Positions 1 to 64,000 of a stretch of 64,000 nt of DNA are shown here, in pieces. The DNA is from Oceanobacillus oncorhynchi. Its GTDB lineage: Bacteria; Bacillota; Bacilli; Bacillales; Amphibacillaceae. Where the stretch lies: the NCBI RefSeq assembly GCF_000821065.1, contig NZ_CDGG01000001.1:1-64000 (forward strand), read 5' to 3'. The position numbers and the translations under genes were made by a program. How positions within the stretch are numbered: the stretch's first letter is position 1; every line of letters begins with the position of its first letter. The notes under the pieces are model-generated. The model saw only the letters and a program-made list of their open reading frames with translations, did no database searches and was not told the origin of the DNA.

Positions 1-145
1 AAAAGTGTTTGAAACATTAGCTTTCAGAAGTCAACTTCTGACTTATTTTTTAAGAAAAACGAGGTTGTCTTTCTTCTTTCGTACTGGTTGTTTTGTTCAG
101 TTTTCAAAGAGCAATTTGTTTCTGTCGCTGTTTCAAATTGGCGAC
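1..145 (-). other. Leader of an rRNA operon cut off by the left window edge
   Basis: Read on the minus strand, this stretch lies downstream of two strong promoters and runs off the left edge. It contains TGCTCTTTGAAAACTGAACA, with the boxA antitermination core TGCTCTTT at 106-113, typical of Bacillus pre-rRNA leaders and spacers. A perfect 7-bp hairpin at 24-41 (TCAGAAG and its complement) may be a processing stem. In B. subtilis an rrn operon follows lysS at this place. No mature rRNA sequence is inside the window, so the operon itself is inferred. Confidence 0.8.
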
Positions 146-151
146 TTTATT

Positions 152-286
152 AATTTATCATATCTGCAATTCGTTGTCAACAACTTTTTAAAATTTATTT
201 TGTTGTTAATCTGTTGAATCGTTTGTGTGATGCGCATTGCGTTATGCAACGATAATTAATTTATCATGATTCCAAACCGAAAGCAA
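152..286 (-). promoter_or_regulatory. Tandem rrn promoters P1 and P2
   Basis: P1 has -35 TTGCTT (281-286), a 17-bp spacer and -10 TAAATT (258-263). P2 has -35 TTGACA (175-180), 17 bp and -10 TAAATT (152-157). Both carry TGA directly before the -10, and both point left into the boxA leader. Twin sigma-A promoters about 106 bp apart are the usual Bacillus rrn design. The start sites are inferred. Confidence 0.75.
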
Positions 287-417
287 GTCTTTTTTTAAAT
301 AAAATAGTACAAGTTAAATATTTCTATAATTCATTTTATTGAAGCAGTTTTAAAACCCCTTAATAAATCACTATTCTCAAAGGTTTTCCTCTCTTTCACT
401 CCCTTACGTATACATAC

Positions 418-456
418 AAAAGCACCGACAGAAGAGTAACCTTCCAGCGGTGCTTT
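418..456 (-). terminator. Intrinsic terminator of lysS
   Basis: A 9-bp stem, AAAGCACCG with CGGTGCTTT, is followed on the minus strand by a short U-run. It sits 22 bp after the lysS stop codon. Confidence 0.8.
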
Positions 457-477
457 CAACAATAATATAATGGTTAA

Positions 478-1980
<1,503 letters not shown>

Positions 1981-2076
1981 TTAATTATGATATCTTCTAA
2001 CCTTGTCATTAAAACAGTTATTGCTTTATCATCACGGAGAATCACCCGTGAAACTCCCACGGAATGAAGCTTCGTT

Positions 2077-2577
2077 TTATATTTCTGTCTTCCACAGTCT
2101 GACGTCCGCCTTATCCTTCTCTGGAAGTTCTTCTAAATAGGCTTCTACAGTCTTCTTTTGTACAGGTACAACAAAACCCGGAGCGATTTCTGCTAATGGA
2201 ATTAATACAAAAGCCCGCTCATGCATGCGGGGATGCGGTATAATCAATCTTTCTACTGTACTATTTTCATAATTAAATGTCAAAATGTCAAGGTCAATCG
2301 TCCGCGGACCGAATCGGATATCACGTTTTCTGCCGAGTTCTTTTTCAATCTGCTGACAAGCCTCAAGCAGATCCATGGATGATAAATTTGTTTGAAGCGC
2401 TAATACCATATTTAAAAAATCTCCCTGGTCCTGGTATCCAACCGGCGCAGTTTCATATATAGAAGATTTTTTTTGGATAGAGATATATTCATTTGTCTCT
2501 AATAAGTCTAATGCTTGCGTCAGATGTTCTTCTCTCGGTTCAATATTTGTTCCGAGAGCAATAAATGCTTGATTCAT
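2077..2577 (-). CDS. folK: 6-hydroxymethyl-7,8-dihydropterin pyrophosphokinase
   Basis: Transfers pyrophosphate from ATP to 6-hydroxymethyl-dihydropterin, the step before dihydropteroate synthesis in the folate pathway. It has 166 residues, typical of HPPK. Visible family motifs are ALGTNIEPRE at the N-terminus, the ETAPVGYQDQGDFLN segment and the signature KRDIRFGPRTIDLDIL, with IPHPRMHERAFVL after it. The start overlaps the folB stop by 4 bp (ATGA), so the two genes are translationally coupled downstream of folP. A small CACGG/CCGTG hairpin lies between folK and lysS. Confidence 0.96.
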   Translation of the reverse strand: MNQAFIALGTNIEPREEHLTQALDLLETNEYISIQKKSSIYETAPVGYQDQGDFLNMVLALQTNLSSMDLLEACQQIEKELGRKRDIRFGPRTIDLDILTFNYENSTVERLIIPHPRMHERAFVLIPLAEIAPGFVVPVQKKTVEAYLEELPEKDKADVRLWKTEI

Positions 2578-2939
2578 TTCGTTCTCTCCCTATAAATTTC
2601 TACAGCTACCGATTCATAGTAGCCCCGAATCGGTGGATCCGGCTTTGTTAGACGGATGGAACATGCCTCCAATTGTTCAAAAGAAGTAAAGAGCTCATCT
2701 GCAATTGCTTCTGCCACCGCTTCAATCAAATGAAACCTTTCCCCCTCTACGACATGCTTTATTTTTTCATATGCTTCCCCATAGTGAACGGAGTCCTCCA
2801 TTGCATCAGACTGTCCCGCCTTCTTTAAAGACAGGTACAGGTCAGCATCCACATAAAAACGCTGCCCCAACGTATTTTCTTCAGGTAACAGCCCGTGATA
2901 TCCATAAAACTGCATTCGTTTTAGAATAATTTTGTCCAT
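2574..2939 (-). CDS. folB: Dihydroneopterin aldolase
   Basis: Cleaves 7,8-dihydroneopterin to 6-hydroxymethyl-dihydropterin and glycolaldehyde in folate synthesis. The 121-residue length matches FolB. The N-terminal FYGYHGLLPEE carries the conserved Tyr-His-Gly, and LTKPDPPIRGYYESVAVEI near the end holds the conserved Lys-Pro. It lies between folP and folK in the same order as in other bacilli, with a 4-bp overlap into folK. Confidence 0.96.
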   Translation of the reverse strand: MDKIILKRMQFYGYHGLLPEENTLGQRFYVDADLYLSLKKAGQSDAMEDSVHYGEAYEKIKHVVEGERFHLIEAVAEAIADELFTSFEQLEACSIRLTKPDPPIRGYYESVAVEIYRERTK

Positions 2940-2987
2940 CCTTGTCCATCCTTTCTTTAAACATGCTCTCTCCTCTATTCCTATCCC

Positions 2988-3809
2988 TTACAGATTCGTA
3001 TAATAAATCGCATCTGCTACTTTTGCCGCTTCCAGGTTCGCCTTTACATCATGTACACGAACAATACGGGCGCCTTTAGCAATTCCAATTACTGTCGTTG
3101 CTGCCGTCCCGATATCTCTTTGATTTGCAGGAACATCTAAAATATCACCAATAAATCTTTTACGGGATGCTGCCAAAAGCAGCGGATAACCAAATATATT
3201 CAGCTCTTGCAGTTCTTTAATCATATATTGATTCTGCTCCATTGTTTTTGCAAAGCCGATACCTGGGTCAAGAATAATCTGTTTATCCTCTACACCGGCT
3301 TGTTTAGCAATAGAAACACTTGCTTGTAAGTCTGCTTTCACATCCGAAATAAAGTCCCCATAGTCCATATCCGTTCGATTATGCATAAGAATAATGGGCA
3401 CCTGATAACGGGCAGCAACCGCAGCAATTTCCGGTTCTTTTTTTGCTCCCCAAATATCATTTATCATAGAAGCGCCGGCTTTTACTGCTTGCTCTGCTAC
3501 AGATGCTTTAAATGTATCCACGGATATAGGTATCTGCAAATCATTTTTTAACGCTTCAATAACCGGGATAATACGCTCTGCTTCTTCTTCCGCACTGACA
3601 GGAGTATGGCCCGGCCTGGTGGATTCTCCGCCGATATCAATGATATCCGCCCCTTCTTTCTCCATTTTCTTCGCCGCGGCAGCCGCCTTTTCAATATCTG
3701 TATATCGTCCCCCGTCCGAGAAGGAATCCGGCGTCACATTTAATATCCCCATAATATGCGTCCGTTTATTTAAATCTAATTGAAACTCTTTTGCCTGCAT
3801 CACTTGCAT
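2988..3809 (-). CDS. folP: Dihydropteroate synthase
   Basis: Condenses hydroxymethyl-dihydropterin pyrophosphate with p-aminobenzoate to give dihydropteroate; it is the sulfonamide target (sul). It has 273 residues, a TIM-barrel fold, and both family signatures: MGILNVTPDSFSDGG (about residues 19-33) and DIGGESTRPG (about 58-67). AAGGGG precedes the ATG. It heads the folP-folB-folK cluster. In B. subtilis the pABA genes pabB-pabA-pabC sit just upstream. They are absent here, with only the cysK terminator between cysK and folP, so pABA must be made elsewhere or imported. Confidence 0.97.
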   Translation of the reverse strand: MQVMQAKEFQLDLNKRTHIMGILNVTPDSFSDGGRYTDIEKAAAAAKKMEKEGADIIDIGGESTRPGHTPVSAEEEAERIIPVIEALKNDLQIPISVDTFKASVAEQAVKAGASMINDIWGAKKEPEIAAVAARYQVPIILMHNRTDMDYGDFISDVKADLQASVSIAKQAGVEDKQIILDPGIGFAKTMEQNQYMIKELQELNIFGYPLLLAASRKRFIGDILDVPANQRDIGTAATTVIGIAKGARIVRVHDVKANLEAAKVADAIYYTNL

Positions 3810-3907
3810 TATCCGCCCCTTCTCTGTTAAAAATATATCTATTCTACATCCTACCCTAAGAAGGTAAAGAACAAAAGTGGAAAGCGCTGGTTAAGAAAGA
3901 TTAACGT

Positions 3908-3944
3908 AAAAAAGGAACCAGCTTCAATACGGCTGATTCCTTTT
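3908..3944 (-). terminator. Intrinsic terminator of cysK
   Basis: An 11-bp stem (AAGGAATCAGC paired with GCTGGTTCCTT, one G-U pair) is followed by a U-run on the minus strand. It separates cysK from the folate genes. Confidence 0.85.
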
Positions 3945-3956
3945 ACATTCCGAGAT

Positions 3957-4886
3957 TTATTTTTCGTCTTCAAATTGATACAGCGCTGTAGATAGGTACC
4001 GCTCTCCGTTATCAGGAAGGACGGCAAGAACCTTCTTTCCTTTTCCTAAGTCTTTCGCTACTTTTAGTGCTGCAGCAACCGCTGCTCCAGAAGAAATTCC
4101 TCCCAGAATTCCATTTGTAGTAGCAACTTTACGCGCTGTTTCAAAGGATTCTTCATTTCCGACCGGAAGTACCTCATCATAAATTGATGTATCAAGCACT
4201 TCTGGTTTGAAGCCTGCGCCAATTCCCTGAATTTTATGAGGTCCAGGATTTCCACCTGAAAGCACCGGGGAATCCTTTGGCTCCACAGCATAAATTTTAA
4301 TACCGTCAAAATGTTCCCTTAGCACTTTCCCTGCACCAGTAATTGTTCCGCCGGTACCAATACCGGAAATAAAAGCATCTAATCCATCTGACATCTGCTC
4401 TACAATTTCTTTACCAGTTGTTTTTGCATGAATTTCCGGGTTAGCTGGATTATTAAATTGCTGCGGCATAAAATAACCGTTTTCTTCTTGTAATTCCTTC
4501 GCTTTGGCAATGGCACCCTTCATTCCTTCCGCTCCTGGAGTTAAAACTAACTTCGCTCCATACGCCTTCAATAAATTACGACGTTCTTGACTCATTGTAT
4601 CCGGCATAACCAGAATCGCCTGATATCCTTTAGCAGTAGCAACCATTGCCAAACCAATCCCGGTATTTCCGCTGGTTGGTTCAATGATGGTGTCACCTGG
4701 TTTTAATTCACCTGCATTCTCTGCAGCTTCTACCATCGCAGCTGCAATGCGGTCTTTCACCGAGCTTCCCGGATTCATAAATTCTAATTTAACATATACA
4801 TCTGCACTATTCTCATCCGCTACATTATGAAGCTTTACAATCGGTGTTCCTCCAATTAAACCTGCAATATTATTAACGACTGTCAT
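3957..4886 (-). CDS. cysK: Cysteine synthase (O-acetylserine thiol-lyase)
   Basis: A PLP enzyme that makes L-cysteine from O-acetylserine and sulfide. It has 309 residues, the family length. The PLP lysine is in [11 protein letters not shown] (about residue 43), followed by the substrate loop [12 protein letters not shown] and the phosphate-binding [10 protein letters not shown] loop. AGGAGG precedes the ATG. It is a single-gene unit with its own promoter (4930-4958) and terminator (3908-3944). Confidence 0.97.
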
Positions 4887-4929
4887 ATAACTCCTCCTAA
4901 TACCAAGTATTTTTATATGATTTATATAT

Positions 4930-4958
4930 AATGTATTGCTTTCTTAAGAAAATGTCAA
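4930..4958 (-). promoter_or_regulatory. cysK promoter with a palindrome in the spacer
   Basis: TTGACA (4953-4958), 17 bp, TACATT (4930-4935) form a near-consensus sigma-A promoter facing cysK. The spacer contains the 12-bp palindrome TTTCTTAAGAAA, well placed for a repressor. In B. subtilis cysK is repressed by CymR. Whether this palindrome is a CymR site is inference. Confidence 0.65.
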
Positions 4959-5076
4959 TCCTAAATGCGAAAAAAACGCCTATTTTTCTAATCTAAAAGC
5001 AATATACGAATTTGTCGTCCGATTTTAGCTGCATCCAAAGCAGCTCGTCATGTTTCCATTTTTATCAATGTACCAC

Positions 5077-5952
5077 CTATGATTGCTTAAGTTCTTCTAG
5101 CTCTTCTTCTGTAAAATGGTAGTGTTCATTACAAAAATGGCAGGTTGCTTCTGCTCCGTGATCTTCATCGATCATTAGCTGGATTTCTTCATTACCTAAC
5201 CCAATGATAGCATTAGCAAGTCTCTCTTTCGAACATTTGCATTGAAATTCAATTGGCATTTTCTCCAATATATTTACATTTTCTTCGTCAAACAAGGTAT
5301 ATAGAATTTCTTCTGGTGTTTTTCCTTCCCGGATCAGCGTAGAAATAGCAGGGAAAGACTGAATACGGTCTTCCAGCCGTTCAATCACCGCTTCATCCGC
5401 TCCTGGCATTACTTGTACGATAAAACCGCCTGCCGCTAAAATACTCAAGTCCGGGTTAACCAGAACCCCTGCGCCTACTGCGGATGGAACCTGTTCAGAG
5501 GTTGCAAAATAATACGTGAAATCTTCACTTATTTCTCCAGAAACAATCGGTGTTTCACCGGTGAAATAGTCTTTCATCCCTAAATCCTTGATAACGCTCA
5601 GATTCCCCTCTGTCCCGACTGCTCTAGCCACATCCAGCTTTCCTTTATCATTTAAATCAAAATCGACATGCGGGTTTGTAACATAGCCGCGAACGTGACC
5701 TTTACCATCTCCATCAGCAACAATAGCTCCAGTTGGTCCATTTCCCATTACTTTTACGGTAACGGAGTCGTCCCCTTTTAACATTGCTCCCATCATTGCT
5801 GTTACCGTTATGGTACGTCCAAGTGCTGCAGAAGCTGTTGCCCATGTATCCTGTCTCCGGCGAGCTTCCTCCACTGTTTCTGTCGACGTAATAGCATATG
5901 CTCGGATCATGCCATCATAGGTTGTCGCTTTAATTAAATAATCCTTCACCAT
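5077..5952 (-). CDS. hslO: Redox-regulated chaperone Hsp33
   Basis: A holdase chaperone activated by oxidative unfolding, which protects cytosolic proteins. It is about 291 residues. The C-terminal zinc switch is visible as a CxC (CKCSKE) and a CxxC (CHFCNE) about 30 residues apart. The frame has three in-line ATGs. The third (5952) has the best distance, 7 nt, from GGAGG, giving [14 protein letters not shown]. It lies 14 bp downstream of coaX, as in B. subtilis. The yacD (PrsA-like) gene that usually separates hslO from cysK is absent. Confidence 0.95.
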
Positions 5953-5966
5953 CATCATTCCTCCGT

Positions 5967-6737
5967 TTATTGATAATACTTTTTATAAATAAGATACAGC
6001 CCATTCAACGTGAGATAGGGCTCGACAGCATCTATGGTTTCTGATTCATGTGCAATAAGTTTAGACAAACCACCCGTTGCGATAACCGTTGAGTTTGTCC
6101 CTTTTTCTTGTTGTATTCGTTTGACCAGCCCATCAATTTGACCAATGTACCCGTAAAATACACCAGATGTCATTGCCTCAACAGTAGAAGAACCAATCAC
6201 ACGCTGCGGTTTCTGAATCTCAATTTTCGGCAGCTTCGAAGCTCTTGTGTTCAGCGCCTCCATCGAAATATTTACACCCGGGGTAATAATCCCGCCAGCA
6301 TACCTTGCTTCTTCATCCACATAGCAGTAAGTTGTCGCTGTCCCAAAATCAATGATGATTAGCGGTGCTCCGTATTTTTCAATACCTGCTATAGCATTAA
6401 CAATCCGGTCCGCCCCAACTTCAGACGGATTTGGATAATTCATCTTAATTAGCTTATCATAAGAAGTTTTCCCGATAACCACAGGTTCTATATCAAAATA
6501 ATCGCGGCTCATTTTTTCTAACGCAAACATAATAGGCGGTACAACGGAAGAAATAATCACCCCGGTGATTTCTTTAAAATGAACCCCTTTATATTCAAAT
6601 AAAGAATGGACAAGCATGCCAAATTCATCTTCTGTTTTATACCGGTCGGTTTTTATCCGCCAGTGATGAATTAATTTATCATTATCAAAAACACCCAGAA
6701 CTGTATTGGTATTCCCTACATCAAGAACAAATAACAT
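5967..6737 (-). CDS. coaX: Type III pantothenate kinase
   Basis: Phosphorylates pantothenate, the first step of coenzyme A synthesis. It has 256 residues with the ASKHA fold: the N-terminal phosphate loop [12 protein letters not shown] (about residues 6-17), the acidic [13 protein letters not shown] segment and [11 protein letters not shown] (about 130) are typical of CoaX and unlike CoaA. It forms a probable two-gene unit with hslO, 14 bp apart. The ftsH terminator lies upstream, so the pair needs its own promoter. Confidence 0.96.
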
Positions 6738-6824
6738 CTGTCACCATACCTTCCTTTGTTTCTCTAAAATTTAATATAACATACTTCTTTTCAGGAAAAA
6801 CCAAAAAAGCATCCGTCCAATGAA

Positions 6825-6861
6825 CAAAAAGAAGCAGCCTTTCTATTCCTTTGGCTGCTTC
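6825..6861 (-). terminator. Intrinsic terminator of ftsH
   Basis: A perfect 9-bp GAAGCAGCC/GGCTGCTTC stem is followed by five Us on the minus strand, 24 bp past the ftsH stop. Confidence 0.88.
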
Positions 6862-6884
6862 CTTTCTATATCTTTTCCAATCCT

Positions 6885-8939
6885 TTAGTTTTTACGATCA
6901 GAATCGGAGTCATCTTCCTTATTATCATCCGTGTGATCTGTTTCTTTTTCTTCAGAACCACCGCCCATAATCGGGTCGTTAATATAAGAGTCGGATTTCT
7001 TTTCCTCTCTTTCTTTTGCTTCTTCAAAAGAAAGACCTTTTTTATCCTCATCCTCTTTTTCTTCCTTCGAATGGATGCTTACCTTCACATCATCTGAATC
7101 CTCTTCCGGTTCAGGAAGCGTTCCATTTTCAAAAAGAGACTTGATTTGTTTCGCATCGAGTGTTTCTACTTCTAATAATGTTTTTGCAAGCAATTCTAAT
7201 TGCTCTCTATGCTCTGTAAGAATACGTTTTGCACGGTCATAACAGTAATTAATGAAATTTTGCATTTCCTTATCGATATCCTGTGCAATCGCATCCGAAT
7301 AGGTCTGTTCATTTTGAATGTCTCGACCAAGGAATACATTCCCGCCACCGCCGCTGCTGAATTGAAGCGGACCAATCTTATCACTCATACCGAATTCGGT
7401 TATCATCTTATGAGCAATACCTGTTGCACGCTGGAAGTCATTCGAAGCACCTGTACTCACTTCGCCAAAAATGATTTCTTCTGCAACACGTCCGCCCAGT
7501 AAACCAGTGATTTTATCAAACAGCTCTGGTTTTGTCATGAAGTAACGGTCTTCCCTTGGAAGCATCACCGCATAACCGCCGGCTTGGCCACGAGGAACGA
7601 TGGTAACTTTGTGAACCACATCTGCATCATCAAGAACCATCCCGATAACGGTATGACCACTCTCATGATAAGCAACGATATTTCTTTCTTTTTCAGAAAT
7701 AACTCTGCTTTTCTTCGCAGGTCCCGCAATCACACGGTCAATGGCTTCATCGATATCCAGCTGACTGATTTTCTTACGGTCAGCTCTTGCTGCAATTAAT
7801 GCTGCTTCATTGAGTAAGTTCTCTAAATCCGCACCTGAGAAGCCTGGTGTACGCATAGCAATCGTTTTTAAATCTACTGTATCTTCCAACGGTTTATTTT
7901 GAGCGTGAACACCAAGAACCGCTTCACGGCCTTTGACATCTGGACGATCTACCATAATCTGCCTGTCAAAACGCCCTGGACGCAATAGGGCCGGGTCAAG
8001 AATATCAGCACGGTTTGTTGCAGCAATCATGATAATACCTTCATTCGCTCCAAATCCATCCATTTCCACCAATAGCTGGTTTAATGTTTGCTCACGTTCA
8101 TCATGTCCACCGCCAAGACCAGCTCCACGCTGACGACCGACTGCATCAATCTCATCAATAAAGATGATACATGGCGAATTTTTCTTCGCATTTTCAAATA
8201 AGTCACGGACACGGGACGCACCGACACCAACGAACATCTCTACGAAATCAGAACCACTGATAGAGAAAAATGGTGTTCCCGCTTCACCAGCAACTGCTTT
8301 TGCTAATAAAGTTTTACCAGTACCTGGAGGTCCGACAAGAAGTACACCTTTTGGAATACGTGCGCCTACTTGTGAGAATTTGCGCGGATCTTTTAAGAAT
8401 TCCACAACCTCGACAAGCTCTTGTTTCTCTTCATCGGCACCAGCGACATCTTTAAAGCGGACTTTTTTCTTATCTTCAGAGTACATTTTTGCCTTACTCT
8501 TACCGAAGTTCATCACACGGCCGCCGCCACCGCCGCCTTGCGCCTGGCTAAGAATGAACAGTAAGAATAGACCAATCAATAAGAATGGAATGATTCCAGT
8601 TAAGAATGTGAGCCAAGGACTAGGCTGCTCTTCCTCTTCCACCGTTAATTCACTTTGCTCGCTTGCACTATTTGTAATTTGTGAAACAAGTGCTTCATTA
8701 TCCGGTACCTGAGCAACAAATTCTGTCTCATCGTCCATTAATGTACCCGTCAAACGGATGATACCATGTGACGGCTGAAAGGTCAGTTCTTTAATCTCAC
8801 CATTATTTAAAGCATTCATAAATTGCTGTACATCATACTGCTCCTGATCTTCACTTGGATTGTTAAATACTCCGATTACACCAATAATGATTATAAATAA
8901 GAGCATCCATACGAAGACCTTACGAAATATCTGATTCAT
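6885..8939 (-). CDS. ftsH: ATP-dependent membrane zinc protease FtsH
   Basis: A membrane-anchored AAA+ protease for membrane-protein quality control and stress response, needed for normal sporulation in B. subtilis. At 684 residues it is somewhat long because of a highly charged, Asp/Glu/Lys-rich tail. Features in order: a membrane helix at about residues 8-25, an extracytoplasmic segment, a second helix at about 110-130, a Gly-rich linker, Walker A GPPGTGKT (about 205), Walker B IIFIDEID, the SRH arginine region [14 protein letters not shown], and the HESGH zinc site (about 430). GGAGGAGG precedes the ATG. The hpt-ftsH order is standard. Confidence 0.98.
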
Positions 8940-9247
8940 TGCTTACCTCCTCCCAAATGGGGAAAAACTATAGTAAATCGTATCATAGTAAAATCGCTTT
9001 ATACAAATAATTTAACCATTTTTGACGAATTATTTTTTTGGAATGTTTAAGAAATCCGATAAATATAATCATACGCTTGGAACATCCGCATGTATGAAAG
9101 AAATTATTGCAAAAACCCGGATGATATCGTCCAAGATGATTTTTCAAATACATGCATTGCCCGCAAAGTAAAAAATCTATTTTATGCGGGCTTTCTTTTA
9201 CAGCCTGTCCCTTCCCAAGCGCGGCTTCTTCCTTTTCATTTTCTCCA
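8940..9247. other. 308-bp hpt-ftsH spacer
   Basis: It holds the ftsH promoter near the ftsH end and a 7-bp GCCCGCA/TGCGGGC hairpin with an AT-rich loop at about 9160-9194. There is no clear U-run on the minus strand, so read-through from hpt is possible. An overlapping Cys-rich frame is discussed in the findings. No gene is firmly supported. Confidence 0.6.
8977..9006 (-). promoter_or_regulatory. Probable ftsH promoter
   Basis: TTGTAT (9001-9006), 18 bp, TACGAT (8977-8982) point at ftsH, with TGA before the -10. The transcript would have a leader of about 30 nt. Confidence 0.5.
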
Positions 9248-9802
9248 TCAGCCGCCATAAATTTCTGGCTTAAGAACACCGATATACGAAAGGTTTCGAT
9301 ATTTTTCTGCATAATCTAAACCGTAGCCGACAACAAATTCATCCGGAACTTCAAAACCAATTAAATCTGCTTTAATATCTGCTGTTCTTCCAGCCGGTTT
9401 ATCAAGAAGTGTCACGATCTTAATGGAATTTGCTTTACGATATTTAAACAGGTCTACTAAGTAGTTCAATGTCAGTCCGCTGTCAATAATGTCCTCAACA
9501 ATAATTAAATCGCGGCCCTCTACTTTTGTATTCAAGTCCTTCAGGATTTTTACTTCTCCTGTGGAGGATGTGCCGCCGTCATAGCTGGATACATCCATAA
9601 AATCCATTTCTAAATGGATTTCTGTATGCCGAAGAATATCTGACATAAACGGCAATGCACCTTTTAACACGCCAATAGCCAAGGGAAATTTGCCCTCGTA
9701 TTCTTCTGTTAATATTGCACCGAGCTCCTTGCATTTTTTTTGAATTTCTTCCTCGCTTACCAAGATTTTTTCAATCTCATTATGAATTGTTTCCTGCGCC
9801 AT
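9248..9802 (-). CDS. hpt: Hypoxanthine-guanine phosphoribosyltransferase
   Basis: Salvages hypoxanthine and guanine to IMP and GMP using PRPP. At 184 residues it matches HprT. The PRPP-binding signature [19 protein letters not shown] (about residues 93-111) is intact, and [11 protein letters not shown] gives the N-terminal loop. It lies directly downstream of tilS, the conserved tilS-hpt-ftsH arrangement. In B. subtilis HprT and TilS interact with FtsH regulation; that is family knowledge, not seen here. Confidence 0.97.
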
Positions 9803-9823
9803 TTTTTCTCCTCCTAATCAGCG

Positions 9824-11206
9824 TCATGAGCTAATTTTCAGTTTTATATTCATTCCTTTACCATTTTGTGCAGTCTCCGCTTTTTTTAGACCGACGACCC
9901 ACAGGATCTCCTCTTTATCATCCACTATTATCGGCCAATTATCCCGCAGATTTTGGGGTATCTTCGCATCTATAAAAATATCCTTCAGCTTTTTTGAACC
10001 ATTTAGTCCCCTTACAGACATACGATCTCCCGCTCTTCTTACTCGGATATGTAGTGGTAATGAAATCGAATCTAGCGGAAAAACAAAGGTTGCTTCATCC
10101 TCTGCCGGGGCTTCTTTGATGATGGCAGCCTCAATCTTTGTGCCATCAGACAGCACCGTTTCACCTGGAACTGGCAATAAAGAGGGTTGAGCTGACTTTA
10201 CGGATGATTGATGACCAAATTGCAGATAAATCTTCCCATATATATTTGTCACACGGAGCCTTAACGGAAAATCAATACTTGTACTTCCATTTCGGCGTCT
10301 CAACAGGTCAAAAAAGTTTACTTCGTGGATATAAGATAGGTCTTTAGGCAAGGTTCCATATAGATAGTTTAATATTAGATGAAAGGCCCGTCTTTGTAAA
10401 GCCTGAGGAAGCTCTGAAAACGCTTCTGCTGCAAAACAAATTTCCCTTGTATCTTCCCGAAATTCCGCCACTTTTTCTACCATTTCCTTCGCCTGCTCCT
10501 GCAAGTATTGTTCGTCCTGGACTAACGTTTCGCTGAGCGTCTGAATGGTGTCTGCGATACGCGGATTTTTCTCCTTCAGCAGCGGGACGACGTTTTTCCG
10601 GTAATAATTTCTCGTATACGTATCATCCGCGTTCGTTTTATCGACCTGATAGCTCAATTGATACTTTTCCAAATAAGCCAGGATGTTATTCTTTGTCACC
10701 CCTAATAAAGGACGGATAATTTCACCGCCGGCAAAATCACGCCGCACGGGAATCCCTTTTAAAGCATTTGAGGTCGCCATTCTTACCATTCGCATAACCA
10801 TCGTTTCAATTTGATCATCAGCGTGATGTCCAAGAGCAAGCAGATCAGCTTTTTTCTCATGCATCAGATCCAAGTAAACATTATAGCGTAATTCACGTGC
10901 AGCAACCTCTTCACTGACACCCTTTTCCTTTTGATATTGTCTGACGTCCACCATTCTTTCCACGCAGGGTATTCCCCATTCCTGACAAGTATCTTTCACA
11001 AATTGACAATCGTCGACAGAATCTCCGTTACGCAGCTGATGATCTATGGTCACTGCTATAAGGCTTAATTCCCATTTGGATGAAATGTTGTTCAAGAAAT
11101 GTAATAGCGCAATCGAATCCGGTCCTCCTGAAACGCCGACAAGAACCGTTGCATGCTTTTGAATTAGGCGGTGCCTTCTGATAAATGCACACACTTCCTG
11201 CTCCAT
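9824..11206 (-). CDS. tilS: tRNA(Ile)-lysidine synthase
   Basis: Converts the wobble C of tRNA-Ile(CAT) to lysidine, changing its identity from Met to Ile. It has 460 residues. The N-terminal PP-loop ATPase motif VGVSGGPDSIALL (about residues 23-35) and HHADDQIETMVMR are typical. The middle TilS domain and the C-terminal substrate-binding domain (SLPLHIRVRRAGDRM, GLKKAE) follow. The stop codon is 22 bp from the hpt start, so the two are probably cotranscribed. Confidence 0.96.
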   Translation of the reverse strand: MEQEVCAFIRRHRLIQKHATVLVGVSGGPDSIALLHFLNNISSKWELSLIAVTIDHQLRNGDSVDDCQFVKDTCQEWGIPCVERMVDVRQYQKEKGVSEEVAARELRYNVYLDLMHEKKADLLALGHHADDQIETMVMRMVRMATSNALKGIPVRRDFAGGEIIRPLLGVTKNNILAYLEKYQLSYQVDKTNADDTYTRNYYRKNVVPLLKEKNPRIADTIQTLSETLVQDEQYLQEQAKEMVEKVAEFREDTREICFAAEAFSELPQALQRRAFHLILNYLYGTLPKDLSYIHEVNFFDLLRRRNGSTSIDFPLRLRVTNIYGKIYLQFGHQSSVKSAQPSLLPVPGETVLSDGTKIEAAIIKEAPAEDEATFVFPLDSISLPLHIRVRRAGDRMSVRGLNGSKKLKDIFIDAKIPQNLRDNWPIIVDDKEEILWVVGLKKAETAQNGKGMNIKLKISS

Positions 11207-11365
11207 CTCATTCCTCCTCCATCCATCGGTTCTGGCTCCCTATACGGTTAGGATAAAATTAGAAAAAAACCGTATTTTAACTATACTTCTATCATACTCC
11301 TTTTTGAGGAACGGTTCAAAAGAGAGGATGCAAAAAAGCATATTTTCAGTCGATCTTTTTTCAGT

Positions 11366-12307
11366 TTAAGGCAATAACAAAGAAATAATCCAAAAAAAGG
11401 AGGCTGCCAGAGAAATACTAAAGGATTCTTTCACAGGATATACTTTTTTTTGCTGTGTTTTTTTTCGATATTGGCTGCGCTTGTGCTGTACCTGTTTTAT
11501 CTTGCCCATTACATCTTTTTTCATTTCTGTTGCGGTAGAATACTTTCCTTTTAGTGCCTTCTTTAAAAATGGATGCAGGAGCTGCAGGTCGTTGGCCCGA
11601 TACAACTTTTTCTCAAGCAGCTTTTCAGAGGATTCCCCCGCTATCCGGTCAAAGCGTCTCGGATAATAGATATGGAGAAACACCATCGCAACCGCAAATA
11701 AATCATAGCTTGGCTCTGCCTTGCGCGTTCCAAGCCCCCAATAGCCGCGATCAAAAAACTCTGTATATTCTTTAATAGAACGCCCCATCCTTGTTGTGCC
11801 GCCTACATCAACCAGTCTGATTCTTGGCGGATTCGATTCCACAAGAATATTATCTGTTTTTAAATCGCCAAAGGTCCAGCCTGCCTGATGAAGCTGGTCT
11901 AAATCCTCTAACAGCTGAACCATCAATACGCCCAGCCACTTCTTGCCTCTCGCCTGAATAAACGCACCTAATGTCTGCCCCTCCATATACTCCATCACAT
12001 AAAAGGAATACACCCTGCCGCCTGGTGCTCTCCAATCATCGACATCCAATAAAGAAGGTCCAAGGCGATATCCTTGAACCTTTTTCAATGCTTTGAGCAC
12101 ATTGACTTCTACCGTTACAGCCGTATCCTGTTCGCTTATTTTCAAAGCAACCGGCCGTCCATGATGCATGCAGAGATACACAGCTCCAATTGCACCTTCG
12201 CCAATTTTTCTCACAACGGTATAGGATTTTTGATGCCACTTCCCTGTTATCTTTTGCTGAGAATTTAACCTAATAGCCGGTTTCTTCCATGTCGAATGGT
12301 TCTTCAT
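11366..12307 (-). CDS. yabT: YabT-like Hanks-type serine/threonine kinase
   Basis: A eukaryotic-like protein kinase. In B. subtilis YabT is a DNA-activated kinase made during sporulation. The 313 residues show the Gly-rich loop GEGAIGAVYL (about 36-45), the ATP lysine in VALKIS, the catalytic loop GDLKTDNIL and DVGGT in place of the usual DFG. The last about 18 residues (ISLAASFFWIISLLLP) form a C-terminal membrane anchor after a basic linker. Its 5' end overlaps the yabS 3' end by 38 bp. The catalytic HRD is reduced to FGD, as in the YabT group. Confidence 0.9.
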   Translation of the reverse strand: MKNHSTWKKPAIRLNSQQKITGKWHQKSYTVVRKIGEGAIGAVYLCMHHGRPVALKISEQDTAVTVEVNVLKALKKVQGYRLGPSLLDVDDWRAPGGRVYSFYVMEYMEGQTLGAFIQARGKKWLGVLMVQLLEDLDQLHQAGWTFGDLKTDNILVESNPPRIRLVDVGGTTRMGRSIKEYTEFFDRGYWGLGTRKAEPSYDLFAVAMVFLHIYYPRRFDRIAGESSEKLLEKKLYRANDLQLLHPFLKKALKGKYSTATEMKKDVMGKIKQVQHKRSQYRKKTQQKKVYPVKESFSISLAASFFWIISLLLP

Positions 12308-13007
12308 CCGAATTCCTCCGTAGCTGCTTTTTGCTAAATTGGTACATTGCTGCTCGTAATGCCGGCCCGGTCGGGGTGATTCCTCCGCTTGTTAATTTCG
12401 GAAAAACCTTGGAAATCCCATCCAGCCTCGGCGACCAATCAAGCACAAGCTCAATATCGTTCCGCCTGCCAGGAAACCGGTAAATACAAAAGCGGTTTTT
12501 TCCAACTCGTGCATTCAAGCTCATAGATAAGTCAAACAACGCTTCCTTGACTGTTTCTAATTTATCACGCATGCTCGCACTGCTGTCGACTAGCACCACC
12601 ACCTCTAAATCGCTGGTTTCTCCTAAGTCCTCTACCACTTCCATGATTTCACCGCGTTTTTCCGGATCCAGCTCTTCCATCGACTGGTCTTTTCCTAAAA
12701 TGCTGCGCAATTCTTTATTGACAAATCCCTGCAATGTTTGTGTCATTGCCTGTCTAGTTACCATTTGCACCGTTTGAGATAAACGTTCACTATAGACAAT
12801 TTGACTGACTCCGCCGCCAGATACAGCGATATCCTCCACTTCCTGAAGACCCTCTGGCTGTTCCGTCTGATCATCGTCTAATATACCAATGACATTCACT
12901 GTGATTCCCTGTTGGTTTGCTAAACCGGCTACCGTTGCAGGGCTTTCGCCTTTATTGGAGCAGCCATCGGTTAATAGTAAAATTTGTTTTAATGTTCCTG
13001 CGTTCAT
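12270..13007 (-). CDS. yabS: YabS-like von Willebrand factor A protein
   Basis: 245 residues, the same size as B. subtilis YabS, of unknown biochemical role and transcribed with sporulation genes between spoIIE and yabT. Two VWA-type segments are visible: an N-terminal one beginning with QILLLTDGCSNKGE, and a second with a complete MIDAS metal site (VVLVDSSASM, then TPTGPALR). It is probably a metal-dependent protein-binding module that works with the neighbouring YabT kinase; the partnership is inferred from the conserved pair and the 38-bp gene overlap. Confidence 0.88.
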   Translation of the reverse strand: MNAGTLKQILLLTDGCSNKGESPATVAGLANQQGITVNVIGILDDDQTEQPEGLQEVEDIAVSGGGVSQIVYSERLSQTVQMVTRQAMTQTLQGFVNKELRSILGKDQSMEELDPEKRGEIMEVVEDLGETSDLEVVVLVDSSASMRDKLETVKEALFDLSMSLNARVGKNRFCIYRFPGRRNDIELVLDWSPRLDGISKVFPKLTSGGITPTGPALRAAMYQFSKKQLRRNSDEEPFDMEETGY

Positions 13008-13117
13008 TTCATGTATACCTCCTCATCTTCCATTACCATCATCACCAAATAATGCTTTCTGTATACGTATATTTGGCAGATTGGCTTGAGAGAAAGAAGC
13101 ATACAGCTGAGCGTGCT

Positions 13118-15580
13118 CTACATCGAGAGCAGCTTCTCTTGCCGGACTGGAACATTAGCCCATTTCGGTGTATTTTTCTTTACTTTAGCAACCAATACGG
13201 TCATGTCATCATGAATATCCCCCGATCTGGTTCGAATCACCTCTTCTAATAATAAATCAGCAATTTCCTGCGGATCCTCCGTATCCATCTCTTTGATTTT
13301 CCGTTTAATCCAAATATCAATGTTTTCCACGTCTTTCGGGCCGTCAAAAATGCCGTCACTCATCATGATTAATAAATCATTCGGCTTTAGCTGCTCACTG
13401 ACAATATCTACATCAAATTCCTGAATAATCCCCATCGGCAAATTGCTGGCCTCAATTTTTATCATGGAATTCCCTCTGCGGACAAAGCTTGGAGTCGAAC
13501 CAATTTTTAAAAATTCAGCAGATGCATTATGCAGATCCACCACTGCTAAATCAAGCGTTGCAAACATCTCATCCGTAGTACGCAAAGCAAGAATCGAATT
13601 AATTGTTTTGATTGCTACCTTTTCCCGTATCCCAGTCTGCAAAATTTGCTGCAGTAAACGTAATGTCTCTGTACTTTCTTCCTTTGCACGCTTTCCATTC
13701 CCCATCCCATCGCTGATAGCCATTGCAAATTTCCCTGCGCCCAGCTCAATGGTCGTAAAGCTGTCACCAGATACAAGCCCCCCTCCTTTTGCTGCATTGG
13801 CCGCCCCTGTCTCCACCTCAAAATCCCTTGCTGATCCAAAGACGAAGTGGCTGTATCCATAAGGGAAAGAAGAAATGTCCTCATTCCTTACCACAATCAT
13901 CTCATCGAGCAGCTCCGAAAGAACCGGAGCAATTAATTTTTCCCCTTCCCCATGATATTCGTAGAAACTTGTCGTTAGTTCAATATCTACATTTCCCTTC
14001 TCTAAGTGATAAATATCTAAACGGACTAATTCGATTCCCATCTGTTTCAAAGCTTGAATAATTTGCGATTCCTGCAGTTCATGATGCTGCCGTTCCTTTA
14101 ATATTTCTTTAGCAAAATCATTCATTACATCAGAAACGCCCTGAAGCTGGTCAGAAACTAAGCGCTTACTTTCTGTCACCTGCTGTCTCAGCTGTTGGTT
14201 CGCCTCATAGAAGCTCATTTCTGACTGCATTGCCTCCTTGACCTGGCGCGATCGCACACAATGATTCTCAAATTCCTTCACGACATTTCGGTGGGGCTCC
14301 TGCCCGGCGGTAATATTCTGCTTCATCGTCTCCATCAGCGAATAGGTTTTATCAAATTCCTTCTGCCAGCATTTATTCTTTAAAAAGCAGTCCTGACATG
14401 TTTTTTCCGTTACCTGGCTTAAAAAGTAATCGGTATCTCGCTTCTCGTCCCTTTTTTCATCACTTAATGTCCTGTCTGTCACGGCAAAGCTTTTGGATAA
14501 CGCCTGAAAGACATCGGAAAATTGTTCCACGCGTTTGGCAGTAACATTTCGGACCTTTTGCGAGTACTGCTCCTGTTCATTTGTATATGCTTCTGTTCCC
14601 GGAATATAACGGGCAATTTGCTCCAGCCAGGATGCCGGTGTCATCAAAAATAGCAGCACAGCCATAAGTGATTCCGTTAACGACGGCAATAAAGCAACAC
14701 TCTCCCCATAAACACCGATGAGTCCTGTCCCAATCAAAAGCCCCACCGCTGTTCCCGGTTTCCTTCCTTCCTTCAGCAGTCCTCCAAGCACACCTGAAAA
14801 TGCAAGCAGACTCATTTGATAGAGGTTAACCACATTGGCTAATGACAAGATCATTCCTGCCACCACGCCCACCGTAGAACCAATAGCAGCACCTCCAATA
14901 AAGGCAAACACCAAAACAAAATACCTTGAAAAAACATGCTCTAAGGATGCGCCGTACACCTCCCAGCCGATAAACCCTGTTAATACCGAGGCAATCAGAA
15001 TAATCAAGCAGACAATTTCTTCACTTTTTAAGGTGGGTTTATATCGTTTTGGTGATAATAACGGAATACTTTGCATAAATATAAGTACAAGGATTGCCCC
15101 AAGGACTCCTTCAACGGCCAGCATCATCCATTCAAAGGATGATATGGTGCCCTGGAGAGAATATAAAAACATTCTCGGCAGACTGGTTGCAAAAAAGACA
15201 GTAATGGGCAGCATCCACTGTTGATGCTTTAAAGATTTTGTTGCTGCCGAGATAAAGATAAATAAAATAAAAGCAATAAAAATATAAGCTACATGCTGCA
15301 TCGAGTAAGTCAGCGCCCCTAATATAACAGCTATCATCGACCGGAAGGATTTTTCCCGATGGACAAGCCACATGCTCGCAATGAAGGCCACAGCAAATGG
15401 AGATACTGTCTGCAGGATGACAGCTCGTCCTAATAAAAAGCCTGTAATATAGAATAACCAGCCCTGTGCAATCAATATATGGTTGACCTTCGCAGTAATC
15501 TGTTCTCTCCATTTTCTCTTTTTACTTGCTTTCTCGATTGTAATGCTTCCCGATTCCACCCTTGGAATTGAACCTATCAT
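13118..15580 (-). CDS. spoIIE: Stage II sporulation protein E (PP2C phosphatase)
   Basis: A membrane serine phosphatase at the asymmetric septum. It dephosphorylates SpoIIAA, which releases sigma-F in the forespore, and it also contacts FtsZ. It is about 820 residues, the family size. About ten hydrophobic helices fill residues 40-330, followed by a central regulatory region with a Cys cluster (CQDCFLKNKCW) and a C-terminal PP2C domain with AISDGMGNGKRA and IMMSDGIFDG metal motifs. The frame reaches an ATG at 15595, but the ATG at 15580 (MIGSIPRVESG) is 8 nt after GGGAG and is preferred. Confidence 0.97.
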   Translation of the reverse strand: MIGSIPRVESGSITIEKASKKRKWREQITAKVNHILIAQGWLFYITGFLLGRAVILQTVSPFAVAFIASMWLVHREKSFRSMIAVILGALTYSMQHVAYIFIAFILFIFISAATKSLKHQQWMLPITVFFATSLPRMFLYSLQGTISSFEWMMLAVEGVLGAILVLIFMQSIPLLSPKRYKPTLKSEEIVCLIILIASVLTGFIGWEVYGASLEHVFSRYFVLVFAFIGGAAIGSTVGVVAGMILSLANVVNLYQMSLLAFSGVLGGLLKEGRKPGTAVGLLIGTGLIGVYGESVALLPSLTESLMAVLLFLMTPASWLEQIARYIPGTEAYTNEQEQYSQKVRNVTAKRVEQFSDVFQALSKSFAVTDRTLSDEKRDEKRDTDYFLSQVTEKTCQDCFLKNKCWQKEFDKTYSLMETMKQNITAGQEPHRNVVKEFENHCVRSRQVKEAMQSEMSFYEANQQLRQQVTESKRLVSDQLQGVSDVMNDFAKEILKERQHHELQESQIIQALKQMGIELVRLDIYHLEKGNVDIELTTSFYEYHGEGEKLIAPVLSELLDEMIVVRNEDISSFPYGYSHFVFGSARDFEVETGAANAAKGGGLVSGDSFTTIELGAGKFAMAISDGMGNGKRAKEESTETLRLLQQILQTGIREKVAIKTINSILALRTTDEMFATLDLAVVDLHNASAEFLKIGSTPSFVRRGNSMIKIEASNLPMGIIQEFDVDIVSEQLKPNDLLIMMSDGIFDGPKDVENIDIWIKRKIKEMDTEDPQEIADLLLEEVIRTRSGDIHDDMTVLVAKVKKNTPKWANVPVRQEKLLSM

Positions 15581-15610
15581 TTTATCCACTCCCATCTTTC
15601 CAACTAGTAA

Positions 15611-15671
15611 AACATAGGTTGCTTTCTTTTTTTGTCAAAAAAACATGGCAGTTTATAAAAATCGTTCGACG
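15611..15671 (-). promoter_or_regulatory. spoIIE promoter with Spo0A-box-like sites
   Basis: TTGACA (15633-15638), a 16-bp spacer and TATGTT (15611-15616) face spoIIE. CGTCGAA (15665-15671) matches the Spo0A box TGTCGAA at 6 of 7 positions, and the -35 overlaps TGTCAAA on the other strand, also 6 of 7. In B. subtilis spoIIE is activated by Spo0A-P from a sigma-A promoter. Binding here is inferred. Confidence 0.55.
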
Positions 15672-15985
15672 TAATCTTGGGAAGTTACCATCGTTTTACA
15701 AAAAGGGTGTACCTTAGGATATTCATCCAGTTTCATTAAAAAAGCAGAGGGTACGTTGCTTTGCAAATCATATACGGGATTTTACTTCATTTTAAACCTC
15801 CGCATTTTTTTAAACATCGCTACATCATTTGTAGAAAAAGTGAGGGGAAATGCGGTTCTTTTTTATAACCTCGACAAGATAACCGAACTTTTCGAAATTA
15901 AGGAAGTAAACGCGGATTTTTTAGTTCGCAGGAATCATATCCGGAAGAATTTTAAAATAAGCTTCAAAAAATTATAGAGAAACTA
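15672..15985. other. Spacer between spoIIE and the tRNA gene
   Basis: No supported gene. A 73-codon plus-strand frame (15756-15977) has no good ribosome site and no recognisable family. The stretch is AT-rich and has no clear hairpin or repeat. Confidence 0.55.
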
Positions 15986-16014
15986 TTGACAGTTTATGCT
16001 GTCTGTTGTATGAT
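15986..16014 (+). promoter_or_regulatory. Promoter of the tRNA gene
   Basis: Consensus TTGACA (15986-15991), 17 bp, TATGAT (16009-16014), about 20 bp ahead of the tRNA 5' end. Confidence 0.8.
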
Positions 16015-16034
16015 TTTTCTTGTTGATTTCACTT

Positions 16035-16108
16035 GGCGGCGTAGCTCAGCTGGCGAGAGCGTACGGTTCATACCCGTGAGGTCGTGGGTTCGATCCCCTC
16101 CGCCGCTA
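16035..16108 (+). tRNA. tRNA with CAT anticodon (elongator Met, or Ile2 if lysidine-modified)
   Basis: The cloverleaf closes well: acceptor GGCGGCG/CGCCGCT, D-stem GCTC/GAGC, anticodon stem TACGG/CCGTG with loop TTCATAC (CAT at 16069-16071), variable loop AGGTC and T-loop TTCGATC. No CCA is encoded. The T-stem GTGGG/CCCTC has a T-T mismatch at position 50:64, where G-U is usual. B. subtilis has a tRNA-Met at the same place between spoIIE and the S1-domain gene. I call it Met by synteny. Initiator features (three G-C pairs in the anticodon stem) are not present. Confidence 0.93.
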
Positions 16109-16119
16109 TCCTAAATAAT

Positions 16120-16159
16120 AAAAAAACTCATTTCTTTAAATAAAGAGATGAGTTTTTTT
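16120..16159 (+). terminator. Bidirectional terminator after the tRNA gene
   Basis: A stem of 14 or more pairs (AAACTCATTTCTTT with AAAGAGATGAGTTT, loop AAAT) is flanked by A- and T-runs on both sides. Confidence 0.9.
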
Positions 16160-16227
16160 GTGTAAACGAAATAAATTGATTTCATCATTCCATATGTTGA
16201 CAGGAGGAGAAATCCTCGCTACATGTT

Positions 16228-16261
16228 AAAAAAAAGCAGGAACCAGCGTCCCTGCTTTTTT
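16228..16261 (-). terminator. Terminator of the S1-domain gene
   Basis: AAAAAGCAGG/CCTGCTTTTT, 10 perfect pairs, followed by Us on the minus strand. It can work in both directions. Confidence 0.88.
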
Positions 16262-16297
16262 ATTTATCCATAGAGCATTATTAATAGACAGCAACTA

Positions 16298-16696
16298 CTA
16301 TCCTCTTCTGGCACCCCGTCCTCCGCGCTTGGATTCTGTGTGCTTCTTCAAAGAGGCTAAACGATCCTCGGAATCCTTCAGGAAACGATTCATTTTGGAC
16401 TCGAAGTTCTCTGTGCGTTCTTTTTGACTCTTTTGACTTTTTGGACGTGCTTGTTGCGGGCGATCTTTCGCCTTTCTGATGGACAGGCCGATTTTGCCAT
16501 CCTTTTCGACATTAATGACTTTAACTGTTACTTCGTCTCCAACTGTTAAATGCTCATTAATATCTTTAACATAGTTGTCAGCAACCTCACTAATATGAAC
16601 GAGACCTGTTTTACCCTCTTCTAACTCCACAAAAGCTCCAAAATTAGTGATTCCGGTTACCTTTCCTTGCAGCTTGCTGCCTACTTCAATTGACAT
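16298..16696 (-). CDS. yabR: S1-domain RNA-binding protein, YabR/general stress protein 13 family
   Basis: 132 residues. The first about 70 residues are one S1 OB-fold (GSKLQGKVTGITNFGAFVEL, then GLVHISEVA and VKVINVEKDGKIGLSIR). The rest is a basic Lys/Arg/Gln tail ending in RGGRGARRG, suited to RNA contact. Family members associate with ribosomes or RNA; the exact role is unknown. It is the distal gene of the yabM-to-yabR run. Confidence 0.9.
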   Translation of the reverse strand: MSIEVGSKLQGKVTGITNFGAFVELEEGKTGLVHISEVADNYVKDINEHLTVGDEVTVKVINVEKDGKIGLSIRKAKDRPQQARPKSQKSQKERTENFESKMNRFLKDSEDRLASLKKHTESKRGGRGARRG

Positions 16697-16766
16697 AAAA
16701 GAAATGCTCCTCCTTAAAAGATTAAATGTTCTTCAATATATAGTATATTAATCAAAATAAAAAGTG

Positions 16767-17147
16767 TCAATATGACGGGTCTTCATCCGGTAATTTAAAT
16801 ATAAGTTCTCCTTCATTTGAGAAGAAATAATTAGTTCTGGCAATCTCAAGAACATATTCTTCATCCTGCAGGAGTTCGATTTCATGATTTAAATCTGATT
16901 CTTGCTGCTCTAAATCTGCAAGCTGCTGTTCTAACTGTTCGTATTCTTCCATTTTGTCTGCCTTTGTTGCCCGCTGATTAAAATGATAGATGGACATACT
17001 TCCTACGATAACCGCTACAACTAATGCATACAGTACCAACCGTCTGGTAAGACGCTGTTTTTTTCTATTCTGCCGCTCTATGTACGCATCGTACTGGTGC
17101 ACGGATTTAGATTGAAGCTTTGTTACTTTCTTCTTTCTTTCCTCCAC
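16767..17147 (-). CDS. divIC: Septum formation initiator DivIC
   Basis: A bitopic divisome protein that partners FtsL and DivIB. It has 126 residues: a basic cytoplasmic N-terminus (RQNRKKQRLTRR), a single membrane helix at about residues 36-56, a coiled coil rich in Glu/Gln/Leu (LEQQLADLEQQESDLNHEI) and the conserved ARTNYFFSNEGELIF end typical of the DivIC/FtsB family. It is placed after yabQ as in B. subtilis. Confidence 0.95.
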   Translation of the reverse strand: MEERKKKVTKLQSKSVHQYDAYIERQNRKKQRLTRRLVLYALVVAVIVGSMSIYHFNQRATKADKMEEYEQLEQQLADLEQQESDLNHEIELLQDEEYVLEIARTNYFFSNEGELIFKLPDEDPSY

Positions 17148-17202
17148 AGCTTTACCTCCTTCGATAAGACTGAATCCATTTTGGGATGCTTAAAAAACCC
17201 AC

Positions 17203-17793
17203 TTAATCATATTTTTTAAACACGTATTTATAAACTATATTCTTCATTTTACTATAAAATCCTGCTATTTGCAGAAAGAAATTTTGAATAGATTGTGGAC
17301 AAAGGCGAAAAAGCCCTTTCCCTATCCACCGGAAAGGAGTAAATAAAAATAGACACAGCCATGTTATTATTTTGAAAACTCCCATCAGAATTGCCTTTAT
17401 CATACGATAGAACGTCAAGAATATCCACTGCAAAGGAGAAATAAGCAAGAAATTTATTATTTTTTCTATCCCCCGATAAATTGCTTTAAAAACACGAATC
17501 ATATGCTCTAATAATTTTTTATACAGCTGCTTCGCCAAGGCCTGGTAAATAGAAAAACCAAAGAGACACGCTAACACAATATAAATCCTGAGCTCTCCTT
17601 GGTTGACACGATATAATATATAAAATAAAATGCCGGCCTGGGTCATCCAAAATAATATTTCTAAAAAATAAGTTAAAAATAATCGTCCCTTCCAATAAAT
17701 CGTGAAGCGCCGGAAGGTTTCCTGGACAACACCTAGATAAAACCCACTTATAATCATCGTGATAAGTGTTAAAAATTGCGTAGATAACGTCAT
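17203..17793 (-). CDS. yabQ: Spore cortex biosynthesis protein YabQ
   Basis: 196 residues, an integral membrane protein with about five hydrophobic segments, starting TQFLTLITMIISGFYLGVV. YabQ localises to the forespore membrane and is needed for cortex formation in B. subtilis. It overlaps the yabP stop by 4 bp, so the pair is coupled. The C-terminal part is basic and more variable. Confidence 0.92.
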   Translation of the reverse strand: MTLSTQFLTLITMIISGFYLGVVQETFRRFTIYWKGRLFLTYFLEILFWMTQAGILFYILYRVNQGELRIYIVLACLFGFSIYQALAKQLYKKLLEHMIRVFKAIYRGIEKIINFLLISPLQWIFLTFYRMIKAILMGVFKIITWLCLFLFTPFRWIGKGLFRLCPQSIQNFFLQIAGFYSKMKNIVYKYVFKKYD

Positions 17794-18092
17794 CGGAATA
17801 TCTTGCTAAAGAACCCTTTAGCTTTCTCCTGCTGCTGATCATCTACATAGGAAAGCTCGTATATTTTTCCTTTAATGGTGACAATACCTTCTGTCACATC
17901 TAAATTCTTCAATTGCAGATTCTGTCCGCGGATAATCAAGTATCCCATCACCGTTTCTAAAAGGAATGCTTCATTATCAAAGCTGTCCACTTCTTTGACG
18001 CCCGTAATTTCAAGGTTTTTTCGTTTGTCTATTTTTACGGTATGCTCTAGTTCAACATGATTTCTTACATCTTTATTCTCATAATAATTCAT
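17790..18092 (-). CDS. yabP: Sporulation protein YabP
   Basis: 100 residues, beta-rich, with the family core HTVKIDKRKNLEITGVKEVD and FLLETVMGYLIIRG. YabP is made in the mother cell under sigma-E control in B. subtilis; with YabQ it affects spore formation. The 4-bp overlap with yabQ and position after the S4-domain gene match the standard cluster. Confidence 0.94.
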   Translation of the reverse strand: MNYYENKDVRNHVELEHTVKIDKRKNLEITGVKEVDSFDNEAFLLETVMGYLIIRGQNLQLKNLDVTEGIVTIKGKIYELSYVDDQQQEKAKGFFSKIFR

Positions 18093-18153
18093 ATAAAAAC
18101 CCTCCCTATCGTTAATAATTTATGATGGGAGGGACAAGTATAGAACTATATTT

Positions 18154-18414
18154 TTACTGCTCTATTTTTTCTTCTTTCACAATGGTGTAAAGGGTATCTG
18201 CTTCATCTTTACGGACATTTTCCCGCAGTGAATTTACTTTTACCGTAACCAATTTCTGGCCAAATCGAATAACAAGCTCATCCCCTTCAGAAAGGACGGA
18301 AGAAGCCTTCGCTGCGTTTCCATTTACAGTGATTCTTCCTTGGTCTGCTACTTCTTTAGCTAATGTACGGCGTTTAATGATTCGGGATATTTTTAAAAAT
18401 TTATCTAATCTCAT
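18154..18414 (-). CDS. rqcP: S4-domain protein RqcP (ribosome quality control)
   Basis: 86 residues, essentially one S4 RNA-binding domain (MRLDKFLKISRIIKRRTLAK, then GRITVNGNAAKASSVLSEGD). RqcP (YabO) helps RqcH add C-terminal Ala tails to stalled nascent chains on 50S subunits. An upstream in-frame start exists, but the ATG at 18414 follows GAGGAG by 7 nt and overlaps the yabN stop by 4 bp, so it is preferred. Confidence 0.94.
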   Translation of the reverse strand: MRLDKFLKISRIIKRRTLAKEVADQGRITVNGNAAKASSVLSEGDELVIRFGQKLVTVKVNSLRENVRKDEADTLYTIVKEEKIEQ

Positions 18415-19883
18415 CTTTCTTCTCCTCTCATCGCTTGATTTTTCTTCGCTTCTTCCCAATAAGCATCCATTTCCTGCAGAGAAGCTGTTTCAGGACTCTG
18501 CCTCTTTTCTTCAAGCTTGTTTTCTATATATTGAAATCGGCTGATAAATTTCCGGTTGGCACGCTCCAGCGCAACCTCAGGATTGACTTTATAGTATCTG
18601 GAAATATTCGCTAAGACAAATAATACATCTCCCAGCTCCTCTTCCACATCCGTCAAATCTTTATCCTGAACAGCTTCGATAACTTCATCGATCTCTTCCT
18701 TCAAATTCTCCCATACTTCGTCTACATGACTCCATTCAAAGCCGACTTTCCCTGCTTTGGACACAAGCTTATATGCTTTAGCTAAAGCAGGAAGATGTAC
18801 GGGAATACCGTCCAGCACGGATTCCCTCTCTTTTCCTTTTTCCTGTTTTTTGAGCTCTTCCCAGTTCTCTAACACTGTTTCCTCAGTATCTGCTGTTGCT
18901 CCCCCAAAAACATGCGGATGGCGGTAAATCATTTTATCCGAAATCGACTGAATTACATCATCTATCGTAAAATAACCATTGTCCTCGCCAATTTGACTAT
19001 GCAATAAAATATGCATCAACAAATCACCAAGCTCCTCGACAATATGGTCATCATCTTCTTCATCAATCGCTTCAATCAGCTCATAGACCTCTTCAATCGT
19101 ATGATGACGCAAGGATTCATGCGTTTGCTTCTTATCCCACGGGCAGCCATCAGGTCCGCGCAAAATCGCCATCACTTCACGTAAGAACGGGAAGGTATGG
19201 TGCAGATATCCTTTTGGAACCGGAGGGATATATAGCGTAGTCAAATTGCTGATTTCCATCCGGTGATCCAATTCCTCTAAACGAACTTTTTCAATTTTTT
19301 CCGCCCTGCTGCCAGCCGCTTCCACAATATAAACCTCATAAGCAGGCGGCAAATCCTCCAATAAAGTCAGCTTGACCTCGGAGGCAATGAACATGTCATA
19401 TACCTGACAAACAAATAAATGATTACCGAAATGAAGCTGATCACGTCTGAAATCTGTTCCGTCTACAAATTGAAATCCTTCAATAGGATCAATTTGCATG
19501 GCAGTAAATAAGTCATCTAAATAGCTTTGCCCGCCTGCAATCAATACCTCGACCTCGTTCTGCTCCAATAGAAGCTGAACGGTTTTCTCTGCCAGCATAG
19601 GATGGCCGGGAACAGCGTAGATAACGGTGTCCTCACTTGTTTTAGCAGCTTCTACAAGCTGTGCTGTAATACGGGCATATACCGTATCAAACTGCTCTTC
19701 TTCTTCATAAAGCGTATCAAAAGAAGTAAAAGAGACTCTCTCTGCTTCCAGCACTTTGATAACGGGATGATCATTAGTTCTTGCATAAATCGTTTGCTGT
19801 GCTTGCGTTAATTTTCTATATATACCGAGCGGGAGCTGCTCTATATCTCCTGCGCCCAATCCAATAACCTCTATTTGCTTCAA
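18411..19883 (-). CDS. yabN: YabN: tetrapyrrole methylase-like and MazG pyrophosphatase fusion
   Basis: 490 residues in two domains. The N-terminal about 220 residues resemble a SAM-dependent tetrapyrrole methylase (IEVIGLGAGDIEQLPLG, VIYAVPGHPM). The C-terminal part is a MazG nucleotide pyrophosphatase, with CPWDKKQTHESLRHHTIEE and metal-binding EELGDLLMHILLH and a second EELGDVLFVLANI repeat. It probably removes aberrant NTPs. It has a 4-bp overlap with the flippase gene upstream and with rqcP downstream. Confidence 0.94.
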   Translation of the reverse strand: MKQIEVIGLGAGDIEQLPLGIYRKLTQAQQTIYARTNDHPVIKVLEAERVSFTSFDTLYEEEEQFDTVYARITAQLVEAAKTSEDTVIYAVPGHPMLAEKTVQLLLEQNEVEVLIAGGQSYLDDLFTAMQIDPIEGFQFVDGTDFRRDQLHFGNHLFVCQVYDMFIASEVKLTLLEDLPPAYEVYIVEAAGSRAEKIEKVRLEELDHRMEISNLTTLYIPPVPKGYLHHTFPFLREVMAILRGPDGCPWDKKQTHESLRHHTIEEVYELIEAIDEEDDDHIVEELGDLLMHILLHSQIGEDNGYFTIDDVIQSISDKMIYRHPHVFGGATADTEETVLENWEELKKQEKGKERESVLDGIPVHLPALAKAYKLVSKAGKVGFEWSHVDEVWENLKEEIDEVIEAVQDKDLTDVEEELGDVLFVLANISRYYKVNPEVALERANRKFISRFQYIENKLEEKRQSPETASLQEMDAYWEEAKKNQAMRGEER

Positions 19884-21493
19884 GGTTTTTTCCTCCCTTT
19901 ATGATAAATACGTAACATGTACGCTGATTTTGGTAAAATACGAATTTGTGCTTCGGTTAATCCGCCTGTTTTTAGCAATACAAAGAGGAATAAACCTGCG
20001 CCTGATACCGAAATAAAAAGAACATATATCAGCAGCAGCAGCCTTATATCTATCACAAGTGCAGAAAACATTCTCTGCATCACCAAAAGGTATATAACCA
20101 TCGATAAGCTCGCTGCAGCCAAGCTTTTCCATGACATTGAACGATATAATGACACGCTTGGCAATTTTCGATATAACTCGATTCCTACAAGCAATAATAA
20201 CACACTGAGACTTAAAATCGTTGCTATACTCGCGCCATATACCTCAAAATGCGGAATAAGAATCAGGTTACTGCCTACCTTCACTACAAAGGAAATACCG
20301 ATAAATACAGCTGTTCGCACAATCATCCCCAAGCTTTGCAAAATCGATGCGCCGATAATCGAAATGGTAGACATGCCGATAGCTATAATCAATAATCTTA
20401 ATTCGCTCGTACCCTGGATATTTTTATAAAGCAGCTGGTTGACCTCCGGGAAAATAATAAATAGCCCTAAAACAGCACCTATGGCGATAAAAATACCAAC
20501 ATGCATGGCTGTTTGAATATAATTCATTACTTGCTCCCGTTGTTTTTTTAATTTCTGATAATTAATCGCCGGTATAATCGCTAAAGCAATGGACGAACCA
20601 ATGATGGTCACCACCTGAATCAGCGGCTGCCCCCGGTCAAACACGCCTTTCATTTCTTTAGCAGCTATCTCTGCTGCTCCGCTTGCCATCAATCTCGGCA
20701 CAAATGTAAAAGCATCTGCTAACTGCATGAATAAAAGTGTCATATGATTCATCGCCGCAGCTACCCCAAATAAAAGCAAGGTTTTCACATATTTTTTCCA
20801 TGGGACAGCTTCCTCCAAAGAAAATGCTTTAACGTCTGCAGGGGAATGCTTTCGATTTTTATAATAAAAGCACACCAGCACAACAAGCGCACTGACTCCT
20901 CCCAGCAAGGATGCAAGCACGGCCGTCGTTCCAATGGCATCAATTTGAAAAATACCTTGGCTGACCAGCAGCGCTCCGGCAATAATGGTCCCTACACGAA
21001 TAAATTGTTCTCCGATTTGCGAAAATGCAGTAGGAGCCATCTCATACTTTCCCTGCTGTATCCCCCGGAATAAAGCCAGTACAGGAACAATCAGGAACAC
21101 GGCGGCTGTAACTTGATATAAACCAACAAAACGCTCATCCCCAGCTAATCGGGCTAATAATGGAGCTGTAAAATACACGATTGCAATAAGCAAGAGATGA
21201 AAGCTCCCAAGAATAAAAAGGATTGGCCGATAGAATCCTCTCCAGGACAGCGCTCTTCCTTTTTCCAGCTCCGTTGCTGTTAGCGAGGAAATAGCAGAAG
21301 GGAACCCGTACAATGCAAGCATCGTAGCAATTCCCAATAATGGATAGAGCTGCTGATACATATAAAAGCCGATATCCCCTGTTAAGTTTTGCAATACAAT
21401 ACGATAAACAGCACTAAGCACTTTACTTATCAAACCAGCGATACTCAGTACCACCGCACCTTTAACCAGCCGGCTTGTTTCATTATCTGACAT
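19880..21493 (-). CDS. yabM: SpoVB/MurJ-family flippase YabM
   Basis: About 537 residues with 12-14 membrane helices and the MOP-superfamily start (VKGAVVLSIAGLISKVLSAVYRI). It is related to SpoVB and probably exports a lipid-linked glycan; the substrate is unknown. The frame extends to a TTG at 21514, but the ATG at 21493 (MSDNETSRLVKG) has AAAGGAA 9 nt upstream and is more likely. It heads the run down to divIC. Confidence 0.9.
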   Translation of the reverse strand: MSDNETSRLVKGAVVLSIAGLISKVLSAVYRIVLQNLTGDIGFYMYQQLYPLLGIATMLALYGFPSAISSLTATELEKGRALSWRGFYRPILFILGSFHLLLIAIVYFTAPLLARLAGDERFVGLYQVTAAVFLIVPVLALFRGIQQGKYEMAPTAFSQIGEQFIRVGTIIAGALLVSQGIFQIDAIGTTAVLASLLGGVSALVVLVCFYYKNRKHSPADVKAFSLEEAVPWKKYVKTLLLFGVAAAMNHMTLLFMQLADAFTFVPRLMASGAAEIAAKEMKGVFDRGQPLIQVVTIIGSSIALAIIPAINYQKLKKQREQVMNYIQTAMHVGIFIAIGAVLGLFIIFPEVNQLLYKNIQGTSELRLLIIAIGMSTISIIGASILQSLGMIVRTAVFIGISFVVKVGSNLILIPHFEVYGASIATILSLSVLLLLVGIELYRKLPSVSLYRSMSWKSLAAASLSMVIYLLVMQRMFSALVIDIRLLLLIYVLFISVSGAGLFLFVLLKTGGLTEAQIRILPKSAYMLRIYHKGRKKP

Positions 21494-21572
21494 GATAAAT
21501 TTTTCCTTTTCCAAATGAATTTCTCTCAGTATATCATATCAGGGAGAGAAGCACGTTGCTAAGAAAAATCAA

Positions 21573-21624
21573 GAAAAAAAGAAGCCTGTCTTCTAGATTG
21601 GAGGTAACCTAGAGAAAGCTTCTT
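21573..21624 (-). terminator. Terminator of spoVT
   Basis: An outer AGAAGC/GCTTCT stem with an inner CTAG pairing is followed by seven Us on the minus strand. Confidence 0.75.
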
Positions 21625-21652
21625 CTAGAAAAAATAATAGTAAAAGTATGGT

Positions 21653-22186
21653 CTATTCCATTTGTTTCGCCAGGAAAACAGATGCCGTCTCTGCCGCCTT
21701 CTGTTCTACCTTGCTCAGTTTATCTTCTTTCGAAAAAATCATTACACAGCCGATGGGGTCGCCATTGGCAATAATCGGATGAATCGAATAAGAGTGCAGC
21801 TCCTGTTCATTTCCATCTACAATTTCCATCTGGGACTTATCCCCTTCATAAACAGGCGATCGTCCTTCAATAATGTCAGTAATCTTACCGCTCAGCGATT
21901 TATTCAAGTACTCTTTTTTAGATTCTCCTGCTACAGCAATAATTTCATCCCGGTCAGTGATAATAACCGGTGCTTGCAAGGATTGAAACAACGCCTCCGC
22001 ATATTCTTTCGCAAAATGACCCAGTTCACTGATTGGGGAATATTTCTTTAAAATAACCTCTCCTTCCCGGTCAACGAAAATTTCGAGGGGGTCTCCTTCA
22101 CGAATACGCAAGGTTCTCCGAATTTCTTTTGGCACCACTACTCTTCCTAAATCATCGATACGTCGTACGATTCCTGTTGCTTTCAT
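21653..22186 (-). CDS. spoVT: Stage V sporulation transcription factor SpoVT
   Basis: A forespore regulator that tunes sigma-G genes. It has 177 residues: the N-terminal about 50 form an AbrB-type swapped-hairpin DNA-binding domain (KATGIVRRIDDLGRVVVPKE, IRRTLRIREGDPLEIF), and the remainder is a GAF-like sensor domain. It is the paralogue of AbrB at 40059 in the same window; the N-termini are nearly alike. GGGAGG precedes the ATG after a leader with an 8-bp hairpin. Confidence 0.97.
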   Translation of the reverse strand: MKATGIVRRIDDLGRVVVPKEIRRTLRIREGDPLEIFVDREGEVILKKYSPISELGHFAKEYAEALFQSLQAPVIITDRDEIIAVAGESKKEYLNKSLSGKITDIIEGRSPVYEGDKSQMEIVDGNEQELHSYSIHPIIANGDPIGCVMIFSKEDKLSKVEQKAAETASVFLAKQME

Positions 22187-22225
22187 CTAAGTATCCTCCC
22201 TTTCTAAATGACGATTCTGACCTGG

Positions 22226-22245
22226 ATGGAAGGACTTCCTTCCAT
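22226..22245 (-). promoter_or_regulatory. Hairpin in the spoVT leader
   Basis: ATGGAAGG and CCTTCCAT form a perfect 8-bp stem with a 4-nt loop, about 40 nt ahead of the spoVT start and downstream of the sigma-G-like promoter. It has no U-run, so it is not a terminator. Confidence 0.5.
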
Positions 22246-22267
22246 GATTCATCACCGGTTGTTGTTA

Positions 22268-22297
22268 TAGTATTAAACAACCAGAGATAACTATACA
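22268..22297 (-). promoter_or_regulatory. Sigma-G-like promoter of spoVT
   Basis: TGTATA (22292-22297), 17 bp and AATACTA (22268-22274) resemble the sigma-G consensus TGAATA and CATACTA. spoVT is a sigma-G gene in B. subtilis. The -35 lies inside one arm of a 12-bp inverted repeat. Confidence 0.55.
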
Positions 22298-22336
22298 TTC
22301 CAATTGAAATTTTTGTTATTTTATTTGGAATGTATA
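22292..22336. repeat. 12-bp inverted repeat covering the spoVT promoter -35
   Basis: TATACATTCCAA (22292-22303) and TTGGAATGTATA (22325-22336) are perfect inverted copies with a 21-bp AT-rich gap. There is no T-run, and the copy near spoVT covers the -35, which suggests an operator. Confidence 0.6.
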
Positions 22337-22370
22337 GGAAAACCCTCCGCTCCAGCCGTGTTCTTCGCAT

Positions 22371-22408
22371 AAAAAAAGCTGCTCTCTTTTCGTAAGAAAG
22401 CAGCTTTT
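22371..22408 (-). terminator. Intrinsic terminator of mfd
   Basis: AAAAGCTGCT/AGCAGCTTTT stem with seven Us on the minus strand, 19 bp after the mfd stop. Confidence 0.88.
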
Positions 22409-22426
22409 CACTGGTTTATCATATCT

Positions 22427-25400
22427 TTAACGATTCACATCGCTTAATTTTTTAATGAATTCAATAACGGTATCGTGCCGTTTATAAGCCTTGTCTTTGC
22501 TCCATTTAATACCTGCTTTTAAGTTTTGATTTTCGGTGCCCAGACTGACTTGACGATCAAATTGATTCGCCGCTTCAAATAATTTAGAGCCATCAATTTC
22601 CTGACTTCTTTCTTCATCGAGCAGCATCGTGATTTTTTGCGGCGCTTCTGTAATGGATTGCACACGCTGTTTCTTCGCATGCATTCTCATAATGCTTACC
22701 GTGAATAAATTTTCGACTTCTGCAGGATAATCTCCGAAGCGGTCAATTAATTCGTCTCTTAAATCCTGGACTGCTTCCGGGCTATCCACGTTTTGGAATT
22801 GCTTATACATTTCAATTTTCTGTTTCTCATCATTCAAGTATTCATCCGGAATATATGCATCGATTTTTAATGAAATCTCCGGTTCAAACGGCTTAATATC
22901 TTCTACTTCTTTTCCTTCTTTGCGGGCATCGATTGCATCCTTCAGCATTTGAGAATACATATCAAACCCAACTGAATCAATAAATCCGTGCTGCTGTGCG
23001 CCGAGTAAATTTCCAGCACCGCGAATAGACAAATCGCGCATCGCAATCTTAAATCCAGAGCCGAGCTCTGTAAATTCTTTAATGGCCTGCAATCGTTTCT
23101 CAGCCACCTCTGTTAATACCTTATCACGCTGATACGTGAAATAAGCATAAGCTACACGATTAGAACGCCCGACACGGCCTCTTAATTGGTAAAGCTGGCT
23201 CAGCCCCATACGATCGGCATGATTGACAATCAAGGTATTCACATTCGGGATGTCCACCCCTGTTTCAATAATGGTCGTACTGACTAAAATATCAAATTCC
23301 CCTTCTATGAAACCGAAAATAACATTCTCCAATTCGGATTCATTCATTTGTCCATGCGCAATGGCTACCTTGGCATTTGGTACAAGCATGCCAATATCGC
23401 GGGCTGTTTTCTCAATATTTTCTACTCTGTTATGCAGGAAGAAAACCTGCCCCCCTCTGGACATTTCCCGATCAACAGCTTCCCGAATAAAGGATGGATT
23501 ATATTCCATCACATAGGTTTGAATCGGAAATCTGTTTTCAGGGGGGGTTTCAATAACAGATAGATCCCTTACTCCCAGCATGGACATATGCAGTGTTCTT
23601 GGAATAGGCGTTGCTGTCAGCGTTAAAACATCGACATTGGTCTTCAGCTGTTTGATTTTTTCCTTGTGCTTCACACCAAACCGCTGTTCCTCATCGACAA
23701 CAAGCAAGCCTAAATCCTTGTATTTTACATCCTTTGATAACAGACGATGTGTCCCTACAACAATATCCATATTTCCATCTTCCAGCCCTTTTACCGTTTC
23801 ATTGGATTGCTTACGCGTGCGGAAACGGCTTAATAAACCAATGTTTACCGGGTAATCCTGGAATCTTTCGCGAATTGTCTCATAATGCTGCTGTGCCAGA
23901 ATCGTTGTCGGCACCAGAATAGCAACCTGCTTTCCATCTGCCACTGCTTTGAAAGCAGCACGGATAGCAACCTCTGTTTTCCCGTAACCAACGTCCCCAC
24001 AGAGCAAGCGGTCCATTGGTTTTACTTTTTCCATATCCTCTTTGATTTCTGTGATACACCGCAGTTGATCCTCTGTCTCCTGGTAGGCAAAGGACGCTTC
24101 AAATTCACGCTGTAATTCAGAATCTGGTGAGAAAGCGTAGCCTTGCCGGGATTCACGCTCCGAATATAACTTGATTAAATCATCAGCAATGTCTTCCACA
24201 GATCGCTGAACTTTGCGTTTTACCTTTGTCCATTCCGTACCGCCTAATTTATATAGCTTCGGTTCCTTTCCTTCAGAACCGACAAATTTCTGAACTAAAT
24301 CAATTTGATCAATTGGCACGAACAGCTTATCGTCTCCAGAGTAACGGATCAGCATATAATCCTTATGCAGTTTGTTAACTTCTAACGTTTCAATCCCGAG
24401 ATATTTCCCGACACCATGATTTGCATGAACTACATAATCGCCGACCTTGAGCTCTTGATAATTCTTAATGCGCTCTGCATTCGTAATCTTTGGCTGTTTT
24501 CTAGAACGCTTCGTGCGCTGCTTGAACAATTCATTTTCGGTGATAATCGCCAGCTTATGCATCGGGAATTCAATTCCCGAATGCAACTGCCCCACGATAA
24601 CGGTCGGCTTTTGTATCGGCAGTTTTAATTCTTTTTCCACCTGTGTTTCAATATCATAATCTTCTAAAATAGAATGTACTTTTTCTGCGCGCTGTTCATT
24701 TGGTGTCAGAATAACAACCGAGTAATCTCCCTTTTCCCAGCGCTTTAATTCATTTTTAAATAAAGGCATCTGCCCATGAAATTCCTGCATCGTTCGTGTC
24801 GATAGATTAATAATATTTTGCGGGTTCGTATTTGGAATATGCCGCATAAACACAGACATATATACACGAGAATGGGAAATACCGTCTATCAATGTATTCC
24901 ATCCAAAAGAAAATTGACTGCCCTGGACCATTTTATTTCCTTCCAGCAGCCCCGTATACCATTCCAGCTCTTCATGATCTAAATTGGTCGCCGTTTCCTG
25001 AATACGGCTCATTTCATCAAAAAAGACAACCCCATTCCGCGGCAAATAGTCTAACAAACTAGCTGGCTCGTTATATAAATAGCCAATGTATTTATACATC
25101 CCCTGGAAACGGTTTAATTGTTTAAATTGTTCAATATCTTGTTCAATAACCTCCACAAGCTCTTCTTGATCAGAAGGTTTTTTGACTTTTTTCAATGTAT
25201 CTGAAAGGGCATCCTCTAGCCGTTCTGCTACTTTCACCATTTCTTGTTTATCTATCAATAATTCTGTAGCAGGGTGGATTATTACCTCTTCTACTTTGTC
25301 TAAAGAACGCTGTGACTCCGCATCAAAATAGCGGATAGAATCTACCTCTTCATCAAATAGCTCAATCCGGATTGGATGCTCCTCCGTAATTGGATAAATA

Positions 25401-25945
25401 TCAATAATTCCTCCCCGCTGGCTGAATTCACCAGGGGCGGTAACCATTGAGGCGCCTTCATAGCCCATTTCCACCAAGGAACGCAGATAGGCCTCTACCT
25501 CAATGTCTTTTCCTGTTTGAAATAGAAGCTGATATTTATTCCAATATGCTTTTGGCGGCAGCATTCTTTTTAATGCTGCAACAGGAGCGATTAGTATCCC
25601 TTTATCTTTCTGTGTCCAAGCAGTTAATGCTTCAATCCGCTGAGCGCGCAATTCAGGGCTCGCTACAGCCATTTCGGAGGCTATTAACTCGTTGACAGGA
25701 TAAAGATATACCCCCTCCTCATTTGCCAGCTCTGCTAAATCATCATACAGCTGCTGTGCCTGAGCGAGCTGATGGGTAACAATTAATAAAGGACGATTCA
25801 TGGATTGATGTATGGTGGATAAGAGCAGGCTTCTAGCAGAGCCGCTTAAGCCGGCAACCATCTGCTCCTTCATGCCTGCCAGCAATCCATCCATAATCGA
25901 CTGAATATCTTCCTGTGATTTTAAATAATTATGAACTGCTTTCAT
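22427..25945 (-). CDS. mfd: Transcription-repair coupling factor Mfd
   Basis: An ATP-driven translocase that removes RNA polymerase stalled at DNA lesions and recruits UvrA. At 1172 residues it is full length. Visible in order: a UvrB-like N-terminal region (RGGIIDIYPI, about 175), the CarD-like RNA polymerase interaction domain (VGDYVVHANHGVGKYLGIE, about 495-515), SF2 helicase motifs GDVGYGKTEVAIRAAF, VVDEEQRFG and TATPIPRTLHMSM, the TRG motif area (QLYQLRGRVGRSNRVAYAYF) and a C-terminal TRCF domain. It is transcribed with the fin/pth direction, as in B. subtilis. Confidence 0.98.
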   Translation of the reverse strand: MKAVHNYLKSQEDIQSIMDGLLAGMKEQMVAGLSGSARSLLLSTIHQSMNRPLLIVTHQLAQAQQLYDDLAELANEEGVYLYPVNELIASEMAVASPELRAQRIEALTAWTQKDKGILIAPVAALKRMLPPKAYWNKYQLLFQTGKDIEVEAYLRSLVEMGYEGASMVTAPGEFSQRGGIIDIYPITEEHPIRIELFDEEVDSIRYFDAESQRSLDKVEEVIIHPATELLIDKQEMVKVAERLEDALSDTLKKVKKPSDQEELVEVIEQDIEQFKQLNRFQGMYKYIGYLYNEPASLLDYLPRNGVVFFDEMSRIQETATNLDHEELEWYTGLLEGNKMVQGSQFSFGWNTLIDGISHSRVYMSVFMRHIPNTNPQNIINLSTRTMQEFHGQMPLFKNELKRWEKGDYSVVILTPNEQRAEKVHSILEDYDIETQVEKELKLPIQKPTVIVGQLHSGIEFPMHKLAIITENELFKQRTKRSRKQPKITNAERIKNYQELKVGDYVVHANHGVGKYLGIETLEVNKLHKDYMLIRYSGDDKLFVPIDQIDLVQKFVGSEGKEPKLYKLGGTEWTKVKRKVQRSVEDIADDLIKLYSERESRQGYAFSPDSELQREFEASFAYQETEDQLRCITEIKEDMEKVKPMDRLLCGDVGYGKTEVAIRAAFKAVADGKQVAILVPTTILAQQHYETIRERFQDYPVNIGLLSRFRTRKQSNETVKGLEDGNMDIVVGTHRLLSKDVKYKDLGLLVVDEEQRFGVKHKEKIKQLKTNVDVLTLTATPIPRTLHMSMLGVRDLSVIETPPENRFPIQTYVMEYNPSFIREAVDREMSRGGQVFFLHNRVENIEKTARDIGMLVPNAKVAIAHGQMNESELENVIFGFIEGEFDILVSTTIIETGVDIPNVNTLIVNHADRMGLSQLYQLRGRVGRSNRVAYAYFTYQRDKVLTEVAEKRLQAIKEFTELGSGFKIAMRDLSIRGAGNLLGAQQHGFIDSVGFDMYSQMLKDAIDARKEGKEVEDIKPFEPEISLKIDAYIPDEYLNDEKQKIEMYKQFQNVDSPEAVQDLRDELIDRFGDYPAEVENLFTVSIMRMHAKKQRVQSITEAPQKITMLLDEERSQEIDGSKLFEAANQFDRQVSLGTENQNLKAGIKWSKDKAYKRHDTVIEFIKKLSDVNR

Positions 25946-26094
25946 TCGTATTTCCCCTCTAAATTGTTAAAGTATTTTAAAAACGCGCATTGTGCGTGAA
26001 AATAGTCGATAAAATATATTTTATTTTTAAGAAAATGGTATATACGGTCATAGGTCTATCCAGAAAATAATCATCAGACCGGAATCCATTCAGG

Positions 26095-26325
26095 CTATTG
26101 TAAAAAATGGTCCAATTCATGATAATCAGGATGCATATCAAGAGCCTGCTGACAGTATTCACAAATGACTTCTAAGCGGAAATAGCCATCTTTTTCAGAG
26201 ACTATCATTTCTGCTAAATCCTTTTCCTCCAGAAGTTCAAGGAATCGTAAGGTTATATCCATTTCTGTATGCTGCAGCACACCCAGCTCTTTTCCGCAAT
26301 GTCGACAACCATAGTAGATAACCAT
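26095..26325 (-). CDS. fin: Anti-sigma-F factor Fin
   Basis: Helps the forespore switch from sigma-F to sigma-G by inhibiting sigma-F. The 76 residues from the ATG at 26325 match the B. subtilis Fin length, with two CxxC zinc-type motifs (CRHCGKELG at about residue 7 and CEYCQQAL at about 57) and the HYHE-like PDYHELDHFLQ end. GAGGTG lies 6-7 nt ahead of this start. A longer frame to 26403 lacks a ribosome site. It sits between pth and mfd, the usual place. Confidence 0.93.
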   Translation of the reverse strand: MVIYYGCRHCGKELGVLQHTEMDITLRFLELLEEKDLAEMIVSEKDGYFRLEVICEYCQQALDMHPDYHELDHFLQ

Positions 26326-26404
26326 CTCATTCACCTCGATTAAAATACAAAAATTTAGAGCGCAGCCTATTCCTTGCTCAGAAAGGATATCTGCACTTTT
26401 CATT

Positions 26405-26434
26405 TAGTTTTAACCGAGAGGAATAAGAATATAC
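26405..26434 (-). promoter_or_regulatory. Possible sigma-F promoter of fin
   Basis: GTATA (26430-26434), 14 bp and GGTTAAAACTA (26405-26415) resemble the sigma-F consensus GYATA and GGNNANANTR, one base off in register. fin is a sigma-F gene in B. subtilis. Confidence 0.4.
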
Positions 26435-26500
26435 CCTGCTTCCATTTCCCACTCAAAAAGGTGGATGAATGGAACTTCCCCTTCAAACCAAAGGTATGCT

Positions 26501-27064
26501 TTATTGATTAAAATCATTCATCACTTCTACAAAAGGTTTGCCTTCTATCCACGCTTCAATAGCATCAGCTGCATCTTGAACACTTTGTTCAACCGCTTCT
26601 TTTTCATCTTTGGGAAACTTCCCTAATACATAATCTACGACAGGAGTTGCATTTACCGGTCTTCCTACCCCTAAACGTATTCGTTTAAATTCTTTTGTTC
26701 CTAAATGTTCAATTGTGGAACGAACTCCATTATGACCGCCATGGCCGCCCTTTTGCCGTAACCTGATTTTCCCTGTCGGCAAATCAAGATCATCATAAAT
26801 AACGATCACGTCTTCTGTCTCTATATCATAATAATCCATCAGCGGCCGAATGGACTCGCCTGACAAATTCATATAGGTTTGCGGCTGTAATAATACAATC
26901 TTTTCTCCATTGAAATGTTCAATGGCATAATCCCCGTGAAATTTCGAGTTATTCAGCTTCCATCCATGACGATCTAACAGCGCATCAATCGTACGGAAGC
27001 CAATATTATGACGCGTCTTCTTATATTTCCTTCCAGGGTTTCCTAGCCCAACAATTAACTTCAT
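26501..27064 (-). CDS. pth: Peptidyl-tRNA hydrolase
   Basis: Releases peptides from prematurely dropped peptidyl-tRNAs (spoVC in B. subtilis). The 187-residue form starts MKLIVGLGNPGRKYKKTRHN, with catalytic His in TRHNIGF, and has DDLDLPTGKIRLRQKGGHGG with the conserved Asp and the basic groove. The frame extends to 27094, but the ATG at 27064 is 7 nt after GAGGG and gives the family N-terminus. Confidence 0.97.
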   Translation of the reverse strand: MKLIVGLGNPGRKYKKTRHNIGFRTIDALLDRHGWKLNNSKFHGDYAIEHFNGEKIVLLQPQTYMNLSGESIRPLMDYYDIETEDVIVIYDDLDLPTGKIRLRQKGGHGGHNGVRSTIEHLGTKEFKRIRLGVGRPVNATPVVDYVLGKFPKDEKEAVEQSVQDAADAIEAWIEGKPFVEVMNDFNQ

Positions 27065-27113
27065 CACCATACCCTCACTTTTCCCTGTCCACAATTTCTG
27101 TTAAACGCAATAA

Positions 27114-27154
27114 CCCTTCTTTACGCATACCAGTATTGTATGCGTAAAGAAGGG
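27114..27154. repeat. Perfect 16-bp hairpin between ctc and pth
   Basis: CCCTTCTTTACGCATA (27114-27129) pairs perfectly with TATGCGTAAAGAAGGG (27139-27154) around a 9-nt loop. No U-run follows on either strand, so it is not a standard terminator. Confidence 0.85.
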
Positions 27155-27185
27155 AGGTATTACTTCTATATTGTTAACTTAAAAA

Positions 27186-27824
27186 TTACTCTTCCTCTGA
27201 GTCAGATTTTTCTTTAATGACTTCCGGTTCTGCATTTTCATCTGCTTCTGTGTCTGTTTCTAAATCTTCTTCTGTAGTTGGAGGAACAACGGAAGCGATT
27301 GTCGTATCTGGATCATCTAAAAACTCATAGTTTCCAGTTACTTTCAAATCAGAAATAGATAAGCTTTCGTTCACATCCAGGTCAGAGACATCTACCACGA
27401 TTTCCTCAGGAATATCTTTTGGTTTTGCACGGACTTGAATTTCATAAAACGGCTGCTGTAGTACGCCGCCTTCTTTTTCACCTTTTGATTCACCATCAAG
27501 GCGAACAGAAACATCAACGTCCATTTCTTCAGACATATTTACGATATAGAAATCGGCGTGAAGCAAATCATCTTTTATCGGATCTATTTGATAATCATGC
27601 AGCATCACATCTACCGTGTCGCCGCCTTCGACTTGAAGTGAAATGATTGCATTTCGTCCTTCATCCCGAACGGTTTTCACTAAATCAACGCTATCTACAG
27701 AAATTGTCTTCGCGTCTTTGTCCTTTCCATAGACGACCGCTGGAATTCTACCGCTTTTTCTAATTTCGCTTGTTACTGATTTTGCAAGATCTTCTCTTTT
27801 TTTTGCGTTTAATTTTACTGCCAT
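27186..27824 (-). CDS. ctc: Large ribosomal subunit protein bL25, general stress form (Ctc)
   Basis: Binds 5S rRNA in the 50S subunit; in B. subtilis Ctc is a stress-inducible sigma-B target. About 212 residues: the N-terminal bL25 domain (KLNAKKREDL, GRIPAVVYGK), the TL5-type C-terminal beta domain, and a very acidic tail. The frame includes an upstream GTG, but the ATG at 27824 lies 9 nt after GGAGG. Confidence 0.96.
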   Translation of the reverse strand: MAVKLNAKKREDLAKSVTSEIRKSGRIPAVVYGKDKDAKTISVDSVDLVKTVRDEGRNAIISLQVEGGDTVDVMLHDYQIDPIKDDLLHADFYIVNMSEEMDVDVSVRLDGESKGEKEGGVLQQPFYEIQVRAKPKDIPEEIVVDVSDLDVNESLSISDLKVTGNYEFLDDPDTTIASVVPPTTEEDLETDTEADENAEPEVIKEKSDSEEE

Positions 27825-27955
27825 TCGTATCACCCTCCAAGTTGATTAAAAAAATAATATGAATCATTGTTACTGCATATGTTGCATTATTTCTTTTTCT
27901 CAATAAAATAAACGGTCAATATAATACATACCCTAAAATGGAACAAGTTAAACCT

Positions 27956-28909
27956 TTAATCAAAAAGAATACTTACAGATTGCATTTCGTGAACACGGAT
28001 AATCGCTTCGCCCAGCAGAGAAGCAACCGATAATTCGGTAATTTTATCAATACATTTTTCTTCCGGCAAAGGAATCGTATCTGTGACAACGAGCTCTTTG
28101 ATTTTTGAATTGTCAATGCGCTCGATAGCTGGTCCAGAAAGTACCGGGTGGGTACAACAAGCATATACTTCTTTTGCGCCACTTTCAATTAATGCGTTCG
28201 CAGCTAAGGTAATTGTACCAGCTGTATCAATTAAATCATCAATTAAAATAGCTGTCTTCCCTTCAATGTTACCAATAATATTCATCACTTCAGCAACATT
28301 GGGCTTTGGACGTCGTTTATCAATAATACCAATTGGGGCTTTTAAGCGGTCTGCCATTTTTCTGGCACGCACTACACCGCCATGGTCAGGAGAAACAACA
28401 ATCACATCCTCCAGATTCTTCTGTTCGAAATAAGTAGCTAAAATAGGGACACCCTGTAAGTGGTCAATTGGAATATCAAAGAAGCCTTGAATTTGTGGTG
28501 CATGCAGATCAAGTGTAATCATTCGATTTGCTCCTGCTTTTTCAATTATATCTGCCATTAATTTTGCCGTAATCGGCTCACGGGCTCTGGCTTTACGGTC
28601 CTGCCGAGCATAACCGTAGTAAGGCATAACAATATTGATTGATTTGGCAGAAGCGCGCTTCAATGCGTCGATCATAATCAGCAGCTCCATAATATTCTGG
28701 TTTACCGGTGCTGACGTAGACTGGATAACATATACGTCAGAACCACGCACACTCTCATCTATATTAATTTGAATTTCACCGTCACTAAATTGCGTTACGG
28801 TACATTTTCCTAATTTCGTTCCGATTTGAGCTGCAATACTTTCTGCTAATGCTGGATTCGAATTTAACGAAAATACTTTCAACGAAGCGTCCTTATAGTT
28901 GGATGACAT
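27956..28909 (-). CDS. prs: Ribose-phosphate pyrophosphokinase (PRPP synthase)
   Basis: Makes PRPP from ribose 5-phosphate and ATP, feeding purine, pyrimidine, His and Trp synthesis. The 317-residue form from the ATG at 28909 equals B. subtilis Prs. The divalent-cation site [14 protein letters not shown], the flexible loop [16 protein letters not shown] and the PRPP loop [14 protein letters not shown] are intact. GGAGG is 8 nt upstream. It lies 30 bp after glmU and is probably cotranscribed. Confidence 0.98.
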
Positions 28910-28939
28910 TCCTCTAACCTCCATGACTTTGTTTGTAGT

Positions 28940-30307
28940 CTATTTTTTAAACTTCTTTGCATATCCTTCTTTATTTGATTGCTTCGATCTTGCAATGGAT
29001 AATGCCTCGTCCGGCACATCATTTGTAATTGTCGATCCGGCTGCCACATATGCACCTTTACCAACTGTAACCGGCGCAATTAAATTGGAGTTACATCCAA
29101 TAAACGAATCATCTTCTATTGTTGTCAGGAATTTATTTTTTCCATCATAATTTACTGTTATTGTACCACAACCGACATTTACACGCTCTCCCACATTAGC
29201 ATCCCCTACATAACTAAGATGAGAAACCTTGCTGTTGTTGCCCAGAGTCGTTTTCTTCAGCTCTACAAAATTGCCAATTTTTGTGTCGTTTCCAACATTT
29301 GAGGCTGGACGGATATGTGCGTAGGGACCAATATTCACTCGATTCCCAATGCGGCTGTCTGCAGCGACACTGAATCGGATCGTTGTAGCTTCCCCAACTT
29401 CACAATCTTTTATTTCTGTATGCGGACCAATCTCTGAACCAGCCGCAATGGAGGTATCCCCTTTTAAGACCGTTCCTGGATGAAGATACACATCTGCAGC
29501 AATTTTCACATCCGGACCGATATATGTATTATCAGGATCCACGATGGTCACACCATTACGCATGTGCGTCTCATTAATACGCCGTTTCATAATTTTTTCC
29601 GCTTCACTTAATGCAACACGATCATTAATCCCTATCGTTTCATTAAATTCAGCTGCTACATAAGCGCTGATACGCTCTCCCTGGTCACCTAAAATTTTAA
29701 TGACATCAGGTAAATAATACTCTCCTTGTGCATTGTCATTAGACACCGATTTTAAAGCTTCAAATAATGCTTTATTGTCAAAACAATAGGTTCCTGTATT
29801 AATCTCATTTATCGTTAATTCCTCTTCCGAAGCATCTTTATGTTCGACAATTTTCTCAACTTCCCCTGCATCATTTCGAACCACCCGGCCATATCCGGCA
29901 GGGTTATCTGCAAGTGCCGTCAATATACTTGCTTTAGAACCCGTCTGCTCATGATGTTCAAACAATTTTTGGAATGTTTCTGCACGAATCAAAGGGGTAT
30001 CCCCGCAAGCTACAATGGTTACACCTTCTTTATTCTGTAACAGTTGTTCCGCCTGCATCACAGCATGTCCTGTGCCGAGTTGTTCTTCCTGTACGACAAA
30101 GTCACTGGACGCTCCAAGCTGCTCTCTTACTTGCTCTGCTCCAAATCCGACAATGGTAACTAATTTATCTAACCCAGTTTGTTGTAATTGATCCGCAACA
30201 TGCTGTACCATTGGTTTGCCAACTACAGGATGAAGCACTTTATATAACTTTGATTTCATCCTTGTTCCTTGCCCAGCTGCTAAAATAACAGCAAATCGAT
30301 TCGTCAT
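28940..30307 (-). CDS. glmU: Bifunctional UDP-GlcNAc pyrophosphorylase / GlcN-1-P acetyltransferase
   Basis: Makes UDP-N-acetylglucosamine for peptidoglycan and teichoic acids. It has 455 residues. The N-terminal uridyltransferase has the nucleotide loop [19 protein letters not shown]. The C-terminal left-handed beta helix has many hexapeptide repeats (for example [18 protein letters not shown]) and the active-site region [20 protein letters not shown]. It heads the glmU-prs unit. Confidence 0.97.
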
Positions 30308-30353
30308 TAGGAAACCTCCATCATCTCTAAATATCCATTTAAAAATATATCGT

Positions 30354-30388
30354 AAAAAAACCTTTATTTCAATAAAATAAAAGGTTTT
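30354..30388 (-). terminator. Terminator-like hairpin directly ahead of glmU
   Basis: AAAACCTTTATTT pairs with AAATAAAAGGTTTT (one bulged base), followed by seven Us on the minus strand, about 45 nt before the glmU start. It could end upstream transcripts or act as an attenuator. Confidence 0.65.
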
Positions 30389-30683
30389 ATTTCTATATCT
30401 TATGTTATCATATTTTTATTTTTTTCGTGACATCGCTTAACTAAAATACGAAAAAAACTTTCATTGCTGCATTCATTGGTTTATTACAGACAAAACGGCA
30501 GCCGGCAGCTCAAATTAATCCCATAAAATACCAGATTTGTTATTATTAAAAAGCCTTTGAGGACGCAGCAAATATATTTTTTCTACAAACGATTGCTGCG
30601 GAAATATACTACATCAGCCAGTTGCCTTGATCACATTTAATTTGATTTTTCGGCCATATGGTGCTGCTCCAATAAAAAAGAAC

Positions 30684-30723
30684 AAAAAAAAGAAGGCAAA
30701 TCTTCATTCAGATTTCTACCTTC
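30684..30723 (-). terminator. Intrinsic terminator of spoVG
   Basis: GAAGG and CCTTC with an inner AAATCT/AGATTT stem, followed by eight Us on the minus strand, about 27 bp past the spoVG stop. Confidence 0.82.
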
Positions 30724-30749
30724 TCGCCCAATCGCCCTCCAGCGTATGT

Positions 30750-31049
30750 TCAGGAAACACCGGCTTCTTCTTTATAGCCTAGTCCCTCTTCATTCTCACG
30801 TTCACGTTGATACTCCCCTAAAACAGCTTCTTGAATTTTTGAGCGTGTTCCAGAATTAATCGGATGAGCAATATCCCTAAACTCTCCGTCTGGCGTCCGC
30901 TTTGACGGCATTGCAACAAATAATCCACTATTCCCGTCGATGACACGGATATCATGGACAACAAACTCGTTGTCTAATGTGATTGAGGCAATGGCCTGCA
31001 TTCTTCCATCTGTTTTTACGCGGCGCAATCTTACGTCAGTTACTTCCAT
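30750..31049 (-). CDS. spoVG: Septation/regulatory protein SpoVG
   Basis: A small RNA/DNA-binding regulator needed for normal septation and cortex formation. It has 99 residues, beginning [20 protein letters not shown], with [20 protein letters not shown], the highly conserved basic core. It has its own sigma-H-like promoter and terminator. The ridA-type gene (yabJ) normally between purR and spoVG is missing. Confidence 0.97.
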
Positions 31050-31101
31050 GATGTTTCACCACCTTTTTCCTAATTCAAAAATCATCCTTTATACTTATAC
31101 T

Positions 31102-31127
31102 ATTTCAACATAAATTACAAAAATCCT
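31102..31127 (-). promoter_or_regulatory. Sigma-H-like promoter of spoVG
   Basis: AGGATTT (31121-31127), 14 bp and GAAAT (31102-31106) match the sigma-H elements AGGAWWT and GAAT. spoVG is the classic sigma-H gene of B. subtilis. An AT-rich tract lies upstream. Confidence 0.6.
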
Positions 31128-31292
31128 TCTTATAAATACCAATAAAATAAAATATTTTAAATTTATTCTCCCCTATACCTAAGAATTGATTTGTTTTCGA
31201 CTTTCTTAGTCATTATTATCCACCTTTTTCTTCCAAGTAAAATGATTGTCTAAAAACAATGAAATTTCATCTTTTTAATCAATCAAATGTAT

Positions 31293-31328
31293 AAAAAAAG
31301 ACCTTAATCTGTAAATAGATTAAGATCT
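31293..31328 (-). terminator. Terminator of purR
   Basis: A 12-bp AGACCTTAATCT/AGATTAAGATCT stem with one G-U pair precedes seven Us on the minus strand. Confidence 0.85.
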
Positions 31329-31350
31329 GTATCGTATGCTTGGATACGGT

Positions 31351-32172
31351 TTATTCCATTTGATAATTCCCCGGCAGTACAGACACATGATGATTCTGTA
31401 TGTCGACAGGAGATATTTTCAAGAGGGACGTATAATCGGTAATCACTCTTTCATCTTCCTCATCATCTGCTTCTGCCAGTACTCCAACAGCCTGTACCGT
31501 TGCAGAGAATTCCTCCAAGAGGCTTTTTATCCCTGTAATCGTTCCCCCTGCTTTCATAAAATCATCGATGATACATACGTTTGAGCCATCAGGCAGACTG
31601 CGCTTTGGCAGCACCATCGTTTGAATTTTCCGGGACGATCCAGAAACATAATTGATACTTACAGAGGATCCTTCTGTTACTTTGGGGTCTCTGCGCGCAA
31701 TAACAACCGGCACATTTAAAAAGGATGCTGTTGCATACGCCAAAGGAATCCCCTTTGTTGCAACAGTGACAATTGCATCAATCTCTAAATGGGCAAAGCA
31801 GGAAGCAAAGACACGGCCAATTTCCCGGACCATGGAAGGGTCACCAAGGATATCGCTCATATACAGATACCCTCCTGGAAGAATACGGGCAGGATCTTCT
31901 AACTTTTTCTGAAGCGTGGAAATAAACTCTCTGCTTGATTCTGCCGAGCTGGTAGCAATATATTTCACACCGCCGCCAGCTCCGGTCGTTCTCTCCAGAT
32001 ACCCCAATCCTTTTGTTTGAAAAACTTCATGTATAATATCTAAATCCTCACTTATCGATGACTTCGTTGTATCACAAAGCTCGACAAAGTAAGGCAATTG
32101 AATATGTTTCCTCGGGTTTTCTAAAAAGTACTCTGTTAACACAACCAATCGATTACTTCTTTTCAAACTCAC
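31351..32172 (-). CDS. purR: Purine operon repressor PurR
   Basis: Represses purine genes; PRPP binding releases it from PurBox DNA. It has 273 residues: an N-terminal winged helix (SNRLVVLTEYFLENPRKHI) and a C-terminal phosphoribosyltransferase-like domain with the PRPP loop VCIIDDFMKAGGTITG. Flanking PurBox-like repeats (32179-32250) point to autoregulation. It is followed by a terminator instead of yabJ. Confidence 0.97.
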   Translation of the reverse strand: MSLKRSNRLVVLTEYFLENPRKHIQLPYFVELCDTTKSSISEDLDIIHEVFQTKGLGYLERTTGAGGGVKYIATSSAESSREFISTLQKKLEDPARILPGGYLYMSDILGDPSMVREIGRVFASCFAHLEIDAIVTVATKGIPLAYATASFLNVPVVIARRDPKVTEGSSVSINYVSGSSRKIQTMVLPKRSLPDGSNVCIIDDFMKAGGTITGIKSLLEEFSATVQAVGVLAEADDEEDERVITDYTSLLKISPVDIQNHHVSVLPGNYQME

Positions 32173-32178
32173 ACCTCA

Positions 32179-32250
32179 AATCCGAATGTTCTTAATATAA
32201 TATAGCATTTTCATATGCATTTTAGCAATGCCTATCCTAACATTCGGATT
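32179..32250 (-). promoter_or_regulatory. purR promoter framed by two inverted PurBox-like sites
   Basis: AATCCGAATGTT (32179-32190) and its exact inverse AACATTCGGATT (32239-32250) resemble the PurBox core CCGAACNTT. Between them lies a sigma-A promoter: TTGCTA (32223-32228), 18 bp, TATATT (32199-32204). The right-hand box overlaps the last codons of ispE. Confidence 0.65.
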
Positions 32251-33083
32251 AATTGAACGTCCTTGCAAAAGCCCCGCATACTGTTATAAATCCGCAGTGC
32301 CTTCCGGTGATGCTTCATTAAGCCAAACACGGTCGGCCCGCTCCCGCTCATCATCACACCTTCTGCTCCTGCCAGCTGCATCGCTTCCTTCAGCCGTGCA
32401 ACTTCCGGATGCATGGAAAAAGTAATTGGCTCCAATGCATTTCCCAGATGATTGCACAGCTTTGAAAAGTCTCTTTCCTCCAAAGCTGCCAGTACCTGCT
32501 TAGTATTTGGGTGCTGTAACTCCGGAATTTTAATTTGATCAAATACGGTATAGGAGGATACACCAATATCCGGTCTGGCAAGAACAACCCAGCAGGTAGG
32601 CGGGGCAGGCAAGAGTTCAATGCACTCGCCGTAACCTTTTGCTATCGCTGTTTTACTGTGAACGCAAAAAGCAATATCCGCTCCTAATTGCGATCCTAAA
32701 TCAGCTAATTCAGCTAACGGGATATTCAGTCCCCATAATCGGTTTAATCCCCGTAAAACCGCTGCAGCATCAGCACTTCCACCAGCCAATCCAGCGGAAA
32801 CAGGAATCGATTTATCAATTTGGATGTGAACACCTTTTTTGATATTGTACGTTTTCTTAAATAAAATTGCTGCTTGATATGCTAAATTCCGTTCATCGCT
32901 GGGAACATAACGGCTTTCCAAAGATAATTGAATTTTATCTGCAGGTAATTCCCGTAATTCTAAACGATCTGCTAAGTCTATCGTTGTCATGACCATTTCA
33001 ACATCATGATAGCCATCCTCCCGCTTATTTAGTACATCTAATGATAAATTTATCTTAGCAGGCGCCTTCTCCATGACAAGCAT
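32232..33083 (-). CDS. ispE: 4-diphosphocytidyl-2-C-methyl-D-erythritol kinase
   Basis: Phosphorylates CDP-methylerythritol in the MEP isoprenoid pathway. It has about 283 residues of GHMP-kinase type: [13 protein letters not shown] at the N-terminus, the ATP loop [17 protein letters not shown] (about 95-111) and the C-terminal [12 protein letters not shown]. The start is unsettled: TTG at 33089 has GAGG at a good distance, while ATG at 33083 gives a more usual codon. The gene ends inside a PurBox-like repeat of the purR promoter. Confidence 0.95.
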
Positions 33084-33222
33084 CTTCAATCACATCCTCA
33101 AAGCGTTGGAAATTCGTTCACCTATTTGAAACCATAGCTACGTCCATAAAAATATGTTTTATTGTATCATAATCAAAACACGTAGGCTAATTTAGTTTAA
33201 GAAAGGGTTTCAAGGGCAGCCG

Positions 33223-33267
33223 AAAAAAGTTCCCGGTCAAGCTTTCCAGTCTCCTGAAGCCGGGAAC
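33223..33267 (-). terminator. Second terminator-like hairpin between sspF and ispE
   Basis: A GTTCCCGG/CCGGGAAC 8-bp GC-rich stem with a loop of about 23 nt is followed by TTTTTT on the minus strand. It stands behind the sspF terminator as a backup. Confidence 0.75.
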
Positions 33268-33283
33268 AGAACTGCGTTAAAAC

Positions 33284-33311
33284 AAAAAAGCAAGCCCGGT
33301 CAGGACTCGCT
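33284..33311 (-). terminator. Terminator of sspF
   Basis: AGCGAGTCC/GGGCTTGCT, nine pairs with two G-U, then six Us on the minus strand. The stem begins within the last sspF codons. Confidence 0.8.
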
Positions 33312-33476
33312 CTTTTTCATACTTTCTTCTGCCATTTCTATCGCCCGTTTCACCATATTACCGGCATCACGAGCTTTTATTCCTCCCCAGCCTTCCTGCT
33401 GTACCGTATCGTAAAATCCTAATTCTTTCGCTATTTCTTCTTTCATTTGTGCGGACATAATCCCTCGTCTACCCAT
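33300..33476 (-). CDS. sspF: Small acid-soluble spore protein, alpha/beta type (SspF)
   Basis: A 58-residue DNA-binding spore protein that protects forespore DNA. It begins [20 protein letters not shown] and continues [20 protein letters not shown], then [11 protein letters not shown], closely matching B. subtilis SspF at the same place between veg and ispE. AAAGGGGAGC precedes the ATG. The divergence from other alpha/beta SASPs (the GRR start) is typical of the SspF subgroup. Confidence 0.95.
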
Positions 33477-33603
33477 ATAAAAGCTCCCCTTTACGAATGA
33501 AGTTTTATTTTATCGACAGGCAATTATAGCTTATGTACTTTTCCTCCATTCAATCGCAAAAGAATTAACCAAGAGAACCATTTTCTGTTCTTTTTACCCA
33601 ATA

Positions 33604-33638
33604 TAAAAAACAGCAGACAATATGCTTGTCTACTGTTT
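33604..33638 (-). terminator. Terminator of veg
   Basis: A 13-bp AAACAGTAGACAA/TTGTCTGCTGTTT stem and U-run on the minus strand, starting at the veg stop codon. Confidence 0.88.
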
Positions 33639-33893
33639 AAAAAATACCGCTGAACTTCCTTCCACAAAATTCAGCTCCACCGTTTCTGTCAATATGTCTG
33701 TATAGCTGTATGAAACCCGTTCGAATGCATTCTCGTCCTGGTCAAGCTCAACAATGAAAACAGAGGGATATGTCTCCGCTAGAACACCGCATCTTTCAAC
33801 GGTTTTCCGTCTTCCGCCATTCGCTCTGAGCCTTAACCGTTTACCTACCTGACCATCTAGACCTTGCTTGATTTCGATCAACGTTTTGCCCAC
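33630..33893 (-). CDS. veg: Veg protein (biofilm-related)
   Basis: An 87-residue protein, highly expressed in B. subtilis and linked to control of biofilm matrix genes; its molecular role is not settled. The core [20 protein letters not shown] and [20 protein letters not shown] is almost identical to the family. Start: GTG at 33893 ([14 protein letters not shown]), with GAGG 9 nt ahead. The longer frame to 33914 overlaps the promoter region. The strong promoter is at 33917-33946. Confidence 0.96.
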
Positions 33894-33916
33894 TACACTC
33901 CACCTCACATACATTT

Positions 33917-33946
33917 ATTTTAGCATATACGCCGATGAAATGTCAA
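33917..33946 (-). promoter_or_regulatory. Strong veg promoter
   Basis: TTGACA (33941-33946), 18 bp, TAAAAT (33917-33922) with an extended TGC. It is placed just upstream of veg, whose B. subtilis promoter is a model strong sigma-A promoter. Confidence 0.75.
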
Positions 33947-34203
33947 GCAAAACAAACAATTATATCAGCATATGTTTTAGATTGTCAACTATTTATTTTG
34001 TCTATTTCTGATATTATTTGTCATGATGCTATTTTTATACATAAATTGTCACAAAAAAATGCATAAGAGGCTGATTTTATAAAAATTACAAAAAAATAAC
34101 TAATCAGAATGGTCTAATTACAGGTTCCAATTCCTTGGAAAGAAAGATGAACAAAAGCACACCTCTTATTCCCATTACTGCCTTTTCTAAGCAGTTTTTG
34201 AGA
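33947..34203. other. Spacer between yabG and veg
   Basis: AT-rich, with no supported gene. I see no clean intrinsic terminator for yabG here. Several TTGTCA/TGTCA-like elements occur without a paired -10 that I would call. Confidence 0.5.
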
Positions 34204-35079
34204 TTATAATTCATCTTCGTCCTCATTCGCTAAGTAAGGCATGCCTGTTCGTAATAATCCCCTTGTCTGTATTCCTCCTAATCCTTTTTCTCCCGTTAAC
34301 GTATTACGGAGCGCTTCCCACACCGATACACTTTCCATAAATGACGTGTACGCTACCTTTGCGACAATATAGACTGGATCCAGGGCATGAATATTGACTC
34401 TGGACGGTGAGCTGGCAAAATTGGATCCCGCACGAATCAATGACTCAAAATGCGATTGGCATGCTCCTGCAAAAATGACGAGCTGATCCAGATTCGGATA
34501 AACGTTCCTCGCTTCCCGCACAGCCTCTACAAAATATTTAGAATGGCGGTAGGCACTTAAATCATGCTTCATCCCCTTATTATGTGAATAAGCATCGTGG
34601 CCCGTAATAACCATAATATCCGGCTGGATTTTCTCAAGCAGATCTTTTATTTGAAAAGGCATTTCTGTTTCCGTTAAGTGAACACCATGCACTTGCAGCC
34701 CAATACGCTGATATAATTGGATACACTTTCTTAAATAGGACGGATCTCCATCAATATGAAGGACTTTTGCCGGCAATTGAAAATAATTTGCAGCATCCGT
34801 ATAACCTTCTGTTGCTTCATAATTTCTTTTTTCTTTCATCATTTGATAGTCCTGACGAAATAATCGATAGGAGGATTCTTGTTTTTCTCTGTCCTCCGCT
34901 TTTCTTTTTTTATGCTCTCTTTGATCCACTAACGTTAAATCGGATAGAGCTGCATCTGCTTTTAATCGCAGTTCTTCCCCATGAAGGACAGCAGCTCCTT
35001 TTTTGACCTCTGCCACACGGAATAATAAATCATGATTATATGATTTCCTTGTTACTAACGCACCCTTCTGTATATCCAT
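34204..35079 (-). CDS. yabG: Sporulation-specific protease YabG
   Basis: A mother-cell cysteine-type peptidase that trims spore coat proteins and supports transglutaminase-mediated coat cross-linking. It has about 291 residues, with conserved MVITGHDAYSHN (His) and VIFAGACQSHFESLI (Cys). The start at 35079 (MDIQKGALVTRKSY) is 7 nt after GAGG; the frame has an earlier GTG at 35094. A sigma-K-like promoter lies just upstream, as expected for a late mother-cell gene. Confidence 0.95.
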   Translation of the reverse strand: MDIQKGALVTRKSYNHDLLFRVAEVKKGAAVLHGEELRLKADAALSDLTLVDQREHKKRKAEDREKQESSYRLFRQDYQMMKEKRNYEATEGYTDAANYFQLPAKVLHIDGDPSYLRKCIQLYQRIGLQVHGVHLTETEMPFQIKDLLEKIQPDIMVITGHDAYSHNKGMKHDLSAYRHSKYFVEAVREARNVYPNLDQLVIFAGACQSHFESLIRAGSNFASSPSRVNIHALDPVYIVAKVAYTSFMESVSVWEALRNTLTGEKGLGGIQTRGLLRTGMPYLANEDEDEL

Positions 35080-35109
35080 CGCTGCACCTCTCACCTTTTA
35101 CTCTTTGTC

Positions 35110-35136
35110 ATTGTATGAATAAAAGCACAGCTCTGT
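35110..35136 (-). promoter_or_regulatory. Sigma-K-like promoter of yabG
   Basis: AC (35135-35136), 17 bp, CATACAAT (35110-35117) match the sigma-K consensus AC and CATANNNTA. yabG is a sigma-K gene in B. subtilis. Confidence 0.5.
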
Positions 35137-35143
35137 TCCATTT

Positions 35144-36619
<1,476 letters not shown>

Positions 36620-36655
36620 TCGATTTCCTCCACTTTATTCCATAATACGACAGAT

Positions 36656-37423
36656 TTAATCAATTTTAAAAAATCGTTTCGCATTCTCAGTTGTAATATT
36701 TCCAATTTCCGCTGTATCCATGTCACGTAATGCCGCAATATCTTCCGCTACACGTGCTACATATGCCGGCTCATTTCTTTTTCCACGGTATGGATGCGGT
36801 GCTAGAAATGGGGCATCTGTTTCAATCAGCAGACGGTCTAAAGGAACCTGCTTTGCTACTTCCTTCGGCAATGGAGCATTCTTGAAGGTTACCGGACCGC
36901 CTAAGGAAATATAAAAATTCATATCCAGACATGTCTGGACATATTGGACAGAATCATTGTAACAGTGCATGATGCCGCCAACCTCTGCAGCGTTTTCTTC
37001 CTGCAGGATAGCAATAATATCTTCTGTCGCTTCCCGGTTATGAATAATAATCGGCATTTTTACTTTTTTAGCAAGTGCGATTTGCTGACGAAAGACCTTC
37101 TTCTGTATATCTTTCGGCGATTTATCCCAATGATAATCCAAGCCCATCTCGCCAATCGCGACCACTTTAGGATGTTCCGTTAATTCTTCAATCCATTCCA
37201 ATTCTTTCTCTGTCATATCGATTGCATCAACAGGATGCCAGCCGACTGCCGCATATATATTCTCATGTGCTTCCGCGATTTCAATAGCCAGGGGAATGGT
37301 TTCATGATCAAAACCAACCACGACCATATATTCCACACCTGCATCCTTTGCACGCTGAATTATCTCTTCTCTATCTTCAGCAAACTGCCTTGCGTTTAAA
37401 TGAACATGTGTGTCAAATAACAT
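36656..37423 (-). CDS. tatD: TatD-family metal-dependent DNase
   Basis: A TIM-barrel hydrolase (YabD in B. subtilis) with probable 3'-5' exonuclease activity. The 255 residues hold metal ligands in MLFDTHVHLN, the GEMGLDYHWDKS segment, IIHNREATEDI, GIMHCYN and ETDAPFLAPHPYRGKRNEP. The ATG at 37423 has AAGG 9 nt ahead; the in-frame ATG at 37432 touches the ribosome site. It follows metG as usual. Confidence 0.95.
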   Translation of the reverse strand: MLFDTHVHLNARQFAEDREEIIQRAKDAGVEYMVVVGFDHETIPLAIEIAEAHENIYAAVGWHPVDAIDMTEKELEWIEELTEHPKVVAIGEMGLDYHWDKSPKDIQKKVFRQQIALAKKVKMPIIIHNREATEDIIAILQEENAAEVGGIMHCYNDSVQYVQTCLDMNFYISLGGPVTFKNAPLPKEVAKQVPLDRLLIETDAPFLAPHPYRGKRNEPAYVARVAEDIAALRDMDTAEIGNITTENAKRFFKID

Positions 37424-37507
37424 TCTAATCATCCTTTTTTTGTTCTTCTATCGAAAAGGAAGGAGCTGACATGAACACGATGACAGCTCCCTTCCATCTA
37501 TTATTAA

Positions 37508-39914
<2,407 letters not shown>

Positions 39915-39943
39915 TTGACAATACCAAATATTGTTGCTATTCT
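39915..39943 (+). promoter_or_regulatory. abrB promoter
   Basis: TTGACA (39915-39920), 17 bp, TATTCT (39938-39943), leaving a leader of about 110 nt. A weak Spo0A-box-like ACGACA lies downstream at about 39966-39971. In B. subtilis abrB is repressed by Spo0A-P and by AbrB itself. Confidence 0.6.
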
Positions 39944-40058
39944 AATGTTATCAGTACCGACTAGTAACGACATTTTTTGCAATTTATCTCATTATTTGAA
40001 ATTGTAATACTTATTTATTCAGAAAATTTTATTAAATCTAACATTGGAGGAATGAAGA

Positions 40059-40334
40059 ATGAAATCTACTGGTATCGTACGTAAGGTTGATGAGCTTGGT
40101 CGCGTAGTTATTCCTATTGAATTACGCCGCACCCTTGATATTAAAGAGAAAGATACAATGGAAATATACGTAGACAATGATCGTATTGTCTTGAAAAAAT
40201 ACCGCCCAAATATGACCTGTCAAATCACTGGAGAGCTGACAGATGATAATCAGACCCTGGCTGACGGCAACCTTATCCTTAGCCCAGAGGGTGCAAAAAT
40301 TTTACTGGAAGAAATTCAAAACCGTTTTAAATAA
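40059..40334 (+). CDS. abrB: Transition-state regulator AbrB
   Basis: A DNA-binding global regulator that represses post-exponential genes during growth. It has 91 residues: the N-terminal swapped-hairpin domain MKSTGIVRKVDELGRVVIPI, with ELRRTLDIKEKDTMEIYVD, and a C-terminal tetramerisation part. GGAGG lies 8 nt ahead of the ATG. It is one of few plus-strand genes here, opposite to metG and rsmI as in B. subtilis. It is a paralogue of SpoVT. Confidence 0.97.
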   Translation: MKSTGIVRKVDELGRVVIPIELRRTLDIKEKDTMEIYVDNDRIVLKKYRPNMTCQITGELTDDNQTLADGNLILSPEGAKILLEEIQNRFK

Positions 40335-40340
40335 ATTTAA

Positions 40341-40394
40341 AAGGCAAAAAAAGGATGACCTACGTACATAGAGGAGGTCGTCCTTTTTTTGCCT
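40341..40394 (+). terminator. Bidirectional terminator between abrB and rsmI
   Basis: A long stem, GGCAAAAAAAGGATGACCT with AGGTCGTCCTTTTTTTGCC, serves convergent abrB and rsmI transcripts. Confidence 0.92.
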
Positions 40395-40420
40395 TTATTA
40401 TCTAGCGAACTGGAACAAAG

Positions 40421-41302
40421 CTAATCAATATGGTAGCTCTGATAAACTTCCCTTTTCGGCACTTTCCGTTCGATGGCTGCCTGCTTAATGGCTTCTTTAC
40501 TGGATAGATGCTCTTTATCCATCAATGCTTCTACATGTTCTTTCACAGATAACGCTTCCCACCAGCTTGATTCCTGCTCAAATGAAGCTGATTCTGCTTC
40601 CGTTGGACCTTCTACCACAATAACAAACTCGCCTCGCATGTCATTTTTCTTACTCCATGAAAAAAGTTCTTGTATGGTACCTCTAACAAATTCTTCAAAT
40701 TTCTTAGAGATTTCTCTTCCTATGGCCGCTTTCCTGTCATTTAGGATACCTTCCATTTCCTGCAGGGTATCTTTGATGCGGTAAGGAGATTCATAAAAAA
40801 TTAAAGTTGTATTAAAATTTTTTAATTTCTCCAGTGTTTCTTTTTTATCTTTTTTCTTTCTGGGAAGAAAACCGTAAAATGTAAAAGGCTGTGCTGTTAG
40901 GCCAGACCCGACCAGTGCTACGAGTGCCGCATTGGCTCCTGGTAACACGATGACATCCAGCCCTTCTTGAATAGCTGCTTGGACCAGCTCTGAACCAGGA
41001 TCAGAAATCGCAGGCATCCCCGCGTCGCTTACAACAGCAACCGATTCTCCCTGACGAATCGTATCTAAAAGCTGTTTTTCTCTTTCCTGATGATTATGCT
41101 CATGATAGCTGATGAGAGGGGTGTGAATCTCAAAATAATGAAGCAGCTTTTTTGTATTCCTCGTATCCTCCGCAGCAATCAACTTGCATTCCTTTAATAC
41201 CCGAATCGCCCGAAAAGTCATATCCTCCAAATTTCCAATAGGTGTCGGGACAACGTATAATGCAGCATGCTCCTCCGGCTGATAACTATTTTGGATATTC
41301 AT
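40421..41302 (-). CDS. rsmI: 16S rRNA C1402 2'-O-methyltransferase
   Basis: Adds the 2'-O-methyl group to C1402 in the 30S decoding site. It has 293 residues of the tetrapyrrole-methylase fold: YVVPTPIGNLEDMTFRAIRV at the start, AAEDTRNTKKLL, VSDAGMPAISDPG and GFLPRKKKDK are the RsmI signatures. It overlaps the GIY-YIG gene stop by 4 bp (ATGA). Called yabC in older B. subtilis maps. Confidence 0.96.
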   Translation of the reverse strand: MNIQNSYQPEEHAALYVVPTPIGNLEDMTFRAIRVLKECKLIAAEDTRNTKKLLHYFEIHTPLISYHEHNHQEREKQLLDTIRQGESVAVVSDAGMPAISDPGSELVQAAIQEGLDVIVLPGANAALVALVGSGLTAQPFTFYGFLPRKKKDKKETLEKLKNFNTTLIFYESPYRIKDTLQEMEGILNDRKAAIGREISKKFEEFVRGTIQELFSWSKKNDMRGEFVIVVEGPTEAESASFEQESSWWEALSVKEHVEALMDKEHLSSKEAIKQAAIERKVPKREVYQSYHID

Positions 41303-41574
41303 TCATGGCACATTCCTTTCTCATAAGCTTGAATCATTTCCAGCTTTTCCTGGCGGGTTAATTTTTTTATTCGATATTCCTCGCGCAAGGCATCTGACTT
41401 ATTTTCAAATGCGCATGTATAGATGATTTCAAAAGGCCCTCTTCCTCTAGTATATTTTGCCCCTTTTCCCTCTTCATGCATACGAATCCGATGCGCTAAA
41501 TCATTTGTATATCCCGTATACAGCGTTCCGTCCTGACAATGTAACATATAAACCAAATGCTCTCCGTCAGCCAT
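41299..41574 (-). CDS. yazA: GIY-YIG nuclease-domain protein (YazA family)
   Basis: 91 residues, a single compact GIY-YIG fold of the UPF0213 group: YMLHCQDGTLYTGYTNDL at the N-terminus, the conserved Arg in RIRMHEEGKGAKYTRGRGPF and Glu in REEYRIKKL. The biological role is unknown; the fold suggests a structure-specific nuclease. The ATG at 41574 follows GAGGAAG and overlaps the trmN6 stop by 8 bp. Confidence 0.92.
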   Translation of the reverse strand: MADGEHLVYMLHCQDGTLYTGYTNDLAHRIRMHEEGKGAKYTRGRGPFEIIYTCAFENKSDALREEYRIKKLTRQEKLEMIQAYEKGMCHE

Positions 41575-42307
41575 AGATAACTTCCTCTGCCTGCTTCGTA
41601 TAGGAACCATCCTGTTCATAAATATAGAATGGCGGCAGGATTTTCACATCTGCTTTCCCGTCACGAATCCCTTCTATCAAGAGCATATTTGCTTCCTTTC
41701 CTTGTTTCGGATAAACAAATTGCACACGTTTGGGCTCGATACGGTACTTTCTAAATTTCTCTATAATATCTACCAGGCGTCCGGGACGATGCACCATGGC
41801 AACTTTTCCCCCGGGCCGGACATATCTTTTACAAGCTTTGACGACATCCTCTAATGTACAATACACTTCATGCCTGGCAATCGTAAGGTACGCATTATGA
41901 TTATGCTCTGTTGCAGAGGGTGTTTTAAAATAGGGCGGATTACAGGTAACCATATCAAAAGCACTTTGATCCAGGGTCGACTGCATTTCCTTTAAATCCC
42001 CATGAATCATTCGTAATCGAGGTTGCAAATCATTTAAAGCGACATTTCTCTCCGCCATCTGAAAAATACGTTTTTGAATCTCCACCCCAATAATTTCCGC
42101 ATTTGTCTTTTTAGACAGCAATAACGGAATGACCCCATTTCCTGTACACAAATCAAGAATTTTTCCTCGTTTTTTAGGGATAGAACTAAAATGAGCTAAC
42201 AACACCGCATCCAATGAAAAAGCAAACGCTGTCGGGCTTTGGATAATTTTCATCGTTTCATCTGCTAATAAATAATCTAATCGTTCATCATCATATAGCT
42301 CCACCAT
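41567..42307 (-). CDS. yabB: tRNA1(Val) A37 N6-methyltransferase family (YabB)
   Basis: A 246-residue Rossmann-fold methyltransferase: SAM motif ILDLCTGNGVIPLLL (about 49-63), adenine-N6 catalytic motif VTCNPPYFKT (about 121-130), and a Lys/Arg-rich tail. It is similar to TrmN6, which methylates A37 of certain tRNAs; the exact target is inferred. It lies in the conserved yabA-yabB-yazA-rsmI row. Confidence 0.93.
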   Translation of the reverse strand: MVELYDDERLDYLLADETMKIIQSPTAFAFSLDAVLLAHFSSIPKKRGKILDLCTGNGVIPLLLSKKTNAEIIGVEIQKRIFQMAERNVALNDLQPRLRMIHGDLKEMQSTLDQSAFDMVTCNPPYFKTPSATEHNHNAYLTIARHEVYCTLEDVVKACKRYVRPGGKVAMVHRPGRLVDIIEKFRKYRIEPKRVQFVYPKQGKEANMLLIEGIRDGKADVKILPPFYIYEQDGSYTKQAEEVIYG

Positions 42308-42349
42308 TGGTTCACCACATCCTTATGTTCTCATTGGACAGCTTATCAG

Positions 42350-42379
42350 AAAAATAGCTGCCTTCATAGGAAGACAGCC
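42350..42379 (-). terminator. Hairpin with short U-tract ahead of trmN6/yabB
   Basis: GGCTGTCTTC/GAAGGCAGC with loop CTAT, then ATTTTT on the minus strand. It could end transcripts coming from yabA. Confidence 0.7.
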
Positions 42380-42427
42380 ATCCAATACGATACTTACCGT
42401 ACTCTATTTCATTTTATCACAGCATGA

Positions 42428-42494
42428 GTGACCGTCATTTTCCCCTTTAGGTTATAGAAGAAATATTTAAATATCCTTGGGGAAAAACGGTCAC
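42428..42494. repeat. Long imperfect inverted repeat downstream of yabA
   Basis: GTGACCG at 42428-42434 pairs with CGGTCAC at 42488-42494, and TTTTCCCC (42438-42445) with GGGGAAAA (42479-42486). The inner 33 bp contain the palindrome ATATTTAAATAT. No U-run follows on either strand. Confidence 0.8.
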
Positions 42495-42553
42495 TTCATC
42501 TCCTGATTAACTCAAGCTAATAATCATGGAGAGAAGAACACCACTCCCCATGG

Positions 42554-42916
42554 TTAAAGTTTCGTTTTATCAAAGAAGTCCAAGCAAAAAATACAATCTT
42601 CGTTTCGTCTCGGACTGCCAAACTCTAAACTGCAAATATGGAAACCTTCTTCATAAAGACGTGCTAAATTATCATAGCCTTCCCCCGGAAATATTCCTTT
42701 TTGTTGTTTAGAATCGCTTTTTTCCTGCTGTTTTTCCACAGATTCTTCTGTAAAACTGTCTAGGTGATTACGCAAATGATGATTTTCATGGGCCAACCGG
42801 TGATTTTCTTCAAGCAAATCACTAAGTTTACCTTTTAAATCACCTAACTGCTCATATAATTCACCAATTTGCTTCTCCATATCGGAAACTTGATCGAATA
42901 TCTCTCTGTTTCCCAA
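42554..42916 (-). CDS. yabA: Replication initiation control protein YabA
   Basis: Binds DnaA and DnaN and limits over-initiation of replication. It has 120 residues: an N-terminal coiled coil (about 1-55, with heptads such as [19 protein letters not shown]) and a C-terminal zinc module ([20 protein letters not shown]). It follows ricT by 16 bp. Confidence 0.96.
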
Positions 42917-42932
42917 GATTGATCACCTGCCT

Positions 42933-43757
42933 CTATTCTGTGACTTGTGCTACAATTCCTTCTTCGATTAATTCATCTAATGTATACTCCACAACACGTT
43001 CTTTATCTAAAAGCTCAATTTGAACCATTTTTTCTAATATATTTAACCCGACAACCTTTCCTTTTCCGTGCGGTGTCGGCATCGTTTCACCAATATCCGG
43101 GAGCTCTCTTTTTGCTGTTTCATATTCATCATTCTCATATTTCAAACAGCACATTAGCCTTCCGCATAAACCGGATATTTTTGCCGGGTTTAAAGAAAGA
43201 TTTTGATCCTTTGCCATTTTAATAGACACCGGCTCAAAGTCTCCTAAGAAAGTGGAACAGCAGAGCATACGGCCGCATGGACCAATTCCGCCCAGCATTT
43301 TCGCTTCATCTCTGACTCCAATTTGCCTTAATTCAATACGTGTCTTGAACATCGACGCAAGATCTTTTACAAGATTTCTGAAGTCCACTCTTCCGTCCGC
43401 TGTAAAATAGAATATGATTTTATTGCGGTCAAATGTATATTCTACATCAACCAGATTCATATCCAGCTTATGCTGCGTAATTTTATCTGTACATATGTCA
43501 AAGGCTTTTTTCGCCTGATCCTGATTCTCTATAACCGTTCGCTTATCCTTCTCGTTTGCGATTCGGATTACTTTCTTTAATGGTAAAACTACATCTTCTT
43601 CATCGACTTGCTTTTCCGTAATGACTACTTTTCCAAATTCTATCCCTCTCACTGTCTCCACGATGACATAGCTATCTGGAGTGACCGGGTAAGAATCTGG
43701 ATCGAAATAGTAGATTTTACCGGCTTTCTTAAAACGTACGCCAATAACTTCTAACAT
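42933..43757 (-). CDS. ricT: RicT (YaaT), PSP1-domain regulator of RNase Y activity
   Basis: Part of the RicA-RicF-RicT (Y-) complex that carries Fe-S clusters and directs RNase Y mRNA maturation; it affects sporulation, competence and biofilm. It has 274 residues with the PSP1 domain and the Cys-rich segments GPCGRMLCCSTFLG and GLCGRLMCCLKYENDEY that hold cluster ligands. It starts 4 bp downstream of holB. Confidence 0.96.
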   Translation of the reverse strand: MLEVIGVRFKKAGKIYYFDPDSYPVTPDSYVIVETVRGIEFGKVVITEKQVDEEDVVLPLKKVIRIANEKDKRTVIENQDQAKKAFDICTDKITQHKLDMNLVDVEYTFDRNKIIFYFTADGRVDFRNLVKDLASMFKTRIELRQIGVRDEAKMLGGIGPCGRMLCCSTFLGDFEPVSIKMAKDQNLSLNPAKISGLCGRLMCCLKYENDEYETAKRELPDIGETMPTPHGKGKVVGLNILEKMVQIELLDKERVVEYTLDELIEEGIVAQVTE

Positions 43758-43761
43758 TTTT

Positions 43762-44754
43762 TCACCTCTGTATTTGAAGCGCTAGTTGTTCAATCACCAA
43801 TGTTGGCTGAACATTTGCCTTTAATTTTCTTTTCGCCATTAAAATCTGATTTAAAATAGTCAATAATTGAGCTTGGGAAAACGTGATGACTATTTTTTCT
43901 AACTTAGATGAATCATTGGATAGCAGTATCGTATTGGCGTCTGTATATATATGCTGATGTAAAATATCTTTAAATCCTAGTATTAATAAGTCCAGACCTC
44001 GTTCTTGACCTTCTCTATCTTTAAAATGAGGTATCCAATTTTGATGAATGTATGTGTAGATATCCTCAGGCTGTGCAGTATACATTTCTACCCATTGTAT
44101 CACTATTTTTCGCGCGTCTGCAAACCAATCATCTTGGGCAAGTTCGAGGGCTTCTGTCAGACTGTTTGTCAATGCACTTAAAAGTTTAGCATCGGTCTCA
44201 TTCACACCCTCTTGCTGTAATCTTTCCTGCAAAATCCCCGGCGGAAGCGGCTGCAAATCAATAATCTGACAGCGTGATCGAATAGTTGACAGCATGGAGT
44301 GACCATTCTCTGTAAGCATCATAGCCGTTGTTTCCACACTTGGCTCTTCTAAAAATTTCAACAATCGATTGGCAGCATTTACGGTTAATGTATCTGCATC
44401 CTTAATGATATACACCTTCTGGTTGGACTCCATTCCCGAATACGTAAATTCCTTCTGCAGATTACGCACCTGTTCTATTTTAATAGAGGCGCCATCCGGC
44501 TCAATCCAGTGCATATCCGGATGGTTTCCAGAATCAATCCGCTGGCAATTGATACAGTGATTACATGGATTCTCTCCTTGGCGATTCATACAAAATAAAT
44601 ACTTTGCCAACAGAAGCGCCATTTCTTTTTTGCCAGTCCCTCGATCTCCTTGGAATAAATAAGCATGGGAAATACGATTCTTCTTGATACTATTCATTAT
44701 CGTCCGGGTTGCTACAGGCTGTATTTGTTCTATCTCTTCCCATGTCTTCATCAT
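43762..44754 (-). CDS. holB: DNA polymerase III delta' subunit
   Basis: A clamp-loader component. It has about 330 residues, AAA+ fold: AYLFQGDRGTGKKEMALLLA (Walker-A-like, Lys retained) and the zinc motif CNHCINCQR with an earlier Cys. KFLEEPSVETTAMML and IRSRCQIIDL are typical. The start is uncertain between the ATGs at 44754 and 44751; AAAGGTGG lies just ahead. Its neighbour order holB-yaaT-yabA is conserved. Confidence 0.95.
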   Translation of the reverse strand: MMKTWEEIEQIQPVATRTIMNSIKKNRISHAYLFQGDRGTGKKEMALLLAKYLFCMNRQGENPCNHCINCQRIDSGNHPDMHWIEPDGASIKIEQVRNLQKEFTYSGMESNQKVYIIKDADTLTVNAANRLLKFLEEPSVETTAMMLTENGHSMLSTIRSRCQIIDLQPLPPGILQERLQQEGVNETDAKLLSALTNSLTEALELAQDDWFADARKIVIQWVEMYTAQPEDIYTYIHQNWIPHFKDREGQERGLDLLILGFKDILHQHIYTDANTILLSNDSSKLEKIVITFSQAQLLTILNQILMAKRKLKANVQPTLVIEQLALQIQR

Positions 44755-44834
44755 TACTTCCACCTTTAAACAGGAGCTGTTTCTATTTATTTTTATGAAA
44801 GGCTGCTAAAGTCCTTTCGATATAAAAGCTTTGC

Positions 44835-45266
44835 TCAAGTATAAATATTAACTAATAACCCCTTGATTTCCCCGATTAATCCGAGAATATCAATGGTTTT
44901 CTTTTCTTCATCCATTAAATCTTCTGCTAACTGGGCAATCTTTTCATCAATTATCTTCACTGTAGACAATTGCCTGCTTCCTTGCATGCTGAAGCTTTGC
45001 TTTTTTTCTAAAAGATACCCTTCCGAGGTCGCTTTTTCCAAAAAGCCCTTTACTATTCGTTTAAACTTGACTAGTTCACGAAAGGAACGATATCGGCTCA
45101 GTTTATCTCCCTGCTCCGTAATCTGCTTCACCATTTGAGTAAATTCCTGGGTCTTCAGCTGTTCCGATTGGGATTGAACAAGGTTTTGAAAAGAGGCATT
45201 ATTTGTCTGCGCCGGACGCTTTAAATTGCCATCTCTCGGTGTTACGATATCACTGGAAATCTTCAT
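44835..45266 (-). CDS. yaaR: YaaR family protein (DUF327)
   Basis: 143 residues, soluble, helical, with the family start MKISSDIVTPRDG and core KIIDEKIAQLAEDLMDEEKK. The function is unknown. It is placed between darA and holB as in B. subtilis. Confidence 0.9.
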   Translation of the reverse strand: MKISSDIVTPRDGNLKRPAQTNNASFQNLVQSQSEQLKTQEFTQMVKQITEQGDKLSRYRSFRELVKFKRIVKGFLEKATSEGYLLEKKQSFSMQGSRQLSTVKIIDEKIAQLAEDLMDEEKKTIDILGLIGEIKGLLVNIYT

Positions 45267-45325
45267 TGTTCTCCCCCTTCGGTTTAATCATATTACATAG
45301 CTTGCTTTTAAAACAGAATTCCTGT

Positions 45326-46312
<987 letters not shown>

Positions 46313-46316
<4 letters not shown>

Positions 46317-47734
46317 CTTTCCCCTTTGTTCCTATATATGCGTATTCCTTCGTCCCTATGCTGTATTCGAACACCCTGCTCCACTAATTTTTCCAAATGT
46401 GCGATATGCATCTCTTGGATTCGTTCTCCTTTTAAGAGAAGCGGAATACCAGGCGGATAGGGAATCACTGCCTCAGCAGCTATCTCTCCTATGCTTTCCC
46501 TCATCGAGACCAGATACGTTGGATAATTATTCATTTCTTGATAAGACAAATCTAATTCTTGGACCTTTTCGGGAAAAAGATTTGTCCTCTCTATTGTAGC
46601 ACGATTTACTGATTTTTTTAATGGATGCCCTATGGTTTTCAACCTTTTTTCCAGTGTATCTATTTCTTCCATCGGAGCAAGCCCGTGGACAAATAAAATT
46701 TGCTCATCCGTCGCAAGCTCCGGAAAAATTCCTGCTTTTTCGAGTAAGTTTACAACGGACTTTGTCGAAAAAGAATGTTTCACGTGGAACGTTAGCTTTA
46801 ATGAATCGTCGGAAGGCATGAATTCCCAAAATGAAAAAGCGGAAAACAACTGCTTTACCTGTTCCACACTTTTTATCGTTTTGATTCGATCTTCTTTTGA
46901 AAAGTGTGCTAAAAAATGCCTTGCTATATCTAAAGAAGCCATAAGTATATAAGATGGACTGCTCGATTGGAAAATTTGTAAATAATGCGCAATTTGAGAC
47001 GGATTGATACGGGAAGTCCCCAGATGTAAATACGAAGCCATCGTCATTGCGGGAGCCATTTTATGCGCAGAATGCACCACAGCATCTGCCCCCAGCTCTA
47101 TCGCTGAAGCTGGAAAAGGGTCTCCTAAAGCAAAATGAACACCATGCGCTTCGTCTACTAGTACAGGGATATTGTATTGGTGCGCCTTATCAATCATTGC
47201 TTTCAATTGATAGGTTTGACCAAAATAATCCGGGTAGGTAAGAACGATTGCTTTGGCATCAGGATGCTGCTCTATGGCGGATGCTATGGTTTCATAGCTT
47301 GGACTTGTAAATCGGCTGACCTGCCCCTCCCATTCCGGAGCTAAAAAAACAGGCTGTGCTCCTGCTAACTCTACGCCATTCATCACCGACTTATGACAAT
47401 TACGCTGAATAAGAATCTTATCTTCCTGCTTACACGCCGCGAGAATCATCGCCAGATTGCCAGCTGTCGATCCCCCAACCAGAAAAAATGTATGCTGGGT
47501 CTGAAAAAAAGCTGCTGCTAAGCTTTCCGCATCTGCAATAATTCCTGCAGGCGCATGCAAATCATCCATTCCCGTAATTTCAGTCACATCCCAGCGGAGC
47601 ATGTGTTGAAAATCGTTATAATATGCAGATGGAAAAACTTGTCCGTGCTTATGGCCCGGTACGTGGAAAGAGATTGGATTCCTTTTTGCAAATGCTTGTA
47701 AATGCTCTGCTAATGGCATACGCTGCTGCTCCAT
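46313..47734 (-). CDS. yaaO: Orn/Lys/Arg decarboxylase-family PLP enzyme (YaaO)
   Basis: 473 residues, fold type I PLP enzyme of the major-domain ornithine/lysine/arginine decarboxylase group: [15 protein letters not shown] at the N-terminus, [15 protein letters not shown], and the PLP lysine in [13 protein letters not shown] (about residue 230). It may supply a polyamine or cadaverine; the substrate is unassigned. It is linked to tmk by a 4-bp overlap. Confidence 0.9.
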
Positions 47735-47762
47735 TTGTCTGCCTCATTTCTTTATATATGTA

Positions 47763-47800
47763 AATAAACAAACCAATTCATTAAAATTGATTTGTTTATT
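47763..47800 (-). repeat. AT-rich 15-bp hairpin ahead of yaaO
   Basis: AATAAACAAATCAAT and ATTGGTTTGTTTATT pair fully in minus-strand RNA (one U-G), loop of 8 nt. No separate U-run. It could be an operator or leader structure for yaaO-tmk. Confidence 0.6.
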
Positions 47801-47916
47801 ATGGTGTACTTCTTATTATACCAAGCAAGTGAAAGGGATGAAAAACATGGATACAAAAATGACTATTATTCCACTTTTTTAATGTTAACAAGTATTTTTC
47901 TTCTATTTTATCCTAA

Positions 47917-47943
47917 CAAAAAAGCCTTTGCATGCAAAGACTT
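47917..47943 (-). terminator. Terminator of gin
   Basis: AAGTCTTTGC/GCAAAGGCTT-type stem with six Us on the minus strand, 17 bp past the gin stop. Confidence 0.8.
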
Positions 47944-47959
47944 GTAAAAGGGGATTATA

Positions 47960-48157
47960 TTAAGAATGTAATGTTGATTGATTGATATTTTTTAACTTTG
48001 AGAGATAGTATTGATATTTTTCTTCCCGCGGCTCCGTATGAATCATATTATGCTCACATTCCGAACATAAAAACATGGAATACAAATGAATACCGTTTTC
48101 CTTTGGTTCCTCACAAATTCCGCAATACTCATACTCTTGAACTTTTTGCTGCTTCAT
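47960..48157 (-). CDS. csfB: Anti-sigma-G factor Gin (CsfB)
   Basis: Inhibits sigma-G (and sigma-E) to keep late forespore genes off until engulfment. The 65 residues carry the double CxxC zinc knuckle: YCGICEEPKENGIHLYSMFL followed by CSECEHNMI. GGAGGTGGAG precedes the ATG. A near-perfect sigma-F promoter is upstream. The xpaC and yaaN genes normally next to csfB are absent. Confidence 0.92.
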   Translation of the reverse strand: MKQQKVQEYEYCGICEEPKENGIHLYSMFLCSECEHNMIHTEPREEKYQYYLSKLKNINQSTLHS

Positions 48158-48177
48158 TTCTCCACCTCCGTTAAAAC

Positions 48178-48207
48178 TAGTATCTCCTAATCTAACGGAT
48201 GCTATAC
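48178..48207 (-). promoter_or_regulatory. Sigma-F promoter of gin
   Basis: GTATA (48203-48207), 15 bp, GGAGATACTA (48178-48187) match the sigma-F consensus GYATA and GGNNANANTR at all defined positions. csfB is a sigma-F gene in B. subtilis. Confidence 0.75.
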
Positions 48208-48214
48208 ATAGATA

Positions 48215-48249
48215 TTATTTTTTAGATTTTTACTCAATCTAAAAAATAA
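48215..48249 (-). terminator. AT-rich hairpin between bofA and gin
   Basis: A 14-bp TTATTTTTTAGATT/AATCTAAAAAATAA stem just past the bofA stop; AT-only pairing, so a weak or bidirectional terminator. Confidence 0.55.
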
Positions 48250-48258
48250 AACAGCGTC

Positions 48259-48522
48259 TCAAAGAATAAATAAATGAATCGCTGCAAGGGAACCGACACC
48301 GAATATACCAAGAAATCCAGATACCAGGACTGTAAATAGATTAATTGGAATATGCAGGCCAACAGCCCCTCCAAATACATTCAAGAAAAAAAGCAGCAAT
48401 ACACCTATCCCCAGCTTCATCGTTGCTTTCCCAATATGTTTCATTGGTTTTACCGGCGCACCTACAATAAATAAAATAATAATTAATCCGACAATCGTTC
48501 CAATAAATAGTGTTGAATTCAT
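48259..48522 (-). CDS. bofA: Sigma-K processing inhibitor BofA
   Basis: Holds the SpoIVFB protease inactive in the outer forespore membrane until the SpoIVB signal. The 87-residue form from ATG 48522 equals B. subtilis BofA. It has two membrane segments (about 5-22 and 38-58) and the conserved NVFGGAVGLHIPINLFTVLV and FLGIFGVGSLAAIH. The frame starts earlier with GTG (48534), but GGGGAG favours the ATG. It lies next to the TnpB element. Confidence 0.94.
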   Translation of the reverse strand: MNSTLFIGTIVGLIIILFIVGAPVKPMKHIGKATMKLGIGVLLLFFLNVFGGAVGLHIPINLFTVLVSGFLGIFGVGSLAAIHLFIL

Positions 48523-48667
48523 TCCTCTCCCCACTTTCCTTCCATCACTTTAACTTATTTCTATGATTTACCGGAAGCGATTAGAACAGGTTTTAAAAGC
48601 AGCAGGATAATTGACAACTTTCTAAGATTCATTAGCAGCTTCCTTCTTTAGACGAGAAGAACGGACA

Positions 48668-48790
48668 TTGAACTACCCCCGCTTATCAACCTTCAAGGTT
48701 GATTGAAGTGGGGGATTCCTAAGAACACCAACCTATCGGTCAGTTATGGATTAGGCTAGCCCCGCAGTCCCTGCGGTTAATCGCAATGCT
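48668..48790 (-). ncRNA. Probable omega RNA (reRNA) of TnpB
   Basis: The tnpB 3' end and the following 80 nt form stem-loops: CCGCA/TGCGG at the last codons, then the large right-end hairpin 48676-48714. In TnpB systems this region gives the omega RNA scaffold, and the bases just past the element act as guide (here starting TGTCCGTTCTTCTCG on the minus strand). Inferred by family, not shown expressed. Confidence 0.6.
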
Positions 48791-49923
48791 TCTTTACGAA
48801 GATTCCTGCTTGCGTTCTTATCTCTTTGGTGATGGCATTGACAGATATCACACGTCCATGCACGCAAAGCAAGTTTTTTAACGTCTTGGTTTTGGTGTCC
48901 ACAATTGGAACACAGCTGACTGGATGGATAGTTTTTAGCGACCTTAACAATCTGCTTTCCATACCAGGCCGCTTTATATTCCAGCATTGTTCGGAACGTT
49001 GACCAGGATACTTCGCTAATCGCTTTCGCAAGATTTTGATTTTTTAACATGTTTTTCACAGATAAATCTTCTATTCCGATGATATCGTGGTTTTTGACTA
49101 TCTCGGTGGAGATTTTATCTAACATGTCTTTTCTTTTATTAGTAATTTTCTCGTGAAGCCGGGCTACTTTTCTTTTTTGTTTCTGCCAATTCGCCGAGCC
49201 CACCTGTCGCCTTGAAAGAATCACCTGCGCTTTTGCCAGCTTCTTTTCTAATGTCCGGAAAAACCTTGGATTTTCATACACCGTCCCATCGGAAAGGGTT
49301 GCAAAATCGGTTATTCCAACATCGATGCCTACAGAAGAACCTGTTTTTTCATAGTGCTTAACTTCCGTTTCAACCACAATCGAAACAAAGTACTTGCCTG
49401 AAGGATTGCGCCGGATCGTTGCATTGATAATACGTCCTTCCACTTCCCGACTTTTGGCAAAACGAACCAATCCGAGCTTAGGCAGTTTGATATGTTTATC
49501 CAATACAGCAATGTTTCTATTGACATGTTTCGTGGTATACGATTGAACAGGATTCTTTTTTGATTTAAAACGAGGTGCCTTATTCTGCTTCTTATAATAG
49601 CGCGTATAGGAATCATTCACATTTTCCACCGCTTTTTGAAGGGCAATGCTATCGACTTCTTTGAGGAAGGGATAGTTTTTCTTCAATTCTGGAACCGCTT
49701 TGATTGCCTTATTTTTATTGAAAAATTCGCCCTTCCAATTATTTTGAAGAAGCTGTCCGTTTTGTATCATTTCATTCACCGTATGCCAATAGTGGTCTTT
49801 TTCTTTTTGTTTTCCTGTAAAATAGTTGTAGACAAAGCGGAAGCAGCCGATTGTCTTATGGATGAAGGTGATTTGTTTTTTGTTCGGATAGATACGAAAA
49901 CGAAATGCTTTTTTTACTTTCAT
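48751..49923 (-). CDS. tnpB: TnpB RNA-guided endonuclease, IS200/IS605 family
   Basis: 390 residues, the ancestor family of Cas12. It has an N-terminal HTH/OrfB_IS605 domain (KAFRFRIYPNKKQ), RuvC motifs with catalytic Asp in SVGIDVGITDFATL (about 195), Glu in IIGIEDLSVKNML (about 275), a CxxC-CxxC zinc finger (CSNCG and CDICQCHHQ) and the final RuvC Asp in HQRDKNASRN. All catalytic residues are present, so it may be active. AGGAGGT and a TTCCAA-17-TATAAT promoter precede it. It cuts DNA with omega RNA in the family. Confidence 0.93.
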   Translation of the reverse strand: MKVKKAFRFRIYPNKKQITFIHKTIGCFRFVYNYFTGKQKEKDHYWHTVNEMIQNGQLLQNNWKGEFFNKNKAIKAVPELKKNYPFLKEVDSIALQKAVENVNDSYTRYYKKQNKAPRFKSKKNPVQSYTTKHVNRNIAVLDKHIKLPKLGLVRFAKSREVEGRIINATIRRNPSGKYFVSIVVETEVKHYEKTGSSVGIDVGITDFATLSDGTVYENPRFFRTLEKKLAKAQVILSRRQVGSANWQKQKRKVARLHEKITNKRKDMLDKISTEIVKNHDIIGIEDLSVKNMLKNQNLAKAISEVSWSTFRTMLEYKAAWYGKQIVKVAKNYPSSQLCSNCGHQNQDVKKLALRAWTCDICQCHHQRDKNASRNLRKEALRLTAGTAGLA

Positions 49924-49945
49924 AGCTTCTTACCTCCTCTTGTCT

Positions 49946-49974
49946 ATTATATCAGAAGAAGGATGATTTTGGAA
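49946..49974 (-). promoter_or_regulatory. tnpB promoter
   Basis: TTCCAA (49969-49974), 17 bp, TATAAT (49946-49951) inside the element left end, with AGGAGGT following before the ATG. Confidence 0.55.
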
Positions 49975-50038
49975 CGTTTGTTCGACTCGGTGTTGGATAG
50001 TCGAGACGCCCTAAAGTAATCTTTTGTGCATAGGAGAT

Positions 50039-50566
50039 TCATCTCCCCCTCACCTCTACGCGCTTGAAGAGGGAGTTTTCTCTCATTTTTTTGATAAAGA
50101 AAGCAATCGTCCCTGCAAATAGAAGAATAATGAATACCAAAGACCACGTATTTATATAAGATGGAAGCCCTCTCGCAACACGAATATCATTCCATATAAT
50201 AAAAGGGAAGAGAATAGCTATCTCATTTTTTAAAACGTTCACCAGCATTCTGGAATTGATATATTGCCCTTTCACATTTGCTTCTGTTAGATTCCGATAA
50301 TTATATACATGTGGAAATCGTTCCATAACAGTCATCCCAAACCATAAAAGTAACCCGATGCCTAAGAGGATGAACAGTTCTTCCCTTCCTCCCCATCTTG
50401 TTACTTCCCCTGCTTCATTATAGTGTCCGGGAATCTGATTTGGAATAGCATCCCATGTAAAAATAATATACACAATAACACCAGAGTAACTCAGTATTCC
50501 CAGAACATTCAACAGCTTTTCAATTGCAGTCATTTTTAAGTTTAGATTCGGCGGATTGGTTTCCAT
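50039..50566 (-). CDS. DUF1648 membrane protein
   Basis: 175 residues with four or so membrane helices. The signature IPNQIPGHYNEAGEVTRWGG is that of DUF1648, found in small bacterial membrane proteins, some linked to SdpI-type immunity. No sdpI-like neighbour is visible. Start ATG 50566 (METNPPNLNLKMTA), with GAGGGG 9 nt before; the frame stays open upstream into intron sequence, which is not coding. The gene begins 32 bp past the group II intron and is boxed in by the TnpB element at its 3' end. Function is not assigned. Confidence 0.82.
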   Translation of the reverse strand: METNPPNLNLKMTAIEKLLNVLGILSYSGVIVYIIFTWDAIPNQIPGHYNEAGEVTRWGGREELFILLGIGLLLWFGMTVMERFPHVYNYRNLTEANVKGQYINSRMLVNVLKNEIAILFPFIIWNDIRVARGLPSYINTWSLVFIILLFAGTIAFFIKKMRENSLFKRVEVRGR

Positions 50567-50640
50567 AATAAGTGTCCCCTCTTTTTTTCTTAGAAAAATC
50601 GAGTAGAGGGAAAAGCTAAATAACTTTTCGCCCCTCTCAC

Positions 50641-50673
50641 ACCACCAGTACATACGGTTCCGTATACGGCGGT
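50641..50673 (-). ncRNA. Group II intron domain V
   Basis: An about 33-nt hairpin: ACCGCC pairs with GGTGGT, inner GTA/TAC and TACGG/CCGTA pairs with a GT bulge and small loop. The CGC in the 5' strand is the catalytic triad form seen in class C introns. Confidence 0.75.
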
Positions 50674-50678
50674 TCAAT

Positions 50679-51977
50679 TTATATTTCAGTGTGTACTTTT
50701 AGATAACGGTCTAAGGCAAAGGGGATACCTCTTTGCTTTAGTCTTTTATTAGACAATGCTCTCTGAACAACTTTCGACAACCCAGTAAATCGGAAACCTT
50801 TCCTACAATAGGTTAGCCCCTTGGCTTCTTCCTTTGGTATACCAAGTTGTATGAGAGATTTAATTCTCTTTTTGTTGTTCTTCCATTGTTTCCAGATAAT
50901 TACTCTTATTCTGGAGCGCAACTTCGCATCTATAGACTCTAAAACGCTCTTCATATTAGCTACCCTAAAATAGTTGACCCAACCATACATGACCTGTTTT
51001 AACTTGATGATTCTGTCGTTTAAGGAAATACTCCAATTTCGCTTTGTTAATCGGCGCAGTTTCCTTTGGAATTTTTGAACCGACGTTTTACTGGGTCTCG
51101 GTTGAAATTTCCTCTTATTTGAGTCATAGTAAAAACCAAAGCCTAGAAATGTTGTTTTCGTAGGGCGTGAGATTTTACTTTTCTCCATATTTACCTTTAG
51201 CCCCAGTTTCTCTTCGATAAATGTTGTAATGGAAGTAAGAACTCTATTTGCCGCCTTTTCACTTTTGACAAAGATAAGGCTATCGTCTGCGTATCTTACG
51301 AAACGCAGACCTCTTGCCTCCAGTTCCTTATCTAACTCATTCAACATAATGTTACTTAGAAGTGGACTAAGGTTGCCTCCCTGTGGGGTTCCTATAGTTG
51401 TATCTTCATATTTCCCATCGACCATCACACCACTTACGAGGTATTTTCGTATCAGAGAAATGACATCACCATCTTTGATTGTGTGCGAGATTATTCGCAT
51501 TAACTTATCATGATGGACAGTATCGAAAAATCGTTCCAGGTCAATATCCACTAACCACTGGTATCCGTCATTGATATATTCCAATACTTGCGTGATTGCC
51601 ATTTCGCAACTTCTTCTTGGTCTGAAACCATAACTGTAGTCACTGAATTGTTTTTCAAATATCGGGCTGAGCACTTGACTAATTGCCTGTTGGACAACTC
51701 TGTCAACCACTGTTGGAATACCCAATTTGCGCATCTTTCCATTTTCTTTCGGAATTTCTACGCGCAGTGCTGGCATTGGTTTGTATTTTCTTTTCTGGAT
51801 TTGCGTTCGCAATTCCTCTTTGTGTTTCCTTAGGTATGCTTTCAGTTCATTTACTGTTACGCCGTCTACCCCACCTGCACCTTTGTTTCGGTACACTCGA
51901 AGATAGGCTTCGTTCATATTTTGATCGCTTAAAATCTTTTCTAAAATTTCCACACTCGTTTCTTCCTTTCCTTTCAT
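50679..51977 (-). CDS. ltrA: Group II intron reverse transcriptase/maturase
   Basis: 432 residues, no frameshift. Reverse transcriptase blocks are clear: RNKGAGGVDGVTVNEL (RT0-1), VDIDLERFFDTVHHDKLM, IGTPQGGNLSPLLSNIML and the catalytic FVRYADDSLIFVKS. The X/maturase domain follows (RLTKRNWSISLNDRI, MYGWVNYFRVANM). There is no C-terminal HNH endonuclease, as in class C. The Tyr-Ala-Asp-Asp site is intact. It is encoded inside intron domain IV. Confidence 0.95.
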   Translation of the reverse strand: MKGKEETSVEILEKILSDQNMNEAYLRVYRNKGAGGVDGVTVNELKAYLRKHKEELRTQIQKRKYKPMPALRVEIPKENGKMRKLGIPTVVDRVVQQAISQVLSPIFEKQFSDYSYGFRPRRSCEMAITQVLEYINDGYQWLVDIDLERFFDTVHHDKLMRIISHTIKDGDVISLIRKYLVSGVMVDGKYEDTTIGTPQGGNLSPLLSNIMLNELDKELEARGLRFVRYADDSLIFVKSEKAANRVLTSITTFIEEKLGLKVNMEKSKISRPTKTTFLGFGFYYDSNKRKFQPRPSKTSVQKFQRKLRRLTKRNWSISLNDRIIKLKQVMYGWVNYFRVANMKSVLESIDAKLRSRIRVIIWKQWKNNKKRIKSLIQLGIPKEEAKGLTYCRKGFRFTGLSKVVQRALSNKRLKQRGIPFALDRYLKVHTEI

Positions 51978-52471
51978 GTGACGGAGAACACTTCTATTTT
52001 GACTATCCTCTGAGATACGCTCATACTTTCATCATTAACACATTCAGAAGTTTATTCTTCGTGCATTCATGGCGTAGAAACACTATAAATTGTTCAGCCC
52101 TTCATGATTTTCATCACTACTACGGCATCGGCTGACTTCTCACGATAAACCTTTTTCGACCAGCTTTCTTTTTAGGGGACTCCTCAGCTGTCCGTGAGAC
52201 CTCCCAGGGTAAGACAACTATCTTTCCTCTTTTACTCGCCTAATTTACTCTGCAGGGTTACGCACATCTTTTGGATTTTGACTTGTTATGGAGCCTTATC
52301 CGCCTACAGAGCCTTCGTATCAGATTTCTGTTCGTCGAGCCAAGATTTTGATACACGCTTCCTTCAGCCTTTACCTCACGATAAATGCTTTGCGCTTCTC
52401 TAGTGGTTGGTCGATGTGTACCTCCACAGTGGATTTCCACCACCTAGATAGTCGCCATGCCTGGCGCACAT

Positions 52472-52511
52472 AAAAAAGAATCAGGCAGCTTGAAACATAC
52501 TTGATTCTTTT
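52472..52511 (-). terminator. Terminator of yaaL, used as intron insertion site
   Basis: AAAAGAATCA (52502-52511) pairs with TGATTCTTTT (52474-52483) across an 18-nt loop, followed on the minus strand by TTTTAT. The group II intron starts directly after this tract. Confidence 0.82.
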
Positions 52512-52532
52512 GGAAAAATATATTCTTTAATT

Positions 52533-52745
52533 TTAAAATCGTGTCGCTTTAACCTTGCGAATACGAGCTTCTTTCAACAGCATCAAATATTTGGATCTCG
52601 CTAATAGCTCCTCTTTCATCCCATTACGTGACGGGTCAATACTTTTTCGCACAAAATCCTGAAGCTGCCTCCACTCGCCCTCTACTTGATATAAAGCATT
52701 CAGAAGCTCCTGGTCCATATCTTTTTTCTTTAATTTCTTTGCCAT
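52533..52745 (-). CDS. yaaL: YaaL family protein (DUF2508)
   Basis: 70 residues, small, helical and charged, of unknown function: AKKLKKKDMDQELLNALYQV at the N-terminus and LARSKYLMLLKEARIRKVKA at the end. It is conserved right after recR in bacilli. The ATG at 52745 follows GGTGGGA; the frame extends to 52757. Confidence 0.9.
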   Translation of the reverse strand: MAKKLKKKDMDQELLNALYQVEGEWRQLQDFVRKSIDPSRNGMKEELLARSKYLMLLKEARIRKVKATRF

Positions 52746-52826
52746 ATTTCCCACCAAACCTCGTTATAAAATGAAATTTCATCCCATGGAAGCTTTATTC
52801 TCCTCATGAATGATCAGCGATACAAT

Positions 52827-53423
52827 TTAGACATCTCTTCGTCCCTCTAATGCTTTTGATAATGTAACCTCATCCGCATATTCCAAATCACCGCCGACAG
52901 GCAATCCATGTGCAATACGTGTGGTACGAATACCAGAAGGCTTTACCAACCGGGAAATATACATTGCCGTGGCTTCCCCTTCAATATTCGGATTGGTTGC
53001 TAAAATAAGCTCTTCTACTTCTTCGTCTTTCAATCGATTAATCAAATCCGGCACATTAATATCCTCTGGACCAATTCCGTCCATCGGTGAAATGGCTCCA
53101 TGGAGAACATGATATTTGCCGCGAAATTCTTTCATTTTTTCCATCGCAATCACGTCTTTCGGATCTTGGACAACACAAATAATCGATCCATCCCGGCTGG
53201 TATCCTGACAAATAGCACACGGGTCTTGGTCTGTAATATGTCCGCAAACAGAACAATGGGTAAGCTCCCGTTTCGCATTCACTAATGCATTAGCAAAATT
53301 CATCACATCGTCATCCTTCATATTTAAAACAAAGAAGGCCAGACGTGCTGCTGTCTTTGGACCAATTCCCGGTAATTTGGAGAAGCTATCCATCAGCTTG
53401 GTTATCGGCTCTGGATAATACAT
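52827..53423 (-). CDS. recR: Recombination protein RecR
   Basis: A DNA-clamp partner of RecF/RecO for gap repair. It has 198 residues: HhH motif [17 protein letters not shown]4 zinc finger [16 protein letters not shown] (about 57-72), Toprim [15 protein letters not shown] and the Walker-B-like end [20 protein letters not shown]. It is downstream of ebfC, in the conserved dnaX-ebfC-recR set. Confidence 0.97.
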
Positions 53424-53474
53424 ACTTTCTTACCCCCTTATCAAAAAAAGTCAATTAAAAACTCTATCTTTTGC

Positions 53475-53511
53475 GAAAATAAGACGCCTTGGCAGTGAAG
53501 CCAGACGTCTT
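53475..53511 (-). terminator. Terminator-like hairpin between ebfC and recR
   Basis: AAGACG/CGTCTT outer and TGGC/GCCA inner stem with TTATTTT after it on the minus strand. It may be partial, because recR has no clear own promoter. Confidence 0.65.
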
Positions 53512-53530
53512 ATCTTTAATTAGAAAGGAA

Positions 53531-53845
53531 TTAGAACATTCCTGGCATATTCATTCCTTTTGTAAATTGTCCCATGGTATCATTTGTTTTGTCATCGATT
53601 TGTGTTAACACGTCATTAGTCGCTGCTAAAATAAGATCCTGCAGCATTTCAATATCATCCGGGTCAACAACCTCTTCTTTGATTTCTACATCTGTAATTT
53701 CTTTTTTGCCATTCGCCCGGACAGTTACCATGCCGCCGCCAGCTGAAGCTTCAAAGGACATTTCATGTAATTCATCCTGTGCCTTCATCATTTTCTTCTG
53801 CATTTTCTGCATTTGCTTCATCATGTTATTCATATTTCCCTTCAT
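53531..53845 (-). CDS. yaaK: Nucleoid-associated protein YbaB/EbfC family (YaaK)
   Basis: 104 residues: an N-terminal Met/Lys/Gln-rich helix ([20 protein letters not shown]), a beta-strand core [17 protein letters not shown] and a C-terminal helix. It dimerises and binds DNA in the family. AAAGGAGG is 8 nt ahead of the ATG. It lies 27 bp after dnaX. Confidence 0.95.
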
Positions 53846-53872
53846 GGAAAATACCTCCTTTAAATGTATATG

Positions 53873-55582
53873 TTAATCATGAATTTCTAAAAGATCATCA
53901 CCAAAAAGCTTTCGCGCTTCATCTACGAGCGGGTCTCCTTCTGGTTTCTTGGGTTCATCCGGCTTTTCCTGCTTTTGAATATACTCACTGCGCAGGTCAT
54001 TCCACTCTTTCTCCGGAATAGGAATAATCGTGCGGTGTTTATCCAAATTCCCTAATATCGATTCTACCATTTCCCGATGATCCAGGAATAAAGAACAATG
54101 AATTTCATATTTAAACGCAACAATCAGGGTATCAGCTGATGCCGCAGCAGGCTTGCTGTCCTGAATCGTCGCATGAGCCGGGGCATTTGTTGTTTTCAAC
54201 TGATTTAAGAAGTTTGCCCAATGTGCATGAACATCTTTCAGTTCTTTTTTCTCTGCCTTTCCTAGTGTATCACGAATTCGATCAAATGGAATCTTATAAG
54301 TGTTTCGTGAATTTCTCGAGCTGGGACGGCGTCTTTCCTGTGCAGGGGCGGTACCGCCAGCATCTTGCTGCTGGGGCGGGGCTTCTTTTAATTTTGCAAT
54401 ATCACGCTCCATCGCCTGCAGTTTCTGCTGAAGCTGCCCGACAACAGCTGATTGCTCCACAGCTTCCGGCTGAAGCTGTCCGGATCCTTGCGTCTTTCCA
54501 AATTGATCTGTAATGGACAACAGTGCAACTTCAATAAAGATTTTCGGACTGTTGGACCATTTCATTTCCTGCTGGCATTGATTCAGTTCAATAATTGCAT
54601 GCTGAATCCAGCTGTTCTCCACTTGCTCCGATAATGCTTCAAAAGCTTCATTGGCTACTGCCCGTTCTAATAAATCAGCTAAACCTGACGAGCTTTTATA
54701 TAAAAGTAAATCACGCATAAAGTAGATTAAATCCTGTACAAACTTTCCCGGATCTTTTCCGGTCTGAATCATCTGGTCCAATCCTTGAAGCACCGTCTGC
54801 ACATCCTGCTGAATCATTGCACGGACGATATTGGTGAGCACCTCCTGAGATACTCCGCCAGTTACAGCAAGCACATCTTCTAACTCTACCTGCTCCTCAC
54901 TATAGGAAATTGCCTGGTCCAGGATACTCAGTGCATCACGCATTCCGCCTTCTGCTGCTAATGCCACAGACTCTAAGGCTTCCTCTGTAACAGAAATAGT
55001 TTCTGCCTGCATGATTTTTTGCATTCTTTCCACAATTGCCTGATTAGAGATCGGTTTGAAATCAAAGCGCTGGCAACGGGATATAATCGTTAATGGTATT
55101 TTATGCGGTTCGGTAGTTGCCAGAATAAATACAACATGTTTTGGCGGCTCTTCCAGCGTTTTCAAAAGCGCATTAAATGCATTGACAGATATCATATGCA
55201 CTTCATCAATAATATACACTTTATAAGGAACAGCACTCGGTGCATACTTTACTTTATCACGAATATCACGAATATCATCGACGCTAGTATTTGATGCCGC
55301 ATCAATTTCAATGACATCCGAAATAGAGCCATCTTGAATCCCTTTACATGCCGCACATTCATTACATGGTTCTTTGACAGGCGCATGCTCACAATTAATC
55401 GTTTGTGCAAAAATCTTTGCAGCACTCGTTTTCCCTGTCCCTCTTGGGCCAGAGAATAAATAAGCATGTGAGAATTTATCCTGGGTAATAGCATTTTGTA
55501 ATGTTCTCGTGATATGCTGCTGTCCTACGACATCTTCAAATGTTCTTGGTCGCCAGACGCGGTATAAAGCTTGATAACTCAT
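53873..55582 (-). CDS. dnaX: DNA polymerase III gamma/tau subunit
   Basis: The clamp loader ATPase that ties the polymerases together. It has 569 residues: Walker A SGPRGTGKTSAAKIFA (about 44-59), zinc motif CEHAPVKEPCNECAACKGI, Walker B IDEVHMISVNAFNALLKTLEEPPKHVVF region and SRC motif TIISRCQRFDFK. The C-terminal tau part (about 370-569) binds DnaB and polymerase. No slippery heptamer for a shorter gamma form is obvious, which is usual in Bacillus. Confidence 0.97.
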   Translation of the reverse strand: MSYQALYRVWRPRTFEDVVGQQHITRTLQNAITQDKFSHAYLFSGPRGTGKTSAAKIFAQTINCEHAPVKEPCNECAACKGIQDGSISDVIEIDAASNTSVDDIRDIRDKVKYAPSAVPYKVYIIDEVHMISVNAFNALLKTLEEPPKHVVFILATTEPHKIPLTIISRCQRFDFKPISNQAIVERMQKIMQAETISVTEEALESVALAAEGGMRDALSILDQAISYSEEQVELEDVLAVTGGVSQEVLTNIVRAMIQQDVQTVLQGLDQMIQTGKDPGKFVQDLIYFMRDLLLYKSSSGLADLLERAVANEAFEALSEQVENSWIQHAIIELNQCQQEMKWSNSPKIFIEVALLSITDQFGKTQGSGQLQPEAVEQSAVVGQLQQKLQAMERDIAKLKEAPPQQQDAGGTAPAQERRRPSSRNSRNTYKIPFDRIRDTLGKAEKKELKDVHAHWANFLNQLKTTNAPAHATIQDSKPAAASADTLIVAFKYEIHCSLFLDHREMVESILGNLDKHRTIIPIPEKEWNDLRSEYIQKQEKPDEPKKPEGDPLVDEARKLFGDDLLEIHD

Positions 55583-55761
55583 GATTTCGATTCCCCTTAT
55601 TTGTCTCCTTCTTATTATACCCGATTAAAGGCTTGGATGAAAACCTTAGAAATGATTATCTGGAAGTAATTTATGTTTGCAAAAATTAGCTTAGAATTTA
55701 ATTTTTTTATGTTGAATAAAAAGGTTCGTCTAAATTTATAGAACTAATGTTCCTATTATGG
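55583..55761. other. Spacer between dnaX and the toxin module
   Basis: AT-rich. A TATAAT (about 55616-55621 on the minus strand) with a weak TTCATC -35 could drive dnaX. No gene seen. Confidence 0.45.
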
Positions 55762-55767
55762 TATAAT
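55762..55767 (+). promoter_or_regulatory. Extended -10 promoter of the toxin gene
   Basis: TATAAT preceded by TGG (extended -10) on the plus strand, no clear -35. The mRNA would start near 55774 with a leader of about 65 nt. Confidence 0.65.
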
Positions 55768-55810
55768 ACACTAAGATACTCACAGTAAGAAGTTAAACGG
55801 TGGAAGGTAC

Positions 55811-55833
55811 CATCTCCTATATGAAAGGAGGTG
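55811..55833 (+). promoter_or_regulatory. Hairpin that masks the toxin ribosome site
   Basis: CATCTCCT (55811-55818) can pair with AGGAGGTG (55826-55833), 8 bp with one G-U and a 7-nt loop, which would lock the Shine-Dalgarno AAAGGAGGTGAT. This is a known design in type I toxin mRNAs. Confidence 0.75.
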
Positions 55834-55839
55834 ATGCCT

Positions 55840-55929
55840 ATGGCTACTTTTGATGCCTTATCTTTAATGATCAGCTTTGGCTTGCTTATTATAGCCATTC
55901 TTTCATTTCATGATAAAGACCAAAAGTAA
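55840..55929 (+). CDS. Holin-like type I toxin peptide
   Basis: 29 residues: MATFDALSLMISFGLLIIAI then LSFHDKDQK. One hydrophobic helix (residues 6-23) and a charged tail match the putative holin-like toxin family (BsrG, TxpA and YonT are functional analogues). GGAGG is 8 nt ahead of ATG 55840. An upstream in-frame ATG at 55834 is too close to the ribosome site. Expected action: membrane insertion and growth arrest when the antitoxin RNA is lost. Too short to appear in usual gene calls. Confidence 0.8.
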   Translation: MATFDALSLMISFGLLIIAILSFHDKDQK

Positions 55930-55964
55930 AAAAACCACCCTTCGCTTGCCGGCAAACAGGGTGG
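55928..55964 (-). terminator. Terminator of the antitoxin RNA
   Basis: CCACCC/GGGTGG stem with an inner TTGCCGGCAA palindrome, followed by seven Us on the minus strand. It overlaps the end of the toxin frame. Confidence 0.78.
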
Positions 55965-56027
55965 CTTCATTGTCACTTAAAACAGCCTTCCCTCTCTGAT
56001 GGAGAGAAATCACTGTGTGTATTTTCC

Positions 56028-56059
56028 GGGCAGCATGTGGTTGCATGCTGCCCTTTTTT
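56028..56059 (+). terminator. Terminator of the toxin mRNA
   Basis: A perfect 10-bp GGGCAGCATG/CATGCTGCCC stem, 6-nt loop and six Ts on the plus strand. Confidence 0.9.
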
Positions 56060-56082
56060 ATATCGTATGCTTTGCTATAGAA

Positions 56083-56112
56083 ATTATATCATATCCCTGG
56101 TTTCTAGTACAA
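56083..56112 (-). promoter_or_regulatory. Promoter of the antitoxin RNA
   Basis: TTGTAC (56107-56112), 18-bp spacer and perfect TATAAT (56083-56088) with an upstream TGA. It is stronger than the toxin promoter, as expected for a labile antitoxin. Confidence 0.7.
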
Positions 56113-56172
56113 TTTTACCTGTAAAAAGAAACTCGTACGGGGAATCATCCTTCTATTCGTCTGCATTCATCA

Positions 56173-57198
56173 CTACTTCTTCGGATAAGCACGCTTATAT
56201 TGTCTTGCCGGTTCCATCGTATCTCCCAACTGTTCGCTTGCCCGAATGGCCCAATAAGGATCTTTCAGCATACCGCGGCCAATCGCAACCAGGTCCGCAT
56301 CGCCATTGCCAATAACAGACTCTGCCAACGCAGGGTCTTCTAAAAGGCCGACAGCAATCACCGGCATATCCAGCTCTTCTTTAAACCTGCGTGCAAATGG
56401 AAGCTGATAGCCTGGATTGGTGGCTGGTTTTTGCTTTCCTGGAGGTGCTTCTCCGCCGCTGGAAATATGGAACATATCAACACCAGCCGCTTTATATTTT
56501 TTGGCAATTTCTAATGCGTGGTCTATATCATAGCCGCCATCCATGTATTCTACAGCTGAAATGCGCATCAGAAGCGGCATATCTGCAGGAATCACATCTT
56601 TCACAGCACGGATAATTTGTACCCCAAAGAAGGACAGCTCCTGATATTCATCCTCTCTCTGATTAATTAACGGAGAATGAAATTGATGAATCAAATAACC
56701 GTGTGCTCCATGCAATTCAATCGTATCAAAACCAGCTTCGACTGCTCGTTTTGCTGCATCCTGGAACTGTTGAATCGTTTCCCGGACTTCATCTGTCGTT
56801 AAAGCACGAGGCATTTTATCATCCTCAGTAACAGGAATTGCCGATGGAGCAACTGGCGGGTTCGCATCCTCAGCCTTTCTGCCGGCATGCGCAATCTGAA
56901 TACCAATTTTAGCGCCCTGCTTATGAACGGCATCAACTATTTTTTTATAAGCTGGAATTTGCTCGTCTGACCAGAGACCAAGGTCATTATCTGTAATCCG
57001 CCCATCCGGATCGACATCTGTCATTTCCACTAAGATTAATCCGGCGCCGCCCACTGCACGGGAGGTATAATGAACAAAATGCCAATCGTTTGGAATCCCG
57101 TCCTTAGCATCTACTGAATACTGGCACATTGGAGCCATGACAACTTTATTTTTCAAGGTTAAATTTTTTAATGTAAAAGGTTGTGTTAATTGAGCCAT
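56173..57198 (-). CDS. namA: NADPH dehydrogenase, Old Yellow Enzyme family (YqjM-like)
   Basis: 341 residues, FMN TIM barrel: KNKVVMAPMCQYS at the start with the Cys that tunes FMN in the YqjM group, GIQIAHAGRKAEDANPPVAPS, His pair and Tyr in LHGAHGYLIHQFHSP, and the C-terminal FMN phosphate site ADLVAIGRGMLKDPYW. It reduces activated C=C bonds (xenobiotic or oxidative-stress clean-up). This gene is not usual between scr and dnaX. Promoter at 57234-57262. Confidence 0.94.
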   Translation of the reverse strand: MAQLTQPFTLKNLTLKNKVVMAPMCQYSVDAKDGIPNDWHFVHYTSRAVGGAGLILVEMTDVDPDGRITDNDLGLWSDEQIPAYKKIVDAVHKQGAKIGIQIAHAGRKAEDANPPVAPSAIPVTEDDKMPRALTTDEVRETIQQFQDAAKRAVEAGFDTIELHGAHGYLIHQFHSPLINQREDEYQELSFFGVQIIRAVKDVIPADMPLLMRISAVEYMDGGYDIDHALEIAKKYKAAGVDMFHISSGGEAPPGKQKPATNPGYQLPFARRFKEELDMPVIAVGLLEDPALAESVIGNGDADLVAIGRGMLKDPYWAIRASEQLGDTMEPARQYKRAYPKK

Positions 57199-57233
57199 TT
57201 TTACACCTCGCTTGTAAATTTTAAGTAATTCAT

Positions 57234-57262
57234 AGCATATGCTTTCTTATGATTCAGTGCAA
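57234..57262 (-). promoter_or_regulatory. namA promoter
   Basis: TTGCAC (57257-57262), 17 bp, TATGCT (57234-57239), about 30 bp ahead of GAGGTG and the start. Confidence 0.5.
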
Positions 57263-57293
57263 ATAATCTGTTTATCCCGCTATATTTTTGCAT

Positions 57294-57320
57294 AAAAAAA
57301 GAACTGCATTCACAGTCCTT
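57294..57320 (-). terminator. Terminator of the SRP RNA gene
   Basis: AAGGACTG/CAGTTCTT with one G-U, then seven Us on the minus strand. Confidence 0.85.
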
Positions 57321-57334
57321 TTCTTTCATATGTA

Positions 57335-57600
57335 ACGTGCACCTGCTTTCGATGGAGTGACCATATGCGCTACGTAAGTTCATGGCTCAGCCCAGGTTTC
57401 CCTGCGGCACACAAGAATGACCACTTACTGCTGCTTCCTTCCGGACCTGACAGGGTTCATGGGTTCCTGTTGCGCAGGACCCGGACGTCAACACCAATTC
57501 CTTACGTCTGACCACACAGTCATCCCACCTCGAGCAGGAATTCGGCCTCGCTATAGCGGATTGCGAGTACAGGGCACCGCTACCTCCCCGCTTAGCACGT
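57335..57600 (-). ncRNA. scr: Signal recognition particle RNA (scRNA, Bacillus long form)
   Basis: About 266 nt. The apical domain is intact: the Ffh-binding hairpin with the hallmark GTCCGGAAGGAAGCAGC. The ends pair (CGTGC with GCACG), and the Alu-type 5' part (GGTAGCGGTGCCCTGTACTC) and GGGCTGAGCC match B. subtilis scRNA, at the same place between tadA and dnaX. Confidence 0.97.
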
Positions 57601-57607
57601 ATTTATT

Positions 57608-57636
57608 ATTATAGCTTCCTCGTCCTAAAAATGCAA
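57608..57636 (-). promoter_or_regulatory. Promoter of scr
   Basis: TTGCAT (57631-57636), 17 bp, TATAAT (57608-57613), right at the RNA 5' end. Confidence 0.82.
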
Positions 57637-57665
57637 TGAAAAAAGTATCTTTTCCAGTGCCGGCT

Positions 57666-58169
57666 CTATTCTCCCGCCTCAGCATCCTTTTCATTCTTCT
57701 TCTGACGCAGCTCTTTAAAAAAATTCTTTAAAACCGTACTGCATTGTGGTTCAAGCACACCAGATTTCACCTCGACCTGATGGTTAAACCGCGGTTCTTC
57801 CAATAAATTCATTAAGGTTCCCGCACAGCCTGCTTTTGGGTCACTTGCTCCATAGACTACACGCTTCACTCTTGATTGAACAATTGCTCCGGCGCACATA
57901 GGGCATGGCTCTAATGTAACATATAAGGTGCAATCCTCTAATCTCCAGCTGCCGACTTTTTGATTGGCATCCTGAATAGCAAGAAGCTCTGCATGAGTTA
58001 AAGTAGTCTGCATGGATTCACGCAAATTAAAGCCTCTGCCGATAATTTCTCCTTCCTTCACGACCACTGCACCAATGGGAACTTCGTTTAACATCCAAGC
58101 TCTGCGTGCCTCCTGCAGAGCAGCTGCCATATACTTTTCATCTTGGCTTACAGATATTTCTTCTGTCAT
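57666..58169 (-). CDS. tadA: tRNA(Arg) adenosine-34 deaminase
   Basis: Makes inosine at the wobble base of tRNA-Arg(ACG). It has about 167 residues. Zinc and catalytic residues are in THAELLAIQDA (His, Glu) and EPCPMCAGAIVQSR (two Cys). ASDPKAGCAGTLMNLLEEPR and FNHQVEVKSGVLE are the family C-terminal part. The start is taken as ATG 58169; the GTG at 58178 is possible, and the ribosome site is weak. Confidence 0.95.
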   Translation of the reverse strand: MTEEISVSQDEKYMAAALQEARRAWMLNEVPIGAVVVKEGEIIGRGFNLRESMQTTLTHAELLAIQDANQKVGSWRLEDCTLYVTLEPCPMCAGAIVQSRVKRVVYGASDPKAGCAGTLMNLLEEPRFNHQVEVKSGVLEPQCSTVLKNFFKELRQKKNEKDAEAGE

Positions 58170-58254
58170 TTTTATCACATCACTTTATTCTCGTTTTAAT
58201 AATTGTTTAGCGGGAATACTATATTAACTGATTTCTTTAAAAAAGGAGAAGCTC

Positions 58255-58788
58255 ATGAATATAACACCAGAGAACACAGCACTCGTTTTTATCGACTTAA
58301 TCAATGATTTTAAATTTGACGGCGGTGACAACCTTCTTGCAAACACAGAAGAGATTCTCCCAAATTTAATTAATTTGCGTCACTTCGCCAAAGAAAAGTC
58401 GATACCTATTATCTACGTTAACGATCATTATGGCTTATGGCAAGCAGATTTCCGGGAGATTATCAAATATTGTAAAAATGAAAAGAGTGAGAACATCATT
58501 GAAAAAATCAAACCGGATGATGACGATTATTTCCTAATTAAACCACAACACTCCGCCTTTTTTCAAGCACCCTTACACGCTCTTTTAACAGATTTAAAAC
58601 GAACACATCTTATTTTGGCAGGGATCGCCGGCGATATTTGTATTCTGTTTACGGCAAAGGATGCCTATATGTATAAATTCAGCCTTTCCATTCCTAAAAA
58701 CTGCCTCGCCTCCGAGGGAGTGGATAATAATAACTATGCGCTTTATCTAATGGAATCGGTCATGGATGCAGATATTACAGCAATTTAA
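58255..58788 (+). CDS. yaaI: Isochorismatase-family cysteine hydrolase (YaaI-like)
   Basis: 177 residues. The catalytic triad of the family is visible: Asp in ALVFIDLINDFKF (about 14), Lys in FLIKPQHSAFF (about 97) and Cys in LAGIAGDICILFTAKDA (about 124). The substrate is unknown (nicotinamidase/isochorismatase superfamily). AAAGGAG precedes the ATG. It lies divergently from tadA, next to yaaH, as in B. subtilis. Confidence 0.92.
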   Translation: MNITPENTALVFIDLINDFKFDGGDNLLANTEEILPNLINLRHFAKEKSIPIIYVNDHYGLWQADFREIIKYCKNEKSENIIEKIKPDDDDYFLIKPQHSAFFQAPLHALLTDLKRTHLILAGIAGDICILFTAKDAYMYKFSLSIPKNCLASEGVDNNNYALYLMESVMDADITAI

Positions 58789-58816
58789 CATATTACTTTC
58801 TCCCCCTTCATATAGT
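58788..58816 (+). promoter_or_regulatory. Sigma-E-like promoter of yaaH
   Basis: ACATATT (58788-58794), 14 bp, CATATAGT (58809-58816) match sigma-E elements (KMATATW and CATACANT) with one mismatch. yaaH is a sigma-E gene in B. subtilis. Confidence 0.65.
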
Positions 58817-58848
58817 GAGTAAGAAGCACTCTGAAGGGGGTTATTAGT

Positions 58849-60141
58849 TTGCAAATATACGTCGTTGAACAAGGAAATACGCTGGAGCAAATTGCAGATA
58901 CATACGGTTCCTCCGTTCAAGATATTGTCAATGCGAATGAACTAAATGCACCTGACCAACTAGTTATCGGGCAAGCACTTGTCATTCCCATTGTCGGAGA
59001 GTTTTATTTTGTGCAGTCTGGTGATACACTTTCTTCCGTGGCGGCTCAATTTAACATCCCTGTGGAGGAATTAGCAACGATTAACGGATTAAATGCAAAT
59101 CAGATTATTTATCCTGGACTTCGCCTATACATCCCGCCTGCTCCAAAAGAACCGATTACTTCCAATGCCTATGTCGAACCAATGGGAGAGGAGGTTTCCC
59201 AGACATTAGAAACAGCAGCAAGCACGTATTCGCCTTTTTTAACGTATCTCACCTTATTTAGCTACCGCGCTAATCGGGATGGTACACTGACAGCTCCGCC
59301 AACAGGGAATCTTATCACCTCCGCACGAGCAAACGGCGCTTCCATTGCGATGGCCATTACTAATTTAGAAGAAGGAGCATTCAGCTCGGAGGTCGGGCAT
59401 ATTATCTTAACGGTGCAGGCTGTTCAAAACCGGTTATTAGATGAGATTATTAATATCGCAACAGAACAAGGCTTTCGTGATGTACATTTTGATTTTGAAT
59501 TTCTTCCATCAGATGATAGGGAGGCTTATAATACCTTTTTGCGTACCGCGAAGGATCGCCTTTCCCAAGCTGGACTGCTGATTTCAACAGCACTTGCGCC
59601 AAAAACGAGCGCAGAACAGGCAGGGCAATGGTATGAAGCGCATGATTACCGCACCCACGGAGAGATTGTTGATTTTGTTGTGTTGATGACTTATGAATGG
59701 GGCTACAGCTACGGGCCACCGATGGCTATTTCACCTCTCAACTCCGTCCGCGATGTGGTGGAATATGCTGTTTCTGAAATTCCATCAGAGAAAATTTTAC
59801 TCGGTCAGAATTTATATGGATATGATTGGACGCTTCCTTTTGTAGAAGGAGGGGAAGCGGCACGGGCTATCAGTCCGCAGCAGGCCGTTCAAATCGCCTG
59901 GGAGAATAATGTTGCGATTCAATATGATACCACAGCCCAAGCGCCCTATTTTATGTATGCAGATGCCTCCGGACAGGAGCACGAGGTTTGGTTTGAGGAT
60001 GCCCGTTCGATCCAGGCTAAATTTGATTTAATCCGCGAATTTCAACTTTTAGGCATTTCTTATTGGAAATTAGGGCTGTCCTTCCCGCAGAACTGGCTGC
60101 TTTTAAATAATGAATTTGATATTCAAAAATTAGAGGAATAA
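58849..60141 (+). CDS. yaaH: Spore peptidoglycan hydrolase YaaH, two LysM and GH18
   Basis: 430 residues. LysM repeats at about 3-46 (VVEQGNTLEQIADTYGSS) and 51-95 (VQSGDTLSSVAAQFNI) bind spore wall. The GH18 domain follows with catalytic Glu in RDVHFDFEFLPSDD (about 205) and YEWGYSYGPPM, ISYWKLGLSFPQNW. It is related to SleL, an N-acetylglucosaminidase acting on cortex fragments in germination. No signal peptide is present, typical for a protein made in the mother cell. It starts with TTG, 8 nt after GGGGG. Confidence 0.95.
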   Translation: MQIYVVEQGNTLEQIADTYGSSVQDIVNANELNAPDQLVIGQALVIPIVGEFYFVQSGDTLSSVAAQFNIPVEELATINGLNANQIIYPGLRLYIPPAPKEPITSNAYVEPMGEEVSQTLETAASTYSPFLTYLTLFSYRANRDGTLTAPPTGNLITSARANGASIAMAITNLEEGAFSSEVGHIILTVQAVQNRLLDEIINIATEQGFRDVHFDFEFLPSDDREAYNTFLRTAKDRLSQAGLLISTALAPKTSAEQAGQWYEAHDYRTHGEIVDFVVLMTYEWGYSYGPPMAISPLNSVRDVVEYAVSEIPSEKILLGQNLYGYDWTLPFVEGGEAARAISPQQAVQIAWENNVAIQYDTTAQAPYFMYADASGQEHEVWFEDARSIQAKFDLIREFQLLGISYWKLGLSFPQNWLLLNNEFDIQKLEE

Positions 60142-60158
60142 GCAGAATATGTACCTGA

Positions 60159-60204
60159 AAAAGAGTGCTTTGAAACCATATTTTCAAAGCACTCTTCTTT
60201 ATTT
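60159..60204 (+). terminator. Bidirectional terminator between yaaH and the PfpI gene
   Basis: AAGAGTGCTTTGAAA with TTTCAAAGCACTCTT, about 15 pairs, T-rich on the plus side. Confidence 0.9.
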
Positions 60205-60221
60205 CTAATTATACTTTTTAA

Positions 60222-60737
60222 TTAACCAAGCACTTTCACAGACTCACGATTAAACGCTGGAATATCATCTGGTGTACGGCTTGTTACTAATTGATTTTGA
60301 CAAACGACAACTTCTTTATCCTGGAATTTCGCACCTGCATTTTCTAAATCAACCTGGATTGATTTAAAGCCTGTTGCTCCACGTCCATTCAGTGTTTTTG
60401 CAGTGATAAGAAGCTGCGGTCCATGACAAATGGCCATCACTGGTTTCTTCTCATCCATAAAATGTTTTGCAAATGCAACGAAGCGGTCATCTGCACGAAG
60501 CATGTCTGGAGAGAAACCGCCAGGAATAAATAATGCATCAAAGTCTTCTGGTTTTACGTCATCAATACCTTTATCGATAGTTACTTTTGTATCTTCTGAT
60601 TTGCCTGTTACGGTATTGCCTTGTTCTTTTTCAATCGTAACCAGCTCATGACCAGCTTCTTCCAATGCTTTTTTAGGGTCTGTATATTCTACGTCTTCAA
60701 ATAAGTCTGTGATAACTGTTGCAATTTTTTTACCCAT
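60222..60737 (-). CDS. DJ-1/PfpI-family protein (general stress protein 18 type)
   Basis: 171 residues, with the nucleophile elbow VMAICHGPQLLI (Cys about 104) and Glu in ATVITDLFEDVEYTDP. Family members act as deglycases or chaperones under carbonyl stress (YraA/GSP18 group in B. subtilis). AAAGGAG precedes the ATG. A sigma-B-like promoter lies upstream. It is not part of the conserved origin cluster. Confidence 0.9.
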   Translation of the reverse strand: MGKKIATVITDLFEDVEYTDPKKALEEAGHELVTIEKEQGNTVTGKSEDTKVTIDKGIDDVKPEDFDALFIPGGFSPDMLRADDRFVAFAKHFMDEKKPVMAICHGPQLLITAKTLNGRGATGFKSIQVDLENAGAKFQDKEVVVCQNQLVTSRTPDDIPAFNRESVKVLG

Positions 60738-60775
60738 GAATTATTCACTCCTTTAATATTGGTTACATCCTATAT

Positions 60776-60801
60776 CTTCCCAAATAGAATTTATTTAAAA
60801 C
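60776..60801 (-). promoter_or_regulatory. Possible sigma-B promoter of the PfpI gene
   Basis: GTTTTA (60796-60801), 14 bp, GGGAAG (60776-60781) resemble the sigma-B consensus GTTTAA and GGGWAW. It fits a general stress gene. Confidence 0.5.
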
Positions 60802-60903
60802 ATACGAATTGATATTCTTTGTAAAGGGCGTTATCGAAGGAACGATTAACTCCTGTTTCTGTGAAAAAAAAGTTATTTTTTAATGTACGAAAGTTTGAGT
60901 ACG

Positions 60904-60950
60904 TAAAAATAGTGGCTTCTCATTTTTATCGTTAAATGAGAAGCCACTAT
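60904..60950 (-). terminator. Terminator of acsA
   Basis: A 17-bp perfect stem ATAGTGGCTTCTCATTT/AAATGAGAAGCCACTAT, U-run on the minus strand. Confidence 0.92.
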
Positions 60951-60994
60951 GTTCATTTTATAAAGTATTTCCTGCTTTTTTTACAATAGACGGA

Positions 60995-62710
60995 TTACTC
61001 CTCTAACGTCGAAGTATCTCCTGTCGGCAGCCCTAATTCCCATGATTTTAATAAACGGCGCATGATTTTACCGCTCCGTGTTTTAGGAATAGAGTCTTTT
61101 ACTTCAATTTCTCTTGGTGCAGCGTGTGCACTTAATTCTTTTTTAATAAATTGACGAATTTCTTCCAACAGCTCATCACTTTTTTCATGACCCGGATTTA
61201 AGGTGATAAATGCTTTAATAATTTCTCCACGCTCCGGATCCGGCTTACCGATAACTCCCGCCTCTGCAACAGCCGGATGTTCAATCAGCTTGCTCTCGAC
61301 CTCAAATGGTCCGACCCGTTCTCCAGATGTATTGATAACATCATCCAGACGGCCCTGGAACCAGAAATATCCATCTTCATCGCGATATGCACTATCTCCA
61401 GAGACATACCAGCCGTTAATAAAATAACTTTCATATTTTCCTTTATTGTTCCAAACCTCGCGCATCATGGACGGCCATCCCGCTTTGATGGCTAAATTAC
61501 CCATTTGATTTGGAGGGATTTCATTGCCTTCATTATCGACAATGGACGCCTCTACCCCAGGGATTGGTTTCCCCATGGAACCAGGTCTGATTTCCAGTGA
61601 CGGGATGTTTACAATCACCTGCGCCCCTGTCTCTGTCATCCACCAGGTATCATGAATTCGTAAATCGAAAGCTTTTAATCCCCATGTAATTACTTCCGGA
61701 TTTAATGGCTCTCCTACGCTCAAAATATGACGCAGCGCAGACAGGTCATATTCTCTGACCTTCTCTTCGCCGTGACTTACAAGCATCCGTAATGCTGTCG
61801 GTGCAGTATACCATACGGTAACATGATTATCCTGTAACGTTTTATACCAATCATCTGGAGAAAAACGTCCGCCGCGAATCACATTTGTCACTCCGTGCAG
61901 CCAAGGCGCAAAAATACCATAGCTTGTTCCTGTAACCCAGCCCGGGTCTGCTGTACACCAGTAGATATCATCCTCTTCTAAATCTAATACCCATTCTCCT
62001 GTAGCGTAATGCTGAATCATAGCATTATGCACATGCAGAATGCCTTTTGGCTTCCCTGTGGAACCAGATGTATAATGAAGCAGCATGCCATCTTCTCTAT
62101 CCACCCAAACAATATCAAAATCCGTGGATGCCTCTTTCATTTCGGAATCGAAATCAATATACTGGTCTCCTTCTTCCTCATGCGCACCTACTAACACGAT
62201 TTTCTCTAAATGAGGCAGTCTGTCCTGCGGGATACGGTAGAGTAAATCAGGAGTTGTTATTAATACACGCGCCTCACTATTCTCTAATCGATCGCCGACT
62301 GCCTGCTCCATAAATGCCTCAAACAGCGGTCCTGCAATCGCCCCTATTTTTAGAATACCAAAAAATGCTTGATAGAACTCCGGACTTCTCGGCATAAAAA
62401 GAAAAACACGATCTCCTTTTTGCACATCGTATTTCTTCAATACATTCGCAAATTGATTACTTTGTAAACGAAGTTCATCAAAGCTGACCTTTTCTTCTCG
62501 ATTGGGATCTGAATATAGTAATGCGATTTTATCCTTCTTATCCGGATTATCAGCATGTCTATCAATTGCTTCATAGGCCATATTCACTTTTCCTGTTTCA
62601 TGCCAGGAAAAGTTCTTCTCCACACTTTCCCAAGAAAATGTTTTTCGAAAATCCTCGTAGTTTTTTAAATTATGATTGCCTTCACGTGCCGGAATTGCTT
62701 GCATATCCAT
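60995..62710 (-). CDS. acsA: Acetyl-CoA synthetase
   Basis: Activates acetate to acetyl-CoA through acetyl-AMP. It has 571 residues, AMP-forming ANL fold: P-loop LHYTSGSTGKPKGILHVH (about 211-228), WMTETGAQ, the hinge/ATP motif SGDSAYRDEDGYFWFQGRLD and catalytic Lys in PKTRSGKIMRRLL. GAGGTG precedes the ATG. A perfect cre box upstream suggests CcpA repression, as for B. subtilis acsA. The acuABC genes usually adjacent are not present here. Confidence 0.95.
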   Translation of the reverse strand: MDMQAIPAREGNHNLKNYEDFRKTFSWESVEKNFSWHETGKVNMAYEAIDRHADNPDKKDKIALLYSDPNREEKVSFDELRLQSNQFANVLKKYDVQKGDRVFLFMPRSPEFYQAFFGILKIGAIAGPLFEAFMEQAVGDRLENSEARVLITTPDLLYRIPQDRLPHLEKIVLVGAHEEEGDQYIDFDSEMKEASTDFDIVWVDREDGMLLHYTSGSTGKPKGILHVHNAMIQHYATGEWVLDLEEDDIYWCTADPGWVTGTSYGIFAPWLHGVTNVIRGGRFSPDDWYKTLQDNHVTVWYTAPTALRMLVSHGEEKVREYDLSALRHILSVGEPLNPEVITWGLKAFDLRIHDTWWMTETGAQVIVNIPSLEIRPGSMGKPIPGVEASIVDNEGNEIPPNQMGNLAIKAGWPSMMREVWNNKGKYESYFINGWYVSGDSAYRDEDGYFWFQGRLDDVINTSGERVGPFEVESKLIEHPAVAEAGVIGKPDPERGEIIKAFITLNPGHEKSDELLEEIRQFIKKELSAHAAPREIEVKDSIPKTRSGKIMRRLLKSWELGLPTGDTSTLEE

Positions 62711-62732
62711 CTAATCACCTCATTCATCTTAA

Positions 62733-62747
62733 TTGGAAACGATTACA
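62733..62747 (-). promoter_or_regulatory. CcpA cre box upstream of acsA
   Basis: TTGGAAACGATTACA fits the cre consensus WTGNAANCGNWNNCW at every position. It lies 23 bp before the acsA start, in the leader or promoter, suited to repression by CcpA on glucose. Confidence 0.75.
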
Positions 62748-62989
62748 AATAGAATTAAAAAAAGGATTAAAATATTTTGTTAACTATTTCTATTTTAGAA
62801 CATTCTGTGACATTTTTAAAGAGTTTGTTTCTAATTTTACAAAATAAAGGAGATATTACTGGGATGAATACCCGTTAACCCATGATTTACAGCAGTTTAT
62901 CAGGAACAAATAAATTAAGCAGAAAGCGTGCTGCAGGTTATCTCTTAATCAACTTCCAGCTAAATAGAATAAAAACAACGTACGAAACA
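62748..62989. other. Spacer between acsA and the symporter gene
   Basis: AT-rich near acsA; no gene or clear repeat. The acsA promoter must lie here, but I cannot fix it. Confidence 0.45.
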
Positions 62990-63050
62990 AAGAAATCCGG
63001 ACCCATTTTGAACATTCTCTCGTTAGAATGCAAATGCGTTCGGATTTCAT
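62990..63050 (-). terminator. Long hairpin after the symporter gene
   Basis: AAATCCG/CGGATTT outer arms, GCATTT/AAATGG-like middle and CATTCT/AGAATG apex make a long imperfect hairpin with a T-rich minus-strand exit. A probable terminator. Confidence 0.65.
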
Positions 63051-63067
63051 TGAATTAAATATTGATT

Positions 63068-64000
63068 TTATGCATTTTGTGTCTTTTTCTCATTCCGTTT
63101 TCCCCGTTCAGATATAATATATGCACAAGTAGCATCGCCGGCAATATTTAGAGATGTCCTTAACATATCGAGAAGACGGTCAATACCAATTATTAAAGCA
63201 ATACCTTCTACCGGCAGCCCAACTTGGCCAAGTACCATTGCCAGCATCACCAGTCCGACGCCAGGGACGCCTGCTGTACCAACACTTGCCAACGTAGCGA
63301 TAAGAACGACCATTAATAAATCCATAAAAGTCAGCGGGATATCATACACTTGGGAAATAAATACGGTTGCTACAGCCTGCATAATTGCTGTCCCGTCCAT
63401 ATTAATGGTTGCACCGAGCGGCTGAACAAAGCTGCTGACAGCTTTTTTTACACCCAGTTTTTCTTGAGCTGTCTTCATCGCCACAGGAAGTGCAGCATTA
63501 GAGCTGGAAGTACTAAAGCCAACCACCATTGCCGGGAAAAATACTTTAAAAAATGTAATTGGGTTCCCGCGTCCGATTAGCCAAATAGCAAGCGAATAGA
63601 TAATGAGTGCGTGCAGCAGCAAACCTGCAATCACCGTTAACATATAGCTCAACATGGAACCGAGTGCATTCAGTCCAGCATCACCAATTGCTGAGGCAAT
63701 CAAAGCAAATGCCCCATACGGAGCAAATCGCATAATCACTGTAATTAACCAATTCAAAATTTCGTTTGCCTGTTCAAATAGATTATATATTCCTTTTGTT
63801 TTATCACTTAAAAATGCCAATGCAACCCCAATAAAGATAGCAAATGCAATAATCTGAAGCATTTCTCCAGATGCCAATGCTTCTATAGGATTCTCAGGAA
63901 CAATATTAATCAACGTCTCCATAATTGGCGGTGCTTCATCTGCGCTGTATTCTGCATTTGACGTATCAAAAATCCCTGTCGACCCCGGCTGGATCAAATA
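63068..64000 (-). CDS. Dicarboxylate/amino acid:cation symporter (SDF family), 5' end outside window
   Basis: The last about 311 residues of a GltP/GltT/DctA-like symporter. Visible: membrane segments (IIAFAIFIGVALAFL and others), the Ser-rich hairpin GFSTSSSNAALPVAMK, NMDGT in LGATINMDGTAIMQAV, and the aspartate site DRLLDMLRTSLNIAGDATCA. It uses Na+ or H+ to import glutamate, aspartate or C4-dicarboxylates; which one is open. The frame stays open through the right edge, so the start lies beyond 64000. Next to acsA it suggests a carbon uptake region. Confidence 0.92.
   Translation of the reverse strand, partial: YLIQPGSTGIFDTSNAEYSADEAPPIMETLINIVPENPIEALASGEMLQIIAFAIFIGVALAFLSDKTKGIYNLFEQANEILNWLITVIMRFAPYGAFALIASAIGDAGLNALGSMLSYMLTVIAGLLLHALIIYSLAIWLIGRGNPITFFKVFFPAMVVGFSTSSSNAALPVAMKTAQEKLGVKKAVSSFVQPLGATINMDGTAIMQAVATVFISQVYDIPLTFMDLLMVVLIATLASVGTAGVPGVGLVMLAMVLGQVGLPVEGIALIIGIDRLLDMLRTSLNIAGDATCAYIISERGKRNEKKTQNA

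Follow-up and report, generated by a model that had tools for sequence, protein, structure and literature searches.

A single tnpB gene inserted in a DUF1648 gene

The window, by which we mean the whole 64,000-nucleotide stretch of Oceanobacillus oncorhynchi DNA that was analyzed, contains an insertion element of 1426 bp on the - strand (48668..50093), with its left end at 50093 and its right end at 48668. The element interrupts a gene for a DUF1648 protein (50096..50569, - strand), the reading frame of which continues into the inserted DNA. Between 48668 and 50093 the only gene is tnpB, an open frame of 390 aa on the - strand (49923..48751). There is no tnpA, in agreement with a sequence-only reading of this DNA that had called a TnpB-only element. 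Just upstream of the DUF1648 gene lies a group II intron with a reverse transcriptase/maturase (approximately 50590-52472, - strand; ORF 51977..50679), which matches Rfam group-II-D1D4 models and which the three relatives used for comparison lack at this position. Elsewhere in the window, at 55752-55931 on the + strand, there is a match to the Listeria sRNA rli28 that lies just above the cut-off (45.8 bits versus 45, E 0.017).

The tnpB product scores above the Pfam cut-offs for PF01385, PF07282 and PF12323 (OrfB_IS605, Cas12f1-like_TNB and HTH_OrfB_IS605), and matches NCBIfam NF038281 (IS200/IS605 TnpB) with 553.3 bits against a cut-off of 425. Judged by its sequence, it is an IS200/IS605-family TnpB. 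The best match among solved structures is 9yyg, an AI-designed nuclease, and the second best is 8bf8 (E 1.7e-86), which we take to be ISDra2 TnpB, as we do 8ex9, 8exa and 8h1j. The residues D191, E278 and D361 of 8bf8, presumably catalytic, align with D201, E285 and D368 of the window protein, and four cysteines arranged as CxxC...CxxC (C338, C341, C358 and C361) are common to the two. The three RuvC acidic residues and the zinc-finger cysteines that had been read from the letters are therefore all present. TldR regulators are nuclease-dead proteins in which the RuvC acidic residues have been lost; with D201, E285 and D368 all in place, that identity was ruled out.

The best six named relatives of the gene come from O. 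jeddahense, O. neutriphilus and O. sojae (77-92%). We compared seven open copies, three from this genome and four from named relatives, leaving out the copies L058, L059 and those of G009, G007 and G016. In all 21 pairs dN/dS lies between 0.11 and 0.19. Within the three open copies of this genome all the catalytic residues are kept, and the pairwise values are 0.12-0.16. Such low ratios indicate that TnpB was kept functional while the family spread, and speak of past selection across the family and not of present use.

Upstream of the gene there is a Shine-Dalgarno sequence AGGAGGT (49932..49938, - strand), with AGGAGG found in 10 of the 11 copies in this genome, and an extended -10 element TGATATAAT (49946..49954, - strand) that is kept in 11 of 11 and has no consensus -35. 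A two-hexamer scan called no - strand promoter near tnpB, and so the earlier claim that the promoter is intact is borne out in part only.

The ends of the element and its target

The boundaries were located by comparison of the copies in this genome and by examination of empty sites. For the copies that possess a left end, the alignment begins at query positions 220-226, corresponding to approximately 50098 in the window; for those with a right end it ceases at 1656-1657, corresponding to approximately 48668. All 11 copies have TTTAT at the left end, and all 11 right ends close with TTCAA, the right cleavage site (48668..48672, - strand in the window), with unlike DNA outside. When other Oceanobacillus genomes are included, 20 of the 21 copies inspected have TTTAT at the left end; the remaining one is L161, where the anchor matched the right end and the left was not placed. 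The copies of G007 and G016 lie outside this count.

The DUF1648 host protein was matched in 38 of the 58 genomes searched. Three close relatives (G002, G009 and G015; 76-78% identity) make up the empty-site set, the other matching genomes being at most 42% identical. In all three the flanks rejoin at TTTAT with nothing inserted, the pentamer running directly into a TGTCCG-like sequence, and the guide bases described below continue the host gene in the joined site. The G015 gene has one in-frame stop elsewhere. Insertion has occurred 3' of TTTAT without target duplication at these three sites. Taken together, the copy alignments and the empty sites place the element at 48668-50093, with TTTAT at 50094..50098 (- strand) as its left-flank target and predicted TAM. 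The insertion lies near the 3' end of the DUF1648 gene. The native last codons are found on the far side of the right end. In their place, the frame enters the element and ends ...KKMRENSLFKRVEVRGR.

The sequence-only reading had placed the left end at 50015, next to a TTAC at 50016-50019 that it took for the TAM. The letters are present, and TTAC is the left cleavage site of IS608 (PMC5934647). This position is 78 bp short of the end found here: the copies are alike beyond it, as far as approximately 50098, the three empty sites join at TTTAT, and at the corresponding place TTAC is found in just 2 of 11 copies, with TTGC in 8 of 11. The copies and empty sites refute a left end at TTAC, and we give it virtually no credence. 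The comparison with empty sites that had been proposed as a check has in this way moved the left end and left the right end and guide unchanged; at 48668 the copies stop aligning and the three empty sites rejoin, as had been read.

Near the left end there is a hairpin GGAGATGAATCTCC (50033..50046, - strand) that we presume to be a binding site for a transposase. It forms part of the predicted single-stranded DNA fold of this end, which is only weakly better than that of shuffled sequences (z -1.45, with 16 of 200 shuffles as good).

The bases that directly follow the conserved right end constitute the predicted guide, TGTCCGTTCTTCTCGTCTAA (48648..48667, - strand), which is host DNA and for which we have assumed a length of 20 nt. 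The guide beginning TGTCCGTTCTTCTCG... that had been suggested earlier is correct. On searching this genome with TTTAT plus 15 guide bases, allowing up to 3 mismatches, the only match was the right junction of the element itself, where both of the 2 mismatches fall in the TAM. Over 28 genomes, the 20-base TTTAT plus guide pattern (up to 3 mismatches) gave 13 matches in 11 genomes, compared with 19 for the reversed control. TTTAT is named as a TnpB TAM in PMC12908284.

A predicted RNA structure at the right end

The final section of the element, 48668..48776 on the - strand, is predicted to form an omega-RNA scaffold. The consensus fold of 27 right ends (alignment A1; 11 from this genome and 16 from the genus) has 27 pairs in four helices: 48762-48776; 48751-48755 paired with 48718-48722; 48727-48744; and 48676-48714, all on the - strand. 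Helix 1 lies inside tnpB, and helix 2 includes its stop codon. The sequence GAAT (48715..48718, - strand) lies at the base of the terminal hairpin on its 5' side, and 10 of the 11 copies of this genome have it. From 38 right-end matches we left out 11, either because the match fell short of the end (L091, L100 and L107) or because approximately the last 50 bases alone were matched (L092, L093, L102, L103, L108, L111, L112 and one row from G005 that has no locus).

Folding the last 133 bases of the element as RNA gives -47.6 kcal/mol (z -3.18), and none of 200 shuffles was as good. Standard pairs occupy 98.3% of 727 cells across the 27 right ends, compared with 94.1% in shuffles, and the fraction falls to 31-54% if the partners are slid by 1-3 columns; the structure is favored in this comparison because the right ends are closely related and it was derived from their own consensus. 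Changes on both sides are found for 7 pairs in 22 cells (3.6 and 4.5 in shuffles), with 6 of 500 shuffles reaching 7 such pairs and none of 500 reaching 22 cells, values that relatedness among such close copies can inflate, as the tool itself warns. The covariation over 27 right ends supports the predicted omega-RNA structure at the right end. An RNA structure overlapping the 3' end of tnpB had been proposed at the outset, and the fold and the pair counts support it.

No Rfam family scored above its cut-off at the element. The sole match over the right end at a lax threshold was Ref70 (48680-48782, - strand), with 23.4 bits against a cut-off of 115 and E 0.32, which is too weak to count. Ref70 is an Enterococcus sRNA, and the match raises the question of whether Ref70 might itself be a TnpB omega-RNA.

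Sister copies of the element

The 4.6-Mb genome (G000, one contig) contains 21 pieces matching TnpB, and the right end is found in 11 places. Three copies are full-length and open, namely that in the window, L002 and L003. An insertion divides one further copy (L020/L004), the frame contains stops in two more (L005 and L006), and five are internally deleted, each differently (L010, L012, L019, L014 and L013). Elsewhere in the genome there are also a distant tnpB (36%, L009) and a fragment (L016). The insertion that splits a sister tnpB (L160, G000:C1:1261751-1263434) has two transposase-like frames and appears IS3-like by eye, and within the tnpB of L006 there is a short foreign stretch of approximately 68 bases in place of 11.

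The five shortened copies are 494-837 bp in length. They have lost the middle of tnpB and still have both ends, the -10 region and a complete scaffold at the right end. Having ends without an intact gene, they are PATE- or MITE-like, a description that was rejected for the window copy, the tnpB of which is open. Codon-position bias in the shortened copies seems weaker than between full copies, in small numbers. When L014 is compared with the window copy there are 6 differences in 388 positions of the coding remnants and right end, and 19 in 175 of the left end. Such a mosaic pattern suggests that copies have recombined with one another.

The 11 right ends have 11 different flanks. This is the side of the system that we find most interesting, five shortened copies with complete scaffolds and a -10 element beside three open nucleases. 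They might form a dispersed system with many guides, in which three open TnpB proteins serve eleven omega-RNA ends, five of them on shortened copies that would provide guides alone, so that a single nuclease acts in trans to guard numerous sites of insertion (or other targets) after the transposase has been lost. We think this unlikely. If the shortened copies were to express usable omega-RNAs then a single TnpB could serve many defective copies, and such sharing would bear on how TnpB-only elements persist without a transposase.

Within the order, relatives of the right end were found in 94 of 397 genomes, where the two best candidates per genome were scored. A megablast search of plasmids returned a single record, which matches 86% of the query at 71% identity, and that of phages gave no match. 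TnpB-only copies with such ends are present in other Oceanobacillus genomes, and TnpB-only is therefore one form in which such elements travel.

The search for a transposase

An element without tnpA would have to be moved by a helper in trans, as the sequence-only reading had concluded. The need for a helper is supported, but we have found none in this genome. There are three matches to Y1_Tnp, all stopped or partial, and thus no intact Y1 transposase. The first covers positions 2-109 of 121 and contains a stop, the second positions 1-45 with a stop, and the third positions 2-46 in an open frame of 79 codons. From their sequences none of the three looks functional. Across the genus, Y1 matches are present in 21 of 28 genomes, and many are open.

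By tblastn, we compared six of the Y1 proteins of the genus with 71 loci (two sets of 30 right-end loci and the 11 of this genome), which extend no more than approximately 1500 bases upstream from the right end and in some cases are cut by contig ends. Matches were obtained in 3 of the 71 (L103, L112 and L191), and none in the 11 loci of this genome. L103 and L112 are IS605-type elements with a TnpB approximately 37-38% identical to that of the window, and their right ends match over 51 and 46 bases only. The element L142 (in G003, containing the end of L103) is IS605-type with tnpA, a tnpB 38% identical and a similar last hairpin. The right end of L191 is 87% identical over 77 of 123 bases. 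Between approximately 720 and 1609, L191 is a chimeric remnant, in which an IS605-type left end and truncated tnpA are joined to part of a window-like tnpB and right end. Since L191 joins these two kinds of sequence, a transposase of the L142 type is our best guess for the helper. A further candidate, L146, has an open tnpA and a frame-broken tnpB that is 44-55% alike, but its ends look different by eye.

These results bear on whether the element is now simply an inert relic, of the same identity as in the reading we prefer and differing in whether TnpB still acts, its open frame being merely young. The state of the sister copies is consistent with decay, as eight of the 11 in this genome are deleted, stopped or split, and so is the lack of both an intact Y1 transposase in this genome and a consensus -35. 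L191 shows that such elements decay by recombination. Yet the catalytic residues and low dN/dS of the three open copies, the -10 element in every copy and the pairing in 98.3% of the right-end structure cells speak against an inert relic, and TnpB-only copies with such ends are present in other Oceanobacillus genomes too. We regard an inert relic as a serious possibility, at somewhat less than even odds.

Purifying selection in a genome where no helper is found could alternatively reflect domestication, with TnpB retained by the host for regulation or defense and guided from dispersed copies. Eleven right ends with eleven flanks, and five copies that keep both ends and not the nuclease, might be understood in that manner. 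Against this, the RuvC residues are intact, unlike those of the nuclease-dead TldR proteins, and each guide is merely the flank of its own copy. Moreover, the site is empty in all three relatives examined, so the position of insertion is not conserved. Domestication seems to us highly improbable.

A proposed mode of action

Our preferred interpretation, to which we assign a probability of about 0.87, is that this is an ordinary IS1341-type TnpB-only element that was moved in trans by a Y1 transposase, whose TnpB would cut the empty DUF1648 allele, and whose copies are probably now immobile. The gene, ends, target, guide and RNA structure have been read from the sequence itself, and for the remaining steps we draw on what is known of the family.

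From the form of the ends, a Y1 transposase supplied in trans would have moved the element as single-stranded DNA, recognizing the hairpins at both ends and cutting after TTTAT on the left and TTCAA on the right. The element would express TnpB, and the 3' end of the transcript would provide the omega-RNA scaffold. This would run on into host DNA, giving the guide that begins TGTCCGTTCTTCTCG... We infer that the window TnpB is expressed and active as a nuclease. By analogy with the family, its complex with the omega-RNA would cut TTTAT plus guide, as found in DUF1648 alleles that lack the insertion, and repair from an occupied copy would restore the element. The occupied junction, TTCAA plus guide, would be spared. 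As this genome yielded no intact Y1 transposase, the copies are probably immobile at present. TnpB would then act only on empty alleles brought in by recombination, or on replicons outside the assembly. Retention of transposons by cutting of the empty site, and gene drive in plasmids, have already been described in a preprint (PMC11870625).

Comparison with known elements

The closest comparison at the level of the protein is ISDra2 TnpB, where the alignment spans residues 4-384 of the window TnpB, with the RuvC acids and the four cysteines in register. It covers the TnpB protein only. ISDra2 has a tnpA of its own, and that gene is absent from the window element.

The right end resembles that of IS608 of Helicobacter pylori, for which PMC5934647 gives GAAT as G_R and TCAA as C_R. 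In both elements the terminal hairpin has GAAT at its foot, and the cleavage site has TCAA. The left site is TTAC in IS608 and TTTAT here, and the window element differs further in having no tnpA.

Ends-only derivatives of IS605 elements are known as PATEs (PMC7290912), and the five shortened sister copies are therefore at most a variant of these. Like PATEs as described there, they retain both ends and have lost the middle of tnpB. They differ in being longer, at 494-837 bp, and in carrying the -10 region and the whole scaffold.

The element as a whole corresponds to the IS1341 type. PMC9956272 describes the IS1341 elements as TnpB-only and of unclear autonomy, and lists 18 of them. Ten measure 1252-1393 bp and eight 1512-2382 bp, and their TnpB proteins are 362-489 aa long. 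The window element, of 1426 bp and with a TnpB of 390 aa, is like those described there in having one tnpB and no tnpA between its ends, with a supported hairpin at the right and a putative one at the left, and nothing fundamental sets it apart. What differs is the new sequence, the Oceanobacillus host and the target TTTAT. It adds to the group a cleanly bounded TnpB element with the target TTTAT, an omega-RNA supported by covariation, and a known natural guide.
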